Below are positions 1-64,000 of a DNA stretch of 64,000 nucleotides, piece by piece. The stretch is from Caldisphaera sp. Lineage in GTDB: Archaea; Thermoproteota; Thermoprotei_A; Sulfolobales; Acidilobaceae. Location of the stretch: the NCBI RefSeq assembly GCF_023256325.1, contig NZ_JAGDXI010000044.1, positions 1 to 64,000 of the forward strand. The letters are read 5' to 3'. Below the pieces are notes generated by a model. It saw nothing but the letters and a program-made list of their open reading frames with translations. It did no database searches and was not told where the DNA came from. The translations under genes were made by a program, and so were the position numbers. Each line of letters opens with the position of its first letter. The first letter of the stretch is position 1.

Positions 1-54
1 GAGAAGAGGTCAACTGAGCCTGAAAGGGCAGTGATGATCCCTATGAGTGCTGAT
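1..54 (+). ncRNA. Probable C/D box sRNA, 5' end outside window
   Basis: The sequence shows a C'-type box GTGATGA at 31-37, a 12-nt guide (tccctatgagtg), and a D box CTGA at 50-53. This matches the C'-guide-D half of archaeal C/D methylation guide RNAs. Upstream, CTGA occurs at 14-17 and 20-23 as D' candidates. Bases 1-2 (GA) could be the end of a C box that lies before the window. The RNA would end just past the 3' end of the convergent cdc48 gene. The target is unknown. The box spacing is convincing, but the missing 5' half keeps confidence moderate. Confidence 0.45.
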
Positions 55-2202
55 TTACCTGAACATGTGTTCTGGGACCTCTGTGGTCCCCTTCGTTGAT
101 TTTGATACTTTTTCAATTGCTTTTGCAAAATCTTTAGGTATCACGTAATCCCTGTTTTCCCTGATCGCATTCATTCCGGCTTCTGTGCAAATTGCTTTTA
201 TATCCGCACCTGACATGCCTTGTGTTGTTTCTGCTAAATATTTAAAGTCCACATCCCTTAAGTTCATTTTTTTAGTGTGTATTTTAAATATCTTTTCCCT
301 TGCTTCTTGATTTGGCATTGGAATCTCTATTATCCTGTCAAATCTCCCTGGTCTGATTAATGCTTCATCAAGAATGTCAGGCCTGTTTGTAGCGGCAATA
401 ATCTTTACATTTCCAAGTGGATCGAACCCGTCCATTTCAGCTAGCAATTGCATAAGTGTTCTCTGTACTTCCCTGTCCCCGGAAGTTGACATGTCAAGTC
501 TTCTTGAACCTATAGCATCTATTTCATCTATGAACAATATGGATGGAGATTTTTCTCTTGAAAGGTCAAAAAGTTCCCTTACTAGCCTTGCTCCTTCACC
601 GATGTATTTTCTAACAAGTTCCGAGCCTACGGTTCTAATGAATGTTGCATTTGTATTGTGAGCAACAGCCTTAGCAAGAAGGGTCTTACCTGTCCCTGGT
701 GGGCCTACAAGTAAAATACCTTTGGGTGGTTCTATTCCCACCTTTTTGAAAAGCTCAGGATTGAGCAATGGTAGTTCAACTGTTTCCTTTACTTCTCTTA
801 TCTGATAATCTAAACCTCCTATATCTTCCCAATGAACTTCTGGTATTTCAACCTGAATCTCTCTTAATCCGCTAGGCGTTATTTCTTTAAACGCGGAGAT
901 AAAATCCTCCATAGTAACTACCATTTTTTCTAAAACTTCAACTGGTATTTTCTCCTGCTCTATATCAATCTCTGGGAGATATCTTCTTAGTGCATGCATG
1001 GCGGCCTCTTTTACTAATGCTGCCAAATCTGCTCCTGTATATCCTTTTGTAATTTCTGATAGCCTTTCCATATCAACATCGTTATCTAATGGCATATGCC
1101 TTGTATGTATCTGCAAGATTTCCAATCTTCCTTGCTTATCAGGTAAAGGTACTTCAATTTCCCTATCAAACCTACCAGGTCTCCTTAATGCTGGATCTAC
1201 TGCATTTGGCCTATTTGTTGCTCCAATAACTATTACCTGGCCCCTATTTTCAAGCCCATCCATTAGAGCCAATAACTGTGCCACTACCCTTCTTTCCACT
1301 TCCCCTACAACTTCGTCTCTCTTAGGAGCTATTGCATCTATTTCATCGATAAATATTATTGCTGGCGCATTTTTCTTGGCCTCTTCAAAAATCTCTCTTA
1401 ATCTTTGTTCACTTTCTCCGTAAAACTTACTCATGATTTCAGGACCATTTATTGCAACAAAATATGCATCGCTTTCTGTTGCAACTGCTTTTGCTAATAA
1501 TGTCTTACCAGTTCCTGGAGGACCGAAGAGAAGAACTCCCTTAGGTGGCTCAATTCCGAGTCTCGCAAATAGTTCCGGGTGCCTTAATGGTAACTCAACT
1601 AATTCTCTAATTCTAGACACTACTTCCCTTAAACCGCCTATATCCTCGTAAGTCACCTTAGGAACGTTTATTTGTGTCATTGGCTTTTCAAGAATATCAA
1701 CTGAAGTTTTTTCACTTATTATAACAATTCCTCTTGGTCTTGTATCTATTACTGTCAATTGGACAGCCTGACCTATAACAGGAACGACTATAACATCTCC
1801 TTCGATGACAGGAGTTCCAACAAGCTTCTTTTTAACATATTTTTTAAATCCCTCATCAACTGATATCGAATGAACTGTTGGAGCCAACTTTACTTTTGTA
1901 GCCTGTTTTGGAATAGCCTTTCTAACAATTACCTTATCTCCAATATTGATGTCTGCGTTTTTTCTCAATATACCATCCATTCTTATTATATCTAGGCCTT
2001 GGTCTTCAGGCAATGCTGGCCATACAACAGCAACTGTCTTTTTCTTACCTTCTATTTCTACTATATCTCCTGGTTCAACATTTAGCTGCTTCATTATATC
2101 AACATCTATTCTTACTCTTCTTTTCCCAGTATCTCTTGGCCTTGCTTCAGATACTCTCAAAATTATTTCTTTCGAATTGTTAGATTGATTCTCTTCTGAC
2201 AT
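55..2202 (-). CDS. cdc48: CDC48/p97-family AAA+ ATPase (VAT-like)
   Basis: This is an ATP-driven unfoldase of the CDC48/VCP family, which in archaea unfolds proteins for proteasomal or other handling in the cytoplasm. The N-terminal substrate-binding double-psi barrel region covers about residues 10-190. It is followed by two AAA modules, each with a GPPGTGKT Walker A (near residues 230 and 500) and a Walker B ending IDEIDAI. Length is 715 aa, close to archaeal VAT. I chose the ATG at 2202 rather than the ORF-track start because a GGTGGGG ribosome-binding site lies just upstream and the residues before it (MWRWWGKI) are not family-like. It is a single gene with its own AT-rich promoter. Confidence 0.96.
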
Positions 2203-2498
2203 AATTTTACCCCACCATCTCCACAAAAAAACTATGTTCCAGAGCCTTTAAATTAGCATTTTATATTATTTTTATAAATATTAATATTTTATATTATTTA
2301 AAAACTAAATTCACACGCTTTAGATTGAATAAAGTAAGAATTAAACAATAACAACAACTATTACTCATTTGTATAAATAATTTTAGATTCGTACTAAAAA
2401 TTATTTTATATATTTATTAATAATAGAAATTATAACAATATATGATAAGATTTATTTAACCTACGCATAATATAACATAATGCATAGGGGAGAATGGT
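2203..2498. other. AT-rich divergent intergenic region
   Basis: This gap separates divergent cdc48 and the 2499 gene. A TATA-like TAATTTAAAGG on the minus strand sits about 50 nt before cdc48. On the plus strand a TTTATTTA element near 2451-2458 could serve the 84-aa gene. I see no further ORF or RNA fold. Confidence 0.4.
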
Positions 2499-2753
2499 TT
2501 GCCTGAAACCCAAAATACAATAAACCAAGGTAGAGTTGATGTTTATCATATAAATTGGGATTCTAAATCAGACGCTAGTTACGTAAAAAAGGAACTTGTT
2601 AATGCATTTAGGGCTAGGGCAAAAAGAGTTATAATTCATGTTTATAACTCTTCTGATTATTCCTATATGGAAAAGCTTAGAGATTTTTTAGGCGAATTTT
2701 TATCTCAAACAATCATAATTGTAAGAGAAAAGACTGATAGCAATTTAAGGTGA
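2499..2753 (+). CDS. Conserved-looking small protein of unknown function, paired with radical SAM gene
   Basis: An 84-aa soluble protein that I do not recognise. It starts with TTG and has AGGGGAGA about 8 nt upstream. The sequence has a predicted alpha/beta character: a short strand (VDVYHI), a helix (KKELVNAFRARAK), a strand (RVIIHVYN), a helix (YMEKLRDFLGEFL) and a strand (TIIIVREK). No cysteines or membrane segment are present. The stop lies 5 nt before the likely start of the radical SAM gene, so the two are almost certainly co-transcribed. A role as partner or carrier for that enzyme is inference only. Confidence 0.7.
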   Translation: MPETQNTINQGRVDVYHINWDSKSDASYVKKELVNAFRARAKRVIIHVYNSSDYSYMEKLRDFLGEFLSQTIIIVREKTDSNLR

Positions 2754-2758
2754 TAGAA

Positions 2759-4318
2759 ATGGTATTTGATGTAATATTAACTACTGATAGGACAATGATG
2801 AGTGATCATCATAAGCATGAGTTCTTAGGATTTATGACTACTGGACCATCTATTGGCCTACCAGAGTCGATCTGGAAATGGATAGCGGCACCTAAGCCAA
2901 AAGTAGATAAGCTGGGTAGGCCAGCTATAGCACCTTATGGTATTAGAAAAATAGAAGCCGCTTTAATTGATTCTGGAATAAACGCATCAGTGATTGATCC
3001 AGATCACATAAATAAGCACTTAGATACAGTAAAAGTAATAATGATAGGCCATCATGATTATTTTGCATATGGTCCCCCAAGCAGCGAATGGTGGAGTATA
3101 ACAGGCAAGGAGCCTATTAATAGAGTTTCGTTTAGAAAATTCATGGAAAGCCCTGCTATAAGGAAAGCTAAAGAGAAAGGGGTAAAAATAATTGTTGGCG
3201 GCCCTGCTGCTTGGCAGTGGTTATGGTCTCTTGAGGAATGGAAAAAATGGGGGGTTGATACAGTCGTAGATGGGGAAGCAGAAAAAGTTTCCGTTGAACT
3301 AGTTAAAAAAGCTCTTAACAATGAAGATTTGCCAGATTATGTTTTTATAGGACCCCTTGACGTTCCGTCATTGGATGAAATACCTAAAATAAAGCATGCA
3401 AGCGTAAATGGGCTAGTAGAAATAATGAGAGGATGCCCTAGAGGGTGCAAGTTTTGTAGCGTAACTCTAAGAGCGTGGAGGTCTATACCACCAGAAAAAG
3501 TTATAGAAGAAGTAAAATTAAACCTGAGTGAAGGTGTCGATCAAATACTTCTTCATAGTGAAGATAATTTACTTTATTTTGCTGATGGAATTAGGCCCAG
3601 GCCAGAGAAACTTTTGAAATTACACACAATGGTAAGAGAAATATCAGATTTACCTATAGCATGGTCTCATGTTAGCTTAGCGGCTGTAAAATATGCAGAA
3701 GAAAACTATAAGTTAATATCTAAGCTTACAGATATCATGTATAGCGGGAATCAAGATTTCTTAGGAGTAGAAATAGGCCTAGAAACAGGTAGTGTTAAGC
3801 TAGCCAAAAAAATCATGCCAGCTAAATCTGCCCCTTATAGCGCAGATAAGTGGCCCGATGTAGTTGAATCCGCATTCTCAATTTTAATGGATCACAATAT
3901 TATTCCTGCGGTAACATTAATTGTCGGTCTTCCTGAAGAAGAGCCAGATGATGTAATGGCTACAACAGAGCTCATAGAAAGGTTAAGACCATATAGAAGC
4001 TTAATAGTTCCTATGTTCTTTGTCCCAATGGGTCAATTAAAAGAAAGGGATTGGTTTAGAAAGAATTTCTTAACAAGAGAACACATAGACCTACTTAAAG
4101 CAACTTTAAACCATAGCACATATTGGGCAAAAGACATAGTTAGTAGATTTTATATTAAAGGATTCAAATATGGCCCTGTAAGGTTTTTACTAAATTACAT
4201 AACCGACTACATACAGAAGAAGGCTTTGATAGCTGCTGAGATGGTGGAAAAAAGTTGGGAAGAAGATAAATTAAAGAATAAAAGCAAAGAACAAATACCA
4301 ACAAAAATACAAGTATAA
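2759..4318 (+). CDS. B12-binding-type radical SAM protein
   Basis: A radical SAM enzyme with the cluster motif CPRGCKFC near residue 225, following a roughly 200-residue N-terminal region that resembles the cobalamin-binding-like domain of B12-dependent radical SAM proteins (GHHDYFAYGPPSSEWW, VVDGEAE). The TIM-barrel part includes GVEIGLETGS and PAVTLIVGLPEEEPDD. The substrate cannot be read from sequence. The ORF track starts at a GTG (2750) that overlaps the upstream stop. I prefer the ATG at 2759 because GGTGAT precedes it by 4-5 nt. It forms an operon with the 84-aa protein. Confidence 0.85.
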   Translation: MVFDVILTTDRTMMSDHHKHEFLGFMTTGPSIGLPESIWKWIAAPKPKVDKLGRPAIAPYGIRKIEAALIDSGINASVIDPDHINKHLDTVKVIMIGHHDYFAYGPPSSEWWSITGKEPINRVSFRKFMESPAIRKAKEKGVKIIVGGPAAWQWLWSLEEWKKWGVDTVVDGEAEKVSVELVKKALNNEDLPDYVFIGPLDVPSLDEIPKIKHASVNGLVEIMRGCPRGCKFCSVTLRAWRSIPPEKVIEEVKLNLSEGVDQILLHSEDNLLYFADGIRPRPEKLLKLHTMVREISDLPIAWSHVSLAAVKYAEENYKLISKLTDIMYSGNQDFLGVEIGLETGSVKLAKKIMPAKSAPYSADKWPDVVESAFSILMDHNIIPAVTLIVGLPEEEPDDVMATTELIERLRPYRSLIVPMFFVPMGQLKERDWFRKNFLTREHIDLLKATLNHSTYWAKDIVSRFYIKGFKYGPVRFLLNYITDYIQKKALIAAEMVEKSWEEDKLKNKSKEQIPTKIQV

Positions 4319-4390
4319 ACTATTTTAATTTTGAAGATAACATAATAATTTAATTCTTTTTTAATTACATCATGCTATTGGGAATTAAGT

Positions 4391-5299
4391 TTGAATAGAA
4401 GAAATTTATTAATGATTGCAGTGCTATTAATTATAATGATTGCAGTGTTCTCCATAATTACAGAAAACCCAATTAAAATCATCTATATAATATACAAAGG
4501 TAACATTTTATTACTATATTCATTTTTATTAATAACTTTATCGGAAATTATAAAATCGTTCAGGCTCTATTACATATGCAATTCATCAAAAAAATGCAAA
4601 ATAAATTTTATCGAAGCTATGGAAATTCAATTTAACGGATTCTTTGCAGGAACGATTACCCCAGGAAATTTTGGAGGGGTTCCCACAATTGCTGGATTAA
4701 TAAGTAAATACTCTCAAACTCCAATGGGAGAAGCATTTGGTATTTCTTCTCTCCAGTCATTTTTTGACGGCATAATACCATCAGTTGTATCATTTGTATT
4801 ATCATTATATTATCTACCCAAATCTATAGGTATAACTATTTTCTCTTTTTTAACTATAATATTTTGGATTTTAGTTTTTAATGTTAACATAAAAAATTTC
4901 TTTATGAAACTTATTAGTAAAATAGGAAAAGATAATATAAAGCAAAGAATAATATATGAGATAGATAGATTCCAAAACTTACTTAGAATTGCTGGAAATA
5001 AGAAAATAATAATAAATTCCATAGCTATTACATTAGTTGCATATATAATCCAAGTATTTTCAATAAGTATTTTATTAAAAAATTTAGATATAACTTATTT
5101 AAATATCTTTATAGCTCTAATGTTTAACTATTCTATGGCATCATTTCCTACACCAGCTGGAGAAGGAGGGGCTGAATATGGGCTTGCATTATTATTGCCT
5201 TTAAATGTTGTTATTTTATGGAGATTAACTTATGTTTTTTCAGGTCTAATATCGGGAGGCTTTTCTTATTTAACTTTTAAGAAGCTAAAAAAATCATAA
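4391..5299 (+). CDS. Polytopic membrane protein, UPF0104 / AglD-like (lysylphosphatidylglycerol synthase TM family)
   Basis: A 302-aa integral membrane protein with about eight hydrophobic segments. Family hallmarks are present: FNGFFAGTITPGNFGGVP around residue 80 and FPTPAGEGGAEYGLALLLP around residue 255, the P-x-G-x-GG-x-E signature of the UPF0104 family. Archaeal relatives include AglD-type proteins linked to lipid-linked glycan transfer. The actual substrate is unknown. It starts with TTG at 4391 with a weak GGGAATTAAG upstream. The very AT-rich codon use matches the neighbours. Confidence 0.75.
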   Translation: MNRRNLLMIAVLLIIMIAVFSIITENPIKIIYIIYKGNILLLYSFLLITLSEIIKSFRLYYICNSSKKCKINFIEAMEIQFNGFFAGTITPGNFGGVPTIAGLISKYSQTPMGEAFGISSLQSFFDGIIPSVVSFVLSLYYLPKSIGITIFSFLTIIFWILVFNVNIKNFFMKLISKIGKDNIKQRIIYEIDRFQNLLRIAGNKKIIINSIAITLVAYIIQVFSISILLKNLDITYLNIFIALMFNYSMASFPTPAGEGGAEYGLALLLPLNVVILWRLTYVFSGLISGGFSYLTFKKLKKS

Positions 5300-5355
5300 A
5301 AGCATATTTAAATATTTTCACCCTTATTTTATCAAATGATCTGAGGTGAAAAGAA

Positions 5356-6108
5356 ATTTCAATAGAAGAAAATAAAAGAATAGTAATAAGTCCACCAACA
5401 CATCCAATATTTATGGGATTTTATCTAATGGCAGGAGTTATTATAGCATTAATAGCCTTTAGATTTCCAGTATATATAGCGCAGTCATCTACCTTAAGTT
5501 ACGCTCTTCCTTTAGGCATACTATCTGCAATACTAATAGTATTGAGTCCAGCTTTGAGTTTTGTAAACCTTATAGTGAAAAGGATCAGAACTGGAATAAT
5601 AGAAAATGTATTAGAATTACAATACGTTGATTTTTTTGGGATTCCTATACCAGTTCCTAAAATGACTTTTAGAGAAGAAACCATGTCTATTGCCGTTAAT
5701 ATAGGAGGAGCTTTAGTTCCCTTATTTGTGTCAATAACATTATTCATATTAATGATTTATTCCCCATATTCAAAAATATTTTACATGGCTTTTATTGTTT
5801 CTCTTCTTATTAATACTTTAACAACATATTTTTTGGCAAAGCCTATAAAAGGTGTTGGAATAGCAGTGCCAGCATTTATACCGCCCATTATATCATCAAT
5901 TCCAGCAATATTAATCGCTGGAATAAGTCCAGCTGCTGCTTCAGCAGCATATATTAGCGGATCCATGGGCAGCTTGTTGGGAGCAGATATATTGCATTTA
6001 GCAAAAGAGCCTGAAAAAATATTTGCTCCTTTAGTAAGCATTGGTGGAGCAGGAATTTTTGATGGAGTATTTATAACAGGTTTAATTGCGTTTGTAATAG
6101 CATATTAA
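5356..6108 (+). CDS. DUF1614 family membrane protein, probable ATT start
   Basis: A 250-aa membrane protein with five to seven hydrophobic segments. VNIGGALVPLFVSITLF and a Gly/Ala-rich segment (ISGSMGSLLGADILHL) match the DUF1614 family, whose function is unknown. The ORF track starts at the ATG at 5413, which has no ribosome-binding site. A strong GAGGTGA at 5343-5349 lies 6 nt before an in-frame ATT at 5356, and no ATG, GTG or TTG lies in frame between them. Initiation at ATT would add the residues SIEENKRIVISPPTHPIF, a plausible family N-terminus. The 3' end abuts the convergent trm5-like gene with no gap. Confidence 0.7.
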   Translation: MSIEENKRIVISPPTHPIFMGFYLMAGVIIALIAFRFPVYIAQSSTLSYALPLGILSAILIVLSPALSFVNLIVKRIRTGIIENVLELQYVDFFGIPIPVPKMTFREETMSIAVNIGGALVPLFVSITLFILMIYSPYSKIFYMAFIVSLLINTLTTYFLAKPIKGVGIAVPAFIPPIISSIPAILIAGISPAAASAAYISGSMGSLLGADILHLAKEPEKIFAPLVSIGGAGIFDGVFITGLIAFVIAY

Positions 6109-7122
6109 TCATATTTTTATGTTTATCTCATAGATTGACTGTTTTGGACTATAATCTAATACCCTTCTGACTTGCGATATCTCGAAACTATAATTACAAT
6201 TTACTTTTAATTGATCCAAAATTATATTTAAATTTTGTTTTTTATTGTCTAATAAAGTATATAGATGTATATTACCTTGATTTTTTATTAGATTGCATGC
6301 TGCTCTTAAAAAAGAAAGAGAACCTGTAGGATGATTCATTATTATTCTATCAAATTTAGTTTTAATAATATTGTCAAGGTTCATAGAGTCACTTCTTATA
6401 AAAAATGTTTCTCCTTTTAATGTCTTTTTATTAATTTTTGCATTCATAGATGCAAGACTTATAGCATAGGGATTTAAATCAACACCTATAACCCTTGATA
6501 TTCTTTTCTTAGCAATGTTTAATGCAAAACCTCCTACGCCTGTAAACATATCTAATACAAATTCTCCATCTTTTACCATATCTGCTATCCTATTATGCTC
6601 CCCCCCAAGTCTTGGGTTGAAATAAACCTTTTTTATATCAACGTAGAAAATCAAACCATTTTCTTTATACAAAGTTAATGTATTATCCTTTCCATAAAGT
6701 AATATGAGTTTTGGTACTCTAAATTCCCCCTCTGTATCTATTTTTGCATATACACTTTCTATATTAGGATTAATCCTAGCAATTTCACTTGCTGCTTTTC
6801 TCAATATTTCCAAGTTACCTTTATAATTTATTATTGCTATTTTACCTATTATTAGATAACTAGATATGCCTTCTATAATTGCATTTAATTTCTTTGATTT
6901 AAATTTATATTCTTCAAATAATTCATTACAAATTTCAAAAGGAAAAAATTTTCCAATCTCATTTAAAGATTTTTCATTTACTATAGGTATCAATAAATAA
7001 TTGCCTTCTTTTCTTGGCCTTAAATCCTGATTCAATAAACCCATCTCTTTCAATATATTAATAGCATTATTTCCCAACTCTTTATACACTTTAATGCATT
7101 TACTACTTGTTTTGCCAGGCAT
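6109..7122 (-). CDS. trm5: Trm5-like tRNA (guanine37-N1)-methyltransferase
   Basis: A class I SAM-dependent methyltransferase of the Trm5/TYW2 family, which methylates G37 next to the tRNA anticodon. SAM-binding motif I is VLDMFTGVGGFALNIAKK near residue 190. Motif II is VIGVDLNPYAISL, and the catalytic-loop motif is NHPTGSLSFLRAAC, an NLPxxA-like variant. The N-terminal half fits the D1 domain plus the central region of archaeal Trm5. At 337 aa the length is typical. Trm5a, Trm5b and TYW2 paralogues cannot be separated by eye. The ATG at 7122 lies 54 nt from the RNase P RNA on the opposite strand. Confidence 0.82.
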   Translation of the reverse strand: MPGKTSSKCIKVYKELGNNAINILKEMGLLNQDLRPRKEGNYLLIPIVNEKSLNEIGKFFPFEICNELFEEYKFKSKKLNAIIEGISSYLIIGKIAIINYKGNLEILRKAASEIARINPNIESVYAKIDTEGEFRVPKLILLYGKDNTLTLYKENGLIFYVDIKKVYFNPRLGGEHNRIADMVKDGEFVLDMFTGVGGFALNIAKKRISRVIGVDLNPYAISLASMNAKINKKTLKGETFFIRSDSMNLDNIIKTKFDRIIMNHPTGSLSFLRAACNLIKNQGNIHLYTLLDNKKQNLNIILDQLKVNCNYSFEISQVRRVLDYSPKQSIYEINIKI

Positions 7123-7176
7123 TACAATTACCTATTTACATCCAATTTATTAATTCTACCTGATCTATATAATTTT

Positions 7177-7488
7177 GTAGGCCAGGATAGTGGCTGACGG
7201 GCCTATTGGCCTGAGGAAACACCGCCCTCTCGGTGGCAGCTGGGCCTCTGGCTGAGGTGATACCTCAGGCAACGGCACAGAAACGAAACGGCCTCCATTA
7301 TATGATAATGATGCAGCAAGATCTTCTTGGCAACAAGAAGATAGTAATCTGCTGAAGATAATGGAGGATGCGATGAAACGGCCGACCCCAGCGGAGCAAG
7401 GTAGAGGGCTATGAGGAGCCACGCAAGCCCTCTAAATCCGCAGAGTCAAATGCCACTAAACAGAAGGCGGGTTATTATCCTGGCCTAC
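7177..7488 (+). ncRNA. rnpB: RNase P RNA (type A archaeal)
   Basis: This is the catalytic RNA of RNase P, which removes tRNA 5' leaders. A 13-bp P1 helix closes the molecule: gtaggccaggata (7177-7189) pairs exactly with tatcctggcctac (7476-7488). The conserved CR-I segment GAGGAAAC is at 7213-7220. GAGCAAGG-like CR-IV sequence lies near 7395 and the CR-V segment ACAGAAGGCGGGTTAT near 7460-7475; these form P4. The length of 312 nt and the GC-rich composition in an AT-rich genome both fit. A TATA-like TTTATTAA lies about 25 nt upstream. ORF 7165-7422 on the minus strand is a shadow. Confidence 0.95.
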
Positions 7489-7625
7489 AAATATTTACGA
7501 TAGTTAGAAAAATAGTTTATCTAAAAGCATAAAGGTATCGTAATAAAAGATTTTTATTATAATTATAGATTAAGATGAGGTTTTATAGACTACTTATATC
7601 TTATTATACTTGTATGGTGGACAGT

Positions 7626-8474
7626 TTGTCAACCGAAAAATATGGAATCGTAATAAAACCCAATAGTACAATAGCAAAAGAAATTGCTTTAAAAGTTATA
7701 AAAGTTCTTACTAAATACAATAAACAACCAATTTTAGAAAAAGAAAGCAAAGAAAACTATAGCGATATAAACACTATAGACGATTTTAACATTGAAATAA
7801 ATCCACCTAGCAAAATTATTGTAATTGGAGGCGATGGAACTTTATTAAGAACTGTAATGAGAGAAAAGACAGGAAACTCAATAATAATGGCTATTAGAGC
7901 TGGGAAAAGAGGTTTTATGTTGGACGTGGAAGAATATGAAGTAGAAAACAAAGTCTATGAATTTATAAATAACAAGTTCACTTTGGTTGAGTATCCCAGA
8001 TTACAACCTATATTTAACGGAGAAACTAAAAATTGTGCTATGAATGATATAGTAATTTTTACCTCAGATGGATCGTTAGTTAAGCTTGATGCATATTATA
8101 ATGGCGATAGAATCTATGGTGTTGATGGAGATGGTATAGTTGTATCAACAACAATTGGCTCAACAGCCTACAGCCTAAGCGCAGGAGGGCCTATAATTGA
8201 TCCCAGGCTAAATTCTATAATTTTAACCCCATTAAATCCAGTTCAACTTCATATAAGACCTGTAGTACTTCCATATAGTGGATATATTGATATTAATATA
8301 AAAGATGATAGCGGAAATTATTTCATAAATATTGATGGACAAGAAAAAATACCAAGCAGGTCTAAGTCTTCTCTTAGAATAACTTTATGCGATAAACCAG
8401 CAAAAATAGCAAGATTTAGATGGTGGGAAAACTATTATGAGAGACTATTCTCTAGGTTATTATCATACTGGTAA
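7626..8474 (+). CDS. nadK: NAD kinase (NADK)
   Basis: Phosphorylates NAD to NADP with ATP or polyphosphate. The family motif GGDGTLLR is near residue 75, the NE/D-type region is CAMNDIVIF, and the glycine-rich conserved segment is DGDGIVVSTTIGSTAYSLSAGGPI near residue 180. At about 282 aa the length is normal for archaea. I prefer the TTG at 7626, which has GGTGG 5 nt upstream and yields MSTEKYGIVI. The ORF-track ATG at 7575 has no Shine-Dalgarno and adds unlike residues. The 3' end overlaps the PIN-domain gene by 38 nt, so the two are co-transcribed. Confidence 0.93.
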   Translation: MSTEKYGIVIKPNSTIAKEIALKVIKVLTKYNKQPILEKESKENYSDINTIDDFNIEINPPSKIIVIGGDGTLLRTVMREKTGNSIIMAIRAGKRGFMLDVEEYEVENKVYEFINNKFTLVEYPRLQPIFNGETKNCAMNDIVIFTSDGSLVKLDAYYNGDRIYGVDGDGIVVSTTIGSTAYSLSAGGPIIDPRLNSIILTPLNPVQLHIRPVVLPYSGYIDINIKDDSGNYFINIDGQEKIPSRSKSSLRITLCDKPAKIARFRWWENYYERLFSRLLSYW

Positions 8475-8868
8475 TAATTGCATAATATTAGATACTGGAG
8501 CTATATTTTCAGGGTTTGTATTAAGTAATTTGGATAAGAGTATAACTACTTCATCTGTTATACAAGAAGTAAAAGATGAGGCATCCAAAAATATATTAAA
8601 TATAATTATAAATGCAGATAAGCTATCTATAATAGATCCTGATGCTAAATTTTTATTAAAAATAAAAGAAGAGGCAAAGAAATGGAAACTTTCTAGCAAA
8701 CTAAGTAAAACTGATCTAGATGTTTTAGCGCTATCTTTACAATACAAAGAAAAATGCGAAGAAGTTTATTTAGCAACAGACGATTATTCGATTCAAAAAT
8801 TAGCTGTAAAACTTGGAATTAAAATAATAAAAATCAAGTATAAAGGTATTAAAGAATTAAAGAAATAA
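8437..8868 (+). CDS. nob1: Nob1-like PIN-domain endoribonuclease, no zinc ribbon
   Basis: A 143-aa PIN-domain nuclease resembling Nob1, which cleaves the 3' end of 16S rRNA during small-subunit maturation. Acidic residues of the PIN site are visible in ILDTGAIFSG (Asp), SSVIQEVKDE (Glu), LSKTDLDVLALSLQ (Asp) and ATDDYSIQKLA (two Asp). LSxTDLxVLAL and the TDDYSxQ motif are typical of Nob1 rather than VapC toxins. The protein ends right after the PIN fold, without the C-terminal zinc ribbon that most archaeal Nob1 proteins carry. It begins inside nadK with GGTGGG upstream of its ATG. Confidence 0.75.
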   Translation: MRDYSLGYYHTGNNCIILDTGAIFSGFVLSNLDKSITTSSVIQEVKDEASKNILNIIINADKLSIIDPDAKFLLKIKEEAKKWKLSSKLSKTDLDVLALSLQYKEKCEEVYLATDDYSIQKLAVKLGIKIIKIKYKGIKELKK

Positions 8869-8895
8869 ATACAATATTAAATAATTTTAAATGAT

Positions 8896-10233
8896 TTAAT
8901 TGCCGTCTGATATAGTATGAATTTTTAGTAAAGATTTTTCATAATTCCTATCTATTACTTCCCCTCTAAGATCGAAATATGTAGCATTACTTATTTTTAC
9001 TTTTACTCTCTTACCAATTAAATCGCTATCACCTTTAATTGCAATAGGAAAATAATTATTTAATCTTGCCATAACATAATTCTTCTTAAATCCATGAGAC
9101 GTAACTAATGCTTCGTATTCGTTACCAACGTACTTTTTATATATATCTAAATCTATTTGCTTAATTACTTCATTTAAAATTAGACTTCTTTCCTTTTTTA
9201 TTGGCTCTGGAACTTGCTCCATATATGCTGCCTTAGTTCTTGGTCTTATACTGTATTGAGCTAAGTAAACTCTTTCAAACCTTAAATCTTTAACAAGTTT
9301 GACCGTGTTTTGAAAAGCCTCTTCATCTTCTCCTGGATGTCCAACTATAATATCTGTAGCAAATAAAGAATCTGGATATTTAGATTTTATTTTGTTATGT
9401 AATTGCTTATAATCATCTATAGTATAATTTCTATTCATTATTTTTAAAACTTCATCATCTCCTGATTGAACTGGTATGTGGAAGAACTTGAATACCCTTT
9501 CATCATTATAATAACTAAGTAAATTATCAATTATTTCAATTGACTTATCTGGTGTCATCATTCCAATTCTTATTCTATAATCTCCTTTTACTTTATCTAA
9601 TATTGTGTTAATCAAATCATCAAGTCTAAATTTAGGATTAAAATCTAATCCATAAGCGGCTATATCTTGACCAGTTAATCTAATTTCTTTAACACCATTT
9701 TTTACTAGCTTCTCAAAGACTTCTATAATAATTCTAGGCTTATATGATCTTAAAGTTTTTCTGGCCAATTTCGTAATGCAAAAACTACAATTATCAACAC
9801 AGCCTTCTTCTATCATAATTGTTGCAATGCTATCCTCTATAGGAGGTGTTGGAATAAAATCTGTGTTCCTCTCACCATCAATTAATACTATTTTATCTTT
9901 ATTATTAACAACTTCTAATATCCTAGTTACGTTTTGAGGAGATATTAGGCTTGCATTTTGGACAACTCTATTAATTAGAGATGGTCTAGCTTTAGCTAAA
10001 CAACCCGAAACTATTAACTTTGAATTGCCGTAGTTTTTCTTAATTTCATTAAGTCTCTTCAATATCTTTGCTTCCGTGTCTAATCTAACAGCACAAGTAT
10101 TAACTATTATAATATCTGCTTCACTTATCTCTGATGTTTTTTCAAAATTGTTTTGAGATAATATAGAGTCCATAGTTGAGCTATCAAATTCCGAAAGAGC
10201 ACAGCCAAATGTCTCAATGTAGTATTTTTTCAA
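8896..10233 (-). CDS. tRNA t6A37 methylthiotransferase (MtaB/CDKAL1 type radical SAM)
   Basis: Adds a methylthio group to t6A at position 37 of ANN-decoding tRNAs. Domains in order are the N-terminal UPF0004 domain (YYIETFGCALSEFD, with cysteines at about 10, 46 and 78), the radical SAM core with CVDNCSFC near 150, and a C-terminal TRAM domain (about 370-435). The length of about 445 aa fits the archaeal/eukaryotic e-MtaB subgroup. The ORF track starts at TTG 10248. The TTG at 10233 gives MKKYYIETFGC and has GAGTGA 5 nt upstream, so I prefer it. It is a single gene facing an AT-rich intergenic region. Confidence 0.9.
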   Translation of the reverse strand: MKKYYIETFGCALSEFDSSTMDSILSQNNFEKTSEISEADIIIVNTCAVRLDTEAKILKRLNEIKKNYGNSKLIVSGCLAKARPSLINRVVQNASLISPQNVTRILEVVNNKDKIVLIDGERNTDFIPTPPIEDSIATIMIEEGCVDNCSFCITKLARKTLRSYKPRIIIEVFEKLVKNGVKEIRLTGQDIAAYGLDFNPKFRLDDLINTILDKVKGDYRIRIGMMTPDKSIEIIDNLLSYYNDERVFKFFHIPVQSGDDEVLKIMNRNYTIDDYKQLHNKIKSKYPDSLFATDIIVGHPGEDEEAFQNTVKLVKDLRFERVYLAQYSIRPRTKAAYMEQVPEPIKKERSLILNEVIKQIDLDIYKKYVGNEYEALVTSHGFKKNYVMARLNNYFPIAIKGDSDLIGKRVKVKISNATYFDLRGEVIDRNYEKSLLKIHTISDGN

Positions 10234-10248
10234 GCGTTTCACTCTCAA

Positions 10249-10588
10249 TAGCTATTTGCTACTAATTTATAAAACTTAAATTGTAATAAATTTTTACATT
10301 AACATTTATTATACTATATTGAGTGAAAATTTAATCAAAACTTAAAATTATAACTTTACACTTTACTCAAATTTTAAATTCAAATATTTCTATTATAATT
10401 TATTATAAAGAAGAAAAATAAGTAAAAATTAAGAATTAGTAAAAAATAATATAGTCTTAATGCTATTAATAAATAAGTGAATATATGAGTAAAAATATTA
10501 AAGAAATTTTCTCCAATGTAAAGACTAAAACGATTAATAAATTTTTTAATTTCTTATTTTAAAGTAATATTGACTTTGTATTTTAATT
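10249..10588. other. AT-rich intergenic region, no clear gene
   Basis: About 340 nt between the start of the methylthiotransferase gene and the 3' end of dcd. It holds the promoter of the former; a TTTATAAAT-like element lies near 10263-10272 on either reading. An ATG mini-ORF of 25 codons at 10485-10562 follows a weak GTGA, but it is so AT-rich that chance is likely. No RNA-like GC-rich block is visible. Confidence 0.35.
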
Positions 10589-11119
10589 TTATTTATTGTT
10601 AAAAAATTTTGGGAGCCTAACTCCGGTTTGCCCTTTATAATTACCCTCATAGGGCTTTTCTGAAGGTGTTTCCATTTTAACTAATATTAAATGCAAAAAC
10701 CTATCACCAGCATAAAGCTTTACCGGAAATTCACTACCTATAACCTCGATGGTTAATTGACCTTCAAATCCTGCATCTGTAACAGTGCTAGGTATATATA
10801 TTCCCGTTCTTGCCCATGTACTTCTTAAGTTGACTAAACCAGCAAGATAAGAAGGTAACTTAATATATTCAAGAGTGTGAAGCAAATAATGTCTATGAGA
10901 TTCTACTACAAAGCTATCCGATGAATTGCACTCGTAAAATTCGTTAGCATTTCCAGGTTTATTCGGATCTAGAATAGTATTTGTTTTTTTAAATGCGCAA
11001 TATTCTCTTCCAAGCTTTAAATCTACTCCATTTTCCCTTATTGTATCATCACTCAAAGGATCTATCACTAATTCTCCTGATTTTAAAAGAATCTTAATGT
11101 CTCTATCGCTCAATATCAT
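10589..11119 (-). CDS. dcd: dCTP deaminase (Dcd/Dut superfamily)
   Basis: Deaminates dCTP to dUTP for thymidylate synthesis. Family motifs are ENGVDLKLG near residue 28, LVNLRSTWARTGIYIPSTVTDAGFEGQLTIEV around 100-130 (the nucleotide-binding and catalytic Glu region), and the C-terminal QTGVRLPKFF. At 176 aa it has typical length. The ATG at 11119 follows GGGAGA directly, while the ORF-track TTG four codons earlier lies inside that site. Bifunctional deaminase/dUTPase activity cannot be excluded from sequence. It lies downstream of pyrG on the same strand, so both could supply pyrimidine nucleotides from one transcript. Confidence 0.92.
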   Translation of the reverse strand: MILSDRDIKILLKSGELVIDPLSDDTIRENGVDLKLGREYCAFKKTNTILDPNKPGNANEFYECNSSDSFVVESHRHYLLHTLEYIKLPSYLAGLVNLRSTWARTGIYIPSTVTDAGFEGQLTIEVIGSEFPVKLYAGDRFLHLILVKMETPSEKPYEGNYKGQTGVRLPKFFNNK

Positions 11120-11198
11120 ATTTTCTCCCAAACCAATAATAATTAGCTTATTATTTATATTTTTTAGATCTTAAGGTTAAACTTTAATTTATATCAAA

Positions 11199-12803
11199 TC
11201 AAATTGCAGCTTTTATTAAACCAACATATAATGGATTCGGATTTAGTGGTCTACTTGTGAATTCTGGATGTGGTTGTGTTCCTACAAAAAACTTATGATC
11301 TTTTTTAGATAATTCTATAAATTCGACTAATCCTTGATCGCTCCAACCACTCACTTTAATTCCTGCATCAATTAACTTATCTAAGAACTTTAAATTAACC
11401 TCATATCTATGTCTATGTCTTTCATAAACAATTTCTTTTCTATATAAATCGTATACCGTGGTATTTTTAACAACATTTATTTTTGACGCCCCAAGTCTCA
11501 TCGTGCCTCCCATATAATCTATATTCTTTTGGTTTGGTAACAAATCAATAACTGGATAGGGAGTATTTGGATTTATTTCTGTAGAATTTGCATCCTTTAG
11601 TCCTAATACATTCCTAGAAAACTCAACTACTGAAAGTTGCATTCCAAAGCAAACTCCTAACATAGGTATGTTATTTTCTCTTAAATATTTAATTGCCTTT
11701 ATTTTGCCTTCAGTTCCTCTAGCTCCAAATCCTGGTAAAACAACTGCTCCTTTAACATCTTGTAAAACATCTTCAACTTTTATTTGCCCATTTTCAATAT
11801 CGGTCGCTTCAACCCAAATTAATTTTGGCATAACACTTGTAAAAACTCCTGCACTTTTTAATGCCTCTGTTATACTTATATAGCTATCTTTTAATTTAGT
11901 ATATTTTCCGATCATAGCTATAGGGACTTGCTTATCTATTGATTTTAGCTTATTAACAAATTCTTCCCATGATGCTAAATCTGCTTCTCTCTCCTCTATA
12001 TTAAATCTTTTTGTTAAGAATTTACCATATCCTTGGCTTTCTAAAATAAGAGGGACTTCATATGGTGTAAAAGTGTCATGATCGCTAAAAACCGATTCTT
12101 TCGGAAGATTTGAAAATAATGCAATCTTATATCTAGATTCTTCTTCTAGAGGTCTTGAACTTCTTACAATAACTGCATTAGGTTGTATTCCAATCCTTCT
12201 TAACTCCTGCACGCTGTGTTGAACAGGTTTAGTCTTTTGCTCCCCTGTTGCAGATAATATTGGAGAAATAGCTACATGAATAAATGTTACATTATCCGGC
12301 CCTAAATCAACCCACATTTGTCTTGCTGCTTCTAAAAATGGAAGACCTTCTATATCTCCAACCGTACCGCCAATTTCTATAACCATTACATCTACTCCTG
12401 TTTCTTTTGACAAAGTGATTATTCTATTTTTTATTTCATCAGTAATATGAGGTATTATTTGAACTGTTTTTCCTAAATATTCTCCTCTTCTTTCTTTAGT
12501 TATAACATTAAAATAAACTTGACCTGTTGTTATGTTATGTTTTTTAGTTAAATTTATACCTAAGAATCTTTCATAATGCCCTAAATCTAAGTCTGTTTCT
12601 CCTCCATCTTCTGTAACATAAACTTCACCATGAGCATATGGATTCATTGTACCAGCGTCGACATTTAAATACGGATCTACTTTAATAATGCCAACGCTAT
12701 ACCCTCTCGATTTGAGCAATAATCCAGTACTCGCTGAAACTATTCCTTTTCCTATACCTGACATCACTCCTCCTGTGACGAATGCAAACTTTGTACCCAT
12801 CAT
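11199..12803 (-). CDS. pyrG: CTP synthase
   Basis: Makes CTP from UTP, ATP and glutamine. The N-terminal synthetase domain begins [16 protein letters not shown], with the P-loop-like SGIGKG, and contains [15 protein letters not shown] near residue 140. The C-terminal class I glutamine amidotransferase domain has the oxyanion and nucleophile segments PGFGARG and GVCFGMQ (Cys near 385) and a C-terminal HPEF with the catalytic His and Glu. The 534-aa length is standard. The ATG pair at 12803/12800 follows AAGG. The 5' end is divergent from the COG4741-like gene at 12875. Confidence 0.97.
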
Positions 12804-12874
12804 TAATGCCTTTTAATAATTTAGTGTCTAACCCTTTTAATGTTTTAATCTCACTAAACTTGTGGGAGATCAGT

Positions 12875-13339
12875 TTGAGCATAATGATCTATTCATTAAT
12901 CTTTATAATACTTATTGAATTAGTGGTAATACTTTATCTTTATATATCTAATTGGAGAAAATCAGTTAAGCTTGATAGCATTAGAAGTAGCATACAAGAA
13001 TTAGCCAATGAAAAGGCTAAAGTTATAGCAATGGAATCGATAGAAAAAGCAAGAAAGGAAGCTATACAGCAAAGCAGAGCTGTTATTTCTGGGAAGGTCT
13101 ATGAACAATTTGCGCCATATATGCCTAATTTTAAACACAATCCAAAAGAAGCAAGATTTATTGGATCACCCATAGATTATGTGGTATTTGACGGATTAGA
13201 GAATAATGAAGTGAAGTCTATATATTTTGTTGAAATAAAAAGTGGAAAATCTAACTTAACTAATAAAGAAGAATCTATAAAAAAAGCTATTGAAAGAAAG
13301 GCCGTTTATTTTGAAACAATATATATTAATAATGATTAA
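12875..13339 (+). CDS. Predicted membrane-anchored endonuclease, COG4741-like (Holliday junction resolvase-related)
   Basis: A 154-aa protein with one N-terminal transmembrane helix (MIYSLIFIILIELVVILYLYI), a basic/coiled region (about 30-75) and a C-terminal restriction-endonuclease-like domain. The nuclease motif is visible as GSPIDYVVFDGL followed by YFVEIKSGKSNLT, the D...ExK arrangement of archaeal resolvase relatives. GKVYEQFAPYMPNF and ARFIGSPIDY match the COG4741 group. I chose the TTG at 12875 with GGGAGAT 4 nt upstream; the ORF-track start overlaps pyrG. Substrate and cellular role are not known. The nuclease would probably face the cytoplasm. Confidence 0.75.
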   Translation: MSIMIYSLIFIILIELVVILYLYISNWRKSVKLDSIRSSIQELANEKAKVIAMESIEKARKEAIQQSRAVISGKVYEQFAPYMPNFKHNPKEARFIGSPIDYVVFDGLENNEVKSIYFVEIKSGKSNLTNKEESIKKAIERKAVYFETIYINND

Positions 13340-13392
13340 TTTTAAGCATTTCGCAATTTTAAAATTTTTTGAATGGGTATGTTAGCAAAACT

Positions 13393-13400
13393 TTTATATA
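13393..13400 (+). promoter_or_regulatory. TATA box of TatD-like gene
   Basis: TTTATATA stands out 30 nt before the ATG at 13431. Archaeal spacing would put transcription start only a few nucleotides ahead of the ATG, consistent with a leaderless or near-leaderless mRNA, and no Shine-Dalgarno is visible. Confidence 0.5.
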
Positions 13401-13430
13401 AAAGGATAGGAAAAGATAGATGATGCAAAA

Positions 13431-14168
13431 ATGGAGATCTATGATATGCACTGTCACTTAAACGAATTTCAGGAAAATGAATTAGAAGAAATATTCAAAA
13501 GTAACATAAAAGTAGTCGCTGTATCTGAAGACATAAAAAGTTTAAATAAAATAATCGAGCTAAGCTATAGTTATCCTAAAAATGTGATACCATGCGGAGG
13601 TTTCCACCCATGGATGATCAAAGAAGGCAAAACGGAAGAAGTAAAAATAATTCTAAAAATAATTGAAAAGAATGGACTTAAATGTATTGGAGAAGTTGGA
13701 ATAGATAAAAGATTTCTTAGCGAAGATACCTATAAAATGCAAGAAGAAATTTTTCTTTTATTCGTAAACCTAGCAAAAGAATTAAATGCGATGATTAACA
13801 TACATTCCCCGAACGCATGGAATGAAGTTCTAAATATTCTGAAAAATAAAGAAGTAAAGAAAGCCATGTTCCATTGGTATACTGGCCCTTTAACTTTAAT
13901 TGATCAAATAATTAGAGAAGATTATGTGATATCATTAAACGCAGCGCTAATGATACAAAAAAAGCATCAAAAAATTATAGAAAATACCCCGCTCAGTAGC
14001 GCAGTATTAGAAAGCGATGGACCATACAATTATCATGGAGTAAGACTTTCTCCTCTGATGCTTTATAAATTCATTGACTTTATATCAGGCATTAAAAAAG
14101 TAGAAAAGAATACCATAATTTCAACAACTTCTAAAAATGCTATGAAATTGCTAAGTTTGTCTTTCTAA
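13431..14168 (+). CDS. TatD-related metal-dependent hydrolase
   Basis: A 245-aa amidohydrolase-fold protein related to TatD DNases. Metal-binding signatures are present: DMHCHLNEF at the N-terminus (HxH), GEVGIDKR near residue 85 (Glu ligand), INIHSPNAW near 125, MFHWYTG near 150 (His) and LESDGPYN near 195 (Asp). This divergent archaeal branch is shorter than bacterial TatD, and its substrate is not established. The ATG lies 30 nt after a strong TATA box, so it is likely leaderless. It is convergent with dph6. Confidence 0.82.
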   Translation: MEIYDMHCHLNEFQENELEEIFKSNIKVVAVSEDIKSLNKIIELSYSYPKNVIPCGGFHPWMIKEGKTEEVKIILKIIEKNGLKCIGEVGIDKRFLSEDTYKMQEEIFLLFVNLAKELNAMINIHSPNAWNEVLNILKNKEVKKAMFHWYTGPLTLIDQIIREDYVISLNAALMIQKKHQKIIENTPLSSAVLESDGPYNYHGVRLSPLMLYKFIDFISGIKKVEKNTIISTTSKNAMKLLSLSF

Positions 14169-14178
14169 CTAAAATGAT

Positions 14179-14898
14179 TTAAGAATTTAAAATTGTTGAT
14201 TTTGCGTTATCACATAAATATGCATTTTTAAGAAGTAAAGAATACTCAAAATCGCTTATCTTTTTCTTATAAGATTCGATACAAATTCCTTTTCTAAAAA
14301 GCGGAGCATTTATTACAAAAGTTTCTGCTTCCCCTCCTTCAAATGCTGCATGGAATCCATATTTTTTCGAAAATTCTATAATTCTATCTATTATTTCTTT
14401 ATTTATTTCTATTCCTAAATATTCTATTGGTATGCCATATGTAGTTATCTGAGTTATAATAAAATGTATATTATAATCGAGTAAGTCATACATATATTTT
14501 TCAGGATTTGTACCCCACTGAGGATCAAAAAGATCTATACTTAGTTTCTCTGCTAATATCTTAAATCTATTTAATTGGTATTGGCTTGCTATACCTCCTA
14601 TAACTAATGTATTAAAATCGTTTTCTTTTTTTATTCTTGATAATTCATAATAAAGTTCTTCAACCTCCTTTTCCTTTTCACCACTTAAACTTAATATATG
14701 ATGTACTTTTCTTAATCCCATTGACTCAGTTTGAAGAGAAGTAAGTTCGACCATAGGAAAATGAAACATATAACTATCTTTTCTAATAGGTTTTATGCTA
14801 ACTATACATGATATTTCGTAACCGAACTCTACTGCTTTGTGCAAAGCATAAGTACTGTCTTTACCTCCTGATAGTAAAGAACAAACTTTCTTAGACAT
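14179..14898 (-). CDS. dph6: Diphthine--ammonia ligase (Dph6)
   Basis: An ATP-pyrophosphatase that performs the last amidation step of diphthamide on elongation factor 2. The PP-loop SGGKDSTYAL is at residue 11. The family motifs HFPMVELT, GIASQYQLNR near 115, DPQWG near 135 and FEGGEAETFVINAPLF near 190 are all present. The 239-aa length matches archaeal MJ0570-type proteins, which lack the C-terminal RidA-like domains of eukaryotic Dph6. The ATG has GAGGAT 7 nt upstream. It lies 30 nt downstream of asnS on the same strand, probably one transcript. Confidence 0.92.
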   Translation of the reverse strand: MSKKVCSLLSGGKDSTYALHKAVEFGYEISCIVSIKPIRKDSYMFHFPMVELTSLQTESMGLRKVHHILSLSGEKEKEVEELYYELSRIKKENDFNTLVIGGIASQYQLNRFKILAEKLSIDLFDPQWGTNPEKYMYDLLDYNIHFIITQITTYGIPIEYLGIEINKEIIDRIIEFSKKYGFHAAFEGGEAETFVINAPLFRKGICIESYKKKISDFEYSLLLKNAYLCDNAKSTILNS

Positions 14899-14928
14899 GA
14901 ATTTTATCCTCTTGTTTTATTTGTCGCT

Positions 14929-16239
14929 TTATGGATATATTCTCTCTCTAAATCTTGGGAAGGGTATGGAATCTCTTATATGATCTAGTCCAGCTATCCA
15001 TGTTACCAATCTATCTACACCAAGCCCATAACCGCTATGAGGTACTGTGCCATATTTTCTTAAATCTAAATACCATTGATAATCGCTTGGGTTATAACCT
15101 TCTTCAACTATTCTTTTATATAGTTTTTCATAACTATCTTCTCTTTGGCTACCTCCTACTACTTCTCCATATCCTTCTGGGGCTTCTAAATCAAAGCCCA
15201 ATACAACATCTGGTCTGCTATCATCTATCTTCATATAGAAACTTTTCAGATGCTTTGGAAACATAGTTAGGAAAAATGGCGTATCGAAGTATTCTGTTAG
15301 TACTTTCTCTTCATCGGCCCCTATATCATCTCCCCACTTTATGTTAATTCCTTTATTTTTTAATTTCAATATCGCCTCGTCATACGTAATTTCTGGGAAA
15401 TTTGTTTTTAATGAGTTTTCGAGTATATTTGTGTCTCTTTTAACTATCTCTAAATCCTCCAGCCTATCTTCTAAAACCTTCTTAATGGCACTCTTAATTA
15501 ATCCTTCTACATGATTCATCATATCTTTCATACCCATCCATGCAGCTTCTCCTTCTAAATGATAGTATTCATAAAGATGTCTCCTAGTCCTACTTTTTTC
15601 TGCCCTAAAACTTGGAGTTATTGCCCAAACTTTTTCTAAGCTGAATATCATGACCTCTAAATAAAATTGTGCACTTTGGCTTAAATATGCTTTTTTGTTA
15701 AAGAAATTGACCTCAAACAGAGTAGCTCCACCTTCAACAGCACTTTGCGTTAATATTGGAGGATTAACTTCCCACCAGTTGTTTTTCTTAAAGTATTCCC
15801 TTAATCCTTCCAAAACTGATTGTCTTATTTTCATTATCGATGTTAATTTTCTAGATCTCAACCATAAGTGTCTTATATCTAATAAGTAGTCTATGCTTTC
15901 TCCTCCCTTTATTGGAAAGTCATCCGAAAGCCCTATTATTGATAAATTTTCTATTTGCAATTCTTTACCGCCTGGAGCTCTTTCATCATTTTTAACTATA
16001 CCTTCTATAACAACTGAAGATTCTATGGTAGATTTTTCTGCTAAAGAAACTAAGTCTTGTGGAGCATTTTTCCTAGGTAAAACTGTTTGAATTATACCTT
16101 CAGAATCTCTTACAACTATAAATATATTATCTGCTAGATCTCTTTTTCTGTAAATCCATCCTCTGACCTTGGTTTTCTCTCCTTCATTTAACTTTAATAT
16201 TTGCTTTGTACTATTAAATCCTTCATTTTGCTCGCCCAT
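14929..16239 (-). CDS. asnS: Asparaginyl-tRNA synthetase
   Basis: A class IIb aminoacyl-tRNA synthetase that charges tRNA-Asn. The N-terminal OB-fold anticodon-binding domain covers about residues 15-110 (KVRGWIYRKRDLADNIFIVVRD). Motif 2 is FRAEKSRTRRHLYEYYHLEGEAAW near 215, and motif 3 is GYGLGVDRLVTWIAGLDHIRDSIPFPR at the C-terminus. The ARRHL-type motif and 436-aa length fit AsnRS rather than archaeal AspRS. A TATA-like TTTATAAATT on the minus strand ends about 12 nt before the ATG region, so the mRNA may be nearly leaderless. It is divergent from tRNA-Val. Confidence 0.92.
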   Translation of the reverse strand: MGEQNEGFNSTKQILKLNEGEKTKVRGWIYRKRDLADNIFIVVRDSEGIIQTVLPRKNAPQDLVSLAEKSTIESSVVIEGIVKNDERAPGGKELQIENLSIIGLSDDFPIKGGESIDYLLDIRHLWLRSRKLTSIMKIRQSVLEGLREYFKKNNWWEVNPPILTQSAVEGGATLFEVNFFNKKAYLSQSAQFYLEVMIFSLEKVWAITPSFRAEKSRTRRHLYEYYHLEGEAAWMGMKDMMNHVEGLIKSAIKKVLEDRLEDLEIVKRDTNILENSLKTNFPEITYDEAILKLKNKGINIKWGDDIGADEEKVLTEYFDTPFFLTMFPKHLKSFYMKIDDSRPDVVLGFDLEAPEGYGEVVGGSQREDSYEKLYKRIVEEGYNPSDYQWYLDLRKYGTVPHSGYGLGVDRLVTWIAGLDHIRDSIPFPRFRERIYP

Positions 16240-16334
16240 AATTTATTCCCCATAATTTATAAAAAACTATAGGTTTAAATTTTATAGGTATTTAAATTAA
16301 AGAAATTTAAATTTTGAAAAAAGCTTAGAGATAA

Positions 16335-16344
16335 AAATTATAAA
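16335..16344 (+). promoter_or_regulatory. TATA box for tRNA-Val transcript
   Basis: AAATTATAAA lies about 60 nt before the mature tRNA 5' end. Transcription would begin near 16366, leaving a GC-rich leader of about 38 nt before the tRNA. Confidence 0.45.
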
Positions 16345-16365
16345 GGGTAATTTGCATTGGAAAAT

Positions 16366-16403
16366 GGGACCTGAGCCGGGTGTGGTCGCCGAGACCTATA
16401 TTA
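16366..16403 (+). other. GC-rich 5' leader of tRNA-Val with hairpin
   Basis: This short segment is much richer in G+C than surrounding intergenic DNA. GGTC (16384-16387) can pair with GACC (16393-16396) around a GCCGA loop, and an earlier GACC at 16368 offers an alternative pairing. It repeats GGTCGCCG, which also occurs inside the tRNA (16450-16457). No sRNA boxes are evident. It is probably transcribed and removed by RNase P. Confidence 0.4.
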
Positions 16404-16477
16404 GGGCCCGTAGTCTAGGTGGTTAGGACGCCGCCCTTACACGGCGGAGGTCGCCGGTTCGAGCCCGGCCGGGCCCA
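16404..16477 (+). tRNA. tRNA-Val(TAC)
   Basis: A full cloverleaf can be drawn. Acceptor GGGCCCG pairs with CGGGCCC, with discriminator A at 16477. The anticodon stem CCGCC/GGCGG closes the loop CTTACAC, giving anticodon TAC at 16438-16440 (valine). The T arm is GCCGG-TTCGAGC-CCGGC. There is no intron and CCA is not encoded. The very GC-rich stems fit a thermophile. Confidence 0.95.
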
Positions 16478-16524
16478 TCTACTTGATTTATAAATTAAAA
16501 GCAATGCCGCAAAAAGGTGAAATA

Positions 16525-17571
16525 TTGGACAGAAATTCAATACTGATAACAATAAGCTGGCTTATTTGGGGCGCAGGATTCTACGTTTATTATCCATTTT
16601 ATTCTATATTGGTAGCCAAATATATTGGAGAAAATAATTTAGGCCAGTTTTTTACTTATTTAGAAATAATTAGTTTGCCTTTCCCAATATTAGGTGCGCT
16701 TCTTTTCAGAAAAATTGGAGAAAAAAATACCATTATTTTAGGTATGTTTTTATCCGGCTTAGGAATATTTATCATACCATATGCAAAAAGCTATTTTGAT
16801 TTGTTGTTTGCATCGATAATATCTTACTTGTTTTATATATCATTGCCTAACTATTATTCTTTAATGAAAAATAAAGAATCTGGAACACTTACTAAAATAT
16901 GGGCTATATCTGTTTTGCCTGCTGTAATATTCCCTATTCTAGGAGGATCATCTGCACAAGTGATTAGCTTAAAGATTCCATTTATTTTGGGAGGATTATT
17001 AACATGCGCATCGGGATTTGTTATTTTTCCTATTAACGATAAAGTTGAAAGAGGATCATTTAGAATATCTATTAAAAAAGATCCGACCCCTTTTTTATCT
17101 ATAATCCCTATAGCATTGGTTACACCGTTTCTAATGCCAGAATTAGTAAGAGTCTATCATATGAATTATTTTTTGATAGGCCTAATAGATTCGTTATTAG
17201 AAACACTAGGCATGATTTCAGGTTTCTTTCTACCTAGGGTTAACAAATTAGGACTTCCAATATCTCTTCTAATTTTTTCATTAATTTCATTTTTTTATTT
17301 CTATTGGCCCTTTTCCTTAGTATTCGGAATGAGAGAAGCAATTATACCATTAAGCTTAGATTATTGGAGCAGCCCTAAATCCCCGGAAGGAATATCATTA
17401 ATAAATACTATGCAATTGCTTGGATGGGTTGTAGGATATGGTATTAGTTGGATTTTAAAAGCACCAAAAAATAGTATTGTATTTTCTTCAATATTTTCAT
17501 TTACGTTAGGATTATATTTAATTTTTATAATATTATTAGAAAAGAAGAATGGCAATAGAATTATGAACTAA
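16525..17571 (+). CDS. MFS-type transporter
   Basis: A 348-aa polytopic membrane protein with about 10-12 hydrophobic segments and the general look of the major facilitator superfamily: short charged loops such as FRKIGEKNT after TM2-3, and a longer cytoplasmic loop (NDKVERGSFRISIKKDP) in the middle. The substrate is not predictable. I chose the TTG at 16525, which has GGTGA 4 nt upstream, instead of the ORF-track TTG at 16483 next to the tRNA. The gene ends inside the convergent PCNA gene with an 11-nt overlap. Confidence 0.7.
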   Translation: MDRNSILITISWLIWGAGFYVYYPFYSILVAKYIGENNLGQFFTYLEIISLPFPILGALLFRKIGEKNTIILGMFLSGLGIFIIPYAKSYFDLLFASIISYLFYISLPNYYSLMKNKESGTLTKIWAISVLPAVIFPILGGSSAQVISLKIPFILGGLLTCASGFVIFPINDKVERGSFRISIKKDPTPFLSIIPIALVTPFLMPELVRVYHMNYFLIGLIDSLLETLGMISGFFLPRVNKLGLPISLLIFSLISFFYFYWPFSLVFGMREAIIPLSLDYWSSPKSPEGISLINTMQLLGWVVGYGISWILKAPKNSIVFSSIFSFTLGLYLIFIILLEKKNGNRIMN

Positions 17572-18322
17572 CTGGCGCTATATACATAACAAATTCTTCT
17601 GGACCTGATATACTAAACTCTATCTTTAGAGGGTAATCTGTAGTAAATTCTAGATTCACACTTTCTGCTATAGTTGTTATTGGTTCAATTGTAGATCTCA
17701 ATGAACTCAAGCTATAAGATGACGTTGATTCCTCATCAATAGAGACTTCTTGAAGTGGTGAATCTTTTTTCATAATCCATTGATAATATTTTTCTTCTCC
17801 ACTAACTTCAGCTGTTATCTGATTATCTTTTCCGGTTATTTTAATAACATCACCAACTAACTTTGCATCTTTTACAAGAGTATCTATGTCATTTGCTGAT
17901 ACTATAAAACGAACTGTTGGATTCATCTTAATTTCTTTTACTTCATTTTCTTCAGATTCCCCACTCGACACATCAAATGATCTCTCTACACCTGTTTTTT
18001 CATCAACCAAAGTTACTCTCATATAACTATCTCCAGTTGAATATTGGAGAATTATCTTATCATTTCTTGTGGATCTTCTAAGCACCTTGCTCAATTCACT
18101 CATGTTAACAGTTAGAGTAATATCAGAATCTACAGAAAGTTCTTCAAAGGCAGTTGATGAAACTTTAAAAATTCCTAAAATTGTTTTGTCTGGGCTGAAA
18201 AGCCAAGACGTCAGCCCATCGCTGCTAAAATGAAATAATCCTTCATCGTTAATCCTAGCTAAAGCTTGTACAATTTTTTTAAATTTGCTACCGGAAGTAT
18301 AAACTGCTTTAATTGAGACCAA
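17561..18322 (-). CDS. pcn: DNA polymerase sliding clamp (PCNA)
   Basis: Forms the ring that tethers DNA polymerase, ligase and Fen1 to DNA. The protein is about 253 aa, normal for PCNA, with two similar halves. Recognisable segments are FKKIVQALARINDEGLFHFSSDGL, VNMSELSKVLRRSTRNDKIIL near residue 80, and the C-terminal YPLKIEFSISGPEEFVMYIAPV. Crenarchaea usually encode three paralogous subunits; which one this is cannot be told here. GGTG precedes the TTG at 18322 by 6 nt, so I prefer it to the GTG at 18331, which is part of that site. Confidence 0.93.
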   Translation of the reverse strand: MVSIKAVYTSGSKFKKIVQALARINDEGLFHFSSDGLTSWLFSPDKTILGIFKVSSTAFEELSVDSDITLTVNMSELSKVLRRSTRNDKIILQYSTGDSYMRVTLVDEKTGVERSFDVSSGESEENEVKEIKMNPTVRFIVSANDIDTLVKDAKLVGDVIKITGKDNQITAEVSGEEKYYQWIMKKDSPLQEVSIDEESTSSYSLSSLRSTIEPITTIAESVNLEFTTDYPLKIEFSISGPEEFVMYIAPVSS

Positions 18323-18411
18323 ACTTAGCACCTAATTTATATAGTTCTATTAAACTAAATATAAATTATTCTATTAATACATGGACTTATGAAAAGGATA
18401 TCTATATGATT

Positions 18412-19569
18412 TTATTCAATCCAATCCTGAGTCTGAATTTTTTCAGGAATATATTGAAATGCTAAAAACTTTAATCCTTTGCTTGCCATAGCTTCTATTT
18501 CTAGTTTTGCTTTTTTATCCATAAACATATCTATTTCTCTTTTCCAAAGCTTTGAATGGAACCATGAATACTTCATTAACTCTTTAGCCCTTTTTATGTC
18601 AACATCTTTAGCCTTTATTATAAAATTCCTTCTTTCTTCGTCGTTCAAATATGCCTTTTTTGTCCCATAACCAAATATGTCGCTCATTGATACTCCCAAA
18701 AATTTTGCTTTCGGTGTAGCTAATCTTTCACTTTCATAACTTAACTGTATACTACCTACCTTAAACACGCTATAAATATACCACCCATAAGGATCTGAAT
18801 CAGTTAATATATATACAGGTAATTTTAGCTCATCGTGAAGCCTTCTAACAAACCTTCTAGTGGCTCTATCAGGCTGACCTGCACCTGTAACTAAGAGAGC
18901 CTTATACTTTTGCCAGAAACCTGCCCTATGAAGTTGTTGAAATACTGCATCTTTCTCTACAACTAAAACTAATTCAGCATCATAATCTAAAAACTCTATT
19001 AAATCTGGTGTTGATTCTATAGCATAAGCCCCATGACCTAATTTAGATAAATCTATAATATCATTACCGCTCCTTATTCTCATATTTCCTACAACTTTTC
19101 CTTTTTCTTTACTTAATATTAGCATATCTTCCCTCAATAATCCTGTCATAACCTCTACGTCTCTTATAGATGCATCGCTTTCTGATTGTTCTTCCCATGT
19201 ATTTTCTTCTTTGATCTTTCCATTCAAATCCTTAAACAATATTGTGTGCTTGCCTCTATAGTATAGATCTCTTATTGTTGGGTATTCGTTTTCAACCAAT
19301 GCTTGATAAATAATTGAAGCCATTAATAACGTTTGCATAAATTTCTTTGTTTCATTCATATTTAAGAAGTTCCTCTCTATTTTCCTTATACCAAGCTTCA
19401 AAATGCCTTTACTAGGGTCAAAAACGGTGTTAGCTAAAGTTCTCATTGGTATTTCTAATTTAGGTGGACTACCTTTTTCTATACTTTCAGATAATTCACT
19501 GAATTTCTTGTGAAATATTTCAGCTACTTTTTTTCTAGCTGCTATATCAATTTTGTCTATATGAGACAT
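18412..19569 (-). CDS. top6A: DNA topoisomerase VI subunit A (Spo11-like)
   Basis: The DNA-cleaving subunit of type IIB topoisomerase VI. The 5Y-CAP domain carries the catalytic tyrosine region PTIRDLYYRGKHT near residue 100. The Toprim domain has LVVEKDAVFQQL near 205 and the metal-binding ILTDSDPYGWYI near 255. Length is 385 aa, normal for archaea. It lies 13 nt downstream of top6B on the same strand, so the A2B2 enzyme is made from one operon. Confidence 0.96.
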   Translation of the reverse strand: MSHIDKIDIAARKKVAEIFHKKFSELSESIEKGSPPKLEIPMRTLANTVFDPSKGILKLGIRKIERNFLNMNETKKFMQTLLMASIIYQALVENEYPTIRDLYYRGKHTILFKDLNGKIKEENTWEEQSESDASIRDVEVMTGLLREDMLILSKEKGKVVGNMRIRSGNDIIDLSKLGHGAYAIESTPDLIEFLDYDAELVLVVEKDAVFQQLHRAGFWQKYKALLVTGAGQPDRATRRFVRRLHDELKLPVYILTDSDPYGWYIYSVFKVGSIQLSYESERLATPKAKFLGVSMSDIFGYGTKKAYLNDEERRNFIIKAKDVDIKRAKELMKYSWFHSKLWKREIDMFMDKKAKLEIEAMASKGLKFLAFQYIPEKIQTQDWIE

Positions 19570-19582
19570 TCTTTTTTACACC

Positions 19583-21259
19583 TCATTGTTCTAATTTAAC
19601 ATTTGCTATAACAGATCTAACTATCTTTTCTGGATCTTCTTCTTTTCCATCAATTTTAGGCAATTCTATAGATTTTGACACTATTTTTACAAGTTTTTCA
19701 ATAATTTTCTCATTATTATTTTTCCCGTCAGTACCCCATTTATCCGGGGGAATTGATAATATGGATAAGCTTCTTGCAATTTCTGGAATATATTTTGATA
19801 TAGTTACTATTTTTTCTCTTAATGTACGTTCGCTGTTCTTTTTTGAAATATATAACCTTAAACTCCTTGCAATTTCTTGAACAGCATTTTTAATTTCACT
19901 TTCCAACTCTTGAACTTCACTAAGACTTTCTTTACCAACACCTTTATAAGGTACCTTTGTACTGGCAACGTGAACTAAAACAACTAATGGCATAGGCTCT
20001 TCAATATTATATAGCTTCCAGTTTATTGAGCTTACTACCTTATATGAAACATCTTCTCTCTCTTCATATAATAATGGAATTTTGTTAGCATATCTTAACA
20101 GCACGGGCTCCTCTGTAGGAATTATGTTACCTCCATAAGCAATTCCTGCCTCAACTATAAATGGGTGACCTTCATATGCCCTAGCCTGTCTTGTTATAGC
20201 CTTTACCCATTCAGCATTAAATAATCTCTTCAAACCTACTTCAATTAATTCTTCACCTATTGGACTTAGATAATCACTTCTTGGAGGTCTAAAGTTTTTG
20301 TACGTCCTTAATCCAGTAGCCACTACTTGCAAAAGTTTTGAGTTTCCTTTTTCAATAAGCATTTTAGGATTCATGTTTGGATCAATACCTATGCTTTCAA
20401 GAAACTTTCTTGCAGTTATTTCACCTATACTCTGAAATTCTTCTACCATAAATTCTAGCATTGTTTTTGTTTTTGTAAAAGAAACCATGGCTTTAAGTTG
20501 CTCTATATCAATGCCATGAGGGTGTGGCTTTGCTTCACTTGGAGGTTTTGGCATTTTTTTGGTAACCCTTGGAAAATAGTATATTTCATTTTCTGGGGTT
20601 TCAAAAATTATCTCAGCATAAGGAGCTATAAGTGCTGTTCTTTTTATGTATTCAATAATTTTTTGTTTTGCTCTTACCCAATCACCTTCTAATGTTAGAT
20701 AAACTTTTGTACCATGCCAATTACTTCTTTTAAGAAGTTGACCTTCTTCAATTATAACTGGCTCATTTTTCTTAATGTCTATTAGTAATTTTTTATAATA
20801 AATATTATCACTTGAATCTGTAGAAGATACAATAAAAACGGGTTGACCTGTTGTCATCTGAGAATACAATATTGCTGCTTTAACACCGAGGCCGTACATA
20901 CCCCTTGTTTGTCTAATTACATACTTACTACTATACAAAACTTTACCAAAAGCATTTGCTATCTCATTTGGAGGCACTCCAATACCATTATCTTCAACTG
21001 CGACCTCGTATTTAGCAGGCTTATCATCTGTAGCTGCCTCTACTTCTTTTATTGATATCTTAACCTCAGGCAATACATTATGACTGTCCGTTGCATCTAA
21101 AGAATTTTCTACAAGTTCTCTAACAGTTTGATATATAGCTCTTGTTGGATTTGAAAAGCCCGCTAATTCTTTATTTTTGGCAAAAAACTCAGCTATACTC
21201 ATCTCTCTATATTTTTCTTGTGCTTTAATTCTTTCTTCCGATTCGGCCTCGGCGCTCAT
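19583..21259 (-). CDS. top6B: DNA topoisomerase VI subunit B
   Basis: The ATP-binding gate subunit of topoisomerase VI. The GHKL fold is clear: N-box [13 protein letters not shown] near residue 45, G1 VEDNGIGVP near 90 and G2 [11 protein letters not shown] near 120. The H2TH and transducer regions follow ([10 protein letters not shown] at about 430). Length is 558 aa from the ATG at 21259, chosen because GAGGTGG lies 5 nt upstream. The GTG three codons earlier is part of the ribosome-binding site. ATACC-7-GGTAT at 21299-21315 lies in its promoter region. Confidence 0.96.
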
Positions 21260-21361
21260 TTTTTCCACCTCTTAAATTCTTTTAACTTACCGGACTTAAT
21301 ACCAGTATAAGGTATATGACTAAGGTTTTAATAATTTAATAAAAAATTTATATTATAATTT

Positions 21362-22300
21362 TTAAAATACTTTAAGGATAGATGCAGCCAATATAGGTAA
21401 TGTTATGGTCGCATCTCCATAAACTATAGATTTTTTGGCCTTAGGTTTAATTTTTCCCCAGGTTATTGCTTCTCTTGGCATAGCTCCGCTTAGGCTTCCA
21501 TCCCATTCTGACGCTGTAGTTAAATAAACAACATAGTCTAATCCATTCCTAAATTGACTCCACCAAATAGCATGATGCTTGCTAATTCCTCCTCCAATAA
21601 TAAGTGCTGTAGCTTTTTCTTTCTCATCAAAAAATATATCAGAAAGTTTTTTCATATCTATGAAATAGTTTACCTTAAAATCTTTGTATTTTTGCGATTC
21701 CATAAACAAATCAGTACCGAAAGCTCCATCAGGCCAGCCAGGTACAAAGACATCTACGCCTGAGTTTCTCGAGGCCCTTAAGAAACTATTTTCATCGCTT
21801 ATCATGCTTCCTGCCAAATTCAAAAGCTCGTAAACCCCCCACTCATTTTTTATTTTAACTGCTTCTTTAACTAGTTTTTTAACAAACTCTTCTACTCTAA
21901 GACCATAATCATCAATTCGTATAAAGACATTTCCTAGCCTATGTATATTGTTTTTATAAAGATTTTCATCATCAGATTCAAAATATCCTTTAAAGTATAT
22001 GCCTCCATTAGATCTTGCTATATCGTGATCTAATGCGCCACACGTAGTTATGATTACGTTAAATGCTTTCTTTTCTATCAGTTGAGTTATAATACCCCTT
22101 AGACCTGTTGATATTAAATTACCAGTAAAAGTCAAAATCCTTACATTTGATTCCTTTAGACCTTCAGCTAATATATTTGCAGATTCGTAAATATGGCCAG
22201 CCATAAACCCATAGATGTCTCCATAAATCTCTATCAATTTTTCAACTGGCATGTTTGGATCTATTCTAACATCTTTAACTGGTTTAATTTCCATTTCCAT
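21362..22300 (-). CDS. dys: Deoxyhypusine synthase
   Basis: Transfers the aminobutyl group of spermidine to a lysine of aIF5A, the first step of hypusine formation. Motifs visible are TFTGNLISTGLRGI near residue 70, TTCGALDHDIAR near 95 (NAD and active-site region), GGGISKHHAIWW near 235 and SEWDGSLSGAMPREAITWGKIKPKAK near 270, where the active lysine follows the EAITWGK motif. Length is 312 aa from the ATG at 22300; an alternative ATG two codons later follows GTGATG closely. It is divergent from the pilin gene. Confidence 0.94.
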   Translation of the reverse strand: MEMEIKPVKDVRIDPNMPVEKLIEIYGDIYGFMAGHIYESANILAEGLKESNVRILTFTGNLISTGLRGIITQLIEKKAFNVIITTCGALDHDIARSNGGIYFKGYFESDDENLYKNNIHRLGNVFIRIDDYGLRVEEFVKKLVKEAVKIKNEWGVYELLNLAGSMISDENSFLRASRNSGVDVFVPGWPDGAFGTDLFMESQKYKDFKVNYFIDMKKLSDIFFDEKEKATALIIGGGISKHHAIWWSQFRNGLDYVVYLTTASEWDGSLSGAMPREAITWGKIKPKAKKSIVYGDATITLPILAASILKVF

Positions 22301-22366
22301 CACATTTTTACTAAATAGTATACATAAATAAAAGCTTAACACAAAAATCTTATTATGGGATTAAGT

Positions 22367-22376
22367 ACTATATAAG
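22367..22376 (+). promoter_or_regulatory. TATA box of pilin-like operon
   Basis: ACTATATAAG lies about 60 nt before the TTG start of the pilin-like gene, leaving a leader of roughly 40 nt that contains the GGTGA ribosome-binding site. Confidence 0.45.
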
Positions 22377-22435
22377 CATTTCTATATTGAAATGAAAATA
22401 ATTTTTAGCATAAAAGATCTATTTGGTGAATGAAC

Positions 22436-22873
22436 TTGAGAAAGAGAAGTCTGTCTAATTTAATTGGCACTGTTATTTTAATTAGCGCAACATTAATTGG
22501 AGGTGTTCTTGTTTACAATTATTTCCAAAAATCTTTAACTACAATGGAAAATATGGGACAAGGTGTAAATATAATGGCAAACTCACAGACAATTAGCAGC
22601 AATAGCCAAATTATATATATAAAAATTACAAACGATATGCAGAGTCAAATTAAAATAACCGGAATATATGGAATTTATCAAAATGGAACGCAAGAAAACA
22701 TAACACTATCGTCAAACAATATAGTTCCTGATGTAATAAATAAATATATTAATCCTGGTGAGTCAATATCATTTGTTGTTTATACGTCGTCTAGTTTGCA
22801 ATCAATATTTCTACAATATAACGATACACAATCAAACACAATTATGTCAACTCAACCAGTTAATCTAAAGTGA
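22436..22873 (+). CDS. Type IV pilin-like protein with class III signal
   Basis: A 145-aa secreted or surface protein. The N-terminus MRKRSLSNLIGTVILISATLIGGVLVYNYF is a short basic leader followed by the hydrophobic helix of archaeal type IV pilins and archaellins; cleavage is expected after the KRS segment. The rest is Ser/Asn/Thr/Gln-rich with beta-strand character and several N-glycosylation sequons (NIT, NDT). TTG 22436 has GGTGA 6 nt upstream, while the ORF-track ATG at 22430 abuts that site. The stop overlaps the next gene's upstream GTG, so it leads the operon with the secretion ATPase and TadC-like protein. Confidence 0.75.
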   Translation: MRKRSLSNLIGTVILISATLIGGVLVYNYFQKSLTTMENMGQGVNIMANSQTISSNSQIIYIKITNDMQSQIKITGIYGIYQNGTQENITLSSNNIVPDVINKYINPGESISFVVYTSSSLQSIFLQYNDTQSNTIMSTQPVNLK

Positions 22874-22878
22874 TTAAA

Positions 22879-24294
22879 TTGAGACTAGGCTTAGAAAAAG
22901 CCTTCAAAATAATTAAAAATAATAAAACCGAGGAAAAAGATACAAAAGAAAATTTTTATGAGCAGGAAGATAATCTTTTTAAAAATCCACCAAAATGGTC
23001 AGTTATTGCACAATATAAAATAGGCCCAGTTAATTATTATGTATATAGAGGGGAAGATAATCTAGTTCACCTTTACATAAATGAACCAAAAATAGAAATG
23101 AATATAGATTTACTGACAGGATTGAAAAAGGATACAAACGAAGAAGAAAGATATCTAATTAACAAATATAAAAGCGGTTATGGAAAAATCTATCCATTAA
23201 TTATTGACCCTCATATAGATGAAATATCATATAATGGATATACTAATAATATAAGCGCTATACACAAATTAGTTCCATCAAGATGGATCATGGTTGATAT
23301 AAAATTAGAAAAAGAAGAATCTGATTCCTTAGTTATTGAACTTGCTAGAAAAGCAAATAAAGTGGTTAGTCTTACTACCCCATATATAGAAGGTATAACA
23401 GATGATGGCAATAGGATATCTGTTTCGTTCCTTAATGAAATCTCCCATTTTGGCAGTAACTTTGTTCTAAGAAAATATCCAGAAAAGCCATTAACCATGT
23501 CTGATTTACTTGCATCCAAAGTGTTAAGCCCCATTATAGCGGCATATATATGGCTTTTGGCTGAGGCGCAGGGATTTTTGATAATATCTGGAAGCATGGG
23601 AAGCGGAAAGACGACTTTATTACAATCAATAGCAAGTCTTTTACCACCTTATAGCAAAATAATTACAATAGAAGATACCCCTGAACTAAAGTTAATCTCA
23701 CCAAATTGGGATTCTTTTATAACAAGGCCAAAACTTCCTGGTAGCGAAGTCGAAGAAATCAATATGGAAGACTTATTAAAATATGCATTAAGAAGAAGAG
23801 CAGATTATGTTATAGTAGGAGAAGTTAGAGGAAGAGAAGCAAAGGTGCTTGCGCAGGCTGCTACAAGTGGTTATGGAGCTATGACTACAATTCACTCAGA
23901 TTCTCCTGAAGGAGTAATATCAAGGCTTACCTTAGAACCAATAAAGTTGCCTTCCCTTTTCATAAAGTCAATTACAGCAATAATCCAAATAAGAACATTA
24001 CCTTCCTTAGGAGGAAAAGCAATAAGAAGGTTATATGAAATAGACGAAGTTGATGATGAGGAATTATTAAATATATACAAGCTAGGATATCAAACGAATG
24101 ATATAGATAATATTGTAAGAAAAAGCAAGAAACTAGAGATTGCAAGCAATAGACTTGGGTTCAATTATAATGAAATCTCTGAAGAAATGAAATCTAGAAT
24201 AGAATTTTTAGAAAATACAATAGGGAAAAGCCCTGAAGATTTCTATGTTTCTTTATCAAGATACTATGTAGAAAAATATGGAGATGTATTATGA
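22879..24294 (+). CDS. Type II/IV secretion ATPase (GspE/TadA/FlaI family)
   Basis: A hexameric motor ATPase for assembly of pilus-like filaments. The N-terminal domain (about 1-170) precedes the motor domain, which has Walker A SGSMGSGKTTLLQ near residue 235, the Asp box ITIEDTPELKL, Walker B RRADYVIVGEVRGREAKVL near 305, and the His box TTIHSDSP near 335. Length is 471 aa from TTG 22879, which follows GTGAT by 4 nt; the ORF-track GTG at 22870 overlaps the pilin stop. Archaellum ATPase FlaI is similar, but the pilin and TadC context without other archaellum genes favours a pilus. Confidence 0.9.
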   Translation: MRLGLEKAFKIIKNNKTEEKDTKENFYEQEDNLFKNPPKWSVIAQYKIGPVNYYVYRGEDNLVHLYINEPKIEMNIDLLTGLKKDTNEEERYLINKYKSGYGKIYPLIIDPHIDEISYNGYTNNISAIHKLVPSRWIMVDIKLEKEESDSLVIELARKANKVVSLTTPYIEGITDDGNRISVSFLNEISHFGSNFVLRKYPEKPLTMSDLLASKVLSPIIAAYIWLLAEAQGFLIISGSMGSGKTTLLQSIASLLPPYSKIITIEDTPELKLISPNWDSFITRPKLPGSEVEEINMEDLLKYALRRRADYVIVGEVRGREAKVLAQAATSGYGAMTTIHSDSPEGVISRLTLEPIKLPSLFIKSITAIIQIRTLPSLGGKAIRRLYEIDEVDDEELLNIYKLGYQTNDIDNIVRKSKKLEIASNRLGFNYNEISEEMKSRIEFLENTIGKSPEDFYVSLSRYYVEKYGDVL

Positions 24295-25673
24295 TAAGCA
24301 TGTATATTAAAAAGTTTGATTACTTAAAACTAGATATAAAAACCATAATTCTAATTAAAAAAGTAAGTAGACTACTTAAAATGATCTCTTTATTAATGTT
24401 TATTATTTTAATTTACCTAATAATAGTCCATAAATTTTTTATTGTTTCTTTGCTAAGTTTAATTTCAATATTATTTTTCTTTTCTGATTTTTGGATTCCA
24501 GAGATTTGGCTTAAGATTTTAAATAATGGGATCGAATATGAGTTACCATCTCTTTTAGCATTTCTAATACCATATGCCTCTACAACAAGAAACCTTATAG
24601 ATTTATTGCTAACTATGCCAGATTCCTTAAAATTAAAGTATATAAAGAAAGAAATTGAAAGACTTAAAATTATTTTGAATTTTACCCAAGATAGTAGAAA
24701 GGCATTATCCAAACTGGGTGAAACGACACCTAATTTAAGATTTAAGAGGCTTATTGTAGATTATGTTCAATCAGAATATATGGGAACTTCGAAAAATAAA
24801 ATTGCAATGCTATTATATAAGTATGCAATTTATGGAATAAGGGATGAATGGAAAAATTATATAGAGCTGGGTAAGGAATTTGTGGAAATCAGCATAGGGA
24901 TTATTTTATCAATAGGCGTATTGGCAATATTAATATTATTTAATGGATCAAACTTATTATTTATTGTATTAGTCTTCGGATTATTTTTCATTCCTTTAAT
25001 TTCAATCCTGCTGCTCTTATTGAGACCAAAAATAGGTGAGCCTCAAGATAACTATTTCGTTGAAATTTTATCCATAGTATTCCCATTAATCTCTTCTTTT
25101 CTCATATTAAAAAGCATGGTTTACTTTTCATTAATACCGCTTATAATAGGCTCTATAATATTAGAAGTTTATTATAGAGAAACAGAGAAAAAAATTGATA
25201 TAGCTTTATCAAATTTAAGAACAGCCTCGGAAAAAGCAAAGATTGGAAAAAGGTTTGATGTAGAGTTAAACAGGGCTAAAATATTAGCAAACAATATAAT
25301 TCAAGCTATTTTGGAATCAGAAAAAATAGCTGGAAAAATAGGAGTTAGCAATGCCATAGAAGGAATTAGACTAATAATTGAAGAATCTAGAAGACTATCA
25401 AACTCTATAAAAGCACAGTCAATCTTTATGATGTCGATTGCTATTATTTCTCCACTAATATCAATATTTGCCATTAATATTATTTCTAGTACTTTTCTCA
25501 ATTCATACCAATTCATACCAATTAACTATAACATGTTTTCTTTTTCAAAAATTATAATAGCATCCCTTTCTCCATTAACCGTTTTACCTATTTCAATATT
25601 ATATAGAGGTAAAATTCCAACACTTATACCAAGCTTACTATCTACATTGTTAGTTATATTATTACTCAGATAA
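24291..25673 (+). CDS. Type II secretion F / TadC-like membrane assembly protein
   Basis: The 460-aa membrane platform protein of a type IV filament system. Two blocks of hydrophobic segments (about 35-75 and 200-290) and a C-terminal pair (about 375-460) surround cytoplasmic helical regions such as FTQDSRKALSKLGETTPNLRFKRLIVDYVQSEY and the conserved-type KIAGKIGVSNAIEGIRLIIEESR. The ATG overlaps the ATPase stop (ATGA), showing translational coupling. A tandem AATTCATACC repeat near 25498-25520 encodes NSYQFIP and is probably trivial. The gene ends 12 nt inside the convergent endonuclease-subunit gene. Confidence 0.82.
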   Translation: MISMYIKKFDYLKLDIKTIILIKKVSRLLKMISLLMFIILIYLIIVHKFFIVSLLSLISILFFFSDFWIPEIWLKILNNGIEYELPSLLAFLIPYASTTRNLIDLLLTMPDSLKLKYIKKEIERLKIILNFTQDSRKALSKLGETTPNLRFKRLIVDYVQSEYMGTSKNKIAMLLYKYAIYGIRDEWKNYIELGKEFVEISIGIILSIGVLAILILFNGSNLLFIVLVFGLFFIPLISILLLLLRPKIGEPQDNYFVEILSIVFPLISSFLILKSMVYFSLIPLIIGSIILEVYYRETEKKIDIALSNLRTASEKAKIGKRFDVELNRAKILANNIIQAILESEKIAGKIGVSNAIEGIRLIIEESRRLSNSIKAQSIFMMSIAIISPLISIFAINIISSTFLNSYQFIPINYNMFSFSKIIIASLSPLTVLPISILYRGKIPTLIPSLLSTLLVILLLR

Positions 25674-26168
25674 TAAATTAAAATAAAATAACCTTGACTC
25701 ATAGTATGTTATTTCTCCATTTTTATCAACTATGGCTATAACTGGTATATGAGAATCTGCAACAGCTAAATTACTCCACTCTGCAATCTGAGAAGTAGTT
25801 ATCGAATTACCTTCCCCTAATACTAAAACCTCAAATTTCTTAAGGTTGGCTGTTTCAGAGATAAGAGTATTATCTCTTGAACCTTCCCAAACCCTTCTTC
25901 CTCTTCTCCTTAAATCAAAATAAACTAAAAATATATTTAAAGGTATTTTATAATATTTTATGATTTCTAGTGCTTTTTTCCAACTTGTTTGGCCATTCAT
26001 ATTTGCCCTCTCAATAGCAACTAAATATGAACCTTCTAAACTGCTTATATAATTATTTACCATTAAACCATTTTTTTCTAATTGCTCACAAAAATCTTTG
26101 TTATTACAAGCTTTTACTGATATTTTTCCTTTTTCTATTGCTAACTCTAAGTAGTTTTCTTTTGACAT
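25662..26168 (-). CDS. tRNA-splicing endonuclease, probable non-catalytic (structural) subunit
   Basis: A 168-aa protein with the EndA/Sen family signature YFDLRRRGRRVWEGSRDNTLI around residue 95, which corresponds to the YxDLRxRGxxVxxG motif. The catalytic His segment (HSxF/YLV) of active subunits is absent; instead SNLAVADSHIPVIAIVDKNGEITYYESR follows. Crenarchaeal splicing endonucleases are alpha2-beta2 with one inactive subunit, so this is probably the beta subunit. I start at the ATG at 26168, which has GAGGAAT just upstream and lies 2 nt after the DUF373 stop. The partner catalytic gene is not in the window. Confidence 0.65.
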   Translation of the reverse strand: MSKENYLELAIEKGKISVKACNNKDFCEQLEKNGLMVNNYISSLEGSYLVAIERANMNGQTSWKKALEIIKYYKIPLNIFLVYFDLRRRGRRVWEGSRDNTLISETANLKKFEVLVLGEGNSITTSQIAEWSNLAVADSHIPVIAIVDKNGEITYYESRLFYFNLLSE

Positions 26169-26169
26169 T

Positions 26170-27303
26170 TTATTCCTCTTCCCTCTTCGAACGCCTAAAA
26201 TATAAATAGTCAGCCAACTCAATTAAAGCTGCAACTCCAGCACCGGCAACACTATATAAAAGAAATCCACTCCCTATAAACAAATTAATTATTTCCGAAC
26301 CGGTAATTATTCCTACTTTTAATCCATAATTTTCTAATGTTACTCCCAACTGAGCAAATGCGAAGGCTAAAGAAATAATTATTGCTATTGATGCAGTTTC
26401 TTTCAATATATTTAAGTTACTTTTTGTTACCTTGTAAAATATTCTAGAAACAACTATATACAATGTAAATCCAGCAAGCAAAATTGGTATTGAATTAGCT
26501 ATTATGCTACCTGAAAATATTATGAGATTTTCTTTACTTATTGCTGAATAATATCCGGCAAGAACACTAGCCAAAATAGTTACCCCTAATATACCTATAC
26601 CTGCTATCTGAAAATGACTAGTTTCTCTTAAATATTTGGCAAACCTCGTTAATAGACTATAAGCTCTATCCTCTACATTAAATCCTTTTAATATTAAAAA
26701 TACTCCTAAAACAGCTAGTATAATTTTTAATGCCAAAAATATGTACCCAAATACAGATAATATACCAAATAAAGCAATTAATATGCCTGGTATACCTAAG
26801 AAATATTTTGAATATTTAGGATCATCTATAGCCTTTCTTATATATCTTGCTAGTAAGAAATAGCTTCCTTCTACACCTAGATGCTGTTCAACTATAACCC
26901 TTCTCAGACCTGCTATTGGTGCAAGCTCCCTTAATACCTCCGCTACCAAAAGCTCATCAGTACCATCACTTACCAAATAAAATTCCACATCTTTATTGCC
27001 AATTTTTTCTAGCAATTGTTTAACCCTATCTTTGATAAGGATTTGAGCTAACATGTTGTTTGTTGCATGACCCCCTACTATAGCTATCTCAGGATCATTG
27101 CTCGTTGTTTTTAAATTCTCATATAAATTAAGACCTGCAAATATAGCATTTGTGTCAGAATCTTCTGGCCTCTTTTCTGCAAAATCTATAGCAGCCTTCA
27201 TAACTTCATCTTTACCAAATATCAGAGACCTACCAGTAACGTTACCTATATCATCATCAATATCTATTATTAATATTATTGGTTTTTTAGTTTTTTCTTC
27301 CAC
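26170..27303 (-). CDS. DUF373 family membrane protein
   Basis: A 377-aa archaeal protein. The N-terminal soluble domain (about 1-165) contains IILIIDIDDDIG, AIVGGHATNN and FYLVSDGTDE, a pattern suggestive of a metal- or nucleotide-binding Rossmann-like fold. RRVIVEQHLGVEGSYFLLARYIRKA is a strong DUF373 signature. About six transmembrane segments follow (170-365), ending in a short basic-acidic tail. Function is unknown. It starts with GTG at 27303 with AAGGAT upstream, and its stop is directly joined to the splicing-endonuclease subunit gene, so the two are translationally linked. Confidence 0.82.
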   Translation of the reverse strand: MEEKTKKPIILIIDIDDDIGNVTGRSLIFGKDEVMKAAIDFAEKRPEDSDTNAIFAGLNLYENLKTTSNDPEIAIVGGHATNNMLAQILIKDRVKQLLEKIGNKDVEFYLVSDGTDELLVAEVLRELAPIAGLRRVIVEQHLGVEGSYFLLARYIRKAIDDPKYSKYFLGIPGILIALFGILSVFGYIFLALKIILAVLGVFLILKGFNVEDRAYSLLTRFAKYLRETSHFQIAGIGILGVTILASVLAGYYSAISKENLIIFSGSIIANSIPILLAGFTLYIVVSRIFYKVTKSNLNILKETASIAIIISLAFAFAQLGVTLENYGLKVGIITGSEIINLFIGSGFLLYSVAGAGVAALIELADYLYFRRSKREEE

Positions 27304-27399
27304 TATCCTTTGCCCAAAATATCTATATGAATTCTAAAATAATAATATTTTCTTTCATAATTTTAAGATTTATTATTAAAGCTATTTTATTTAACGCGA

Positions 27400-27407
27400 G
27401 TTTATAA
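27400..27407 (+). promoter_or_regulatory. TATA box of PDO gene
   Basis: GTTTATAA preceded by the purine-rich ACGCGA fits a BRE/TATA pair. It lies about 45 nt before the GTG start at 27450. Confidence 0.45.
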
Positions 27408-27449
27408 TCTCTGGTTTTTAGCTAATAGTATGCTGATAGGGTGAAAAAA

Positions 27450-28187
27450 GTGTCGGGAAAGTATTATGATTTAGATCTTGACGAATCATTTATAAATGAA
27501 CTAAGAGAAACTCTTGCATATATGGTAAATCCGGTAACAATTAGCGTATTTGTTGATGAAGAATGTGAAACATGCGAAGATACAATAAAACTAATAAATA
27601 CTATAGCAGATGCTTCACCTGTAAAAAATGGTAAAAAAATGATTGAAGTTAAAATATATAATAAATCAAATCAAGAAGATCTAAAGGAATTTCAAAAACA
27701 AGGAGTTGAAAGAGTTCCAGCAGTAACTCTCATAGGCGGGTTAATAAAGTATAGTGGAATACCTGCAGGAGAAGAAATAAGAGGATTTATTGAGACAATA
27801 ATGAGGATAAGCGAGAATGACTCAGGATTAGAAAAAGAAACGAGAGAAGAGCTTGCAAAACTAAAAGGTAATGTACATATAGAGACGGTTATAACTCCCT
27901 CATGCCCATATTGTCCTTACGCAGTGCTATTATCAAACATGTTTGCATATGAAGCATACAAACAAAATAATCCGAAAATACTATCTGAAACAGTAGAAGC
28001 TTATGAAAATATGGATATAGCAGAAAAATACGGAGTAATGAGCGTACCAGCAATAGCATTAAATGGCGTAGTATCTTTTGTGGGAGTTCCCTATGAAGAA
28101 GATTTCATAACGTATATAAAAGCAGCTGCAGAAAATAAACTAAAACAAATGGTTCCTAAAGAAGAAGGAGAAGCAACTGGAATCTAA
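27450..28187 (+). CDS. Protein disulfide oxidoreductase (PDO), tandem thioredoxin folds
   Basis: A 245-aa redox protein with two thioredoxin-like domains, each with a CxxC site: CETC near residue 34 and CPYC near 150. The cis-Pro motifs are RVPAVTL and SVPAIAL. This PDO class maintains disulfide bonds in the cytoplasm of hyperthermophiles, working with thioredoxin reductase. GGGTGA precedes GTG 27450 by 5 nt, so I prefer it to the GTG at 27441. A strong TATA box lies upstream. The 3' end overlaps the convergent unknown gene by 4 nt. Confidence 0.93.
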   Translation: MSGKYYDLDLDESFINELRETLAYMVNPVTISVFVDEECETCEDTIKLINTIADASPVKNGKKMIEVKIYNKSNQEDLKEFQKQGVERVPAVTLIGGLIKYSGIPAGEEIRGFIETIMRISENDSGLEKETREELAKLKGNVHIETVITPSCPYCPYAVLLSNMFAYEAYKQNNPKILSETVEAYENMDIAEKYGVMSVPAIALNGVVSFVGVPYEEDFITYIKAAAENKLKQMVPKEEGEATGI

Positions 28188-29353
28188 CTTTTCAAACTAT
28201 TCAATAATTTATTTTTAATTGAAGATTCGTGGCTTAAATAGATTTTAGCTTTACAATAGCAACCTGAAGGCGATGGTATTCTATAGATTCCTGCACTATC
28301 TAATATATCGTAGCATCCAAGATGTGAACATATTTCCATTTTTTCAGTTCTTATTTTAGGTAAAATTTCAATTATTGAATTATATCCAGATACATTAAAT
28401 ATATCAAATTCTATTGTTTTATTATTAATTTCACTTAATATAACAGAAGAATAACCGCTTCTTATATGATTTATAATTTCATATCCATATGAAAAATTAG
28501 TATTAATATCTATTAAAGTATTAAAAGATTTTAAAATTCCACCCTTAACTATATAAAATGGTTTTGAAGAATTTATTTTTAGTTGGCCTGATTCAAATTC
28601 TAATTCAAAGCCATAGTTAGATACAAAACCAATTTCTGAATTCAAAACAAAAACATTTGTTCTAAAACTAGATTTTCTTGTATGAAATCTAAAAAACTTA
28701 AAAGGATAAAGGATAAAAAATGAAATGTCGTGATATGGTATTTTAAAAATTATTTCGTTTTCATGATTAAATAAAAGTGTTATATCGTTGTTAGTAAAAA
28801 GGGTCCCTATGTTAGTTTCATATATATTTATCCTGCCTAGTGAATACCTATCAATAACATTAAATTGTAAAGAACCTATGTTATAATTACTTTTCCCTTC
28901 TACTTTTTTTACTTCTAAACATTCCTGAGTCTTTACTTTTGAAAATGGATCTGAATCTCTTACATAAATTTTCTTATTATTGTAGCTAAAACAATTTCCA
29001 TAATTTAGCTCGTTAAGAATTGGTGCATGAGGAATAAAACCTAATGGATTAATTATGTAACTATCTTGAATTACTGTATTTGGACTATAGCTTTTATAAT
29101 TAAAAACCAAGTTTTTTATTGGTTTATCAGGAATACTCGACAACAAGCCTCCACCATTAATTTTCAGTTGGTAAGTATTGCAGCACAGCCATGTTAACTT
29201 TATATTGGCGCCAATTTTAACATCATAGATACCATTATTGTTAGCAATTGCAGGGAAACTTGGTATATTCAAAATCTCTTCTTTAAATATATCGTCTTTT
29301 TTAAAATTTTCAAAAAAATCAAACCACTCTTTAAATATTAAGCTTTTCTCCAA
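28184..29353 (-). CDS. Uncharacterised 389-aa protein
   Basis: I do not recognise this protein. It is soluble-looking, rich in aromatic residues, Asn and Ile, with predicted beta-strand character throughout (for example NLVFNYKSYSP, IIFKIPYHDISFFILYPFKF). It has no signal peptide and no transmembrane helix. Cysteines cluster near residue 55 (WLCCNTYQL) and at the C-terminus (EICSHLGCYDILDSAGIYRIPSPSGCYCKAK), which could bind metal or form disulfides. The TTG start at 29353 follows AGGTC. The gene sits between PDO and the ribosomal cluster, where L6 and later genes would normally be expected. Confidence 0.7.
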   Translation of the reverse strand: MEKSLIFKEWFDFFENFKKDDIFKEEILNIPSFPAIANNNGIYDVKIGANIKLTWLCCNTYQLKINGGGLLSSIPDKPIKNLVFNYKSYSPNTVIQDSYIINPLGFIPHAPILNELNYGNCFSYNNKKIYVRDSDPFSKVKTQECLEVKKVEGKSNYNIGSLQFNVIDRYSLGRINIYETNIGTLFTNNDITLLFNHENEIIFKIPYHDISFFILYPFKFFRFHTRKSSFRTNVFVLNSEIGFVSNYGFELEFESGQLKINSSKPFYIVKGGILKSFNTLIDINTNFSYGYEIINHIRSGYSSVILSEINNKTIEFDIFNVSGYNSIIEILPKIRTEKMEICSHLGCYDILDSAGIYRIPSPSGCYCKAKIYLSHESSIKNKLLNSLKS

Positions 29354-29424
29354 TTATTTGACCTCCAACCTAATTTTTATTAATTAATAAAACAAAAATA
29401 ATTTATACATAAAATAAATCTGCT

Positions 29425-29820
29425 TTAATAAACATATGCTATTATAATTCCTCCAGTTTTTTTGACTAGAGCGTCTTTATGAGTCATAACGCCTTGATTT
29501 GTAGACAAAATTAGATGACCAAGATCTCTACTTGCTAGGAATCTTCTTAAGTTCTCCGGAAGCCTTAATAATTCATTATACTTTATGGAAACCCTTGGCC
29601 TAACTGGACCTATTTTATTAATTCTTCCTAATAGCTGTACTTTAAACTTTCCAAATCTACCATCATCAACATATTCGAATTCTCCTATATATCCCTCTTT
29701 TTGAAGAACTCTTAGAACAGATGCTGAGAGCTTTGAAGCGGGTAACAATACGACTTCTCTTTCTCCCCTAAGCTCAGAATTCATTATTGAAGATAAATGA
29801 TAAGCCAAAACATCTACCAT
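29425..29820 (-). CDS. rps8: Ribosomal protein uS8
   Basis: Small-subunit protein uS8, 131 aa, which binds the central domain of 16S rRNA. Recognisable segments are DVLAYHLSSIMNSELRGEREVVLLPASKL at the N-terminus, RINKIGPVRPRVSIKY and the C-terminal STNQGVMTHKDALVKKTGGIIIAYVY. It is the last gene of the ribosomal cluster here. In most archaea L6, L32e, L19e, L18, S5, L30 and L15 follow, but none is present. Confidence 0.96.
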   Translation of the reverse strand: MVDVLAYHLSSIMNSELRGEREVVLLPASKLSASVLRVLQKEGYIGEFEYVDDGRFGKFKVQLLGRINKIGPVRPRVSIKYNELLRLPENLRRFLASRDLGHLILSTNQGVMTHKDALVKKTGGIIIAYVY

Positions 29821-29831
29821 TATCTATCACC

Positions 29832-29996
29832 TTACTTATATTTCTTAAACCCTAATGAGGGAGCTACCTCCCTAAAACATTGTCTGCATAAATAAATTCC
29901 ATATTTTTGAATAACAGCATCTCTTGTTCCACACCTTTGACACTTCTGAGCTCCACGTCCAATACTTTTTACTTTTGGTGGCTTATATTTTCCCAT
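29832..29996 (-). CDS. rps14: Ribosomal protein uS14 (zinc-binding type)
   Basis: A 54-aa small-subunit protein with the zinc motif CQRCGTRD and CRQCFREVA, followed by the conserved C-terminal PSLGFKKYK. The ATG at 29996 has GAGGTGA 5 nt upstream. The ORF-track start ten codons earlier overlaps the end of rpl5 and lacks a ribosome-binding site. It lies in the operon L5-S14-S8. Confidence 0.96.
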
Positions 29997-30006
29997 TACA
30001 TTCACC

Positions 30007-30567
30007 TCATATAAATGTGACTCCAAGTTCTTTACTGAGCAGCACTATTGTTTCCTCTGGTTTCACTCTATGCCTTATTGGCATTTTAGATGTTTTAATC
30101 TTTCTCTTTTCTATTCTATATCCAGGTTTTTCTACTGTTATTATTACATCCATCCCTACTATACCTATTTCAGGATCATATCTAGCTCCCGGCAATAATA
30201 TATACTCAGTTATCCCAAATCCCACGTTACCGAACTTATCAATACTACTCTTTTTGATTCTATAGCCAACTGCTTCAAGTGCTTTCTTTAAAAACGCATA
30301 AGCCTTTTCTCCTCTTAATGTAACCATGGTTGCTATATTTTCACCTTTTCTTATACCAAAAGGCCTTACAGTTTTTTTAGCCCTTCTTAAAGAAGCCTTT
30401 TGACCTGTAAGTTGAGTTAGTAAATCTTGTATTTTAACTAGCTTTTCTCCCGATTGGCCTAACGCAATATTTACAGTTACCTTAACTATTCTTGGTTTAG
30501 TCATAGGATTTTCTTCCCATGACTTTAATATCTTATTTACCTCATTATCATCCAAAGCTATGCTCAT
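30007..30567 (-). CDS. rpl5: Ribosomal protein uL5
   Basis: Large-subunit protein uL5, 186 aa, which binds 5S rRNA. Clear family segments are [55 protein letters not shown] and [22 protein letters not shown]. The start overlaps the rps4e stop by 4 nt, indicating coupling. Gene order matches the archaeal spc-type cluster. Confidence 0.97.
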
Positions 30568-31322
30568 AACTCGATCTCCTCCGGTAATGTAATAACAGGT
30601 TTCTCTTTTCCTACAACTAATACGTATTCAAGAGCTGTTTGTATCTTTTTACCATCTTTTCCTTCTAAGGTTATTGAAGTCCATTTCCAGCCCCATTGTT
30701 TATTTATAGATACTAGCTTGCCTAACCTACCTACGTTCTTTCCCCAAACTATTAATGCTGAATCCCCGATTTGGAATGGTATATGATCTTTTATATCTTG
30801 ATTAGGTAACCCTATTAGTAAAGTATCTAATGTATTATACGGAACTTCCTTCTTCTCTTTTTCATTTAGTTTAATTAATATATTTCTACCTCCGCTAAGG
30901 TTTAATTGTATATTACCGCCTTTCACTACTGTTTTATTTTCTATCCTAACAGGTTTAATACTAGCTTCCTCTTTAGATATTTTATGCAACCTAAGATAAT
31001 CTGTAGGATAGGGAATTACTCTATAATATTCATCATTTTCTGGTATTTCCAATACATCCATAACACTTAAAGGATATTTATAATCCCTTACTACTTTTCC
31101 ATCAACCTTAATTTTCCCTTCAGCAATTATTTTTATTGCTTCCTTGCCGGATTCGGCATATTTTAATAAATCCCTTAAAACTAACATTAAAGGAAGGCTT
31201 TGTTCAACTTTATGTGGACCTGGAGATGGTTTAACAGTCCATGGTCTAACCTTTCTTGGAACAGGCCAAAATACTGGTGCTGTCTTTGCTTTAATAGATC
31301 TGCTTCCTCCCATATTGCCCAT
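30564..31322 (-). CDS. rps4e: Ribosomal protein eS4
   Basis: Archaeal/eukaryotic small-subunit protein eS4, 252 aa. The S4 RNA-binding domain (DLLKYAESGKEAIKIIAEGKIKVDGKVVRDYKYPLSVMDVLEI) is near residues 45-95, and a KOW-like segment (GKNVGRLGKLVSINKQWG) is near 195. The N-terminus PVFWPVPRKVRPWTVKPSPGPHK is typical. The ATG overlaps the rpl24 stop (TAATG) and has GGGTGA upstream. Confidence 0.97.
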   Translation of the reverse strand: MGNMGGSRSIKAKTAPVFWPVPRKVRPWTVKPSPGPHKVEQSLPLMLVLRDLLKYAESGKEAIKIIAEGKIKVDGKVVRDYKYPLSVMDVLEIPENDEYYRVIPYPTDYLRLHKISKEEASIKPVRIENKTVVKGGNIQLNLSGGRNILIKLNEKEKKEVPYNTLDTLLIGLPNQDIKDHIPFQIGDSALIVWGKNVGRLGKLVSINKQWGWKWTSITLEGKDGKKIQTALEYVLVVGKEKPVITLPEEIEL

Positions 31323-31765
31323 TACTTTTCACCCTCTTTTTCTTCTGGCTGTTTTTCTTCAACTTTAGCTTCTGAAACACTTTTTTCTTCTTGCGTTACC
31401 ATTTTTCCTCCTCTCCTCTGCACAATTTTCTTTCTTTCTTCGTCTTTTAAATCTAAATCAGTGATGACTAGATTCCAAGGCCTAAATTTGACAGGTATTT
31501 CTGTCCCATCGGCTTTTTTCCTTGTAATACCTTCAATTTTAACAAACAATCTTTTTAGATCTACCTCTGATACCTTACCTGATTTTCCTTTATATGATCC
31601 TTTAACAACTTTAACCTTATCGCCTACTCTTAATGGCATGTTTCTAATTCCAAATTTTTCTCTTAATTCTTTACTTAATTGCACTGTTACCAACTTATGT
31701 TTCAAATGAAGAGGCATATTAAATAAAAACTTACGCTGTTTCCTAGGACTAGATGATTTCATCAT
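31322..31765 (-). CDS. rpl24: Ribosomal protein uL24
   Basis: Large-subunit protein uL24, 147 aa. The KOW motif MPLRVGDKVKVVKGSYKGKSGKVSEVDLKR is near residue 45. The N-terminus SSSPRKQRKFLFNMPLHLK is the archaeal L26e-type extension. The C-terminal tail is highly charged with Glu/Lys. GAGGTG lies about 5 nt before the ATG at 31765, so I trimmed the ORF-track start, which overlaps rpl14. Confidence 0.97.
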   Translation of the reverse strand: MMKSSSPRKQRKFLFNMPLHLKHKLVTVQLSKELREKFGIRNMPLRVGDKVKVVKGSYKGKSGKVSEVDLKRLFVKIEGITRKKADGTEIPVKFRPWNLVITDLDLKDEERKKIVQRRGGKMVTQEEKSVSEAKVEEKQPEEKEGEK

Positions 31766-31775
31766 ATATAACACC

Positions 31776-32198
31776 TCATATAATTGAGGTAGCAAGCTTA
31801 GCTACCGTAGGCCATCTTTCTGCTACTTCTTTTGGAACTGCACCTCTTATTTCGCTTCCTTTGGGAGTTCCATCAGGATTAACCAAAACTAGTGCATTGT
31901 CGTTAAATGATATCCAAGTACCATCAGACCTTTTATAAGGTCTTTTCTGTCTTATAACAACGGCATAACTTATTTGCTTTCTAACTTGAGGAGTTCCTTT
32001 CTTAATAGACACTACCACTAAATCACCAACAGTTGCTCTTGCTAATCTCCTAACCCTGGTCTTCACTAATGGAACATCAACAATTAAAGCTTCCTTAGCC
32101 CCACTATTATCTGCTACAAATGCTGTTGAACCAACTTGAAGACCTGCACTTAATCCTCTTCTTGAAAGCACTGCTCCATATTTCTTCCTCTTTGGCAT
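31776..32198 (-). CDS. rpl14: Ribosomal protein uL14
   Basis: Large-subunit protein uL14, 140 aa, located at the subunit interface. Family signatures are GSTAFVADNSGAKEALIVDVP, VRRLARATVGDLVVVSIKKGTPQ and the C-terminal EIRGAVPKEVAERWPTVAKLATSII. The ATG is 14 nt after the rps17 stop. Archaeal order S17-L14-L24 is preserved. Confidence 0.97.
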   Translation of the reverse strand: MPKRKKYGAVLSRRGLSAGLQVGSTAFVADNSGAKEALIVDVPLVKTRVRRLARATVGDLVVVSIKKGTPQVRKQISYAVVIRQKRPYKRSDGTWISFNDNALVLVNPDGTPKGSEIRGAVPKEVAERWPTVAKLATSII

Positions 32199-32212
32199 TT
32201 ATTTAGCACCCC

Positions 32213-32554
32213 TTATGTATGCTTACCTAAGATTACAAACTTTATAGTTTTTGATAATGGTCTAGTTTCACCAATTAATACTTTATCTCCTTCCTTTATA
32301 TCTAAACATGCAGGAACATGCACGTGCTTTTTAGTTCTCCTCCACTCGTATCTTTTATACTTACGATCATAATACAAATACTCATGCCTTACAACTGCAC
32401 TTTCCTTTGTTCTTAGCTTTTCAACAACAGCTTCTAATAATACACCTCTAACTTTAAGTGATCCATGCCATGGGCAATATGGATCACTACAGCTTTTTTG
32501 GGGCGGAACCACCCCAGGTATCTGCAAATTCTTTATTGTTTTCTGCTCTGGCAT
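32213..32554 (-). CDS. rps17: Ribosomal protein uS17
   Basis: Small-subunit protein uS17, 113 aa. The archaeal N-terminal extension SCSDPYCPWHGSLKVRG precedes the OB fold (AVVRHEYLYYDRKYKRYEWRRTKKHVHVPAC) and ends in GDKVLIGETRPLSKTIKFVILGK. It heads a sub-operon with its own TATA box at 32614-32621, needed because a GNAT gene interrupts the usual S3-L29-S17 continuity. Confidence 0.96.
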   Translation of the reverse strand: MPEQKTIKNLQIPGVVPPQKSCSDPYCPWHGSLKVRGVLLEAVVEKLRTKESAVVRHEYLYYDRKYKRYEWRRTKKHVHVPACLDIKEGDKVLIGETRPLSKTIKFVILGKHT

Positions 32555-32613
32555 TAACCTTACACCTATCGCGATTCCTTATTTTACCGCACATCAAAAA
32601 GTAAAAAATGATA

Positions 32614-32621
32614 CTTATAAA
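32614..32621 (-). promoter_or_regulatory. TATA box of rps17 operon
   Basis: On the minus strand, GAGTTTATAAGTAT lies about 65 nt before the rps17 ATG, giving a leader of about 35-40 nt with GGTGTAAGG near its end. Confidence 0.45.
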
Positions 32622-32768
32622 CTCTATTGGAACTCTTACAATATGAAACCTATATATTCCTAAAAATTAAAAGAGCTAATTTATTTTCTTACAATATTAG
32701 ATAACAAATGACATTTTTATTATTTTTTTATATATTATTCTAAAAGTAAACATTAATAACCTAATTAA

Positions 32769-33365
32769 TTAGATTATGTGATAATCTTTAATATTTATCC
32801 CGACTTGTTTAATCTTTTTTTGAGCTTCACTAAACAACAGGTCTTTATTGCACATATAAAGAAGAAGAGTTTTTAATTGCTTTTTAACGTTATCATAAAT
32901 AAATTCAGGCAATTCCGCTTTCTTTTCGCACTTTAAGTTTTCTAATATTTTTATAGATCTTATATTCTCAAGATCAACATAAGCCATAATATATTTGACA
33001 TCAATTTTGGAAACCGCACTAAAAATTTGAGCATAGATAAGACCAGTTCCTCTAAACTCCTCAGATAAACCATAAGCGATTTCTGCTATGTGAGGTTGGA
33101 GCATAATGCCAAATTTCGGACCTATAGTAACTATCACATCACCAACAACATAATTATCGCTTATAGCTAAATCGATATTTATTTCTTTGTTTTTAATTCT
33201 ATTTTCCAGCACATCTGGTTTGCTAAGTTTACCTGTATAATTGAATAGCCTATATGAAGTAAAATCATTAATTAACTTAGACCAAAACGCTATGATCTTT
33301 TCTGAATCCTTTGGATTTGCTTCCCTAAGCTCAATTATTCTTCCATCTTTCAAATTAATAAACAA
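32769..33365 (-). CDS. GNAT family N-acetyltransferase inserted in ribosomal cluster
   Basis: A 198-aa acetyltransferase-like protein. The acetyl-CoA-binding motif A appears as YGLSEEFRGTGLIYAQIFSAV around residue 115 (R-G-x-G), preceded by the strand HIAEIA and followed by YIMAYVDLENIRSIKILENLKCEKKAELPEF, the usual C-terminal part. The substrate is unknown. It lies between rnp1 and rps17 on the ribosomal strand but is separated by over 200 nt on each side, so it is probably transcribed separately. Confidence 0.8.
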   Translation of the reverse strand: MFINLKDGRIIELREANPKDSEKIIAFWSKLINDFTSYRLFNYTGKLSKPDVLENRIKNKEINIDLAISDNYVVGDVIVTIGPKFGIMLQPHIAEIAYGLSEEFRGTGLIYAQIFSAVSKIDVKYIMAYVDLENIRSIKILENLKCEKKAELPEFIYDNVKKQLKTLLLYMCNKDLLFSEAQKKIKQVGINIKDYHII

Positions 33366-33589
33366 TATTATTCGCCTTTATTCTTTGAAACTTAATACTT
33401 TTTAATAACTACTCTATATTACAAAATTTAAATATTATTACGTATAAATAAAAACAAATATAGATTTACAAAATCATGTTTAGAGATTTGTAACATGTCT
33501 TTTTAATTAGAATAATCATAAATCTAAAGCATTAAGCTAAAAAGTAAAAAATTATCTAAAAAATAATTTGTATTAAACAATAACAAATA

Positions 33590-33862
33590 TCATTTTAATA
33601 TATTTTTAGCTCTGTCTTCAGGCCTTCCTATCAACTCGTCTCCTAAAATAATTATTTTTTCACTATCGACTCTAAATTCAAGAACTGCCCCTTTTTTTAA
33701 AATTTTTAATTTATCTTTATCTGTTTCCAAAACTATAGTATTTTTTGTTTCATAAAATATTCTTCCGCATTTACCTTCTAAAGAAGGATCCAAATGCTTA
33801 ATGATACAAACTTCTAATCCAATTATTTCATGATATAATAAATTTTTTCTATTTACTTTCAA
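33590..33862 (-). CDS. rnp1: RNase P protein Rpp29 (Rnp1/Pop4)
   Basis: A 90-aa RNase P protein subunit that binds the specificity side of the RNA together with Rpp21. The Sm-like beta-barrel motif is visible: EIIGLEVCIIKHLDPSLEGKCGRIFYETKNTIVLET near residues 12-47, then LKKGAVLEFRVDSEKIIILGDELIGRPEDR. Its place after L29 within the ribosomal operon is the standard archaeal arrangement. It begins 12 nt after the rpl29 stop. Confidence 0.9.
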   Translation of the reverse strand: MKVNRKNLLYHEIIGLEVCIIKHLDPSLEGKCGRIFYETKNTIVLETDKDKLKILKKGAVLEFRVDSEKIIILGDELIGRPEDRAKNILK

Positions 33863-33874
33863 AAAAGGTCACAT

Positions 33875-34069
33875 TTATTTACTTTGAGTCTTTTTCTTTT
33901 CATTAAGTAATGTCAAGATTCTGGCCTTATTTTTTCTAAGCTGTTTTATTCTAGCTGGATTATCAAGTGAACCTGTAGATGCCTTATGTCTTAATACTGT
34001 CAAATCAGATATCGTATCATTTAATGTTTTCTTAATTTCTTCATCCTGCATTTTTCTCAGTTCACTCAT
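33875..34069 (-). CDS. rpl29: Ribosomal protein uL29
   Basis: Large-subunit protein uL29, about 64 aa, a helical hairpin near the exit tunnel. MSELRKMQDEEIKKTLNDTISDLTVLRHKAS and NPARIKQLRKNKARILTLLNEK are typical. I chose the ATG at 34069; the ORF-track start gives an unusually long N-terminus lying inside rps3. It overlaps the rps3 stop by 8 nt, suggesting coupled translation. Confidence 0.92.
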   Translation of the reverse strand: MSELRKMQDEEIKKTLNDTISDLTVLRHKASTGSLDNPARIKQLRKNKARILTLLNEKKKTQSK

Positions 34070-34808
34070 TTTGAGCTTGTATTTCCCCACCTTCCTCAAC
34101 CTCCTTTTCTTCACTTATTTCTTCCATCATTTCCTCTAGTTTTTCTTGTCCTTCCTCAGATTTAATTTCTTCTACCTGCTCTCTTAAAGATTGAATAACA
34201 TTTTTGATTTCATCTTCTCCTTTCTCATATATATGCGGTTGCGATGCCTGTTGCTTAACTATAATAACTCTCACACCATAAACTCCTTGAGGAAGTTTTG
34301 CACCTGAAACTGCTTTATCAACATATTGATCCACAATATCCCCAGTTTTGATTACCTTACCCATTTGAAGCTTCTCAAATTTAGCTCTTTCATTCGTTAA
34401 TTTACCGCTTATTACTATTTCTGCCCCAATAGCACCAGCTTCTATTATTCTCCTTAATGTTGCCATAGCAACCCTTCTAAAATGATAACCCATTTCTAAA
34501 GATCTAGCAACTCTAAATGCTTGAACTCTTGCATTAAGCTCCATATTATCTGGTTGACTAACAGTTACTTGAGCGTTTTCTAAACCAAAGACTTTCTGGA
34601 ACACTCCTTGCAATCTTCTAATTGTTGCTCCTTTCCTACCAATTATAAGTGCAGGTCTTTCCGCATATATGTGAATTCTTGTGCCAAGACCACTTTGAAT
34701 TATATGAACTCCAGAATATCCCGCTGTATAGAAGTTTTGAGCAAGATATTCATCTATCTTTGCTCTAAGCATTGCCTGATCTAAGAAGTATTTTTTTATT
34801 CTAGACAT
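34062..34808 (-). CDS. rps3: Ribosomal protein uS3
   Basis: Small-subunit protein uS3, 248 aa, at the mRNA entry site. The KH domain has IIQSGLGTRIHIYAERPALIIGRKGATIRRLQGVFQKVFG near residues 35-75. The C-terminal domain includes GYHFRRVAMATLRRIIEAGAIGAEIVISGKL. The acidic tail (EEMMEEISEEKEVEEGGE) is an archaeal feature. The start lies 4 nt after the rpl22 stop. Confidence 0.97.
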   Translation of the reverse strand: MSRIKKYFLDQAMLRAKIDEYLAQNFYTAGYSGVHIIQSGLGTRIHIYAERPALIIGRKGATIRRLQGVFQKVFGLENAQVTVSQPDNMELNARVQAFRVARSLEMGYHFRRVAMATLRRIIEAGAIGAEIVISGKLTNERAKFEKLQMGKVIKTGDIVDQYVDKAVSGAKLPQGVYGVRVIIVKQQASQPHIYEKGEDEIKNVIQSLREQVEEIKSEEGQEKLEEMMEEISEEKEVEEGGEIQAQNE

Positions 34809-34812
34809 AACT

Positions 34813-35286
34813 TCATCCCTCCATTCTAACTATCACTTCTACATTTGACCTGAATTTTCTAATTATATCAGCTCTTCCGAAGGCTCTAGGCATAGCTCTT
34901 TTTAATGTTAGGCCCTTGCTCACACCTATGTGAGATATAACTAATTTATCTACTTCTAATCCTTTATTTTCTGCATTATTTTCCACATTTTCTAGCAATT
35001 TTAAAACATATCTAGAAGCTTTGATGGGATATCTACCAGAAGGTACGCCCCATCTATCGCTTAAACCTCTCTTATGAGAAACCTTTTTGTTAGATCTTCT
35101 AAATGGTATTGGCTCTTTCTGTTCAATTACATTTTCTAAGAATTTTTCAGCTTTCTTTAAATTCATACCATTTATTGCCTTTGCTATCTCAACTATTACC
35201 TTAGGATGTACAGGAACTTCCCTAATTACTGCTTTTGCAATTTTACTTTCGTCGGGAATTTTAACTGAATAACTCCATTCTGGCAA
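34813..35286 (-). CDS. rpl22: Ribosomal protein uL22
   Basis: Large-subunit protein uL22, 157 aa, lining the peptide exit tunnel. EVPVHPKVIVEIAKAINGMNLKKAEKFLENVI, the archaeal insertion HKRGLSDRWGVPSGRYPIKASRYVLKLLENVENNAENKGL and the C-terminal GLTLKRAMPRAFGRADIIRKFRSNVEVIVRM are diagnostic. It lies between S19 and S3 in canonical order. Confidence 0.97.
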   Translation of the reverse strand: MPEWSYSVKIPDESKIAKAVIREVPVHPKVIVEIAKAINGMNLKKAEKFLENVIEQKEPIPFRRSNKKVSHKRGLSDRWGVPSGRYPIKASRYVLKLLENVENNAENKGLEVDKLVISHIGVSKGLTLKRAMPRAFGRADIIRKFRSNVEVIVRMEG

Positions 35287-35296
35287 TTAAACCACC

Positions 35297-35734
35297 TCAT
35301 ACTTTAGCAGCTACATGCAAGCTGCTCTTAGATGCCTTTAATCCAGGCTCTCCATGATGAACAGTTTTTGTTGTATGACTATATTCTCCAAGTCTATGCC
35401 CAATCATTTCTGGGGTTATTTTTACCGAAACGTATTCCTTACCGTTATGAACTGCTATTGTTAACCCAATCATTTCTGGCAATATAACTAAATCCCTAAC
35501 ATGAGTTTTGATTACTGTATTTACTTTGCTAGGATCCTGCTGAATAGCCTTCCTAAGAGCTCTGATCTTAGCTAACAATGTTTTCTGAGAAGGCGTAAAA
35601 CCCCTCGTTAAGCTTCTCCTAGATCTTGATGGAAATAACTTTACTAATTCGTCCATAGGCATATTTAGTAATTCTTCTAAAGTCTTTCCTCTATATTTAA
35701 ATCGCTTCCATTCTGGTTTCAGTTCAATCGACAT
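35297..35734 (-). CDS. rps19: Ribosomal protein uS19
   Basis: Small-subunit protein uS19, about 145 aa in the archaeal long form. [35 protein letters not shown] is the archaeal N-terminus, and [50 protein letters not shown] is the conserved core. The ATG at 35734 has GGTGA 5 nt upstream. It is the first gene of the cluster here; L3, L4, L23 and L2, which usually precede it, are absent. Confidence 0.97.
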
Positions 35735-35778
35735 TTCTTTCACCTAACTGGCTCGCGCGCTTTCTAGCAATTCCTAGT

Positions 35779-35786
35779 TATTTATA
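35779..35786 (-). promoter_or_regulatory. TATA box of rps19 ribosomal operon
   Basis: GGAGTATAAATAAC on the minus strand, with an AAAGGAG-like BRE upstream, lies about 45 nt before the rps19 ATG. The leader contains a GC-rich GCGCGCGAGCC segment. This indicates that transcription of the cluster starts here rather than at an upstream L2. Confidence 0.5.
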
Positions 35787-35862
35787 CTCCTTTAAAATCC
35801 TTTTATGCTATAATGAAATAAATTTAAATAAATTATTTAGTAAATTTTATTTAAAAACAAGT

Positions 35863-36291
35863 TTAATATGAAGGAACTTCAAATTGCTTTACTCTTACCT
35901 GGGTAACAATATCGATAGATTCTAATGCTGATTTTAGTTTATCAGCATCGATAGAACTCTGACTAATGTCTATAATAAATGTGCACTCTCCTTCCTCTCT
36001 CCTTGTTATAGATGTGCATCTATTTGCAATAATGTCTATTTTATACTCTGCAATTTTATCAATAACCTTTGCTAACGATCCCGGTTTATCTACCATATCA
36101 ATGCTTAACTCTAAGACTTTAGCATTTTCAGATAATATAGGGCTTATTACTATTTCTTTTTTATCACTATCAGCTAATAACGCAACTAGCATTCCTGGTT
36201 CTATACCTAAGTTTTCCCTCATGGTTTGAGGTATCGTTATCCTGCCTTTGGAATCTACCTTAACCAATCCAGTAATTCTACTACTTGACAC
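35863..36291 (-). CDS. AbrB/MazE-type DNA-binding domain fused to ACT domain
   Basis: A 142-aa putative regulator. The N-terminal swapped-hairpin AbrB domain (about 5-50) has VKVDSKGRITIPQTMRENLGIEPGMLVALL. The C-terminal ACT domain (about 60-140) has LELSIDMVDKPGSLAKVIDKIAEYKIDIIANRC, the ligand-binding fold of amino-acid-sensing proteins. This suggests ligand-responsive transcription control, with ligand and targets unknown. GTG at 36291 follows GGTG by 6-7 nt, so I trimmed the ORF-track start. It is monocistronic, just upstream of the ribosomal cluster on the same strand. Confidence 0.85.
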   Translation of the reverse strand: MSSSRITGLVKVDSKGRITIPQTMRENLGIEPGMLVALLADSDKKEIVISPILSENAKVLELSIDMVDKPGSLAKVIDKIAEYKIDIIANRCTSITRREEGECTFIIDISQSSIDADKLKSALESIDIVTQVRVKQFEVPSY

Positions 36292-36439
36292 AAAGTACAC
36301 CCCATTAAATTCTCAACCTATTTTACGTACATCCTTTTTATTATAGATAAGTTAAGAGATATAAAATTTTACTTTTTGTAACAGTTTTCAATTTAAAATA
36401 AAAAAATTCAGAAAGTATTAGCGTATTTTACAAACATTT

Positions 36440-36502
36440 GCGGTCAGAGTGAGACTAGGTATTTCATCCCTCCATCATTGGTTGCCCACGTCATCATACC
36501 GC
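36440..36502 (-). ncRNA. C/D box sRNA
   Basis: On the minus strand a C box ATGATGA (36497-36491) and a D box CTGA (36447-36444) are flanked by GCGG (36502-36499) and CCGC (36443-36440), which pair as the terminal stem of a kink-turn. The 43-nt interior holds a C'-like GGATGAA, with a degenerate D' (ATGA) near its middle. Guides would be CGTGGGCAACC and a segment ending CTAGTCTCACT. A TATA box (TATATAAAAG, plus 36526-36535) lies about 29 nt before the 5' end, fitting a dedicated promoter. The methylation targets were not identified. Confidence 0.72.
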
Positions 36503-36525
36503 TAATATTTAGTCGGTATCATATG

Positions 36526-36535
36526 CTTTTATATA
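36526..36535 (-). promoter_or_regulatory. TATA box of the C/D sRNA
   Basis: TATATAAAAG on the minus strand is centred about 29 nt upstream of the sRNA's 5' stem, the expected spacing for an archaeal promoter. Confidence 0.5.
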
Positions 36536-36542
36536 TTATTTA

Positions 36543-38276
36543 TTAAGATTTAGCTATGTTGATTTCCTTCAACAAATGTGGTCTCTTTGAATTTGCTTCC
36601 TCTCTCGCTTTCTTTATTATATTATCTATGTTATCTAAAAAGTTATCTGGTAATTTCTTAAAAATTGGTTCAATTTCATTTAATTTCATTCCAAATTCTA
36701 CATCATTGTATAGAATTTCATTCCATTTAACTTCATATATATTTGTGCTATAACCCAATTGCTTCCAAATGATATTGGAAGTTGAAGGCATAAATGGATA
36801 TAAAAGCAACGATATATTCTTTATAATATTAGCAGAAACGTTCATAACCCCCTTTGCAAGTTTAATGTCTTTGCGATATAACTCCCACGGAGCTCTATCG
36901 TTAAGATATTTGTTTCCAAGTCTTGCTATTGATAAAATGCTATCTGTTGCTTTTTTAAGCCTAACTTCATCCAAACTTTGTTTATATTCGTTTATATAGG
37001 AATAGACGATTTTATTTGTTTCGATATCTATACCTTCTAGTTTTTCTGGTTCAGGTATGACGCCATTAAATCTTGATTTCAATAAAGAAAATACTCTATA
37101 AATAAAATTACCAATATCATCATTTAATTCATTGTTTACTATTTTTACAAATTCCTTCCAGGTGAAATTAGAATCTCCTCCTTCAGGCCTAGTTCTAATT
37201 AATACCCATCTCCAATATTCTGCCGGTGCTATATTTATAGCCTCATCAAGCCATACACCTATTTTCCTACTCTTACTGAATTTTTGGCCTTCATACATCA
37301 GATATTCGGTAGAATTTATTTTCCATGGAAGGATGTAATCTTCCTCTGATGCAATTAACATGGCGGGCAGCACAATAGCGTGAAAAGGTATGTTGTCTTT
37401 TCCTATAAAATATATGGATTTGGTTTCTTTGTCTTGCCAATAATCTTTCCATGCATCATTTCCTTTCCCGATTTTCATTAAATATTCTTTAGTTGCACTT
37501 AAATAACCTAAAAGAGCGTCAAACCATACATAAATAGTTTTATTTTGAGTATCCGGAAAAGGAGATTCTATACCCCAATTTATATCTCTTGTTATGCTTC
37601 TCGGCTTCAATCCATGCTTTACCCATGATATACTATAATTTTTAACATTATCATCCAATTCACTATTATTAATAAGCCAGTTAAGTAATCTCTCTTGAAC
37701 CTTAGATAAATCTATAAAGTAATTTTTTGTCCTCATCCAAACAGGAGTTGATCCACATAAAGCACACCTAGGGTTTATCAAATCTTTAGGTGATAATAAC
37801 CTACCGCATTTATCACATTGATCGCCATGAGCTTGATCAAATCCGCAATAAGGGCATGTTCCTACAACATATCTATCTGGCAAAAACATTTTATCATTTA
37901 AACAATAAGGAAGCTCCTCTTCCATTGGAAAAATATAACCCTTTTCATAAATTTTCATTAAAAATTCTTTAACGAATTCTTTATGAACCTCACTTTCTGT
38001 TCTTGAGAATAAACTGAAATCAAAATTGAACTCTTTAAATAAATTTACCATGTATTCGTGAACTTGATCAGTTAATTCTTTAGGTTTAACTTTTCTTTTC
38101 CTTGCTTCTAATTCTATTGGAGTTCCATGCTCATCGCTGCCTGTAACAAATATGACATCATTTCCTAATGCTTTAAGATACCTTGCATATACATCTGCGC
38201 TTAATAAATGAAGAACAGTTCCTAAATGTGGAATGAAATCTGAATATGGCCATGCTGATGCAACAATGTATTTCAT
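36543..38276 (-). CDS. metG: Methionyl-tRNA synthetase
   Basis: A class I synthetase that charges initiator and elongator tRNA-Met. The HIGH motif appears as PHLGT near residue 16 and KMSKS as KFSKS near 340. The connective-peptide zinc knuckles are CPYC-x9-CDKC and CALC around 140-180. The C-terminal helical anticodon-binding domain covers about 390-570, with no EMAP-type tRNA-binding domain fused. Length is 577 aa. GGTGAGGAGA-like sequence precedes the ATG. Confidence 0.96.
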   Translation of the reverse strand: MKYIVASAWPYSDFIPHLGTVLHLLSADVYARYLKALGNDVIFVTGSDEHGTPIELEARKRKVKPKELTDQVHEYMVNLFKEFNFDFSLFSRTESEVHKEFVKEFLMKIYEKGYIFPMEEELPYCLNDKMFLPDRYVVGTCPYCGFDQAHGDQCDKCGRLLSPKDLINPRCALCGSTPVWMRTKNYFIDLSKVQERLLNWLINNSELDDNVKNYSISWVKHGLKPRSITRDINWGIESPFPDTQNKTIYVWFDALLGYLSATKEYLMKIGKGNDAWKDYWQDKETKSIYFIGKDNIPFHAIVLPAMLIASEEDYILPWKINSTEYLMYEGQKFSKSRKIGVWLDEAINIAPAEYWRWVLIRTRPEGGDSNFTWKEFVKIVNNELNDDIGNFIYRVFSLLKSRFNGVIPEPEKLEGIDIETNKIVYSYINEYKQSLDEVRLKKATDSILSIARLGNKYLNDRAPWELYRKDIKLAKGVMNVSANIIKNISLLLYPFMPSTSNIIWKQLGYSTNIYEVKWNEILYNDVEFGMKLNEIEPIFKKLPDNFLDNIDNIIKKAREEANSKRPHLLKEINIAKS

Positions 38277-38370
38277 TTCTCCTCACCTGCTTGGCTCAAA
38301 ACTACTTAATATACGCTAAATATAAAGCTTTATTAGTAATTACATTTAAGATCTAGGTTTTATTTAACTG

Positions 38371-38733
38371 TTAAGCATATTCCCTCCAAGTATATCCACA
38401 TTTTTTACATTTATAAAATCTTGTTGGAGGCTCATCTGCAGCTCTTGTTTGCATCATCCAAGCCAATATTTCATCATTACCGCACTTAGGACATCTTATA
38501 CTACCCTTTAATACCTGTGCTGTCGGAGGTGGAGAATCGGAGTCAATAACTATGGTCTTATCTTTAGGAGTGTGCTGAATCTTTTCTTTTACCTTTAAAG
38601 CATTCGACAAGCTATTTTGATCGGCTTCTATTTTATATCCACATTTTGGGCAAACTAGATACGTTTTGCCTTCTATATGTTTTGGCTTCATTATACTTCC
38701 ACATTTTGGGCAAAACATCATTGAACTCTGCAC
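38371..38733 (-). CDS. tfs: Transcription factor S (TFS/TFIIS-like RNA polymerase cleavage factor)
   Basis: A small two-zinc-ribbon protein that stimulates transcript cleavage by stalled RNA polymerase. The N-terminal ribbon is CPKCGSIM-x13-CPKCGYK. The C-terminal ribbon CPKCGND-x24-CKKCGYTW carries the acidic hairpin RAADEPPT whose Asp-Glu pair enters the active site, so it looks active. About 120 aa is normal. Start codons GTG-GTG and ATG-ATG compete; GTG 38733 sits 5 nt after GAGGT. It follows the small zinc-ribbon gene in one operon. Confidence 0.93.
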   Translation of the reverse strand: MQSSMMFCPKCGSIMKPKHIEGKTYLVCPKCGYKIEADQNSLSNALKVKEKIQHTPKDKTIVIDSDSPPPTAQVLKGSIRCPKCGNDEILAWMMQTRAADEPPTRFYKCKKCGYTWREYA

Positions 38734-38771
38734 CACTTACCTCGCCCCCAATCTATTGTATTTTGCAATTA

Positions 38772-39038
38772 TTAACTCCTTTTTGTATTCTTTAAATATC
38801 TATCTATATTCTCTAAGAGCGTTTCATTAATGCCTTTACTATTTTTAATTGTTGACCTTCTTTGATACTTTTTGGCTGTTTTATCTCCGCAATCTATTAT
38901 ATCTGAGAGTAAAGCTTTGCAGTAAGGGCATACTCTTATAAATTCTTTGCTATCTATCCTGCAATTGCTTGTTGCTACCCTTCTTTTACAAATGTCACAA
39001 TATTCCCAAGATAATGTAATCCTCAAGTTTATCGCCAT
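38772..39038 (-). CDS. Small zinc-ribbon-like protein of unknown function
   Basis: An 88-aa protein with CDIC (near residue 14) and CPYC (near 37), which could bind one zinc, plus additional cysteines CRID and IIDCGDK. The C-terminal half is basic and helical (KTAKKYQRRSTIKN, IDRYLKNTKRS). I cannot assign a family. It lies 35 nt upstream of tfs on the same strand, and the promoter between 39040 and 39100 has an inverted repeat, so it leads the tfs operon. A role with RNA polymerase is only a guess from context. Confidence 0.65.
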   Translation of the reverse strand: MAINLRITLSWEYCDICKRRVATSNCRIDSKEFIRVCPYCKALLSDIIDCGDKTAKKYQRRSTIKNSKGINETLLENIDRYLKNTKRS

Positions 39039-39059
39039 GATCCTAATCTATACTATTTG

Positions 39060-39086
39060 AGAGGGGTATTAAATTATTATACCTCT
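39060..39086. promoter_or_regulatory. Inverted repeat at the tfs operon transcription start
   Basis: AGAGG-GGTAT-9 nt-ATACC-TCT forms an imperfect dyad. The minus-strand TATA (GATATAAAAT, plus 39093-39101) would place transcription start near 39071, inside the repeat, a position where repressors often bind. Confidence 0.35.
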
Positions 39087-39317
39087 GCAAACATTTTATA
39101 TCAAGCCTATTAAATAGATCAACCTTACTAAATTATGAAAGAGTTTCCTTTTCCCATGCTCTCGTATACTGTTCTTAATTATGTTTTTATTTAAGTTTTT
39201 AATTTTACTGAAAATTTAAATTCTTCCCTTATTCATATATTAATAGTTTGCCCAAAACTGATAGCATAATAATCTAAGGCCTAAGTAATAATTTTAAAGC
39301 CTTTTAATAAAAACTAA

Positions 39318-39623
39318 TTACAGAAATCTGGAACCCTTTTTCTGCTTTTCTTCTTTAATAGCATAAATGCCAACTATTTTTCTTATGTTGCCATTGTTAT
39401 CGCAAGGTCCTTCAATTAATCCTACAAAATCCCCTTGCCTGAAATCCCTAGTTGTTATCATTCCGTTACAATCTTCTACTGTAACAAACTTTGGTCTTTT
39501 TTGCATTTCAGCCATTTTTCTTAATTCGTTAGCCTGCCTAAATGTTAATAGAATAACTATTATAAGTACAACTAACAACAATATGGCTTGATAATAAAAA
39601 CTAGTATTAAAAATGCCGCTCAT
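39318..39623 (-). CDS. Small single-pass membrane protein, unknown
   Basis: A 101-aa protein with one N-terminal transmembrane helix (YYQAILLLVVLIIVILLTF, about 11-29), a basic juxtamembrane stretch (RQANELRKMAEMQKRPK) and a soluble beta-rich domain (KFVTVEDCNGMITTRDFRQGDFVGLIEGPCDNNGNIRKIVGIYAIKEE) with two cysteines. The basic residues after the helix put the domain in the cytoplasm. Its start overlaps the DUF1512 stop by 4 nt, so it is almost certainly a partner of that protein. Confidence 0.75.
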   Translation of the reverse strand: MSGIFNTSFYYQAILLLVVLIIVILLTFRQANELRKMAEMQKRPKFVTVEDCNGMITTRDFRQGDFVGLIEGPCDNNGNIRKIVGIYAIKEEKQKKGSRFL

Positions 39624-40735
39624 TGACCTACACCTGCCGTATTACCAATTCCAGCTATAACTACTGTATCTCCTGGTCTTGATTCTTCTTCTATAATTTG
39701 CTTTACTCTTTCAACAGCTTTGTCCGTTCCATCCAATATTTTCTTATCCATAGCCATTATTGCTTCATCCATACCCATTTTAACTATAACCGCTCTTAAT
39801 GGTATATTGTATTCAGCTGCTATTCTTTCAAACATTATTTTTTCAGGGCCTGGGTCCCCAATTGCTGCTCCTACTCCTTCTGCTATAGTACCTGTTTCTT
39901 CTCCTTCAAATTTTAATGCAGCATCCACAGTTATTAATAAAGAAACTTTTTCTCCTTTAGCAAGAGATTCCTTAATTACTTTAGCTGTAGCCTCTCCTGG
40001 TCTTCCCACCGTAGATCCTGGACCTTTCGCTTTAACAAGCAATATTTTCCTTCCATTATATTCACTTTCTGCCATAACTGTATCTTCATCTATTTCTCTC
40101 CATTCTTTCTTATAATTACTTAATTTAAGTGCAACAATAGGACCTGCACCATCACCTACAGGAACCCCCTCAAGAAAATCGTCTAATGCTTTCCTATATA
40201 TATTGGCAATTTGCATGATTTGAGGCATCATCAATGATAAATACATTATCATATACCAATTTTTAGTTTTGTCGCTGCTCAACAATATATGCTGAACATA
40301 TTTATATATTAAAAATAGAGCAGAAGAGATCTCTGCAGCCGTGGAAGCAATACTTCTAGCTACATCATTTGCTTCAGGCATTGAAATTTCAAAGGTTTGT
40401 TTGAATTTGGTATCTCTGAGATTTATTATATGTCTTAATCTATTTATTATATCTGTGGGCTCAATATTAACTGGATCTATAGCAAAAAAGTCAATAAGCC
40501 TATCTAATGTTTTGGAAGCATCTTTAGCTTTATTTTTGTTCATAAACTCTAATGTTTTATTTCTTGCACTATTAGCCATATCATTTAAAACTGCTAATTT
40601 GTTTTTTATATCTGCCTTCCACCAATAGACTTGTAGGTAATTTCCGAAACCGAATAGGTATAATACAAATATTAATACCCAAACTATGTTAATCAGCAAG
40701 TAAACCCAATTTTCTACTGCAGCAATTCCTACCAC
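39620..40735 (-). CDS. DUF1512 family membrane-anchored protein
   Basis: A 371-aa archaeal protein of unknown function. An N-terminal transmembrane segment (WVYLLINIVWVLIFVLYLFGF, about 9-29) is followed by a helical region (about 45-200) and a C-terminal alpha/beta domain containing GVPVGDGAGPIVALKL, LLVKAKGPGSTVGRPGEA, FEGEETGTIAEGVGAAIGDPGPEK and TVVIAGIGNTAGVGQ. The glycine-rich GDGAGP and KGPGSTVGRPG motifs are family marks and suggest a nucleotide or metal site, but this is not established. It is the first gene of a pair with the small membrane protein. Confidence 0.85.
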   Translation of the reverse strand: MVGIAAVENWVYLLINIVWVLIFVLYLFGFGNYLQVYWWKADIKNKLAVLNDMANSARNKTLEFMNKNKAKDASKTLDRLIDFFAIDPVNIEPTDIINRLRHIINLRDTKFKQTFEISMPEANDVARSIASTAAEISSALFLIYKYVQHILLSSDKTKNWYMIMYLSLMMPQIMQIANIYRKALDDFLEGVPVGDGAGPIVALKLSNYKKEWREIDEDTVMAESEYNGRKILLVKAKGPGSTVGRPGEATAKVIKESLAKGEKVSLLITVDAALKFEGEETGTIAEGVGAAIGDPGPEKIMFERIAAEYNIPLRAVIVKMGMDEAIMAMDKKILDGTDKAVERVKQIIEEESRPGDTVVIAGIGNTAGVGQ

Positions 40736-40965
40736 TTAGCTCACCGTACCTTTTGCCCCCACAATTTTATTTTTATCCAGAGCTTAAAGATTATAACAAA
40801 TATTAAAAACATTATAGAGTAAGGAAATCTAAATTTTTACATTGAATAAAGCGGGAGCTCTGAAATCTCAAGAGTTATAATAAAGTTTAAATCTTGATTT
40901 TAAATATAAACGAAAGAAATTGTTTATATCCTTAGAAGTTTAATAAAAGCATTTTAATCAAAATG

Positions 40966-41880
40966 CTATTGTTTCAATAACGTTGTAACAATAACTTTAT
41001 TATCAAGAATTAGGAAAGTGTGCTCAAATTGTGCCACTAAACCTTTTCCCGCTTCAATAAGTATTGGGTAATTGACTAAGGCTTTTTGCCTTACTAATTC
41101 ATTTAATAAAGTTTCAACTTTTGAAGCTTCAAATTCAGATGTAAGCCATCTAGCTGCAAATGGAAGCGTGTTGTATTTTTCTTGTATATAATTTAACAAT
41201 TGTTGAGCATCTTCAGATATAGATTTTGGCTTCCTTCCGGTTAATGAATAAATATACGCCTTAGGTCCATCGACTACAAATCCCTTTCCAAAAGTACCAA
41301 AAGGTTCTATAGCTACTTGAGTCCCTGGCCTTAATCTTTTATAAAATGTGCTTCTGTCCGCATAATTAGGTATGCTTTCTCCAGCGTGTAAATTATACCT
41401 TGAAATTGTATGACCTGTTAAATTTTTTATAGGTTTAAATCCATTAGTTCTAATTGTAGACTCTATTGCTCTCCCTATTTCATATATAGTTATATTAGGC
41501 TCCATTATAGAAACCACATTTTCTAATGCCTTATTAACTGTTAATGCAAGTTCTTTAAATTGCGATCCCAAAACAACAGTAGTTGCAGTATCAGATAGAT
41601 ATCCATCAATACTAGCTCCTACATCTACTTTTATTACTCCAATATCTGGAATCTTCATATCATCATTTATACCTGGCGTATAATGAGCAGCTATTTCATT
41701 GATTGACAAATTACATGGAAAAGCAAGCTTTGCACCTTTCTTCATAATAGAGTTTTCAACTTCGTCACATATTTCTCTTGAGCTCGCACCAGGTTTTATC
41801 AATGAAGCCCCTAATTCTCTTGCTTCAGCTCCTATTGCACCAGCCTTAATTAATTTTTCTATTTCTTCATTACTAAACAT
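40966..41880 (-). CDS. map: Methionine aminopeptidase, type II
   Basis: Removes the initiator methionine from nascent proteins. Metal ligands are visible in KVDVGASIDGYLSDTATTVV (two Asp), GHTISRYNLHAGESIPNY (His), IEPFGTFGKG (Glu) and the C-terminal AQFEHTFLI (Glu). The roughly 60-aa insertion before the final ligands marks type II. Length is 304 aa from the ATG at 41880, which is directly preceded by GGGGGAG; the ORF-track TTG lies upstream of that site. The promoter region contains a 13-nt palindrome. Confidence 0.95.
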   Translation of the reverse strand: MFSNEEIEKLIKAGAIGAEARELGASLIKPGASSREICDEVENSIMKKGAKLAFPCNLSINEIAAHYTPGINDDMKIPDIGVIKVDVGASIDGYLSDTATTVVLGSQFKELALTVNKALENVVSIMEPNITIYEIGRAIESTIRTNGFKPIKNLTGHTISRYNLHAGESIPNYADRSTFYKRLRPGTQVAIEPFGTFGKGFVVDGPKAYIYSLTGRKPKSISEDAQQLLNYIQEKYNTLPFAARWLTSEFEASKVETLLNELVRQKALVNYPILIEAGKGLVAQFEHTFLILDNKVIVTTLLKQ

Positions 41881-41902
41881 TATCTCCCCCAAGTGCCAAT
41901 AA

Positions 41903-41915
41903 TAGGTTAAACCTA
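41903..41915. repeat. Palindrome TAGGTTAAACCTA in divergent promoter
   Basis: A perfect 6-bp dyad around one central base lies between map and the MBL hydrolase gene, close to the expected transcription start of map. It may be an operator, or a chance event in AT-rich DNA. Confidence 0.3.
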
Positions 41916-41954
41916 ATATTCTCGCATATTATACAGAATAACAGGTGAGTAGAT

Positions 41955-42641
41955 TTGGGTAGCTTAGTCTATTATGGTCACTCAGCTTTTGAGATAAATT
42001 CAGGAGGAAAGAAAATATTGATAGACCCATGGATATCCAATCCTGCTTCAAATACAAAAATCGAAAACATAAAAAATGTTGATGTAATAGTCTTAACCCA
42101 CGGTCATGATGATCATATTGGTGATACTATAGAAATCGTGAAAAATAATCCTAAATCAAAAGTAGTCGCGATATTTGAACTTGCGAATTATATTGCTAGC
42201 AAAATAAATGATGAAAATAGGGTAATAGGAGGAAATATGGGAGGTCCTATGATTGTAGATAATATAAAAGTTGCTTTAGTTCCAGCAAATCATAGCAGTG
42301 AAGGTTTTGGATCTCCAACAGGTGCAGTAATTATTACTAATGAAGGTACTATATATCATGCAGGCGATACAGGAATAATGTCCGAGATGGAGCTTATTGG
42401 AGAGATTTACAAACCTGATATAGCATTGCTTCCCATAGGGGGTCATTTCACTATGGACCATAACGAAGCGGCAAAAGCTGTAGAAATGATAAGACCAAAA
42501 GTTGCTATACCTATGCATTATGGGACTTTTCCAGTATTATATGGAGATCCTAATGAATTTAAGAGAATAGTTATTTCTAAGGGAATAAATACAAATGTAG
42601 TTATATTGAAACCTGGAGAAAAGTTTGAGTTCAAGTTTTAA
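41955..42641 (+). CDS. UPF0173 metal-dependent hydrolase (metallo-beta-lactamase fold)
   Basis: A 228-aa MBL-fold enzyme. The metal-binding motif is LTHGHDDHIGD near residue 50 (HxHxDH), with VPANHSSEG near 107, YHAGDTG near 137, and the C-terminal IPMHYGTFPVL near 190. The YYGHSAFEI N-terminus is typical of UPF0173. The substrate is not known. The TTG start follows GGTGAGTAGA. It is divergent from map and lies 66 nt before the ABCE1 gene on the same strand. Confidence 0.9.
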   Translation: MGSLVYYGHSAFEINSGGKKILIDPWISNPASNTKIENIKNVDVIVLTHGHDDHIGDTIEIVKNNPKSKVVAIFELANYIASKINDENRVIGGNMGGPMIVDNIKVALVPANHSSEGFGSPTGAVIITNEGTIYHAGDTGIMSEMELIGEIYKPDIALLPIGGHFTMDHNEAAKAVEMIRPKVAIPMHYGTFPVLYGDPNEFKRIVISKGINTNVVILKPGEKFEFKF

Positions 42642-42683
42642 ACAACCTGCATAATTTTAAAACCTTTCATTTCTTTTTAAATT

Positions 42684-42715
42684 GTGCAAAATGACTAGGT
42701 GCAAAAAATGACTAG
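42684..42715 (+). repeat. Tandem duplication spanning ABCE1 start
   Basis: GTGCAAAATGACTAG (42684-42698) is followed immediately by GTGCAAAAAATGACTAG (42699-42715), copies that differ only by two extra A residues. The second copy holds the likely ribosome-binding GGTG and the ATG used; the first copy's ATG runs into a stop after six codons. Confidence 0.7.
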
Positions 42716-44519
42716 AATTGCAGTAATCGATGATGATAGCTGTAAGCCAAAGAAATGTAACTATGAATGCATTAGTGTCTGTCCAATAAACAAAAGCAAA
42801 AAAGGAGTTGCAATAGAGGCTGACACATCTTCCAGAGGAAAGCCGGTAATATATGAAGATGTATGCATTGGCTGTGGGTTATGCATTAAAGTCTGTCCAT
42901 TTGAAGCTATATCTATAGTTAATTTGCCAGAAGAGCTAGAAGAAGAGTCCGTTCATAGATATGGTGTTAATGGATTTAAATTGTATGGTTTACCTATACC
43001 TAAAGCTGGACAAGTTGTCGGCATACTAGGAAAAAATGGTACAGGTAAAACAACTGCAATAAAAATACTTGCTGGAGAGTTAAAACCTAATCTTGGTATA
43101 CTTGATAAAGAGGTTAGCTACGATGAAATAATAAGAAGGTTTAGAGGAAGTGAGCTCCAAACATATTTTCAAAAAATTGCTAATAAAAAAATCAGAGCTG
43201 CCCATAAAATACAGTATATAGATTTAGTTCCTAGACACATAAAGGGTGATGTAAAAACTTTATTACAAAAGGCTGATGAAAGAGGTGTAGCTTTAGAATT
43301 AGGAAAACAATTAGGTTTGGATAAAATATTTGATAGAGATGTCAGAAATCTAAGTGGAGGAGAGCTTCAAAAGCTTTTAATAGCAGCTACTTTAAGCAAG
43401 GATGCAGACATTTACATATTTGACGAACCTAGCAGCTATCTTGACGTAAAAGAAAGGATAAATATATCTAAACTAATAATGAATGAAGCCAAGAGAAACA
43501 AATATTTTATGATAGTAGAGCACGATCTTGCTGTTTTAGACTATCTGAGTGATTATATACATATTATATATGGAGATCCAGGTGTTTACGGAATAGTATC
43601 AAAGCCGTATGGAGTTAGAGTAGGAATAAATAACTATTTAGATGGTTATTTACCATCAGAAAATATGAGGATAAGGAAAGATCCAATACAGTTCAGAAAG
43701 CTTGCATCTGAATCAATAACAAACACTAATAGTAAAACTTACAAATATTTAGAATGGGATAATGTAAATATTGTTAGAGGTTCTTTCAAGCTTGATGTTG
43801 AAGCAGGATATGTAACAAATGGAGAAGTAGTAGGAGTAGTTGGGCCTAATGCTATAGGAAAAACAACTTTTATAAAGTTCTTAGCGGGAGAATTAAAACC
43901 TGAAAACGGAAATATTATAGCTTATAGAGAATTAAAAATAAGCTATAAGCCACAATACATAGGTCCAGAAATGTTTCCAGAAGGTTTAAGAGTTGAAGAT
44001 GTTTTAAAGTTAGCTAACCCTGAAGCCATAATCCCAAATTCTTGGCTTTATTTAGAATTAATACAAAAGTTAAATCTAAATAGAATGTTTGATAGAGAAG
44101 CAAGATCATTGAGCGGTGGTGAAATGCAGAAGCTAGCAATTGCAGCAACTTTAAGTTCAAACGCAGATCTATATTTGCTAGACGAGCCTTCAGCCCACTT
44201 AGATGTAGAAGAAAGGCTCGCAATAGGAAAGATAATAAGAAGATTAACGGAAATTAGAAAAGTTACAGCATTTGTTGCAGAGCATGATATAATAATCCTA
44301 GATTTTATAAGCGATAGAATTATTGTATTTAATGGAGAGCCTGGCATGCATGGACATGCTAATACACCTAAGGAAACAAAGAAAGCAATGAACGAGCTTT
44401 TATCTGAACTGAAGATAACTATTAGAAGAGACGCTGAAAGTGGAAGGCCCAGAATAAATAAGGAAGGCTCATACTTAGATAGACTGCAAAAAACAAAAGA
44501 AGAGTATTATGCTACATAA
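42708..44519 (+). CDS. abce1: Ribosome recycling ATPase ABCE1 (Rli1)
   Basis: Splits ribosomes after termination. The N-terminal iron-sulfur domain has CKPKKCNYECISVCP and CIGCGLCIKVCP, eight cysteines for two 4Fe-4S clusters. Two ABC domains follow: GKNGTGKTT with LSGGELQKL and FDEPSSYLDV, then GPNAIGKTT with LSGGEMQKL and LDEPSAHLDV. The hinge between them is present, and the total of 603 aa is normal. I start at the ATG at 42708 with GGTG 6 nt upstream, within the tandem repeat noted separately. Confidence 0.97.
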   Translation: MTRIAVIDDDSCKPKKCNYECISVCPINKSKKGVAIEADTSSRGKPVIYEDVCIGCGLCIKVCPFEAISIVNLPEELEEESVHRYGVNGFKLYGLPIPKAGQVVGILGKNGTGKTTAIKILAGELKPNLGILDKEVSYDEIIRRFRGSELQTYFQKIANKKIRAAHKIQYIDLVPRHIKGDVKTLLQKADERGVALELGKQLGLDKIFDRDVRNLSGGELQKLLIAATLSKDADIYIFDEPSSYLDVKERINISKLIMNEAKRNKYFMIVEHDLAVLDYLSDYIHIIYGDPGVYGIVSKPYGVRVGINNYLDGYLPSENMRIRKDPIQFRKLASESITNTNSKTYKYLEWDNVNIVRGSFKLDVEAGYVTNGEVVGVVGPNAIGKTTFIKFLAGELKPENGNIIAYRELKISYKPQYIGPEMFPEGLRVEDVLKLANPEAIIPNSWLYLELIQKLNLNRMFDREARSLSGGEMQKLAIAATLSSNADLYLLDEPSAHLDVEERLAIGKIIRRLTEIRKVTAFVAEHDIIILDFISDRIIVFNGEPGMHGHANTPKETKKAMNELLSELKITIRRDAESGRPRINKEGSYLDRLQKTKEEYYAT

Positions 44520-44559
44520 TCTCACGCAATTATAATAAAAATAAATCACTTATTATATC

Positions 44560-45267
44560 TTATTCTTTATATTGCAGTTTATCTTTACACCCATATTTTA
44601 AGCATATTCTACTTATTAATTTTAATATCCTAGTAGCCTCTCCTTTTTCCGTCTTAGATACAGCTTTTCTAAGAGCTATTAGTATATCTTCTAGTTCGTT
44701 TTGCTCAAATGAATCACCAACTAAGGCTCTAGCATAAGCCTCTATCAAATTTACAGTCTTCTTGTCAGCAAGCTCTACTTCTGAAGGCCTATTTTTTATC
44801 AAATAAAGCTCGTAAAGCATAATTGCACCGGCGTTTGATACGTTTAACGCTGTATATTTATGAGAAGATGGTATGGTGCATAATAAATCACATTTTTTTA
44901 ATTCATCCCTAGTTAAACCTACACTCTCTCTACCTAATACTAAGGCTACCCTATTACTTACTTTTTCTGCAAGCTCTGAAGCTTTCTTAGGAGTAATTGG
45001 TATCCTAAGAACATCTTTGGCTGAACTTTCGTCAGATGTGCATATAGACAAATCAACTCCTTCTAATGCTTTCTCAATGCTATCAACTATTATTAAATTG
45101 TATATTTCATTAGATGCTTTTACTGCCCATTTAGATGCCTCATAAGCACTTGCTGTTGGTGACACTAAATAAATTTCGTCAACATCAAAGTTCTCCGCTA
45201 ACCTTAACAAGTATCCTAAATTTACTGAGCCTTCTATTCCAACTATTACTAGCCTTAGTAATTTCAT
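44560..45267 (-). CDS. SPOUT-class RNA 2'-O-methyltransferase (TrmJ/TrmH-like)
   Basis: A 235-aa knotted methyltransferase. Motif 1 is VGIEGSVNLGYLLRLAENF, motif 2 VALVLGRESVGLTRDEL near residue 115, and motif 3 IPSSHKYTALNVSNAGAIMLYEL near 140; together they form the SAM-binding trefoil knot. The C-terminal helical extension (about 165-235) resembles TrmJ, which methylates position 32 of tRNAs, but the RNA target cannot be confirmed by eye. It is convergent with abce1. Confidence 0.85.
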   Translation of the reverse strand: MKLLRLVIVGIEGSVNLGYLLRLAENFDVDEIYLVSPTASAYEASKWAVKASNEIYNLIIVDSIEKALEGVDLSICTSDESSAKDVLRIPITPKKASELAEKVSNRVALVLGRESVGLTRDELKKCDLLCTIPSSHKYTALNVSNAGAIMLYELYLIKNRPSEVELADKKTVNLIEAYARALVGDSFEQNELEDILIALRKAVSKTEKGEATRILKLISRICLKYGCKDKLQYKE

Positions 45268-45537
45268 TTTAGCTCCTATAATTGTTATTATAGTCTTGGT
45301 TTATTTTTCTATTACAAATAATTATTGTCTTTTAGCCATAAAACAATAAGTTCTCTTTTCTAATTTTATATTAAAAAGACTTTATCAAAAATAAAATATA
45401 TTATTAATTTTAAATTGATTTAATTGATTCGAAATCATTTTTAAACAACTTTCATGGTTTATATTGAATTAAAAAACCTATAAAATATAAAATAAAAACT
45501 TATAATCTTGTCTAACTATAATTAATTGGTGACTTCT
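45268..45537. other. AT-rich divergent intergenic region
   Basis: This gap of about 270 nt lies between two divergent genes. A CTTATAAT element at 45500-45507 is a likely TATA box for the hexuloisomerase gene, about 30 nt before its TTG start. No ORF or structured RNA is evident. Confidence 0.35.
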
Positions 45538-46152
45538 TTGAATAATGAAAACCATGCTGCATTGCTAGCAATGAAAGAGATAGCCAACTTTGTTATAAAA
45601 GCAGCTGAAGTAATTGATGTAAAAGAAATTGATAACCTTGTGAACATGCTTATTGAGGCATATAATAAGAAATCCAAAGTACTTGTTATGGGTGCTGGAA
45701 GAAGCGGCTTGGTTGGCAAGGCTTTTGCTATGAGATTACTTCATATGGGCTTTAACTCATATGTTTTAGGAGAAACTATAGTACCAAGTATTACAAAAGG
45801 AGATCTTGCTATAGCAATTTCTGGTTCAGGAAGAACACAATTAATTGTTGATGCTGCTGATGCCGCAAAGAAAGTAGGGTCAAAAGTTATTGCATTAACA
45901 ACTTATCCTGATTCCCCTCTTGGTAGCATTGCTGACATGGTAGTAAAAATACCGGGAAGATCAAAAATAAGCAAAATGGATGACTATTTTGCAAGGCAAA
46001 TATTGGGATTACATGAACCTCTAGCTCCTTTAGGAACTCTGTTTGAAGACACGACGATGATATTTTTAGATGGAATTGTTTATAGCCTAATGACTAAACT
46101 CAACATCAGCGAAGATGAGATGCGCAGTAGACATGCGAACATTGAATTTTAG
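45538..46152 (+). CDS. hxlB: 6-phospho-3-hexuloisomerase
   Basis: A SIS-domain isomerase that interconverts hexulose 6-phosphate and fructose 6-phosphate in the ribulose monophosphate pathway, which archaea use in reverse to make ribulose 5-phosphate. [29 protein letters not shown] and [31 protein letters not shown] are diagnostic. It is 204 aa from TTG 45538, which has GGTGA 5 nt upstream. The synthase partner (hxlA) is neither fused nor adjacent here. Confidence 0.92.
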
Positions 46153-46247
46153 TATTTTTTAAAAAAATATTTATTTTTTATTAATTAAGGAAAAAATTAA
46201 TATCCTCACTGGATTCAAATTAATTGAAAGACATATAGGTGCTTAAA

Positions 46248-46577
46248 TTGAGTAGCGAAAGAAGAAGAATGGAATTACCAAAGAAGAAAGAAGATTTGGA
46301 TAAAATAGTTGAAGAAGTTGAGGAAGAGCACGAACACGAGCACGTTCATGAACATCATCATGAACATGAAAATGTCGAGGACATAGTATCGGTTTTAGAG
46401 CTATTGGTTGATTCTCTATCGGCAAATGTTAAAAATATAGATACTACAGTAAAAGCTCAAGGTAATGAAATTATAAACATATATAAGATTCTAGCGTATG
46501 TTGTTGAAGCATGTACAAGCAATGACACAAACTCAAAAAATGAAGCTCTTAAAAAAGCTATAGAACTTTTAAAATAA
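46248..46577 (+). CDS. Small protein with His/Glu-rich segment, unknown
   Basis: A 109-aa acidic protein that I do not recognise. A basic N-terminus (RRRMELPKKKED) is followed by EEVEEEHEHEHVHEHHHEHE (about 22-43), which has eight histidines and is likely to bind divalent metal. The C-terminal 60 residues are helical, possibly coiled coil (VLELLVDSLSANVKNIDTTVKAQGNEIINIYKILAYVVEA). GGTG precedes TTG 46248; the ORF-track GTG at 46239 is part of that site. There is no membrane segment. It follows hxlB by about 95 nt. Confidence 0.7.
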   Translation: MSSERRRMELPKKKEDLDKIVEEVEEEHEHEHVHEHHHEHENVEDIVSVLELLVDSLSANVKNIDTTVKAQGNEIINIYKILAYVVEACTSNDTNSKNEALKKAIELLK

Positions 46578-46614
46578 CATAATTTTTATTATTGTTTAAA
46601 AAATTTTGATTGTG

Positions 46615-47790
46615 TCAAATAGTTTTATCTATAACTATAAATTCTCTCTTTCCAATTCTTGTTAGTCCATATATTAAGCCAAAACCCTCAAGCAAACCAA
46701 ATATTGGCAAAGTTATTATATACCTAAATTTCCCAGATTTCTTTACTCCATAAATATAGACAAGCCAGTAAACTAAACTGCTTGGTATTAAAATTAATGC
46801 AACAACATAATAATTCACAAAAGGCAATAATATCCATAAACCTATTAATCCCAAAGTTCTAGAAAAAGTTTTAATAGCTATTATTATTCTCATTGTTATT
46901 GGAGCGTATCTAGAATCTTCTGTCATACCTGAATACCATCTTGCCCTCTGTTTTATTAAATCCTTTATTGAATTCGGGCTCAAAATGCTGACCTTTGTAT
47001 TACTTTGCCATGTCTTCCCATTATTTTTAACAACATCTATAGAGAAAAGAAAATCTTCAACTTTACTTGGTTTATTAAAAGCATTTACTTCAAGTAAAAA
47101 AGAGCCTTTAACTCCCAAAAGCTCACCGTGTAAACCAACATAAGGCTTTTTAATAAGTCCCGTGAAAAACCTAAAAAATGATATGTCATCAAGATACCTT
47201 GCAAAGTCCATAATATAGGCCATGTAGGATTTTCCTTTTCTAGGCAATAATACTGGATTAAACGCAACGTATCCTTTCTTCTCATAATATGGTATTTCAT
47301 ATAGAAAAGTATTGTTCAATATTAAATTATCATCATCAAGAAATACATACCAAAAATCTGGTTTAACAAAATTTTCAACAAAGTATCTTAGGGCACGACC
47401 TTTACCGAATAAATCATGCCTAAATGATTTAGGAACAATAACAAGGTTTATATCTTTATTTTTAGAAAGGTCCTCTTGTAGCTCTGCCCCTTCATCTATA
47501 ACCAAATACATAGGAATCTTTAATTTTTTATGATATGATATATTTTTATATAAAACATTTTTTACTTTCTTGCTTGCTATACTAACAATAACTAAAGCAA
47601 CATTGTAGGCCCTTTCTTTTTCCTTTTTTGAGCTATATAGCGTTAACGTAATTATTAAAACTATTGCATATGCTGAAATAGCAGTCCAGTCAGCTGCTAC
47701 AGCATATTTTAAATAAGGCGAAGCTGAAAAGGCGTTATTTGTTGCAACTTCAGTATCCTTGATTACTTGAATAACGTTTTCTATAGTCAA
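46615..47790 (-). CDS. Membrane glycosyltransferase, GT2 family
   Basis: A 391-aa membrane-bound family 2 glycosyltransferase. One N-terminal transmembrane helix (WTAISAYAIVLIITLTLY, about 35-52) precedes the cytoplasmic catalytic domain with the metal-binding FLDDDNLIL near residue 155. The QRARWYSG motif near 285, the Q/RxxRW signature of processive or cellulose-synthase-like enzymes, comes before three C-terminal membrane segments. Donor and acceptor are unknown. TTG 47790 has GGTGT upstream. It opens a group of glycan-related genes and is preceded by a strong palindrome. Confidence 0.85.
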   Translation of the reverse strand: MTIENVIQVIKDTEVATNNAFSASPYLKYAVAADWTAISAYAIVLIITLTLYSSKKEKERAYNVALVIVSIASKKVKNVLYKNISYHKKLKIPMYLVIDEGAELQEDLSKNKDINLVIVPKSFRHDLFGKGRALRYFVENFVKPDFWYVFLDDDNLILNNTFLYEIPYYEKKGYVAFNPVLLPRKGKSYMAYIMDFARYLDDISFFRFFTGLIKKPYVGLHGELLGVKGSFLLEVNAFNKPSKVEDFLFSIDVVKNNGKTWQSNTKVSILSPNSIKDLIKQRARWYSGMTEDSRYAPITMRIIIAIKTFSRTLGLIGLWILLPFVNYYVVALILIPSSLVYWLVYIYGVKKSGKFRYIITLPIFGLLEGFGLIYGLTRIGKREFIVIDKTI

Positions 47791-47872
47791 ACTTTACACC
47801 TTATAAAAATTTATATTTTTCAATAAAAAAGCTTTCTTCCTGATATCTAATATAAAAATTATTGATTTTCGT

Positions 47873-47896
47873 ATTGTTAACCGGGGGGTTAACAAT
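47873..47896. repeat. 24-nt palindrome ATTGTTAACC-GGGG-GGTTAACAAT
   Basis: A perfect 10-bp inverted repeat around a GGGG loop lies 7 nt after the stop of the second nucleotidyltransferase gene and about 85 nt before the GT2 start, both on the minus strand. It could be a hairpin that ends or protects the upstream mRNA, or a dyad operator for the GT2 promoter. Confidence 0.7.
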
Positions 47897-47903
47897 AAAT
47901 AAC

Positions 47904-48818
47904 TTATGGTTTTGATTTAACAGCACTTATTTTTCCTGGAAATTCTCTTGTACCTATAACTATAGTCTTCTCATCAGAGAGTCCTGAAATATTTATGTAA
48001 CCTCCATTATATAATAAATAACCAGCATTAAATTCAAATGATATTATATACCTCCCGTTACTATCTTTTACGCATGGAGGATATAAAAGCCCACCAATTT
48101 GTCCTTTTGGTATATAAACATTTAAATTTTCTATTTTATATGGTATTGTTATTTTGTTGTAGTTTTTAATTGGATCACAGTGATATGCTATTTCATTAGG
48201 AACTCCGGTCCAACTGTATGCCATACCCTTATAAGAACCTCTCCTCCAAGAAGTACATGGGCCTTCAATTATTACTCCTCCGAATTCGTTTTTACATTCT
48301 ATAATATTCGTATTATTAATGAATTTATTGTAAATTAACTCGACATTTTTTTCTCCATAAATTACCAAATCCATATCAGATTCCTCATACTGCATACCTA
48401 ATGAATATGAGCCCGTAATGCCTATCTGTGTTATATCAAGATCTTTAATTAATTCAAATAGGGGTAAGCTTTCTACATATCTATAGGAATTAATAAAGTT
48501 CTCTATAAAAGCGTCTTTAGGATTATTATAAATCATTATATCTTCTTGTCTAACATATGGCATCATTATTTTATACGCCGGATCATATATCATTTTAATT
48601 TTTGAGTTTTTTATAGCATTGCTTATGCCATAAGGGCCATATTCTGAAAGTATTCTACAAAAACTTATTTTTTTTCTTTTCCATTTACTATTTTCACAAT
48701 TAATATATTTAGGTATAACTGGTATTAGCCCATCAGGCGACTTTATTCCAATTTCTACAGCAACCAATAAATCTTTCGTTATTATAGTAGAGTCATGCCC
48801 ATATCTTGATTGGATCAA
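47904..48818 (-). CDS. Nucleotidyltransferase-fold protein, second of paralogous pair (COG1665-like)
   Basis: A 304-aa protein with the DNA polymerase beta-type nucleotidyltransferase motif GITGSYSLGMQYEESDMDLVIYG near residue 140 (GS...DxD), preceded by IYNNPKDAF and followed by a unique domain with GVIIEGPCTSWRRGSYKGMAYSWTG and a C-terminal KTIVIGTREFPGKISAV. It resembles the upstream gene over the same architecture. TTG 48818 has GGTGG 5 nt upstream and lies within the end of that gene (overlap 26 nt). The family's reaction is unknown to me; the COG1665 link is from memory. Confidence 0.65.
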   Translation of the reverse strand: MIQSRYGHDSTIITKDLLVAVEIGIKSPDGLIPVIPKYINCENSKWKRKKISFCRILSEYGPYGISNAIKNSKIKMIYDPAYKIMMPYVRQEDIMIYNNPKDAFIENFINSYRYVESLPLFELIKDLDITQIGITGSYSLGMQYEESDMDLVIYGEKNVELIYNKFINNTNIIECKNEFGGVIIEGPCTSWRRGSYKGMAYSWTGVPNEIAYHCDPIKNYNKITIPYKIENLNVYIPKGQIGGLLYPPCVKDSNGRYIISFEFNAGYLLYNGGYINISGLSDEKTIVIGTREFPGKISAVKSKP

Positions 48819-49653
48819 TTCTTCCACCTAAATCAGGAACAATAATGAGTTTATTTCTTTTTAGATCCAATTGAATGATTCCTTCTATAATATATTTACC
48901 TAAAGGTAATTCAGAATACCTGGTATGCCATGTCATAATTTCAATTTTACCGTAGTTTTCGTTGTACGCTAAATAAATGCTTGGTACCAAATAGTTTTCG
49001 TTATTATCATATATCTCTATTTCTCCTTTAAAAATATTCAAAGTCTTATAATTACTTACACACTCCTTATTATAAATCTGCCTTAATATCCTAATAGTGT
49101 AAGGTATATTCATATAGCATGAATCCAAAACTTTTAATTCTGATAGAATTTTATAGCTATTATAAGACATTGTATCAGATACCTTATTATATCTATTAAT
49201 ACAATTAGATATAAATTCACTATTCCTTAATTCTATTAGCTTTTCATAAATTTCCCTATTATTACCATAAAGAAGCAAATCAACATCGCTATGCTTTACT
49301 TGAAACCCAAATGCATAACTACCTATTAATCCTACATATTCTGGATTAAGATATTTTATAAGATCGTTAATCTTTTCAGGCAAAGAATTCTTTTTGCTAA
49401 AATACATCTCCTTTGGATCATAGTAATTCAAGATGTCATCTTTTTTTACAACAGGAACATATCTACCAACGCAATCAAGATATCTATAGTATTCTTTTGG
49501 TATATAATTGCTAAATTCATCGGATTTAATTCTATTACCTGATATCCTATATGGTATTGATATAAAACCTTCTTTTGGATGCTCATAACCTTTAACTATC
49601 CATATTATTTCTTTGCCATTCTTATTAGTTAGTAAATGCCAACCTTCGAACAT
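48793..49653 (-). CDS. Nucleotidyltransferase-fold protein, first of paralogous pair (COG1665-like)
   Basis: A 286-aa protein with VGLIGSYAFGFQVKHSDVDLLLYG near residue 110, a GS...DxD nucleotidyltransferase core with both metal aspartates present. The N-terminal region (KGYEHPKEGFISIPYRI, VVKKDDILNYYDPKEMYF) and the C-terminal domain (YIIEGIIQLDLKRNKLIIVPDLGGRIDP) are not known folds to me. Equivalents of the N-terminal motifs occur in the downstream gene (SPDGLIPVIPKYI, VRQEDIMIYNNPKDAF), so the two are diverged duplicates. The ATG follows AAGGGA. Translation coupling with the downstream copy suggests a heteromeric complex. Confidence 0.65.
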   Translation of the reverse strand: MFEGWHLLTNKNGKEIIWIVKGYEHPKEGFISIPYRISGNRIKSDEFSNYIPKEYYRYLDCVGRYVPVVKKDDILNYYDPKEMYFSKKNSLPEKINDLIKYLNPEYVGLIGSYAFGFQVKHSDVDLLLYGNNREIYEKLIELRNSEFISNCINRYNKVSDTMSYNSYKILSELKVLDSCYMNIPYTIRILRQIYNKECVSNYKTLNIFKGEIEIYDNNENYLVPSIYLAYNENYGKIEIMTWHTRYSELPLGKYIIEGIIQLDLKRNKLIIVPDLGGRIDPIKIWA

Positions 49654-49775
49654 TATTACATTCCCTTATATTTTTACAGTGTTACCTAGCTCTCATCCAT
49701 TATAGACTATTGTGACCTTAAAGAATATAGCTTCATTATTTATACTTTATAAACGTTTTAAAATATTAAGCTATT

Positions 49776-50558
49776 TTAATTATTTTCCTTGAAAAACGAT
49801 TTATAAATATTAGAATACTTGTTTATTAAGTCCTCCCTAAAAGCCCAACGCCTGTTAACAAAATCAAAATAATCATAATCTAATGAAACAGTTATTGCTG
49901 TATCTTCGCTGCCTAATTCTAAAATCTTATCTCCATGAGGATTAAAAACTACGCTTTCGCCCGCCGTTATTCTTTGATCTGGATACATTGTATTAGTATT
50001 ATTTACTCCAATAGAATATACCACATTTTCTGCAGCTCTTGTCTGAAGGACTGAATGCCAAAGTTTTACGCTTTCACCAGAAATACTAGCTGGATTATAT
50101 ATTATGTCTGCCATATTTATTGCATGTAACCTAGATATCTCAGGATAGAATATATCAACACATGCTATGCAACCTATTTTCCAATCATATACTTTTATAG
50201 GCGCTATATATTTTCCCCCAGCTAATATTTCTCTTTCTCCAACTGCTTTAGATGGATTTATCTTCTCACATATCCTTACCGGTTTTCTATTAATATATGA
50301 TATTCCAACGCTTTTAATTGAATCGCTTTCATTAACATATTGAATTCCCCCAAGTATATTTGAATCTAGGATATTTCCTATTTTTTCTATATAATAGATA
50401 TAATCATCTAAATTAATGGCTCTACTGGATAGCCAATTCTCACTAAAAATAATCAAGTCTGATTTTTCATTCTTAGCTAAGGAAATTGCAGTCCATATAT
50501 TTTCTTCTGCCAAAGGTCTTCTTCTAAACTGAACTAACGTTATTTTCATTTTTTCCAA
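49776..50558 (-). CDS. Carbon-nitrogen hydrolase (nitrilase superfamily)
   Basis: A cytoplasmic amidase-like enzyme of about 260 aa. The catalytic triad can be placed: Glu in LIIFSENWLS near residue 40, Lys in CEKINPSK near 110, and Cys in GCIACVDIFYPEISRLHA near 145. The substrate is unknown. Starts compete (GTG 50567, TTG 50558, ATG 50549); TTG has GGTGG 5 nt before it. The 5' end overlaps the upstream PMT-like gene, so both share a transcript. Confidence 0.85.
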   Translation of the reverse strand: MEKMKITLVQFRRRPLAEENIWTAISLAKNEKSDLIIFSENWLSSRAINLDDYIYYIEKIGNILDSNILGGIQYVNESDSIKSVGISYINRKPVRICEKINPSKAVGEREILAGGKYIAPIKVYDWKIGCIACVDIFYPEISRLHAINMADIIYNPASISGESVKLWHSVLQTRAAENVVYSIGVNNTNTMYPDQRITAGESVVFNPHGDKILELGSEDTAITVSLDYDYFDFVNRRWAFREDLINKYSNIYKSFFKENN

Positions 50559-51693
50559 TAAGCCCACCCATAATCATATCAATTGCTTCCACTAATGTAA
50601 TTGCTGCTGCAGGTGTTAATATTACAGAATAAAAGCTATAAAGAGTGTGATTCCCAGCTAAATAAACAATCCAAAATCCTAAGAATATAGAAATATAAAA
50701 TACTACGCCTGCCCTATAACAATAATTCCTTTTATAAAGGATGCAACTAATAAAAATGCTTATAGCAGAAACCATAGCAGGGACTTCAATAATAGGAGTT
50801 GTATCTGCCTCTAATAAGGGAGAGTATGATAAAACAAAAGGATTAACATTAAATAGCCATCCGCTCGGTGTGCTAGTTGGAGGTCCTGGAGGTCTACTTT
50901 GCAAATCCCATTTGTAACCACCAATAGTTTGCTGAATTATATTTAGTACCCCGAAGTGATAAAACAAAGGTATATAAAAAATTAAAATAACAACTATAAC
51001 AATCAATATTATTTCTGCAATCTTCTTTATTGCTAAAAATTTCTTGCCATAAAGGGAAAATGATAAAATTATAAGAGCCAATACTCCGAATAGACCTGTT
51101 TCTTTTGATGCGGAAGCTAATCCTACAAATACTGCAGATAATAAAAGGTTTTTCCTAAATGCAAACACTATTGCTATTGTTAAAAAGAAAGCAGCATATA
51201 TATCTAATAAGGCAACTGATCCCATTACAATCAATATCTTATCAGATGAAGCAATAAGAGACGCTAATATACCCAAGAAAATCCATTTAATATCATTACC
51301 AATAGATAAACCTAGGTAAAGTATTAAGGGAATTAGGGAAGCTAATATCACACTTGGTATTCTCCAATTTATTGGCTTATCTCCTAATATAACCATAGAT
51401 AAAGCAATTATGTATTTAGCTAAAGGTGGATGTTCAAAGTTGTAATAATTGGACTGAGTTTCACCGCTATATGGATATAACTGGCCTTTATAACCAAACA
51501 CGTTGACTAAAATTCTTCTTGCGCTATCAACATAGTATATTTCATCGCTTATGTAAGAATTGTTGTAACCGCCGCCACTTGTTGTTAAAGCTATATGATA
51601 TGCTGAAGAGCCTACCATATATGAGAAACCTAAAACTATGACTAAACCTATTATGAATGATATTTTCTTTATCGTATTTTCATTTAAATTCAA
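50524..51693 (-). CDS. PMT-like membrane glycosyltransferase (GT39/ArnT superfamily)
   Basis: A 389-aa integral membrane protein of the dolichyl-phosphate-mannose protein mannosyltransferase superfamily. The first extracellular loop has the catalytic-type acidic motif YISDEIYYVDSARR near residue 48 and FEHPPLAKYIIAL near 88, the family's HPPL signature. About eight to nine transmembrane helices follow, then a glycine/proline-rich loop (RPPGPPTSTPSG). It is short for true PMTs. It likely glycosylates a protein or lipid on the outer face. TTG 51693 follows AGGG weakly. Confidence 0.82.
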   Translation of the reverse strand: MNLNENTIKKISFIIGLVIVLGFSYMVGSSAYHIALTTSGGGYNNSYISDEIYYVDSARRILVNVFGYKGQLYPYSGETQSNYYNFEHPPLAKYIIALSMVILGDKPINWRIPSVILASLIPLILYLGLSIGNDIKWIFLGILASLIASSDKILIVMGSVALLDIYAAFFLTIAIVFAFRKNLLLSAVFVGLASASKETGLFGVLALIILSFSLYGKKFLAIKKIAEIILIVIVVILIFYIPLFYHFGVLNIIQQTIGGYKWDLQSRPPGPPTSTPSGWLFNVNPFVLSYSPLLEADTTPIIEVPAMVSAISIFISCILYKRNYCYRAGVVFYISIFLGFWIVYLAGNHTLYSFYSVILTPAAAITLVEAIDMIMGGLIGKNENNVSSV

Positions 51694-51857
51694 CCTAAAC
51701 CCTATTAGTTTTAGTTCTCTTAAAATTTTAATCTTAATTCTGATAAAAGCAATGAATTAAAAAACGATCTTACTAAAAAGTTTTTCATAAAGCATTTTAA
51801 GTGAACAAATATTAATCCGTTAAGAAATATTTTATCTTGTTAAAAGGTGAAATATAA

Positions 51858-53393
51858 TTGATAAACGATGTAATTATATCAGTAACGCCCGAAGTAGCTC
51901 TAGATGAAATATATTCTTATGCAGGTGGATTAGGCATATTAGAAGGGGACAAGTTTTATGCTGCCGCATCAAGAAATTTAAAATACTACGTCCTTACTAT
52001 TTTATATAAAAAAGGCTATGTGGACTATAGCTTTGATGAAAATGATAATCCTATACCTATGCCCCAATCACAACCATTCCCTCTAGAATCCATATTAAAG
52101 CCTGAAGCTGAGTTCCAAATAACAATAAAATCAAAAAATGTATTTGTTAGACCATGGATTTATGAGAGAGGAATAAGCAAAGTGGTATTTTTTGAATCTA
52201 TGTGCCCAGAATTTTTCAGGGGCTTTTGCGATAGGTTGTATATAGAAAATAGCTATGAAGAGAAAATCTATAAATACATATTTTTAGCAAAGTCAGTCGC
52301 ATATTATATAAAAAATGTGATAGGAATTGAAAGAGTGAAAAATATAGATCTTCAAGAAGCATATACAGCTTTGGTAACTCTCGCTTTACCTGATTTCAAA
52401 AATTATAGGTTTACAACGCACACGCCTGGTCCTTGGGGGCACCCTGTTTATCCATCTCCAATATTATCTGAGGAATTTGGATATAAATCTAATGATGAAT
52501 TTATAACGCTTACAAAAATTGGTTTAGAAAATTCTGTCTTATCTTATACAGTTTCAGCAAAACATGAAGAAATAACAAAAAAAGTTTTTGATGAATATAA
52601 AGATAAGATAACACATGTAACAAATGGAGTTAACCTTAATAGATGGGTTAGTGATCATATTAAAAACTTACTTAATTCAAAAGAAATTGAAAAGATAGAA
52701 AAAGAAGATATTTGGGAAGCACATATAAAATCCAAAACAGAATTAGGATTCTTACTAAAAAACTATAAGCCTGATATTAAAATATATGATAAACCAGTAG
52801 TAATTTGGCTGAGAAGACTTACATCATATAAAAGACCATATTTTATAACAAAATTTATTGAGGAAAGCAGCTTAAGCAAGGAAGCAATATTTGTTATAGG
52901 TGGAAAAGCGCATCCCAACGATAAAGAAGGAATGAACTATTTAAAAGAATTCAGAAAACTATCTAAGAAATATAGCAATGTGATTCATGTACACAACTAT
53001 GATGCTTTAAATGCAAAAACTTTCATATCAGGCAGTGACATACAAACTTTTACACCATTTTCTGGATGGGAAGCTTGCGGAACTTCATATATGAAATCGC
53101 TAGCAAACGGAGTTCCCGTTGTTGGTGCAAAAGATGGAGGGGCTCTTGAAGTAATAAAACACGGAGAGAATGGATGGCTATTTGGTCAAGATATCAGAGA
53201 TTTAATAAACTTCTATACAGATCCAACAGCAAAAGAAATAGATGAAAAAGATTTTGAAGAATTTTCAAATTATTTAGAAAATGCCATAAAAATTTATGGA
53301 AAAGAAGAATACAAGCAAATGGAGCTAAATGCTTTAAAAACGTATAAGCTTGTTGATATAAATAATGTTTTAAATAAATTATATTTAGAATAA
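51858..53393 (+). CDS. Alpha-glucan phosphorylase, short archaeal GT35 type
   Basis: Releases glucose 1-phosphate from alpha-glucans. At 511 aa it is far shorter than bacterial GT35 enzymes (about 800). GT35 features remain: YAGGLGILEGD near residue 21, FTTHTPGPWGHP near 190, HVTNGVNLNRWV near 253, RLTSYKRPYF near 318, and GWEACGTSYMKSLANGVPVVGAKDGGALE near 395. The lysine of SYMKS there corresponds to the pyridoxal-phosphate lysine of EASGTGNMK. Confusion with glycogen synthase-type GT5 is possible but less likely. TTG 51858 has GGTGA 7 nt upstream. Confidence 0.8.
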   Translation: MINDVIISVTPEVALDEIYSYAGGLGILEGDKFYAAASRNLKYYVLTILYKKGYVDYSFDENDNPIPMPQSQPFPLESILKPEAEFQITIKSKNVFVRPWIYERGISKVVFFESMCPEFFRGFCDRLYIENSYEEKIYKYIFLAKSVAYYIKNVIGIERVKNIDLQEAYTALVTLALPDFKNYRFTTHTPGPWGHPVYPSPILSEEFGYKSNDEFITLTKIGLENSVLSYTVSAKHEEITKKVFDEYKDKITHVTNGVNLNRWVSDHIKNLLNSKEIEKIEKEDIWEAHIKSKTELGFLLKNYKPDIKIYDKPVVIWLRRLTSYKRPYFITKFIEESSLSKEAIFVIGGKAHPNDKEGMNYLKEFRKLSKKYSNVIHVHNYDALNAKTFISGSDIQTFTPFSGWEACGTSYMKSLANGVPVVGAKDGGALEVIKHGENGWLFGQDIRDLINFYTDPTAKEIDEKDFEEFSNYLENAIKIYGKEEYKQMELNALKTYKLVDINNVLNKLYLE

Positions 53394-53520
53394 ATTTTGT
53401 AGAGCTTTTCTATTAATTTTATTTTTTTTACCAAGTTCATATATATCCTTAGCAAAAATGAAAACAATACCTTTTTTTAAAAAGTGTAAAGAAATACAAA
53501 ATTAAAAATGAACTATAGAA

Positions 53521-54345
53521 CTATAACTTTAATTCCTTTATTCTATTAGCAAGCCTTATTGCAGCATCAAAGAAGCTAGGACCATAATGTGCTAAGCTAT
53601 CATATTCCATTATTACTATGTTTTTATTTTTAACCGCATTTATTTCTTTAATATTTCTTTTTTCTAAATTTTGTATAAATTTATCGACTGTGGCATTTTC
53701 ACCTAACTTTTGTTCATAAATTATTACATCTGGATTGTATTTTATTATAGAACTTGGATCTGGATTTATTACGTATGGAACTCTTTCATTTTCAAATACG
53801 TGTGACATACCCATAAATTTAAATGCATCCCCAATATAACTATGAGAACCTACACTAACAGGGCCTCCTAAATCAATTTCATAATAAATCCTAACACCCT
53901 TAAGTATATTCTTTATTTCTATTAATTTTTCAGTAAGCTTATATGCTAGTTCTCTTGCATTATCAATCTCGTTTACGACTATTCCTGTAATCATAATATT
54001 ATCAAGGATCCCATAAATATTTACCGGCAAAGGTATTGGATAAACTTTATAGCCCTTAGATTCAAGTTCTTCAATCCTTTCCCTTTGCGCCCCAGTAGTT
54101 ACCAATAAAAGTTCTGGATTTAATTTCTCTAATAAATTATAATTAACGTTTAAATATGCACCTACTCTAGGTTTTTTACTTACTTCAGGAGGTTTATTAC
54201 AGAAAAAACTTACTCCAACAACCCTATCGCCAGCTCCTATCAAATATAAAGTTTCTGTGATAGCTGGAGAGAGGCTAATTATCCTTTGAGGCTTATCAGA
54301 TATTTCAACTTCTTTGCTTAATATTTCTGAATACAACTTAACCAT
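53521..54345 (-). CDS. BtuF-like periplasmic-binding-fold protein lacking a signal peptide
   Basis: A 274-aa protein of the COG0614 helical-backbone metal/cobalamin receptor group. RIISLSPAITETLYLIGAGDRVVGVSFFC near residue 20, PRVGAYLNVNYNLLEKLNPELLLVTTGAQRERIEELESKGYKVYPIPLP, and FIQNLEKRNIKEINAVKNKNIVIM are characteristic. There is no signal peptide, lipobox or membrane segment at the N-terminus (MVKLYSEILSKEVEISDKPQ), and no permease or ATPase gene is nearby. It diverges from the B12-dependent methylmalonyl-CoA mutase operon, so a cytoplasmic cobalamin-related role is conceivable. Confidence 0.8.
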   Translation of the reverse strand: MVKLYSEILSKEVEISDKPQRIISLSPAITETLYLIGAGDRVVGVSFFCNKPPEVSKKPRVGAYLNVNYNLLEKLNPELLLVTTGAQRERIEELESKGYKVYPIPLPVNIYGILDNIMITGIVVNEIDNARELAYKLTEKLIEIKNILKGVRIYYEIDLGGPVSVGSHSYIGDAFKFMGMSHVFENERVPYVINPDPSSIIKYNPDVIIYEQKLGENATVDKFIQNLEKRNIKEINAVKNKNIVIMEYDSLAHYGPSFFDAAIRLANRIKELKL

Positions 54346-54494
54346 TAAGTTAAATCCCCCCGCTTTATTTTGATTTTAGAACCTTATTTAATTTTCTTAA
54401 TGAAATAACTGTATCCCTCTTATGATGCACATATATATTAAGTTCATAAATAATTATAAAACTTTCGTAATACGATTCAAATATGGGGAGAGTA

Positions 54495-56195
54495 ATGGGT
54501 AATTTATACGATAAAAAGTCACTAAATGAGATTAAAAACTCTTTAGAGAAATGGGAAAAAGAAACTCTCCAAAATTGGATAAAACAAGTACCAGAGCGTG
54601 AAAAGGAGTTTACTAATCTAAGCAATATACCAATAAAGATTTTGTACACGCCTGCAGATTTGGAGGACTTTGATTATAATTCTAAGTTAGGATTTCCGGG
54701 AAGTTATCCATTTACAAGAGGAATACATGCAACTATGTATAGAGCGAGACTTTGGACAATGAGAATGTTTAGTGGTTTTGGAGGACCTGAGGAAACCAAC
54801 AAAAGATTAAAGTTTTTAATAGAGCATGGAGAAACTGGTCTTAGCCTGGCATTTGATTACCCAACATTGATTGGGATAGACCCAGACGATCCAATGGCCG
54901 AAGGGGAAGTTGGTATTGTAGGAGTGAGTGTGCCTACAATTGAAGATATGAGGGTAGTATTTGATGGAATAAATATGGGAGAAGTAACAACAAACATGAC
55001 TATTAATCCCCCAGCTCCTGTATTGTTAAGCTTTTATGTTGGAGTCGCCGAAATGCAAGGAGTTCCCTATGATAAAATTGGTGGAACGACACAAAATGAT
55101 CCTTTAAAAGAATTTATAGCACAAAAAAGCTATGTATTTCCTCCAGAACCTGCAGTAAGGGTTAGCATGGATCTAATAGAGTGGAGTGTTAAAAATCTAC
55201 CAAAATGGAATCCTATAAGCGTAAGCGGATATCATATTAGAGAAGCAGGCTCAACAGCTGTTCAGGAACTAGCTTTTACAATAGCAGATGGAATTGAATA
55301 TGTAAGACAGTTAATTTCAAGGGGATTAGATGTAGATGAATTTGCCCATAGAATAAGCTTCTTCTGGGACTCTCATATAAACTTCTTTGAAGAGATAGCA
55401 AAGTTTAGAGCTGCTAGAAGAATGTGGGCAAAAATTATGAAAGAATGGTTCCATGCTAAAAAAGAAAGAAGTATGTGGATGAGATTTCATACTCAGACAG
55501 CCGGCGTTTCTTTAACAGCACAACAACCTTGGAATAATATAATTAGAACTACAATAGAGGCCATGGCGGCTGTTCTAGGAGGGACTCAAAGCTTGCACAC
55601 AAATAGCTTTGATGAACCTTTTAGAGTACCAAGTGAATTTGCAGCTAAAATAGCTTTAAGAACTCAACAAATAATTGCCTACGAATCAGGCATAGCAGAT
55701 ACTATAGATCCCCTAGCTGGAAGCTATTATGTAGAATGGCTTACAGACGAGATTGAGGAAAAAGCCTGGAATTATATAGACAGAATAGAAAAACTTGGAG
55801 GGATGTTAGAAGCTGTTAAGAAAGGATTTCCACAAAGGGAATTAACTGATGCTAGCTATAATTATCAAAAACAAGTGGAAGAGAAGAAAAAATATATAGT
55901 AGGCGTTAACATTTTTGAAGATAATCAAGTAGATGAAATTAGAAATGTGCCATTGCTTGAGTTTGATCAAGCAGAAATAGAGAGAAGACAAAAGAACAGA
56001 ATAAGTAAAATAAGAAGCGAAAGAAATAAAGAATTGTGGGAAAGATCTTTAAATGAGCTAAGAAAAGCAGCCGAAAAAGATGTAAACCTGATGCCTTATA
56101 TATTACAAGCAGCAAAAGCTAAAGCAACTTTGGGAGAAATAATTAGTACATTAAAAGAGGTGTTTGGGTCATATGTTGAGCCTCCAATATACTAA
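54495..56195 (+). CDS. mcmA1: Methylmalonyl-CoA mutase, large (catalytic) subunit
   Basis: Interconverts (R)-methylmalonyl-CoA and succinyl-CoA using adenosylcobalamin. At 566 aa it contains only the TIM-barrel substrate domain; the B12 domain is the next gene. Family segments are [69 protein letters not shown] and [43 protein letters not shown] 54495 directly follows GGGGAGAGTA; the ORF-track ATG at 54483 lies before that site. The 3' end overlaps the small subunit by 23 nt. Confidence 0.95.
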
Positions 56196-56604
56196 ATATC
56201 AATATAAGGTATTGGTTGCAAAGTTAGGAATTGATGGCCACGATAGAGGGGCTAAAGTCATAGCAAGAGCATTAAAAGATGCTGGATTTGAAGTTATATA
56301 CACAGGAATAAGGCAAACCCCAGAACAAATAGTTTCAGCAGCATTACAGGAAGATGTTGATGTAATAGGAGTAAGCATCTTAAGCGGAGCTCATGTACAT
56401 CACATGAACAAACTTATGGAAGAACTTAAAAATGCTGGGGCCGAAGATATACCCGTTGTTGTTGGAGGAACCATACCTATTATAGATGTAGATGAACTAA
56501 AGAAAATAGGTGTTAAGGAAGTCTTTTTACCAGGAGAAAGTTTAAACAGGATCGTCGATATTGTAAGGAGATTGGCAGAAGAAAAGAGAAAAGCAGAAAA
56601 ATAG
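56173..56604 (+). CDS. mcmA2: Methylmalonyl-CoA mutase, cobalamin-binding subunit
   Basis: The separate B12-binding domain of the mutase, about 143 aa. The base-off motif DxHxxG is [16 protein letters not shown] near residue 20, with [15 protein letters not shown] near 70 and the closing GGTIP near 105. The ATG at 56173 follows GAGGTG at 10 nt; the TTG at 56164 is too close to it. The overlap with mcmA1 implies coupled translation to equimolar subunits. Confidence 0.95.
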
Positions 56605-56616
56605 AGGTTGAACTAT

Positions 56617-57603
56617 TTGTCAGTTTCAGAAATAAATTTAGATGAATTACTATATAAAGCGTCAAAGGGTAATTTAAGATCAATTGGAAAAATACTAAGT
56701 TATTTAGAGAACCCTTACACAATGCCAGAAGGTCTTTTAGAAAAACTTGCAAAAATGGCAGGAAAAGCACATGTAATAGGTATTACAGGTATACCAGGCT
56801 CAGGAAAAAGCACGCTAATTTCAAGGCTAATAACATCTTTAAGAAAAAGAGGATATAGGGTAGCAGTTATAGCAATAGATCCAAGCAGTCCAATAAGTGG
56901 GGGGGCTCTCTTAGGGGACAGGCTAAGAATGCAAGAACATGCAACAGATCCCGGTGTTTTTATTAGAAGCATTTCGTCAAAGGGGCTAAAAGGAGGCTTA
57001 AGCTTAGCTGCTTTAACTATGATTGAAGCGTTTGATGCTTTTGGCTACGATAAAATAATTATAGAAACTGTAGGTGTTGGACAATCAGAAGTAGATATTA
57101 TGAATATTGCAAATACTATAGTAGTTGTAACAATGCCCGGAGCAGGTGACGACATACAAGCCTTGAAAGCAGGAGTTATGGAAATAGGAGACATATACGT
57201 ATTAAATAAAGACGATAAAGAAGATGCAACTAAAACGTACGAATATCTTTCATTTGCTTTAGAGAAAGGTGATATAGGATCAAGCGATTCAAGCTGGACG
57301 CCTAAATTAATTAGGACAAGCGCTGTTATGGGGAAGGGTATAGAGGATCTAACGCAAGCATTAGAAGATCATTTCAATTATATAAAAGAAATTGGGAAAA
57401 CAAAAGACAAACTTATCTCTAGGAGAATTTCAATGATAGAACTTCTAGCCGAGCAATTTTTATATGAAGGATTAAAACAGGCATCAAAGGAAATAGATGA
57501 TGAGCTTAGATTATCAGCAGAAGTAGGAAGCCATATATTTAATACTGCGTTAAGATTAGCTAAAAAATCAATAGATTACCTGCCAGAAAGCAAAAAAGAA
57601 TAA
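56617..57603 (+). CDS. meaB: MeaB/ArgK-type G3E GTPase, methylmalonyl-CoA mutase chaperone
   Basis: A P-loop GTPase that protects and reloads methylmalonyl-CoA mutase with cobalamin. Walker A is GITGIPGSGKSTLIS near residue 50. IAIDPSSPISGGALLGDRLRMQEH near 85, IIETVGVGQSEVDI near 145 and VLNKDDKEDA near 190 are diagnostic. Length is 328 aa. TTG 56617 has AGGTTG upstream; the ORF-track TTG at 56608 is within that site. As the third gene of the mutase operon its role is well supported by context. Confidence 0.95.
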   Translation: MSVSEINLDELLYKASKGNLRSIGKILSYLENPYTMPEGLLEKLAKMAGKAHVIGITGIPGSGKSTLISRLITSLRKRGYRVAVIAIDPSSPISGGALLGDRLRMQEHATDPGVFIRSISSKGLKGGLSLAALTMIEAFDAFGYDKIIIETVGVGQSEVDIMNIANTIVVVTMPGAGDDIQALKAGVMEIGDIYVLNKDDKEDATKTYEYLSFALEKGDIGSSDSSWTPKLIRTSAVMGKGIEDLTQALEDHFNYIKEIGKTKDKLISRRISMIELLAEQFLYEGLKQASKEIDDELRLSAEVGSHIFNTALRLAKKSIDYLPESKKE

Positions 57604-57676
57604 ATATATTTTATTTTTAAAAAATTAAAGCTACGTTTATTAAGGGTTCTATTTAATTTAATATAAGGTGAAAGAT

Positions 57677-57934
57677 TTGAGCGAGCAAAAGAAAGAAAAA
57701 ACCTCCCAAGACTCACAAATAATAGAAGAGTTAGGATATCCAGCAGAAGTGATACAATTAATAGGCAGAACTGGGGTAGCTGGAGAAGTTACTCAGGTTA
57801 GAGTTAGAATTCTTGAAGGCAAAGATAAAGGTAGGATAATAACAAGAAATGTAATGGGCGCAGTAAGAATAGGAGATATAATAATTTTAAGAGAAACGGA
57901 AAGAGAGGCGAGAAAATTAACAAGAAAGAGGTAA
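57677..57934 (+). CDS. rps28e: Ribosomal protein eS28
   Basis: Archaeal/eukaryotic small-subunit protein eS28, 85 aa, an OB fold near the mRNA exit. [59 protein letters not shown] is diagnostic. The N-terminal 20 residues are a charged extension. TTG 57677 follows GGTGA by 6 nt; the ORF-track GTG is part of that site. It lies 9 nt upstream of the Pop5 gene. Confidence 0.95.
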
Positions 57935-57943
57935 AAATAAGTA

Positions 57944-58399
57944 ATGAATTTTTACTTTTTATACATTATTCTATTATCAATTATTATTGCAACTATTATT
58001 AGTACTTTCATCACATATATTTTAAATAAAAGTTATTTTAATAAATTATCAAAAAACTTTATAATAATACCAAAAAAGTCCAAGATAAAAAAATCAAGAA
58101 AAAGATATTTAGTTTTTGAAATAGCTACATCGAAACAAATAGACCCTGGTTTATTAGAAAATGCCATTAGGGAAAAATATAAAGAGTTATTTGGAGCAAC
58201 AAATCTTGCAGATTCCTATTTAAAATTAATATATTTTAATAACGTGACAAATAGAGGTATAATAAGAATCAAACACATATATGTTGACTATCTTCTGTCT
58301 TCGTTATCTCTATTAAGAAAAATAGATAATAATGATATATTAATAATACCAATAAAGACGAGCGGTACTATTAACAAAGCAAAAAAGTTACTCTCTTAG
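57944..58399 (+). CDS. rnp2: RNase P protein Pop5 (Rnp2) with N-terminal membrane segment
   Basis: A Pop5/Rpp14-type RNase P subunit of 151 aa. The RRM-like domain spans about residues 50-150: KRYLVFEIATSKQIDPGLLENAIREKYKELFGATNLADSYLKLIYFNNVTNRGIIRIKHIYVDYLL and the terminal PIKTSGTINKAKKLLS. Unusually, the first 28 residues (MNFYFLYIILLSIIIATIISTFITYILN) form a transmembrane helix, and no ATG, GTG or TTG lies between it and the domain. GAGGT lies 10 nt before the ATG. It is co-transcribed with eS28 and convergent with the OBG-type GTPase (4-nt overlap). Confidence 0.82.
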   Translation: MNFYFLYIILLSIIIATIISTFITYILNKSYFNKLSKNFIIIPKKSKIKKSRKRYLVFEIATSKQIDPGLLENAIREKYKELFGATNLADSYLKLIYFNNVTNRGIIRIKHIYVDYLLSSLSLLRKIDNNDILIIPIKTSGTINKAKKLLS

Positions 58400-59634
58400 C
58401 CTTTACCTGCCGTTGCAACTATTTTTATGACATCATTTTCATTTAATAAATAACCTGCACCTATTCTTTGTTTATTCTTAGCATTTATTGCATAAAGAAA
58501 AGTTTTAGCTAAATCGCTATGAATTTTACTAGCTAAATCTTTTGCTGTAGAACCTTTGCGTATTAATATTACATCTGGCAAAATCCTATTCTTTTTATCT
58601 GTATATTTATTTATGTCCTCAACAGGATATACTGGTATCAATTTTAAAGAATTAAATAAGGCCTCGTTTATTGCTTGTACTACCCCTGTTCCTTTATACT
58701 TTTCCATAATATTCTGTTTAATTAATTCTAACGCACTTTTAGTTTTACTATCAATTTCTGTCTGGTTTATCTTAAAATCTTGATCTCCTGGTATATACTC
58801 TATAGCCTTCTTTTTTCTTAGCTTTCTTAACAATAATTCAGCTGCTGCGCTAGCTGGAATTACAGGATATTCCTTAAAAGTATTTTTAATTTTCTCAAAA
58901 TTTTTTTCACTACCAGGTATGTCAATTTTGTTCGCAACTATTACCATAGGTTTAGTAAGTCTTCTAATTTCTTTTAACAGATTTTTTAAGTCTTGTTTAT
59001 TTATTTTAAATAGCTCATTAGAAGATATCTTTAAGTGATCCAAAGCAACTTCTATTTGCTCTTTTAAAATTCCAAAGCCAGATAACCTTTGCGAAAATTC
59101 TTCCAGTGGATCTTTTATCGCACCAATAGCATACTGCTTTAAAAACTTATCCCAGTCTTTTTCTACAGATTGATATATCCATTCATCAATTTCATCCACA
59201 ACAAATTTTATTTCATCTACAGGATCATATGTTCCAGGTCTTGACACTACTCCTTCAGGACTTGTTGAACCACTTGAATCAACAATTAATAGAAAAACAT
59301 CTGCTCTTCTTAAATCATCAAGAAATTTATTTCCTAAACCCCTGCCTTGATGGGCTCCAGGAACTAAACCAGCCACGTCCATCATTTTTACTGGTATAAG
59401 CCTCTCCCCATTTTCACATACGCTATTAGATGCATCGCATTTAGGTAAACCTAGCTCTATATGTACGCATTTTCTTCTCGCATATCCAATACCTACATTT
59501 GGTTCTATTGTAACAAAGGGTCTATTTTCTATAGGAACCTCAATTTCTGTTGCAGCACTAAAGAAAGTTGATTTCCCGACATTAGTCTTACCAACAACCC
59601 CTATTAACGAATCAGTTGGCTCCAAACCTTTCAT
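58396..59634 (-). CDS. OBG/YchF-related GTP-binding protein with TGS domain
   Basis: A 412-aa TRAFAC-class P-loop NTPase. G1 is GVVGKTNVGKSTFF near residue 12, G3 is MMDVAGLVPGAHQGRGLGNKFLDDLRRAD near 85, and G4 appears as VANKIDIPG near 235, so guanine specificity is likely, unlike ATP-specific YchF. A helical insertion (about 130-220) follows the G domain, and a TGS domain closes the protein (ILIRKGSTAKDLASKIHSDLAKTFLYAINA). It probably acts on the ribosome; the exact role is unknown. Confidence 0.85.
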   Translation of the reverse strand: MKGLEPTDSLIGVVGKTNVGKSTFFSAATEIEVPIENRPFVTIEPNVGIGYARRKCVHIELGLPKCDASNSVCENGERLIPVKMMDVAGLVPGAHQGRGLGNKFLDDLRRADVFLLIVDSSGSTSPEGVVSRPGTYDPVDEIKFVVDEIDEWIYQSVEKDWDKFLKQYAIGAIKDPLEEFSQRLSGFGILKEQIEVALDHLKISSNELFKINKQDLKNLLKEIRRLTKPMVIVANKIDIPGSEKNFEKIKNTFKEYPVIPASAAAELLLRKLRKKKAIEYIPGDQDFKINQTEIDSKTKSALELIKQNIMEKYKGTGVVQAINEALFNSLKLIPVYPVEDINKYTDKKNRILPDVILIRKGSTAKDLASKIHSDLAKTFLYAINAKNKQRIGAGYLLNENDVIKIVATAGKG

Positions 59635-59752
59635 CCTATTTATAAATATTTTATAAATATTTTAAATCTCATCTTTTAGTAAAGATGATTTTGCTTTTTT
59701 GCTCAAAAGAATAAATATTCCATTGCAGTAAATTATAAAAATCTTAGTATTA

Positions 59753-60325
59753 TTATATTTCCTTTATCTTATTAGTTCTTGCCATTATTGTATCTAAGTT
59801 TTGGGCTTTACCTTCCTTGCAAACAATATAAGAAAGGGAGCCATTTGCTACTATAATTCTAACTGTTACATTACCATCTTTAAATGAAACCTCATTTTCC
59901 ATAATTTCAGGTTGATAACCATATAATTTAAGGGAATTAATAATAGAATCTAAACTTATGTTTTCCTTTTTTTCTTGGCTAAAGTTAAAAGATTCTGAAA
60001 GTTTTTTTGCATATTCGGCAACATTACTGCAGCTGTCCTTATACTCATTATATAATTTTTCTAAAATTGTCTTTAAAACATCTTCTATGTGGAGAGACCT
60101 TGTATAAGAAACTAAATCACCCCATTCTTCACTTTGTAAATAATTAATTATTTTCTGGGGATCTCCACCATAGATGCTAAATTTATACTTCGTCTCAGCA
60201 TAACCTATTTTCTTTTTAATTTCTTCTATAATATTTGATGATATTTTACTAGAATAATCTGAAACAACATTATTAACTATATTCCTCATAAAATCTTTGC
60301 TTGGCTTGCACTCATTATTACTCAA
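59753..60325 (-). CDS. Uncharacterised 190-aa protein
   Basis: I do not recognise this protein. It is soluble, mostly helical in the first 125 residues (IVNNVVSDYSSKISSNIIEEIKKKIG, EDVLKTILEKLYNEYKDS), with a small alpha/beta C-terminus (SIINSLKLYGYQPEIMENEVSFKDGNVTVRIIVANGSLSYIVCKEGKAQNLDTIM). No signal peptide or membrane segment is present. The start overlaps the TRAM gene stop by 4 nt, so they are translated together, which hints at an RNA-related role. Confidence 0.65.
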   Translation of the reverse strand: MSNNECKPSKDFMRNIVNNVVSDYSSKISSNIIEEIKKKIGYAETKYKFSIYGGDPQKIINYLQSEEWGDLVSYTRSLHIEDVLKTILEKLYNEYKDSCSNVAEYAKKLSESFNFSQEKKENISLDSIINSLKLYGYQPEIMENEVSFKDGNVTVRIIVANGSLSYIVCKEGKAQNLDTIMARTNKIKEI

Positions 60326-60627
60326 CTATTCCTCTCCTCCACTTGCTCTACTGTTCCAATTATAGTATTTCCTTTGATTGATTCTATTCTTACATTGACT
60401 TTATCTCCAGGATACACTTCGCCTTTAACAAAAACCTTGTAATTTTTGTATAAAGCTAAACCTCTACCGTTTTCGTCCATATTCCCTATAGTTACCTTTA
60501 TTAAATCTCCTTGGTTTAGCATTATTTTTTCGTTTGTATCCCTGTATGTAGGATATGAACTAAGTCTGTGAAAATCTGTTCTATACAGATCTTCTTTCTC
60601 TGATTGTTTACGTCTCCTGTTCACCAT
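60322..60627 (-). CDS. TRAM-domain small protein
   Basis: A 101-aa protein: a basic N-terminus (NRRRKQSEKEDLYRTDFHRL) followed by a TRAM domain (KIMLNQGDLIKVTIGNMDENGRGLALYKNYKVFVKGEVYPGDKVNVRIESIKGNTIIGTVEQ, about 35-100). Stand-alone TRAM proteins in archaea bind RNA and have been proposed as RNA chaperones. Start choices are GTG 60633, ATG 60627 and GTG 60624; GGGTG lies just upstream. It is first in a two-gene operon, divergent from sucC. Confidence 0.85.
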   Translation of the reverse strand: MVNRRRKQSEKEDLYRTDFHRLSSYPTYRDTNEKIMLNQGDLIKVTIGNMDENGRGLALYKNYKVFVKGEVYPGDKVNVRIESIKGNTIIGTVEQVEERNS

Positions 60628-60783
60628 ATACACCCATAGTTTCCAAATGTAAATGTTAAGTCTATCGCTTATATATTCTTTTTCTTACTTTTTTATAGAA
60701 ATTTCATGTTCTATTATTATATAATAAAAACCTTAATAAAAGAATTTAATTAAGTTTCAAGCATGATACAATAGGTGAAAGGA

Positions 60784-61917
60784 TTGAAACTGTTTGAGTT
60801 CGAAGCGAAAGAAATAATAAAAAATTATGGTTTTGAGGTACCTCAAAGCGTTTTAATAAAAAAAGGTGATGATATAGAAAAAAAGATTAAGGAGGCAAAT
60901 ATAGAGCCTCCATTAGTTGTTAAAGCCCAAGTATTAGTTGCAGGAAGAGGCAAATCAGGAGGGATTAAATTAGTTAAATCAATCGATGAAGCTGTAAAAA
61001 CTGCTCAAATATTATTTGAAACTCCTATAAAAGGAATAAAACCATCTTTCATTTTAATAGAAAAAGCTATACCTCATGAAAATGAGCTATACGTTGGCAT
61101 AGTTATTGACAGATCATTAAGAATGCCTTTAGTATTAGCATCAAAATATGGAGGAGTTGATATAGAAGAAATTGCAAGAACTAAACCTGAAAGCATAATA
61201 AGATATCCAATTAATACAGTTATAGGATTAAGAAGCTATGAAGCAAGAATCATAGGTAAGAGTATTGGAGTTACAGGCAAGGCATTAAATAGTTTTGAAA
61301 AATTCTTGACGACTCTCTACAAAGCCTTTATAGAATATGATGCGGAATTAGCCGAGAGTAATCCATTAGCTTATCTAAACGATAAAGTTTTGCCACTAGA
61401 CCTTAGAATAACAATAGATGATAATTCATTATTTAGACATGAAAACTATGCAAAGACTGAGGAAGAAAGACTTGGAGAAAATACTGAATATGAAATTAAA
61501 GCTCATGAACTTGATCTAGCTTTCGTTGAACTTGATGGAGACATAGGAGTTTTAGGTAATGGAGCAGGTCTTACAATGACAACTATGGATCTGATCTACG
61601 AATATGGCGGGAAACCTGCAAACTTCTTGGATATGGGTGGAGGAGCAGATGCAGAGCACGTAAAGACCTGTGTCAAATTCTTGCTTGATTATCCAAAGGC
61701 TAAAAAAATATTCATAAACATGTTTGGAGGAATAACAAGGGCTGATGAGGTAGCAAAAGGTGTAGTAATGGCATTAAATGAGTCAAAAGTTAAAAAACCT
61801 ATAGTAATTAGATTAACTGGTACCAATGAGGAGCAAGGAAGAGAAATATTAAAGAAAGCTGGTATAGAAGCTTTTAATGATCCAATAGAAGCTGTTAAAG
61901 TTGTAGTTAGTAAATAA
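60784..61917 (+). CDS. sucC: Succinyl-CoA synthetase (ADP/GDP-forming), beta subunit
   Basis: The ATP-grasp subunit, which couples succinyl-CoA cleavage to nucleotide phosphorylation. KLFEFEAKEIIKNYGFEVPQS at the N-terminus, VVKAQVLVAGRGKSGGIKL near residue 45, AELAESNPLAYL near 195, and GGKPANFLDMGGGADAEHVKTC plus NMFGGITRADEVAKG near 280-325 are diagnostic. TTG 60784 has GGTGA 5 nt upstream. sucD follows by 12 nt. Its product links to the methylmalonyl-CoA mutase operon 3 kb upstream through succinyl-CoA. Confidence 0.96.
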   Translation: MKLFEFEAKEIIKNYGFEVPQSVLIKKGDDIEKKIKEANIEPPLVVKAQVLVAGRGKSGGIKLVKSIDEAVKTAQILFETPIKGIKPSFILIEKAIPHENELYVGIVIDRSLRMPLVLASKYGGVDIEEIARTKPESIIRYPINTVIGLRSYEARIIGKSIGVTGKALNSFEKFLTTLYKAFIEYDAELAESNPLAYLNDKVLPLDLRITIDDNSLFRHENYAKTEEERLGENTEYEIKAHELDLAFVELDGDIGVLGNGAGLTMTTMDLIYEYGGKPANFLDMGGGADAEHVKTCVKFLLDYPKAKKIFINMFGGITRADEVAKGVVMALNESKVKKPIVIRLTGTNEEQGREILKKAGIEAFNDPIEAVKVVVSK

Positions 61918-61929
61918 GGGTGATAAAAA

Positions 61930-62811
61930 ATGGGTATATTAGTTAATGAAAATACAAGATTAATTGTACAAGGAATAACTGGAAATGAGGGTTCATTCCA
62001 CACTAAACTTATGCTGGACTATGGAACAAAAATAGTTGCAGGTGTTACTCCTGGAAAAGGAGGTATGAATGTACACGGAGTACCAGTTTACGATACAGTA
62101 GTAGAAGCTGTTAAAGAACATCCAGAAGCAAATTCCTCAATAATATTTGTACCAGCTAAATTCGCAGCAGATGCTGTTTATGAATCAGTAGATGCAGGCC
62201 TAAAACTAGTTGTAGTTATAACTGAGCATATTCCTGTTCATGATTCGCTTGAATTCATAAATTATGCAAAGTCCAAGGGAGTTAATGTAATTGGACCTAA
62301 TTGCCCAGGCGCAATAACTCCAGGGAAGGCTAAGGTTGGTATAATGCCAGCTCATGTATTTACTCCAGGTCCAGTAGGTATTGCTTCTAGAAGCGGAACA
62401 CTAACATATGAAGTCAGCTATGCGTTATCAAGAGCCGGTATTGGGCAATCAACAGTTATTGGAATTGGAGGAGATCCAGTCATAGGGTTAACTTTCACAG
62501 AGGTTATGGAATACTATGAAAAAGACCCTCAAACCAAAGCGTTAATAATAGTAGGTGAAATTGGAGGAGACGCAGAAGAAAGAGCTGCCAAGATGGTTGA
62601 AGAAAAGAGATTCACTAAGCCTGTAGTGGCATTTATTGCAGGTAGAACTGCTCCAGAAGGCAAAAGAATGGGGCATGCAGGAGCTATAATAATGCTTGGC
62701 TCTGGAACATATAAAGACAAAGTTGAGAGACTTGAAAGCGTTGGTATAAAAGTCGCTAAGACTCCTTTCGAACTACCAAAATTAGTTAGCGATGCCATGA
62801 AATCTCTCTAA
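61930..62811 (+). CDS. sucD: Succinyl-CoA synthetase, alpha subunit
   Basis: The CoA-binding and phosphohistidine subunit, 293 aa. [32 protein letters not shown] at the N-terminus is the CoA-binding Rossmann part, [11 protein letters not shown] is near residue 120, and the active histidine lies in [12 protein letters not shown] near 248. GGGTGAT precedes the ATG by 5-6 nt. It forms an operon with sucC. Confidence 0.97.
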
Positions 62812-62857
62812 TCTTTTCTTCCCTAATAAGCTAGTTTTCTTAAGTTATAATAAAAAA

Positions 62858-64000
62858 TTAGATTCCGCTTCTCCTTTTTTTAGATTGTGCTTCTTCACTA
62901 GTCCTGCTTGCAATTATTTCATATAAAACTGATTTTTTCCCTGGTATAGGCCTTAAAAGCCTTCCAAGCCTTTGTATGAACTGTCTCCTCGAACCAGTTC
63001 CAGAAACAAATATACCAACATTTGCATCAGGTATGTCAAGACCTTCATCTCCAACTGTTGTGATTACTAATATACCTGATTTAGAACTCTTAAAATTATA
63101 TAAGGTTTCTATTCTGTTTTTTTCATCTATGCCTCCATGAATTAAATATGCATTTAATTTACTAGCAAGTTCTTCGGCCTGATCCCTATACTGAGTAAAT
63201 ATTATTATTTTAGAGCCTTTACTTAATTCATTTTTGGCAATTTCAATAACTTTTTCTATTTTAGAACTGCTCTTTTGTATGATTTGTTGCATTTGTGATT
63301 TTATTTTCAATGCCCTTATTGCATTCGTTTCTCCCCTTCTGGCTGCTTCTAATATCTCATTGAAGCTTCTACCCTTGCTATAATTAATGTATAGCTTTCT
63401 TAGCTCATCATATTTATTCATATCTTCTTTATTTAGCTCGACTCTTATTCTCCTTATAATAAAAGGCGCTAAATAACCCTCTTCTGATAATTCACTTGGA
63501 GATTTTTGATAAATTATGCCCCCAATTAAAGGAAATATTTCTTCATGTTTTCCATCTTCTCTTACTGCAGTTGCAGAAAGTCCCATTCTATATGGAGAGG
63601 GCATTTTTGTAGCTATTGCCTTAAATTTCTCAGCTGGTAAATGATGAGCTTCATCAAATATTAATAGCATGAACTTTTTAGAAAATATATCAATATTTCT
63701 AAAAGCGCTTTGATACGTTGTAATAGTTATTGGAAGAATTGTTTTTTCATCACCATAAAATGAACCTATCATGCCTCCTGCATCGGTGAACTTCTTTATA
63801 GAATCTTCCCATTGCCTTATGTGTTCTTTTGTATAAACAACAATAAGGGTAGGTACATTTAGCTTTGTCATAGCATTTATAGCTACAATAGTTTTCCCAG
63901 AGCCTGTAGGTAAAACTATTACCCCTTTACTCTTATTAGATTCCCATGCCTTTACTGCCTCCTCTTGATAATCTCTCAATTCCCCATTGAACTTTAATTG
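62858..64000 (-). CDS. xpb: XPB-like SF2 DNA helicase, partial (5' end outside window)
   Basis: A superfamily 2 helicase of the archaeal XPB/Rad25 group. Motif I is IVLPTGSGKTIVA, motif II DEAHH, motif III GLSATAVRED, and motif VI QFIQRLGRLLRP. The thumb-like ThM region (SFNEILEAARRGETNAIRAL) separates the two RecA folds. The frame remains open to the window edge (KFNGELRDYQ precedes the ORF-track start), so the N-terminal damage-recognition domain and start codon lie outside. Archaeal XPB often pairs with the Bax1 nuclease, not seen downstream here. Confidence 0.9.
   Translation of the reverse strand, partial: QLKFNGELRDYQEEAVKAWESNKSKGVIVLPTGSGKTIVAINAMTKLNVPTLIVVYTKEHIRQWEDSIKKFTDAGGMIGSFYGDEKTILPITITTYQSAFRNIDIFSKKFMLLIFDEAHHLPAEKFKAIATKMPSPYRMGLSATAVREDGKHEEIFPLIGGIIYQKSPSELSEEGYLAPFIIRRIRVELNKEDMNKYDELRKLYINYSKGRSFNEILEAARRGETNAIRALKIKSQMQQIIQKSSSKIEKVIEIAKNELSKGSKIIIFTQYRDQAEELASKLNAYLIHGGIDEKNRIETLYNFKSSKSGILVITTVGDEGLDIPDANVGIFVSGTGSRRQFIQRLGRLLRPIPGKKSVLYEIIASRTSEEAQSKKRRSGI

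Follow-up and report, generated by a model that had tools for sequence, protein, structure and literature searches.

The window analysed here, a stretch of 64,000 nucleotides from Caldisphaera sp. (contig NZ_JAGDXI010000044.1 of assembly GCF_023256325.1), carries the gene for the RNase P protein Pop5, as well as those for the RNase P RNA and the Rpp29 protein. The following features, given in coordinates of the window, are relevant to this work:

7179..7486, plus strand: RNase P RNA (RF00373, 183.6 bits, full model)
33590..33862, minus strand: rpp29, 90 aa, no hydrophobic extension (PF01868, E-value 2.4e-21)
57668..57934, plus strand: rps28e, the upstream neighbour of pop5 (PF01200, E-value 1.1e-31)
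57928..57932, plus strand: Shine-Dalgarno-like motif (GAGGT) 11 nt upstream of the ATG; it overlaps the stop codon of rps28e
57944..58399, plus strand: pop5, RNase P protein component 2 (PF01900 match, fold like Pop5 in 2czv and 2av5)
57950..58027, plus strand: predicted N-terminal transmembrane helix, about residues 3-28 (hydropathy, AlphaFold)
58061..58102, plus strand: flexible basic linker, residues 40-53 (pLDDT dips to 66)
58103..58387, plus strand: Pop5 RRM-like domain, residues 54-148 (PF01900 match and RNase P Pop5 fold)

The identity of the gene, the helix, its conservation, the topology signal and the completeness of the RNase P gene set were computed here. The pop5 reading frame (57944-58399, plus strand) is stop-free over 151 codons, and in a profile search residues 54-148 of its product match the PF01900 family (RNase_P_Rpp14/Pop5) with an E-value of 2.4e-21 and 76.2 bits, against a curated cut-off of 23. 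The narrower NCBIfam equivalog PRK03717 (120 positions) gives a score of 42 against a cut-off of 195, so the protein falls outside this equivalog. The same residues also match the solved archaeal and yeast Pop5 chains. The best Foldseek matches of the modelled protein are 2czv, 2av5, 3wz0, 6agb and 6k0a, and the fold search leads to Pop5 of Pyrococcus, Thermococcus, yeast, Methanocaldococcus and human RNase P; the model superposes on 2av5 at 1.2 A over 98 columns. Residues R17, Y18, G47 and S103-G104-T105 of Pop5 are highly conserved (PMC4919917); in the Caldisphaera protein R54 and Y55 are invariant and G84 and G141 are conserved at 90% or more in a 42-sequence alignment of relatives, with the SGT motif at residues 140-142. 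This Pop5 is the single match in its own genome (1.5 Mb, 50 contigs), and a second, soluble Pop5, for which the genome was searched, was rejected, as none was found. Judging from its sequence, the gene encodes an ordinary Pop5, the only one available to what is probably an RNA-based RNase P of the archaeal type.

The genes for Rpp21 and Rpp30 were found on other contigs of the Caldisphaera genome, and with the RNA, Rpp21, Rpp29 and Rpp30 all encoded alongside Pop5 the RNase P gene set is complete. The Rpp30 frame has 214 codons, the length of the family profile. Inspection by eye revealed no N-terminal helix in Rpp29 and Rpp21 of this genome, and no membrane helix was detected within the N-terminal 80 residues of Rpp30 in any of 11 relatives (a twelfth, L219, apparently taken in a wrong frame, was left out).

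In the N-terminus of Pop5, the best 19-residue Kyte-Doolittle (KD) window scores 2.66 and lies inside FYFLYIILLSIIIATIISTFI, where helix calls are based on hydropathy and a hand-made insertion score rather than on a trained membrane predictor. AlphaFold, run with the 42-sequence alignment, places one unbroken helix at residues 2-39, with block pLDDT values of 93-98 over residues 1-30 and a mean of 94.6 for the protein; a Sulfolobaceae Pop5 was modelled with a pLDDT of 88.0, and in both models the N-terminal helix is a separate element. The first-pass annotation had described a hydrophobic helix of 28 residues ahead of the Pop5 domain. The helix itself is confirmed by the hydropathy, the model and the recurrence described below, while its extent has to be revised to a modelled helix of residues 2-39 with an apolar part at about 3-28. 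The basic linker KKSKIKKSRKR that had been noted behind the helix was located at residues 44-54.

The annotated ATG is the only ATG, GTG or TTG codon in frame 5' of the Pop5 domain, and the GAGGT motif at 57928-57932 precedes it, in agreement with the earlier statements that no start codon separates helix and domain and that a ribosome-binding site serves the upstream ATG. The same GAGGT motif is found ahead of the pop5 start in three sister genomes. It is highly improbable that the extension is an annotation or sequencing artefact and that translation truly starts after the helix: such a start would resemble pop5 elsewhere in the phylum, which typically begins about 7 residues before the domain, but nothing in the window gene itself suggests it. 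The gene has no start codon after the helix, its upstream ATG is preceded by the Shine-Dalgarno (SD) motif, and the feature recurs in 155 of 160 separate genomes. A frameshift or fusion artefact was also considered and was rejected, since the helix recurs across genomes.

The distribution of the helix was followed in Pop5 frames taken from 160 genomes of the order of the window (Sulfolobus and relatives; 11 families), from three genomes that belong to the same class but to other families, and from 65 genomes elsewhere in the phylum. An apolar segment was called where a 19-residue KD window reached at least 1.6 between the frame start and the Pop5 domain. Of the 160 genomes of the order, 155 have the helix ahead of the domain, and they represent all 11 families, the Sulfolobaceae and the Acidilobaceae among them; the 155 include genome G003, where the helix is plain in the N-terminal sequence. 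These segments span at least 19 residues, usually uncharged, and their KD values are typically 2-3.5. Recurrence on this scale is more than chance. The five remaining genomes are of three kinds. In the two genomes of genus g18 (G039 and G068; loci L115 and L138), pop5 begins with the domain itself and shares about 22 nt with the 3' end of rpp30; as the genus lacks the extension entirely, the anchor is dispensable there. In G118 pop5 is cut by the contig end, and G070 and G143 (family f7) have a weaker, Ala-rich segment with KD values of 1.3-1.4. At locus L115, a 5S rRNA-like sequence was observed close behind pop5.

Outside the order, all three class neighbours (G409-G411; L260-L262) have the helix, and their extension is longer and seems to comprise two hydrophobic helices. 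In none of the 65 phylum members outside the class does a start codon precede a helix, and most of their matches to the profile of the order set in behind the helix position; the others cross stop codons or read-through. None of 64 control genomes of other lineages is stop-free over the 60 codons upstream of the Pop5 domain; a hydrophobic stretch occurs in just three read-throughs among them, and controls G204 and G232 exceed the hydropathy threshold only in read-through ahead of any start codon. The earlier suggestion that the helix may be a lineage-specific oddity is thus refuted, as it spans the whole order and reaches the class neighbours. In four families of the phylum (f13, f14, f16 and f19), neither PF01900 nor the profile of the order identified Pop5 in near-complete genomes, and the protein there is either strongly diverged or absent.

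Two database entries encountered in this survey deserve separate mention. A Sulfolobaceae-type Pop5 with the helix is present in JAFMDM010000010.1 (L231/L281), titled "Euryarchaeota archaeon"; genome G441 is placed in the family Sulfolobaceae, and the title looks wrong. Genome bin G430, with 7% contamination, contains two different Pop5 genes (L271 and L298) and is probably a mixed bin.

The helix is also independent of the gene context. Linkage of pop5 and rpp30 to exosome genes is the ancestral state (PMC4919917). In the genus of the window, pop5 has moved directly behind rps28e, with which it likely shares one transcript. The rpp30 gene has kept its place in the exosome neighbourhood and is found on contig 48, some 5 kb away from the genes of the exosome core. 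In most other families of the order pop5 still follows rpp30. Since the helix is kept both behind rpp30 and after the relocation, it was not acquired through the move.

The window was compared with three sister genomes for signs of selection on the helix. In all pairs, pN ranges from 0.27 to 0.59 in the helix region versus 0.06 to 0.35 in the domain, and of 55 helix replacements counted against the window, 53 introduce an uncharged residue. In neutral simulations at the divergence between G000 and G003, 0.9% of the sequences stay open and equally hydrophobic. Fast drift of the sequence with hydrophobicity kept is a pattern typical for a membrane anchor.

The charges around the helix provide the topology signal. 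In 148 of 154 genomes of the order, the flank after the helix is more positive than the flank before it, with a mean net charge of -0.45 before the helix and +3.3 in the 15 residues after it. From this asymmetry, a cytoplasmic position of the Pop5 domain is expected. A cleaved signal peptide leading to export of Pop5, for which the N-terminal position and hydrophobicity might speak, is hardly conceivable, because the absence of a positive n-region and the positive flank after the helix are the reverse of a signal peptide, and it is the cytoplasm where the sole Pop5 has to join its RNA. Alternatively, the helix might lie outside the membrane and pack on Rpp30, on the second Pop5 or on another partner, serving assembly or thermostability. 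Archaeal RNase P does contain a heterotetramer of Pop5 and Rpp30 (PMC6565675), and in several members the apolar part runs on into a long polar helix. However, Pop5-Rpp30 of other archaea assemble without the helix, hydrophobicity is the only conserved property of the mostly uncharged segment, and both this property and the strong positive-inside asymmetry fit lipid better than a specific interface; we therefore regard packing on a partner as unlikely.

Internal translation starts bear on a further alternative, in which a tethered full-length protein coexists with a soluble form arising by internal initiation or proteolysis, so that RNase P would be only partly at the membrane. At least one ATG, GTG or TTG codon lies between helix and domain in 105 of 154 genomes, but there is none in the other 49, including that of the window. 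An SD-like motif was found ahead of the start upstream of the helix in 111 of 152 genomes and ahead of an internal start in 25 of 108 tested, both figures being raised by the several candidate starts per genome; against the per-codon background of 0.127 the internal starts have no clear SD excess. Two products are accordingly a rather improbable arrangement.

The first-pass annotation had raised the possibility that a membrane-tethered Pop5 places tRNA processing at the membrane, and this reading is supported in silico by the conserved hydrophobic helix, the positive-inside topology, the high-confidence model and the start-codon evidence. We consider it likely that Pop5 with its N-terminal anchor holds RNase P at the membrane; membrane insertion, the location of the holoenzyme and the benefit are what we infer from the computed features. 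The helix would insert with its short N-terminus outside and the positive linker inside, and the Pop5 domain would hang in the cytoplasm from the basic tether. Pop5 is the partner of Rpp30 and contacts the catalytic domain of the RNase P RNA, so that its anchor would keep the entire holoenzyme on the inner face of the membrane. In the holoenzyme of M. jannaschii, the basic N-terminal tail of Pop5 helps to clamp RNA region CR-IV, and two Pop5 copies are located at the dimer centre (PMC6565675). The basic linker may thus extend the N-terminal tail known from that organism, preceded by the helix, and an enzyme dimeric as in Methanocaldococcus would have two anchors.

In a likely course of events, this explanation taken as a whole, the anchor was added to Pop5 by an ancestor of the order, and probably by an ancestor of the class. 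That the anchor was kept through order-wide divergence despite sequence drift suggests that location matters for tRNA maturation in these organisms. The benefit probably lies in bringing tRNA 5'-maturation together with other RNA processing or decay at the membrane, such as that by the exosome. Since a membrane location has been reported for the S. solfataricus exosome (Roppelt 2010, as cited in PMC7613921), it is plausible that RNA-processing machines share a place at the membrane. A bolder extension, to which we give somewhat less than even chances, is that throughout the order, and thus also in Sulfolobus, all RNase P is a ribozyme bound to the membrane with two anchors per dimer and forms one RNA-processing centre at the membrane together with the exosome.

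The almost universal RNase P is regarded as a soluble enzyme, or as a nuclear or organellar one. A survey of archaeal RNase P proteins in 678 genomes makes no mention of a membrane or of such a helix and contains nothing that speaks against one (PMC4919917), the word "membrane" is absent from two RNase P reviews, and in the open-licence literature we found no report of a membrane Pop5 or a membrane RNase P in archaea. The present analysis implies that an enzyme thought to be free in the cell may work at the membrane in Sulfolobus and its relatives. The anchor could bear on older Sulfolobus fractionation results; RNase P of S. solfataricus reportedly has an unusually low buoyant density, about 1.27 g/ml. 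The question can be addressed directly in the genetically tractable Sulfolobus acidocaldarius.

Among known systems, the closest are the archaeal Pop5 proteins of Pyrococcus, Thermococcus and Methanocaldococcus (2czv, 2av5, 3wz0 and 6k0a), which share the fold and the conserved RY, G and SGT residues. As in those archaea, Pop5 of Caldisphaera is a sole copy in a genome that also encodes Rpp30, Rpp29, Rpp21 and the RNase P RNA. The solved chains are 120-134 aa long and match from the domain on, whereas the Caldisphaera protein has about 40 or more additional N-terminal residues that include the helix; to our knowledge, none of the solved archaeal chains has a hydrophobic helix. The view of archaeal Pop5 as small and soluble accordingly holds for the solved proteins and probably fails for this clade. 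Membrane attachment of RNA-processing enzymes is known from other systems. RNase E is a bacterial RNase tethered to the membrane, and the yeast tRNA-splicing endonuclease sits on the mitochondrial outer membrane. RNase Y is likewise membrane-bound (PMC5030255). RNase Y and RNase E offer a functional analogy in that a short element keeps these RNA-processing enzymes at the inner membrane, but they are unrelated proteins of mRNA decay, while the Pop5 anchor is part of one subunit in a ribozyme complex for tRNA 5'-maturation. The yeast endonuclease is also a membrane-tethered tRNA-processing enzyme, although it is eukaryotic and represents another step and another enzyme. The exosome of Sulfolobus solfataricus is an RNA-processing machine of the same order and at the membrane, but a different complex.
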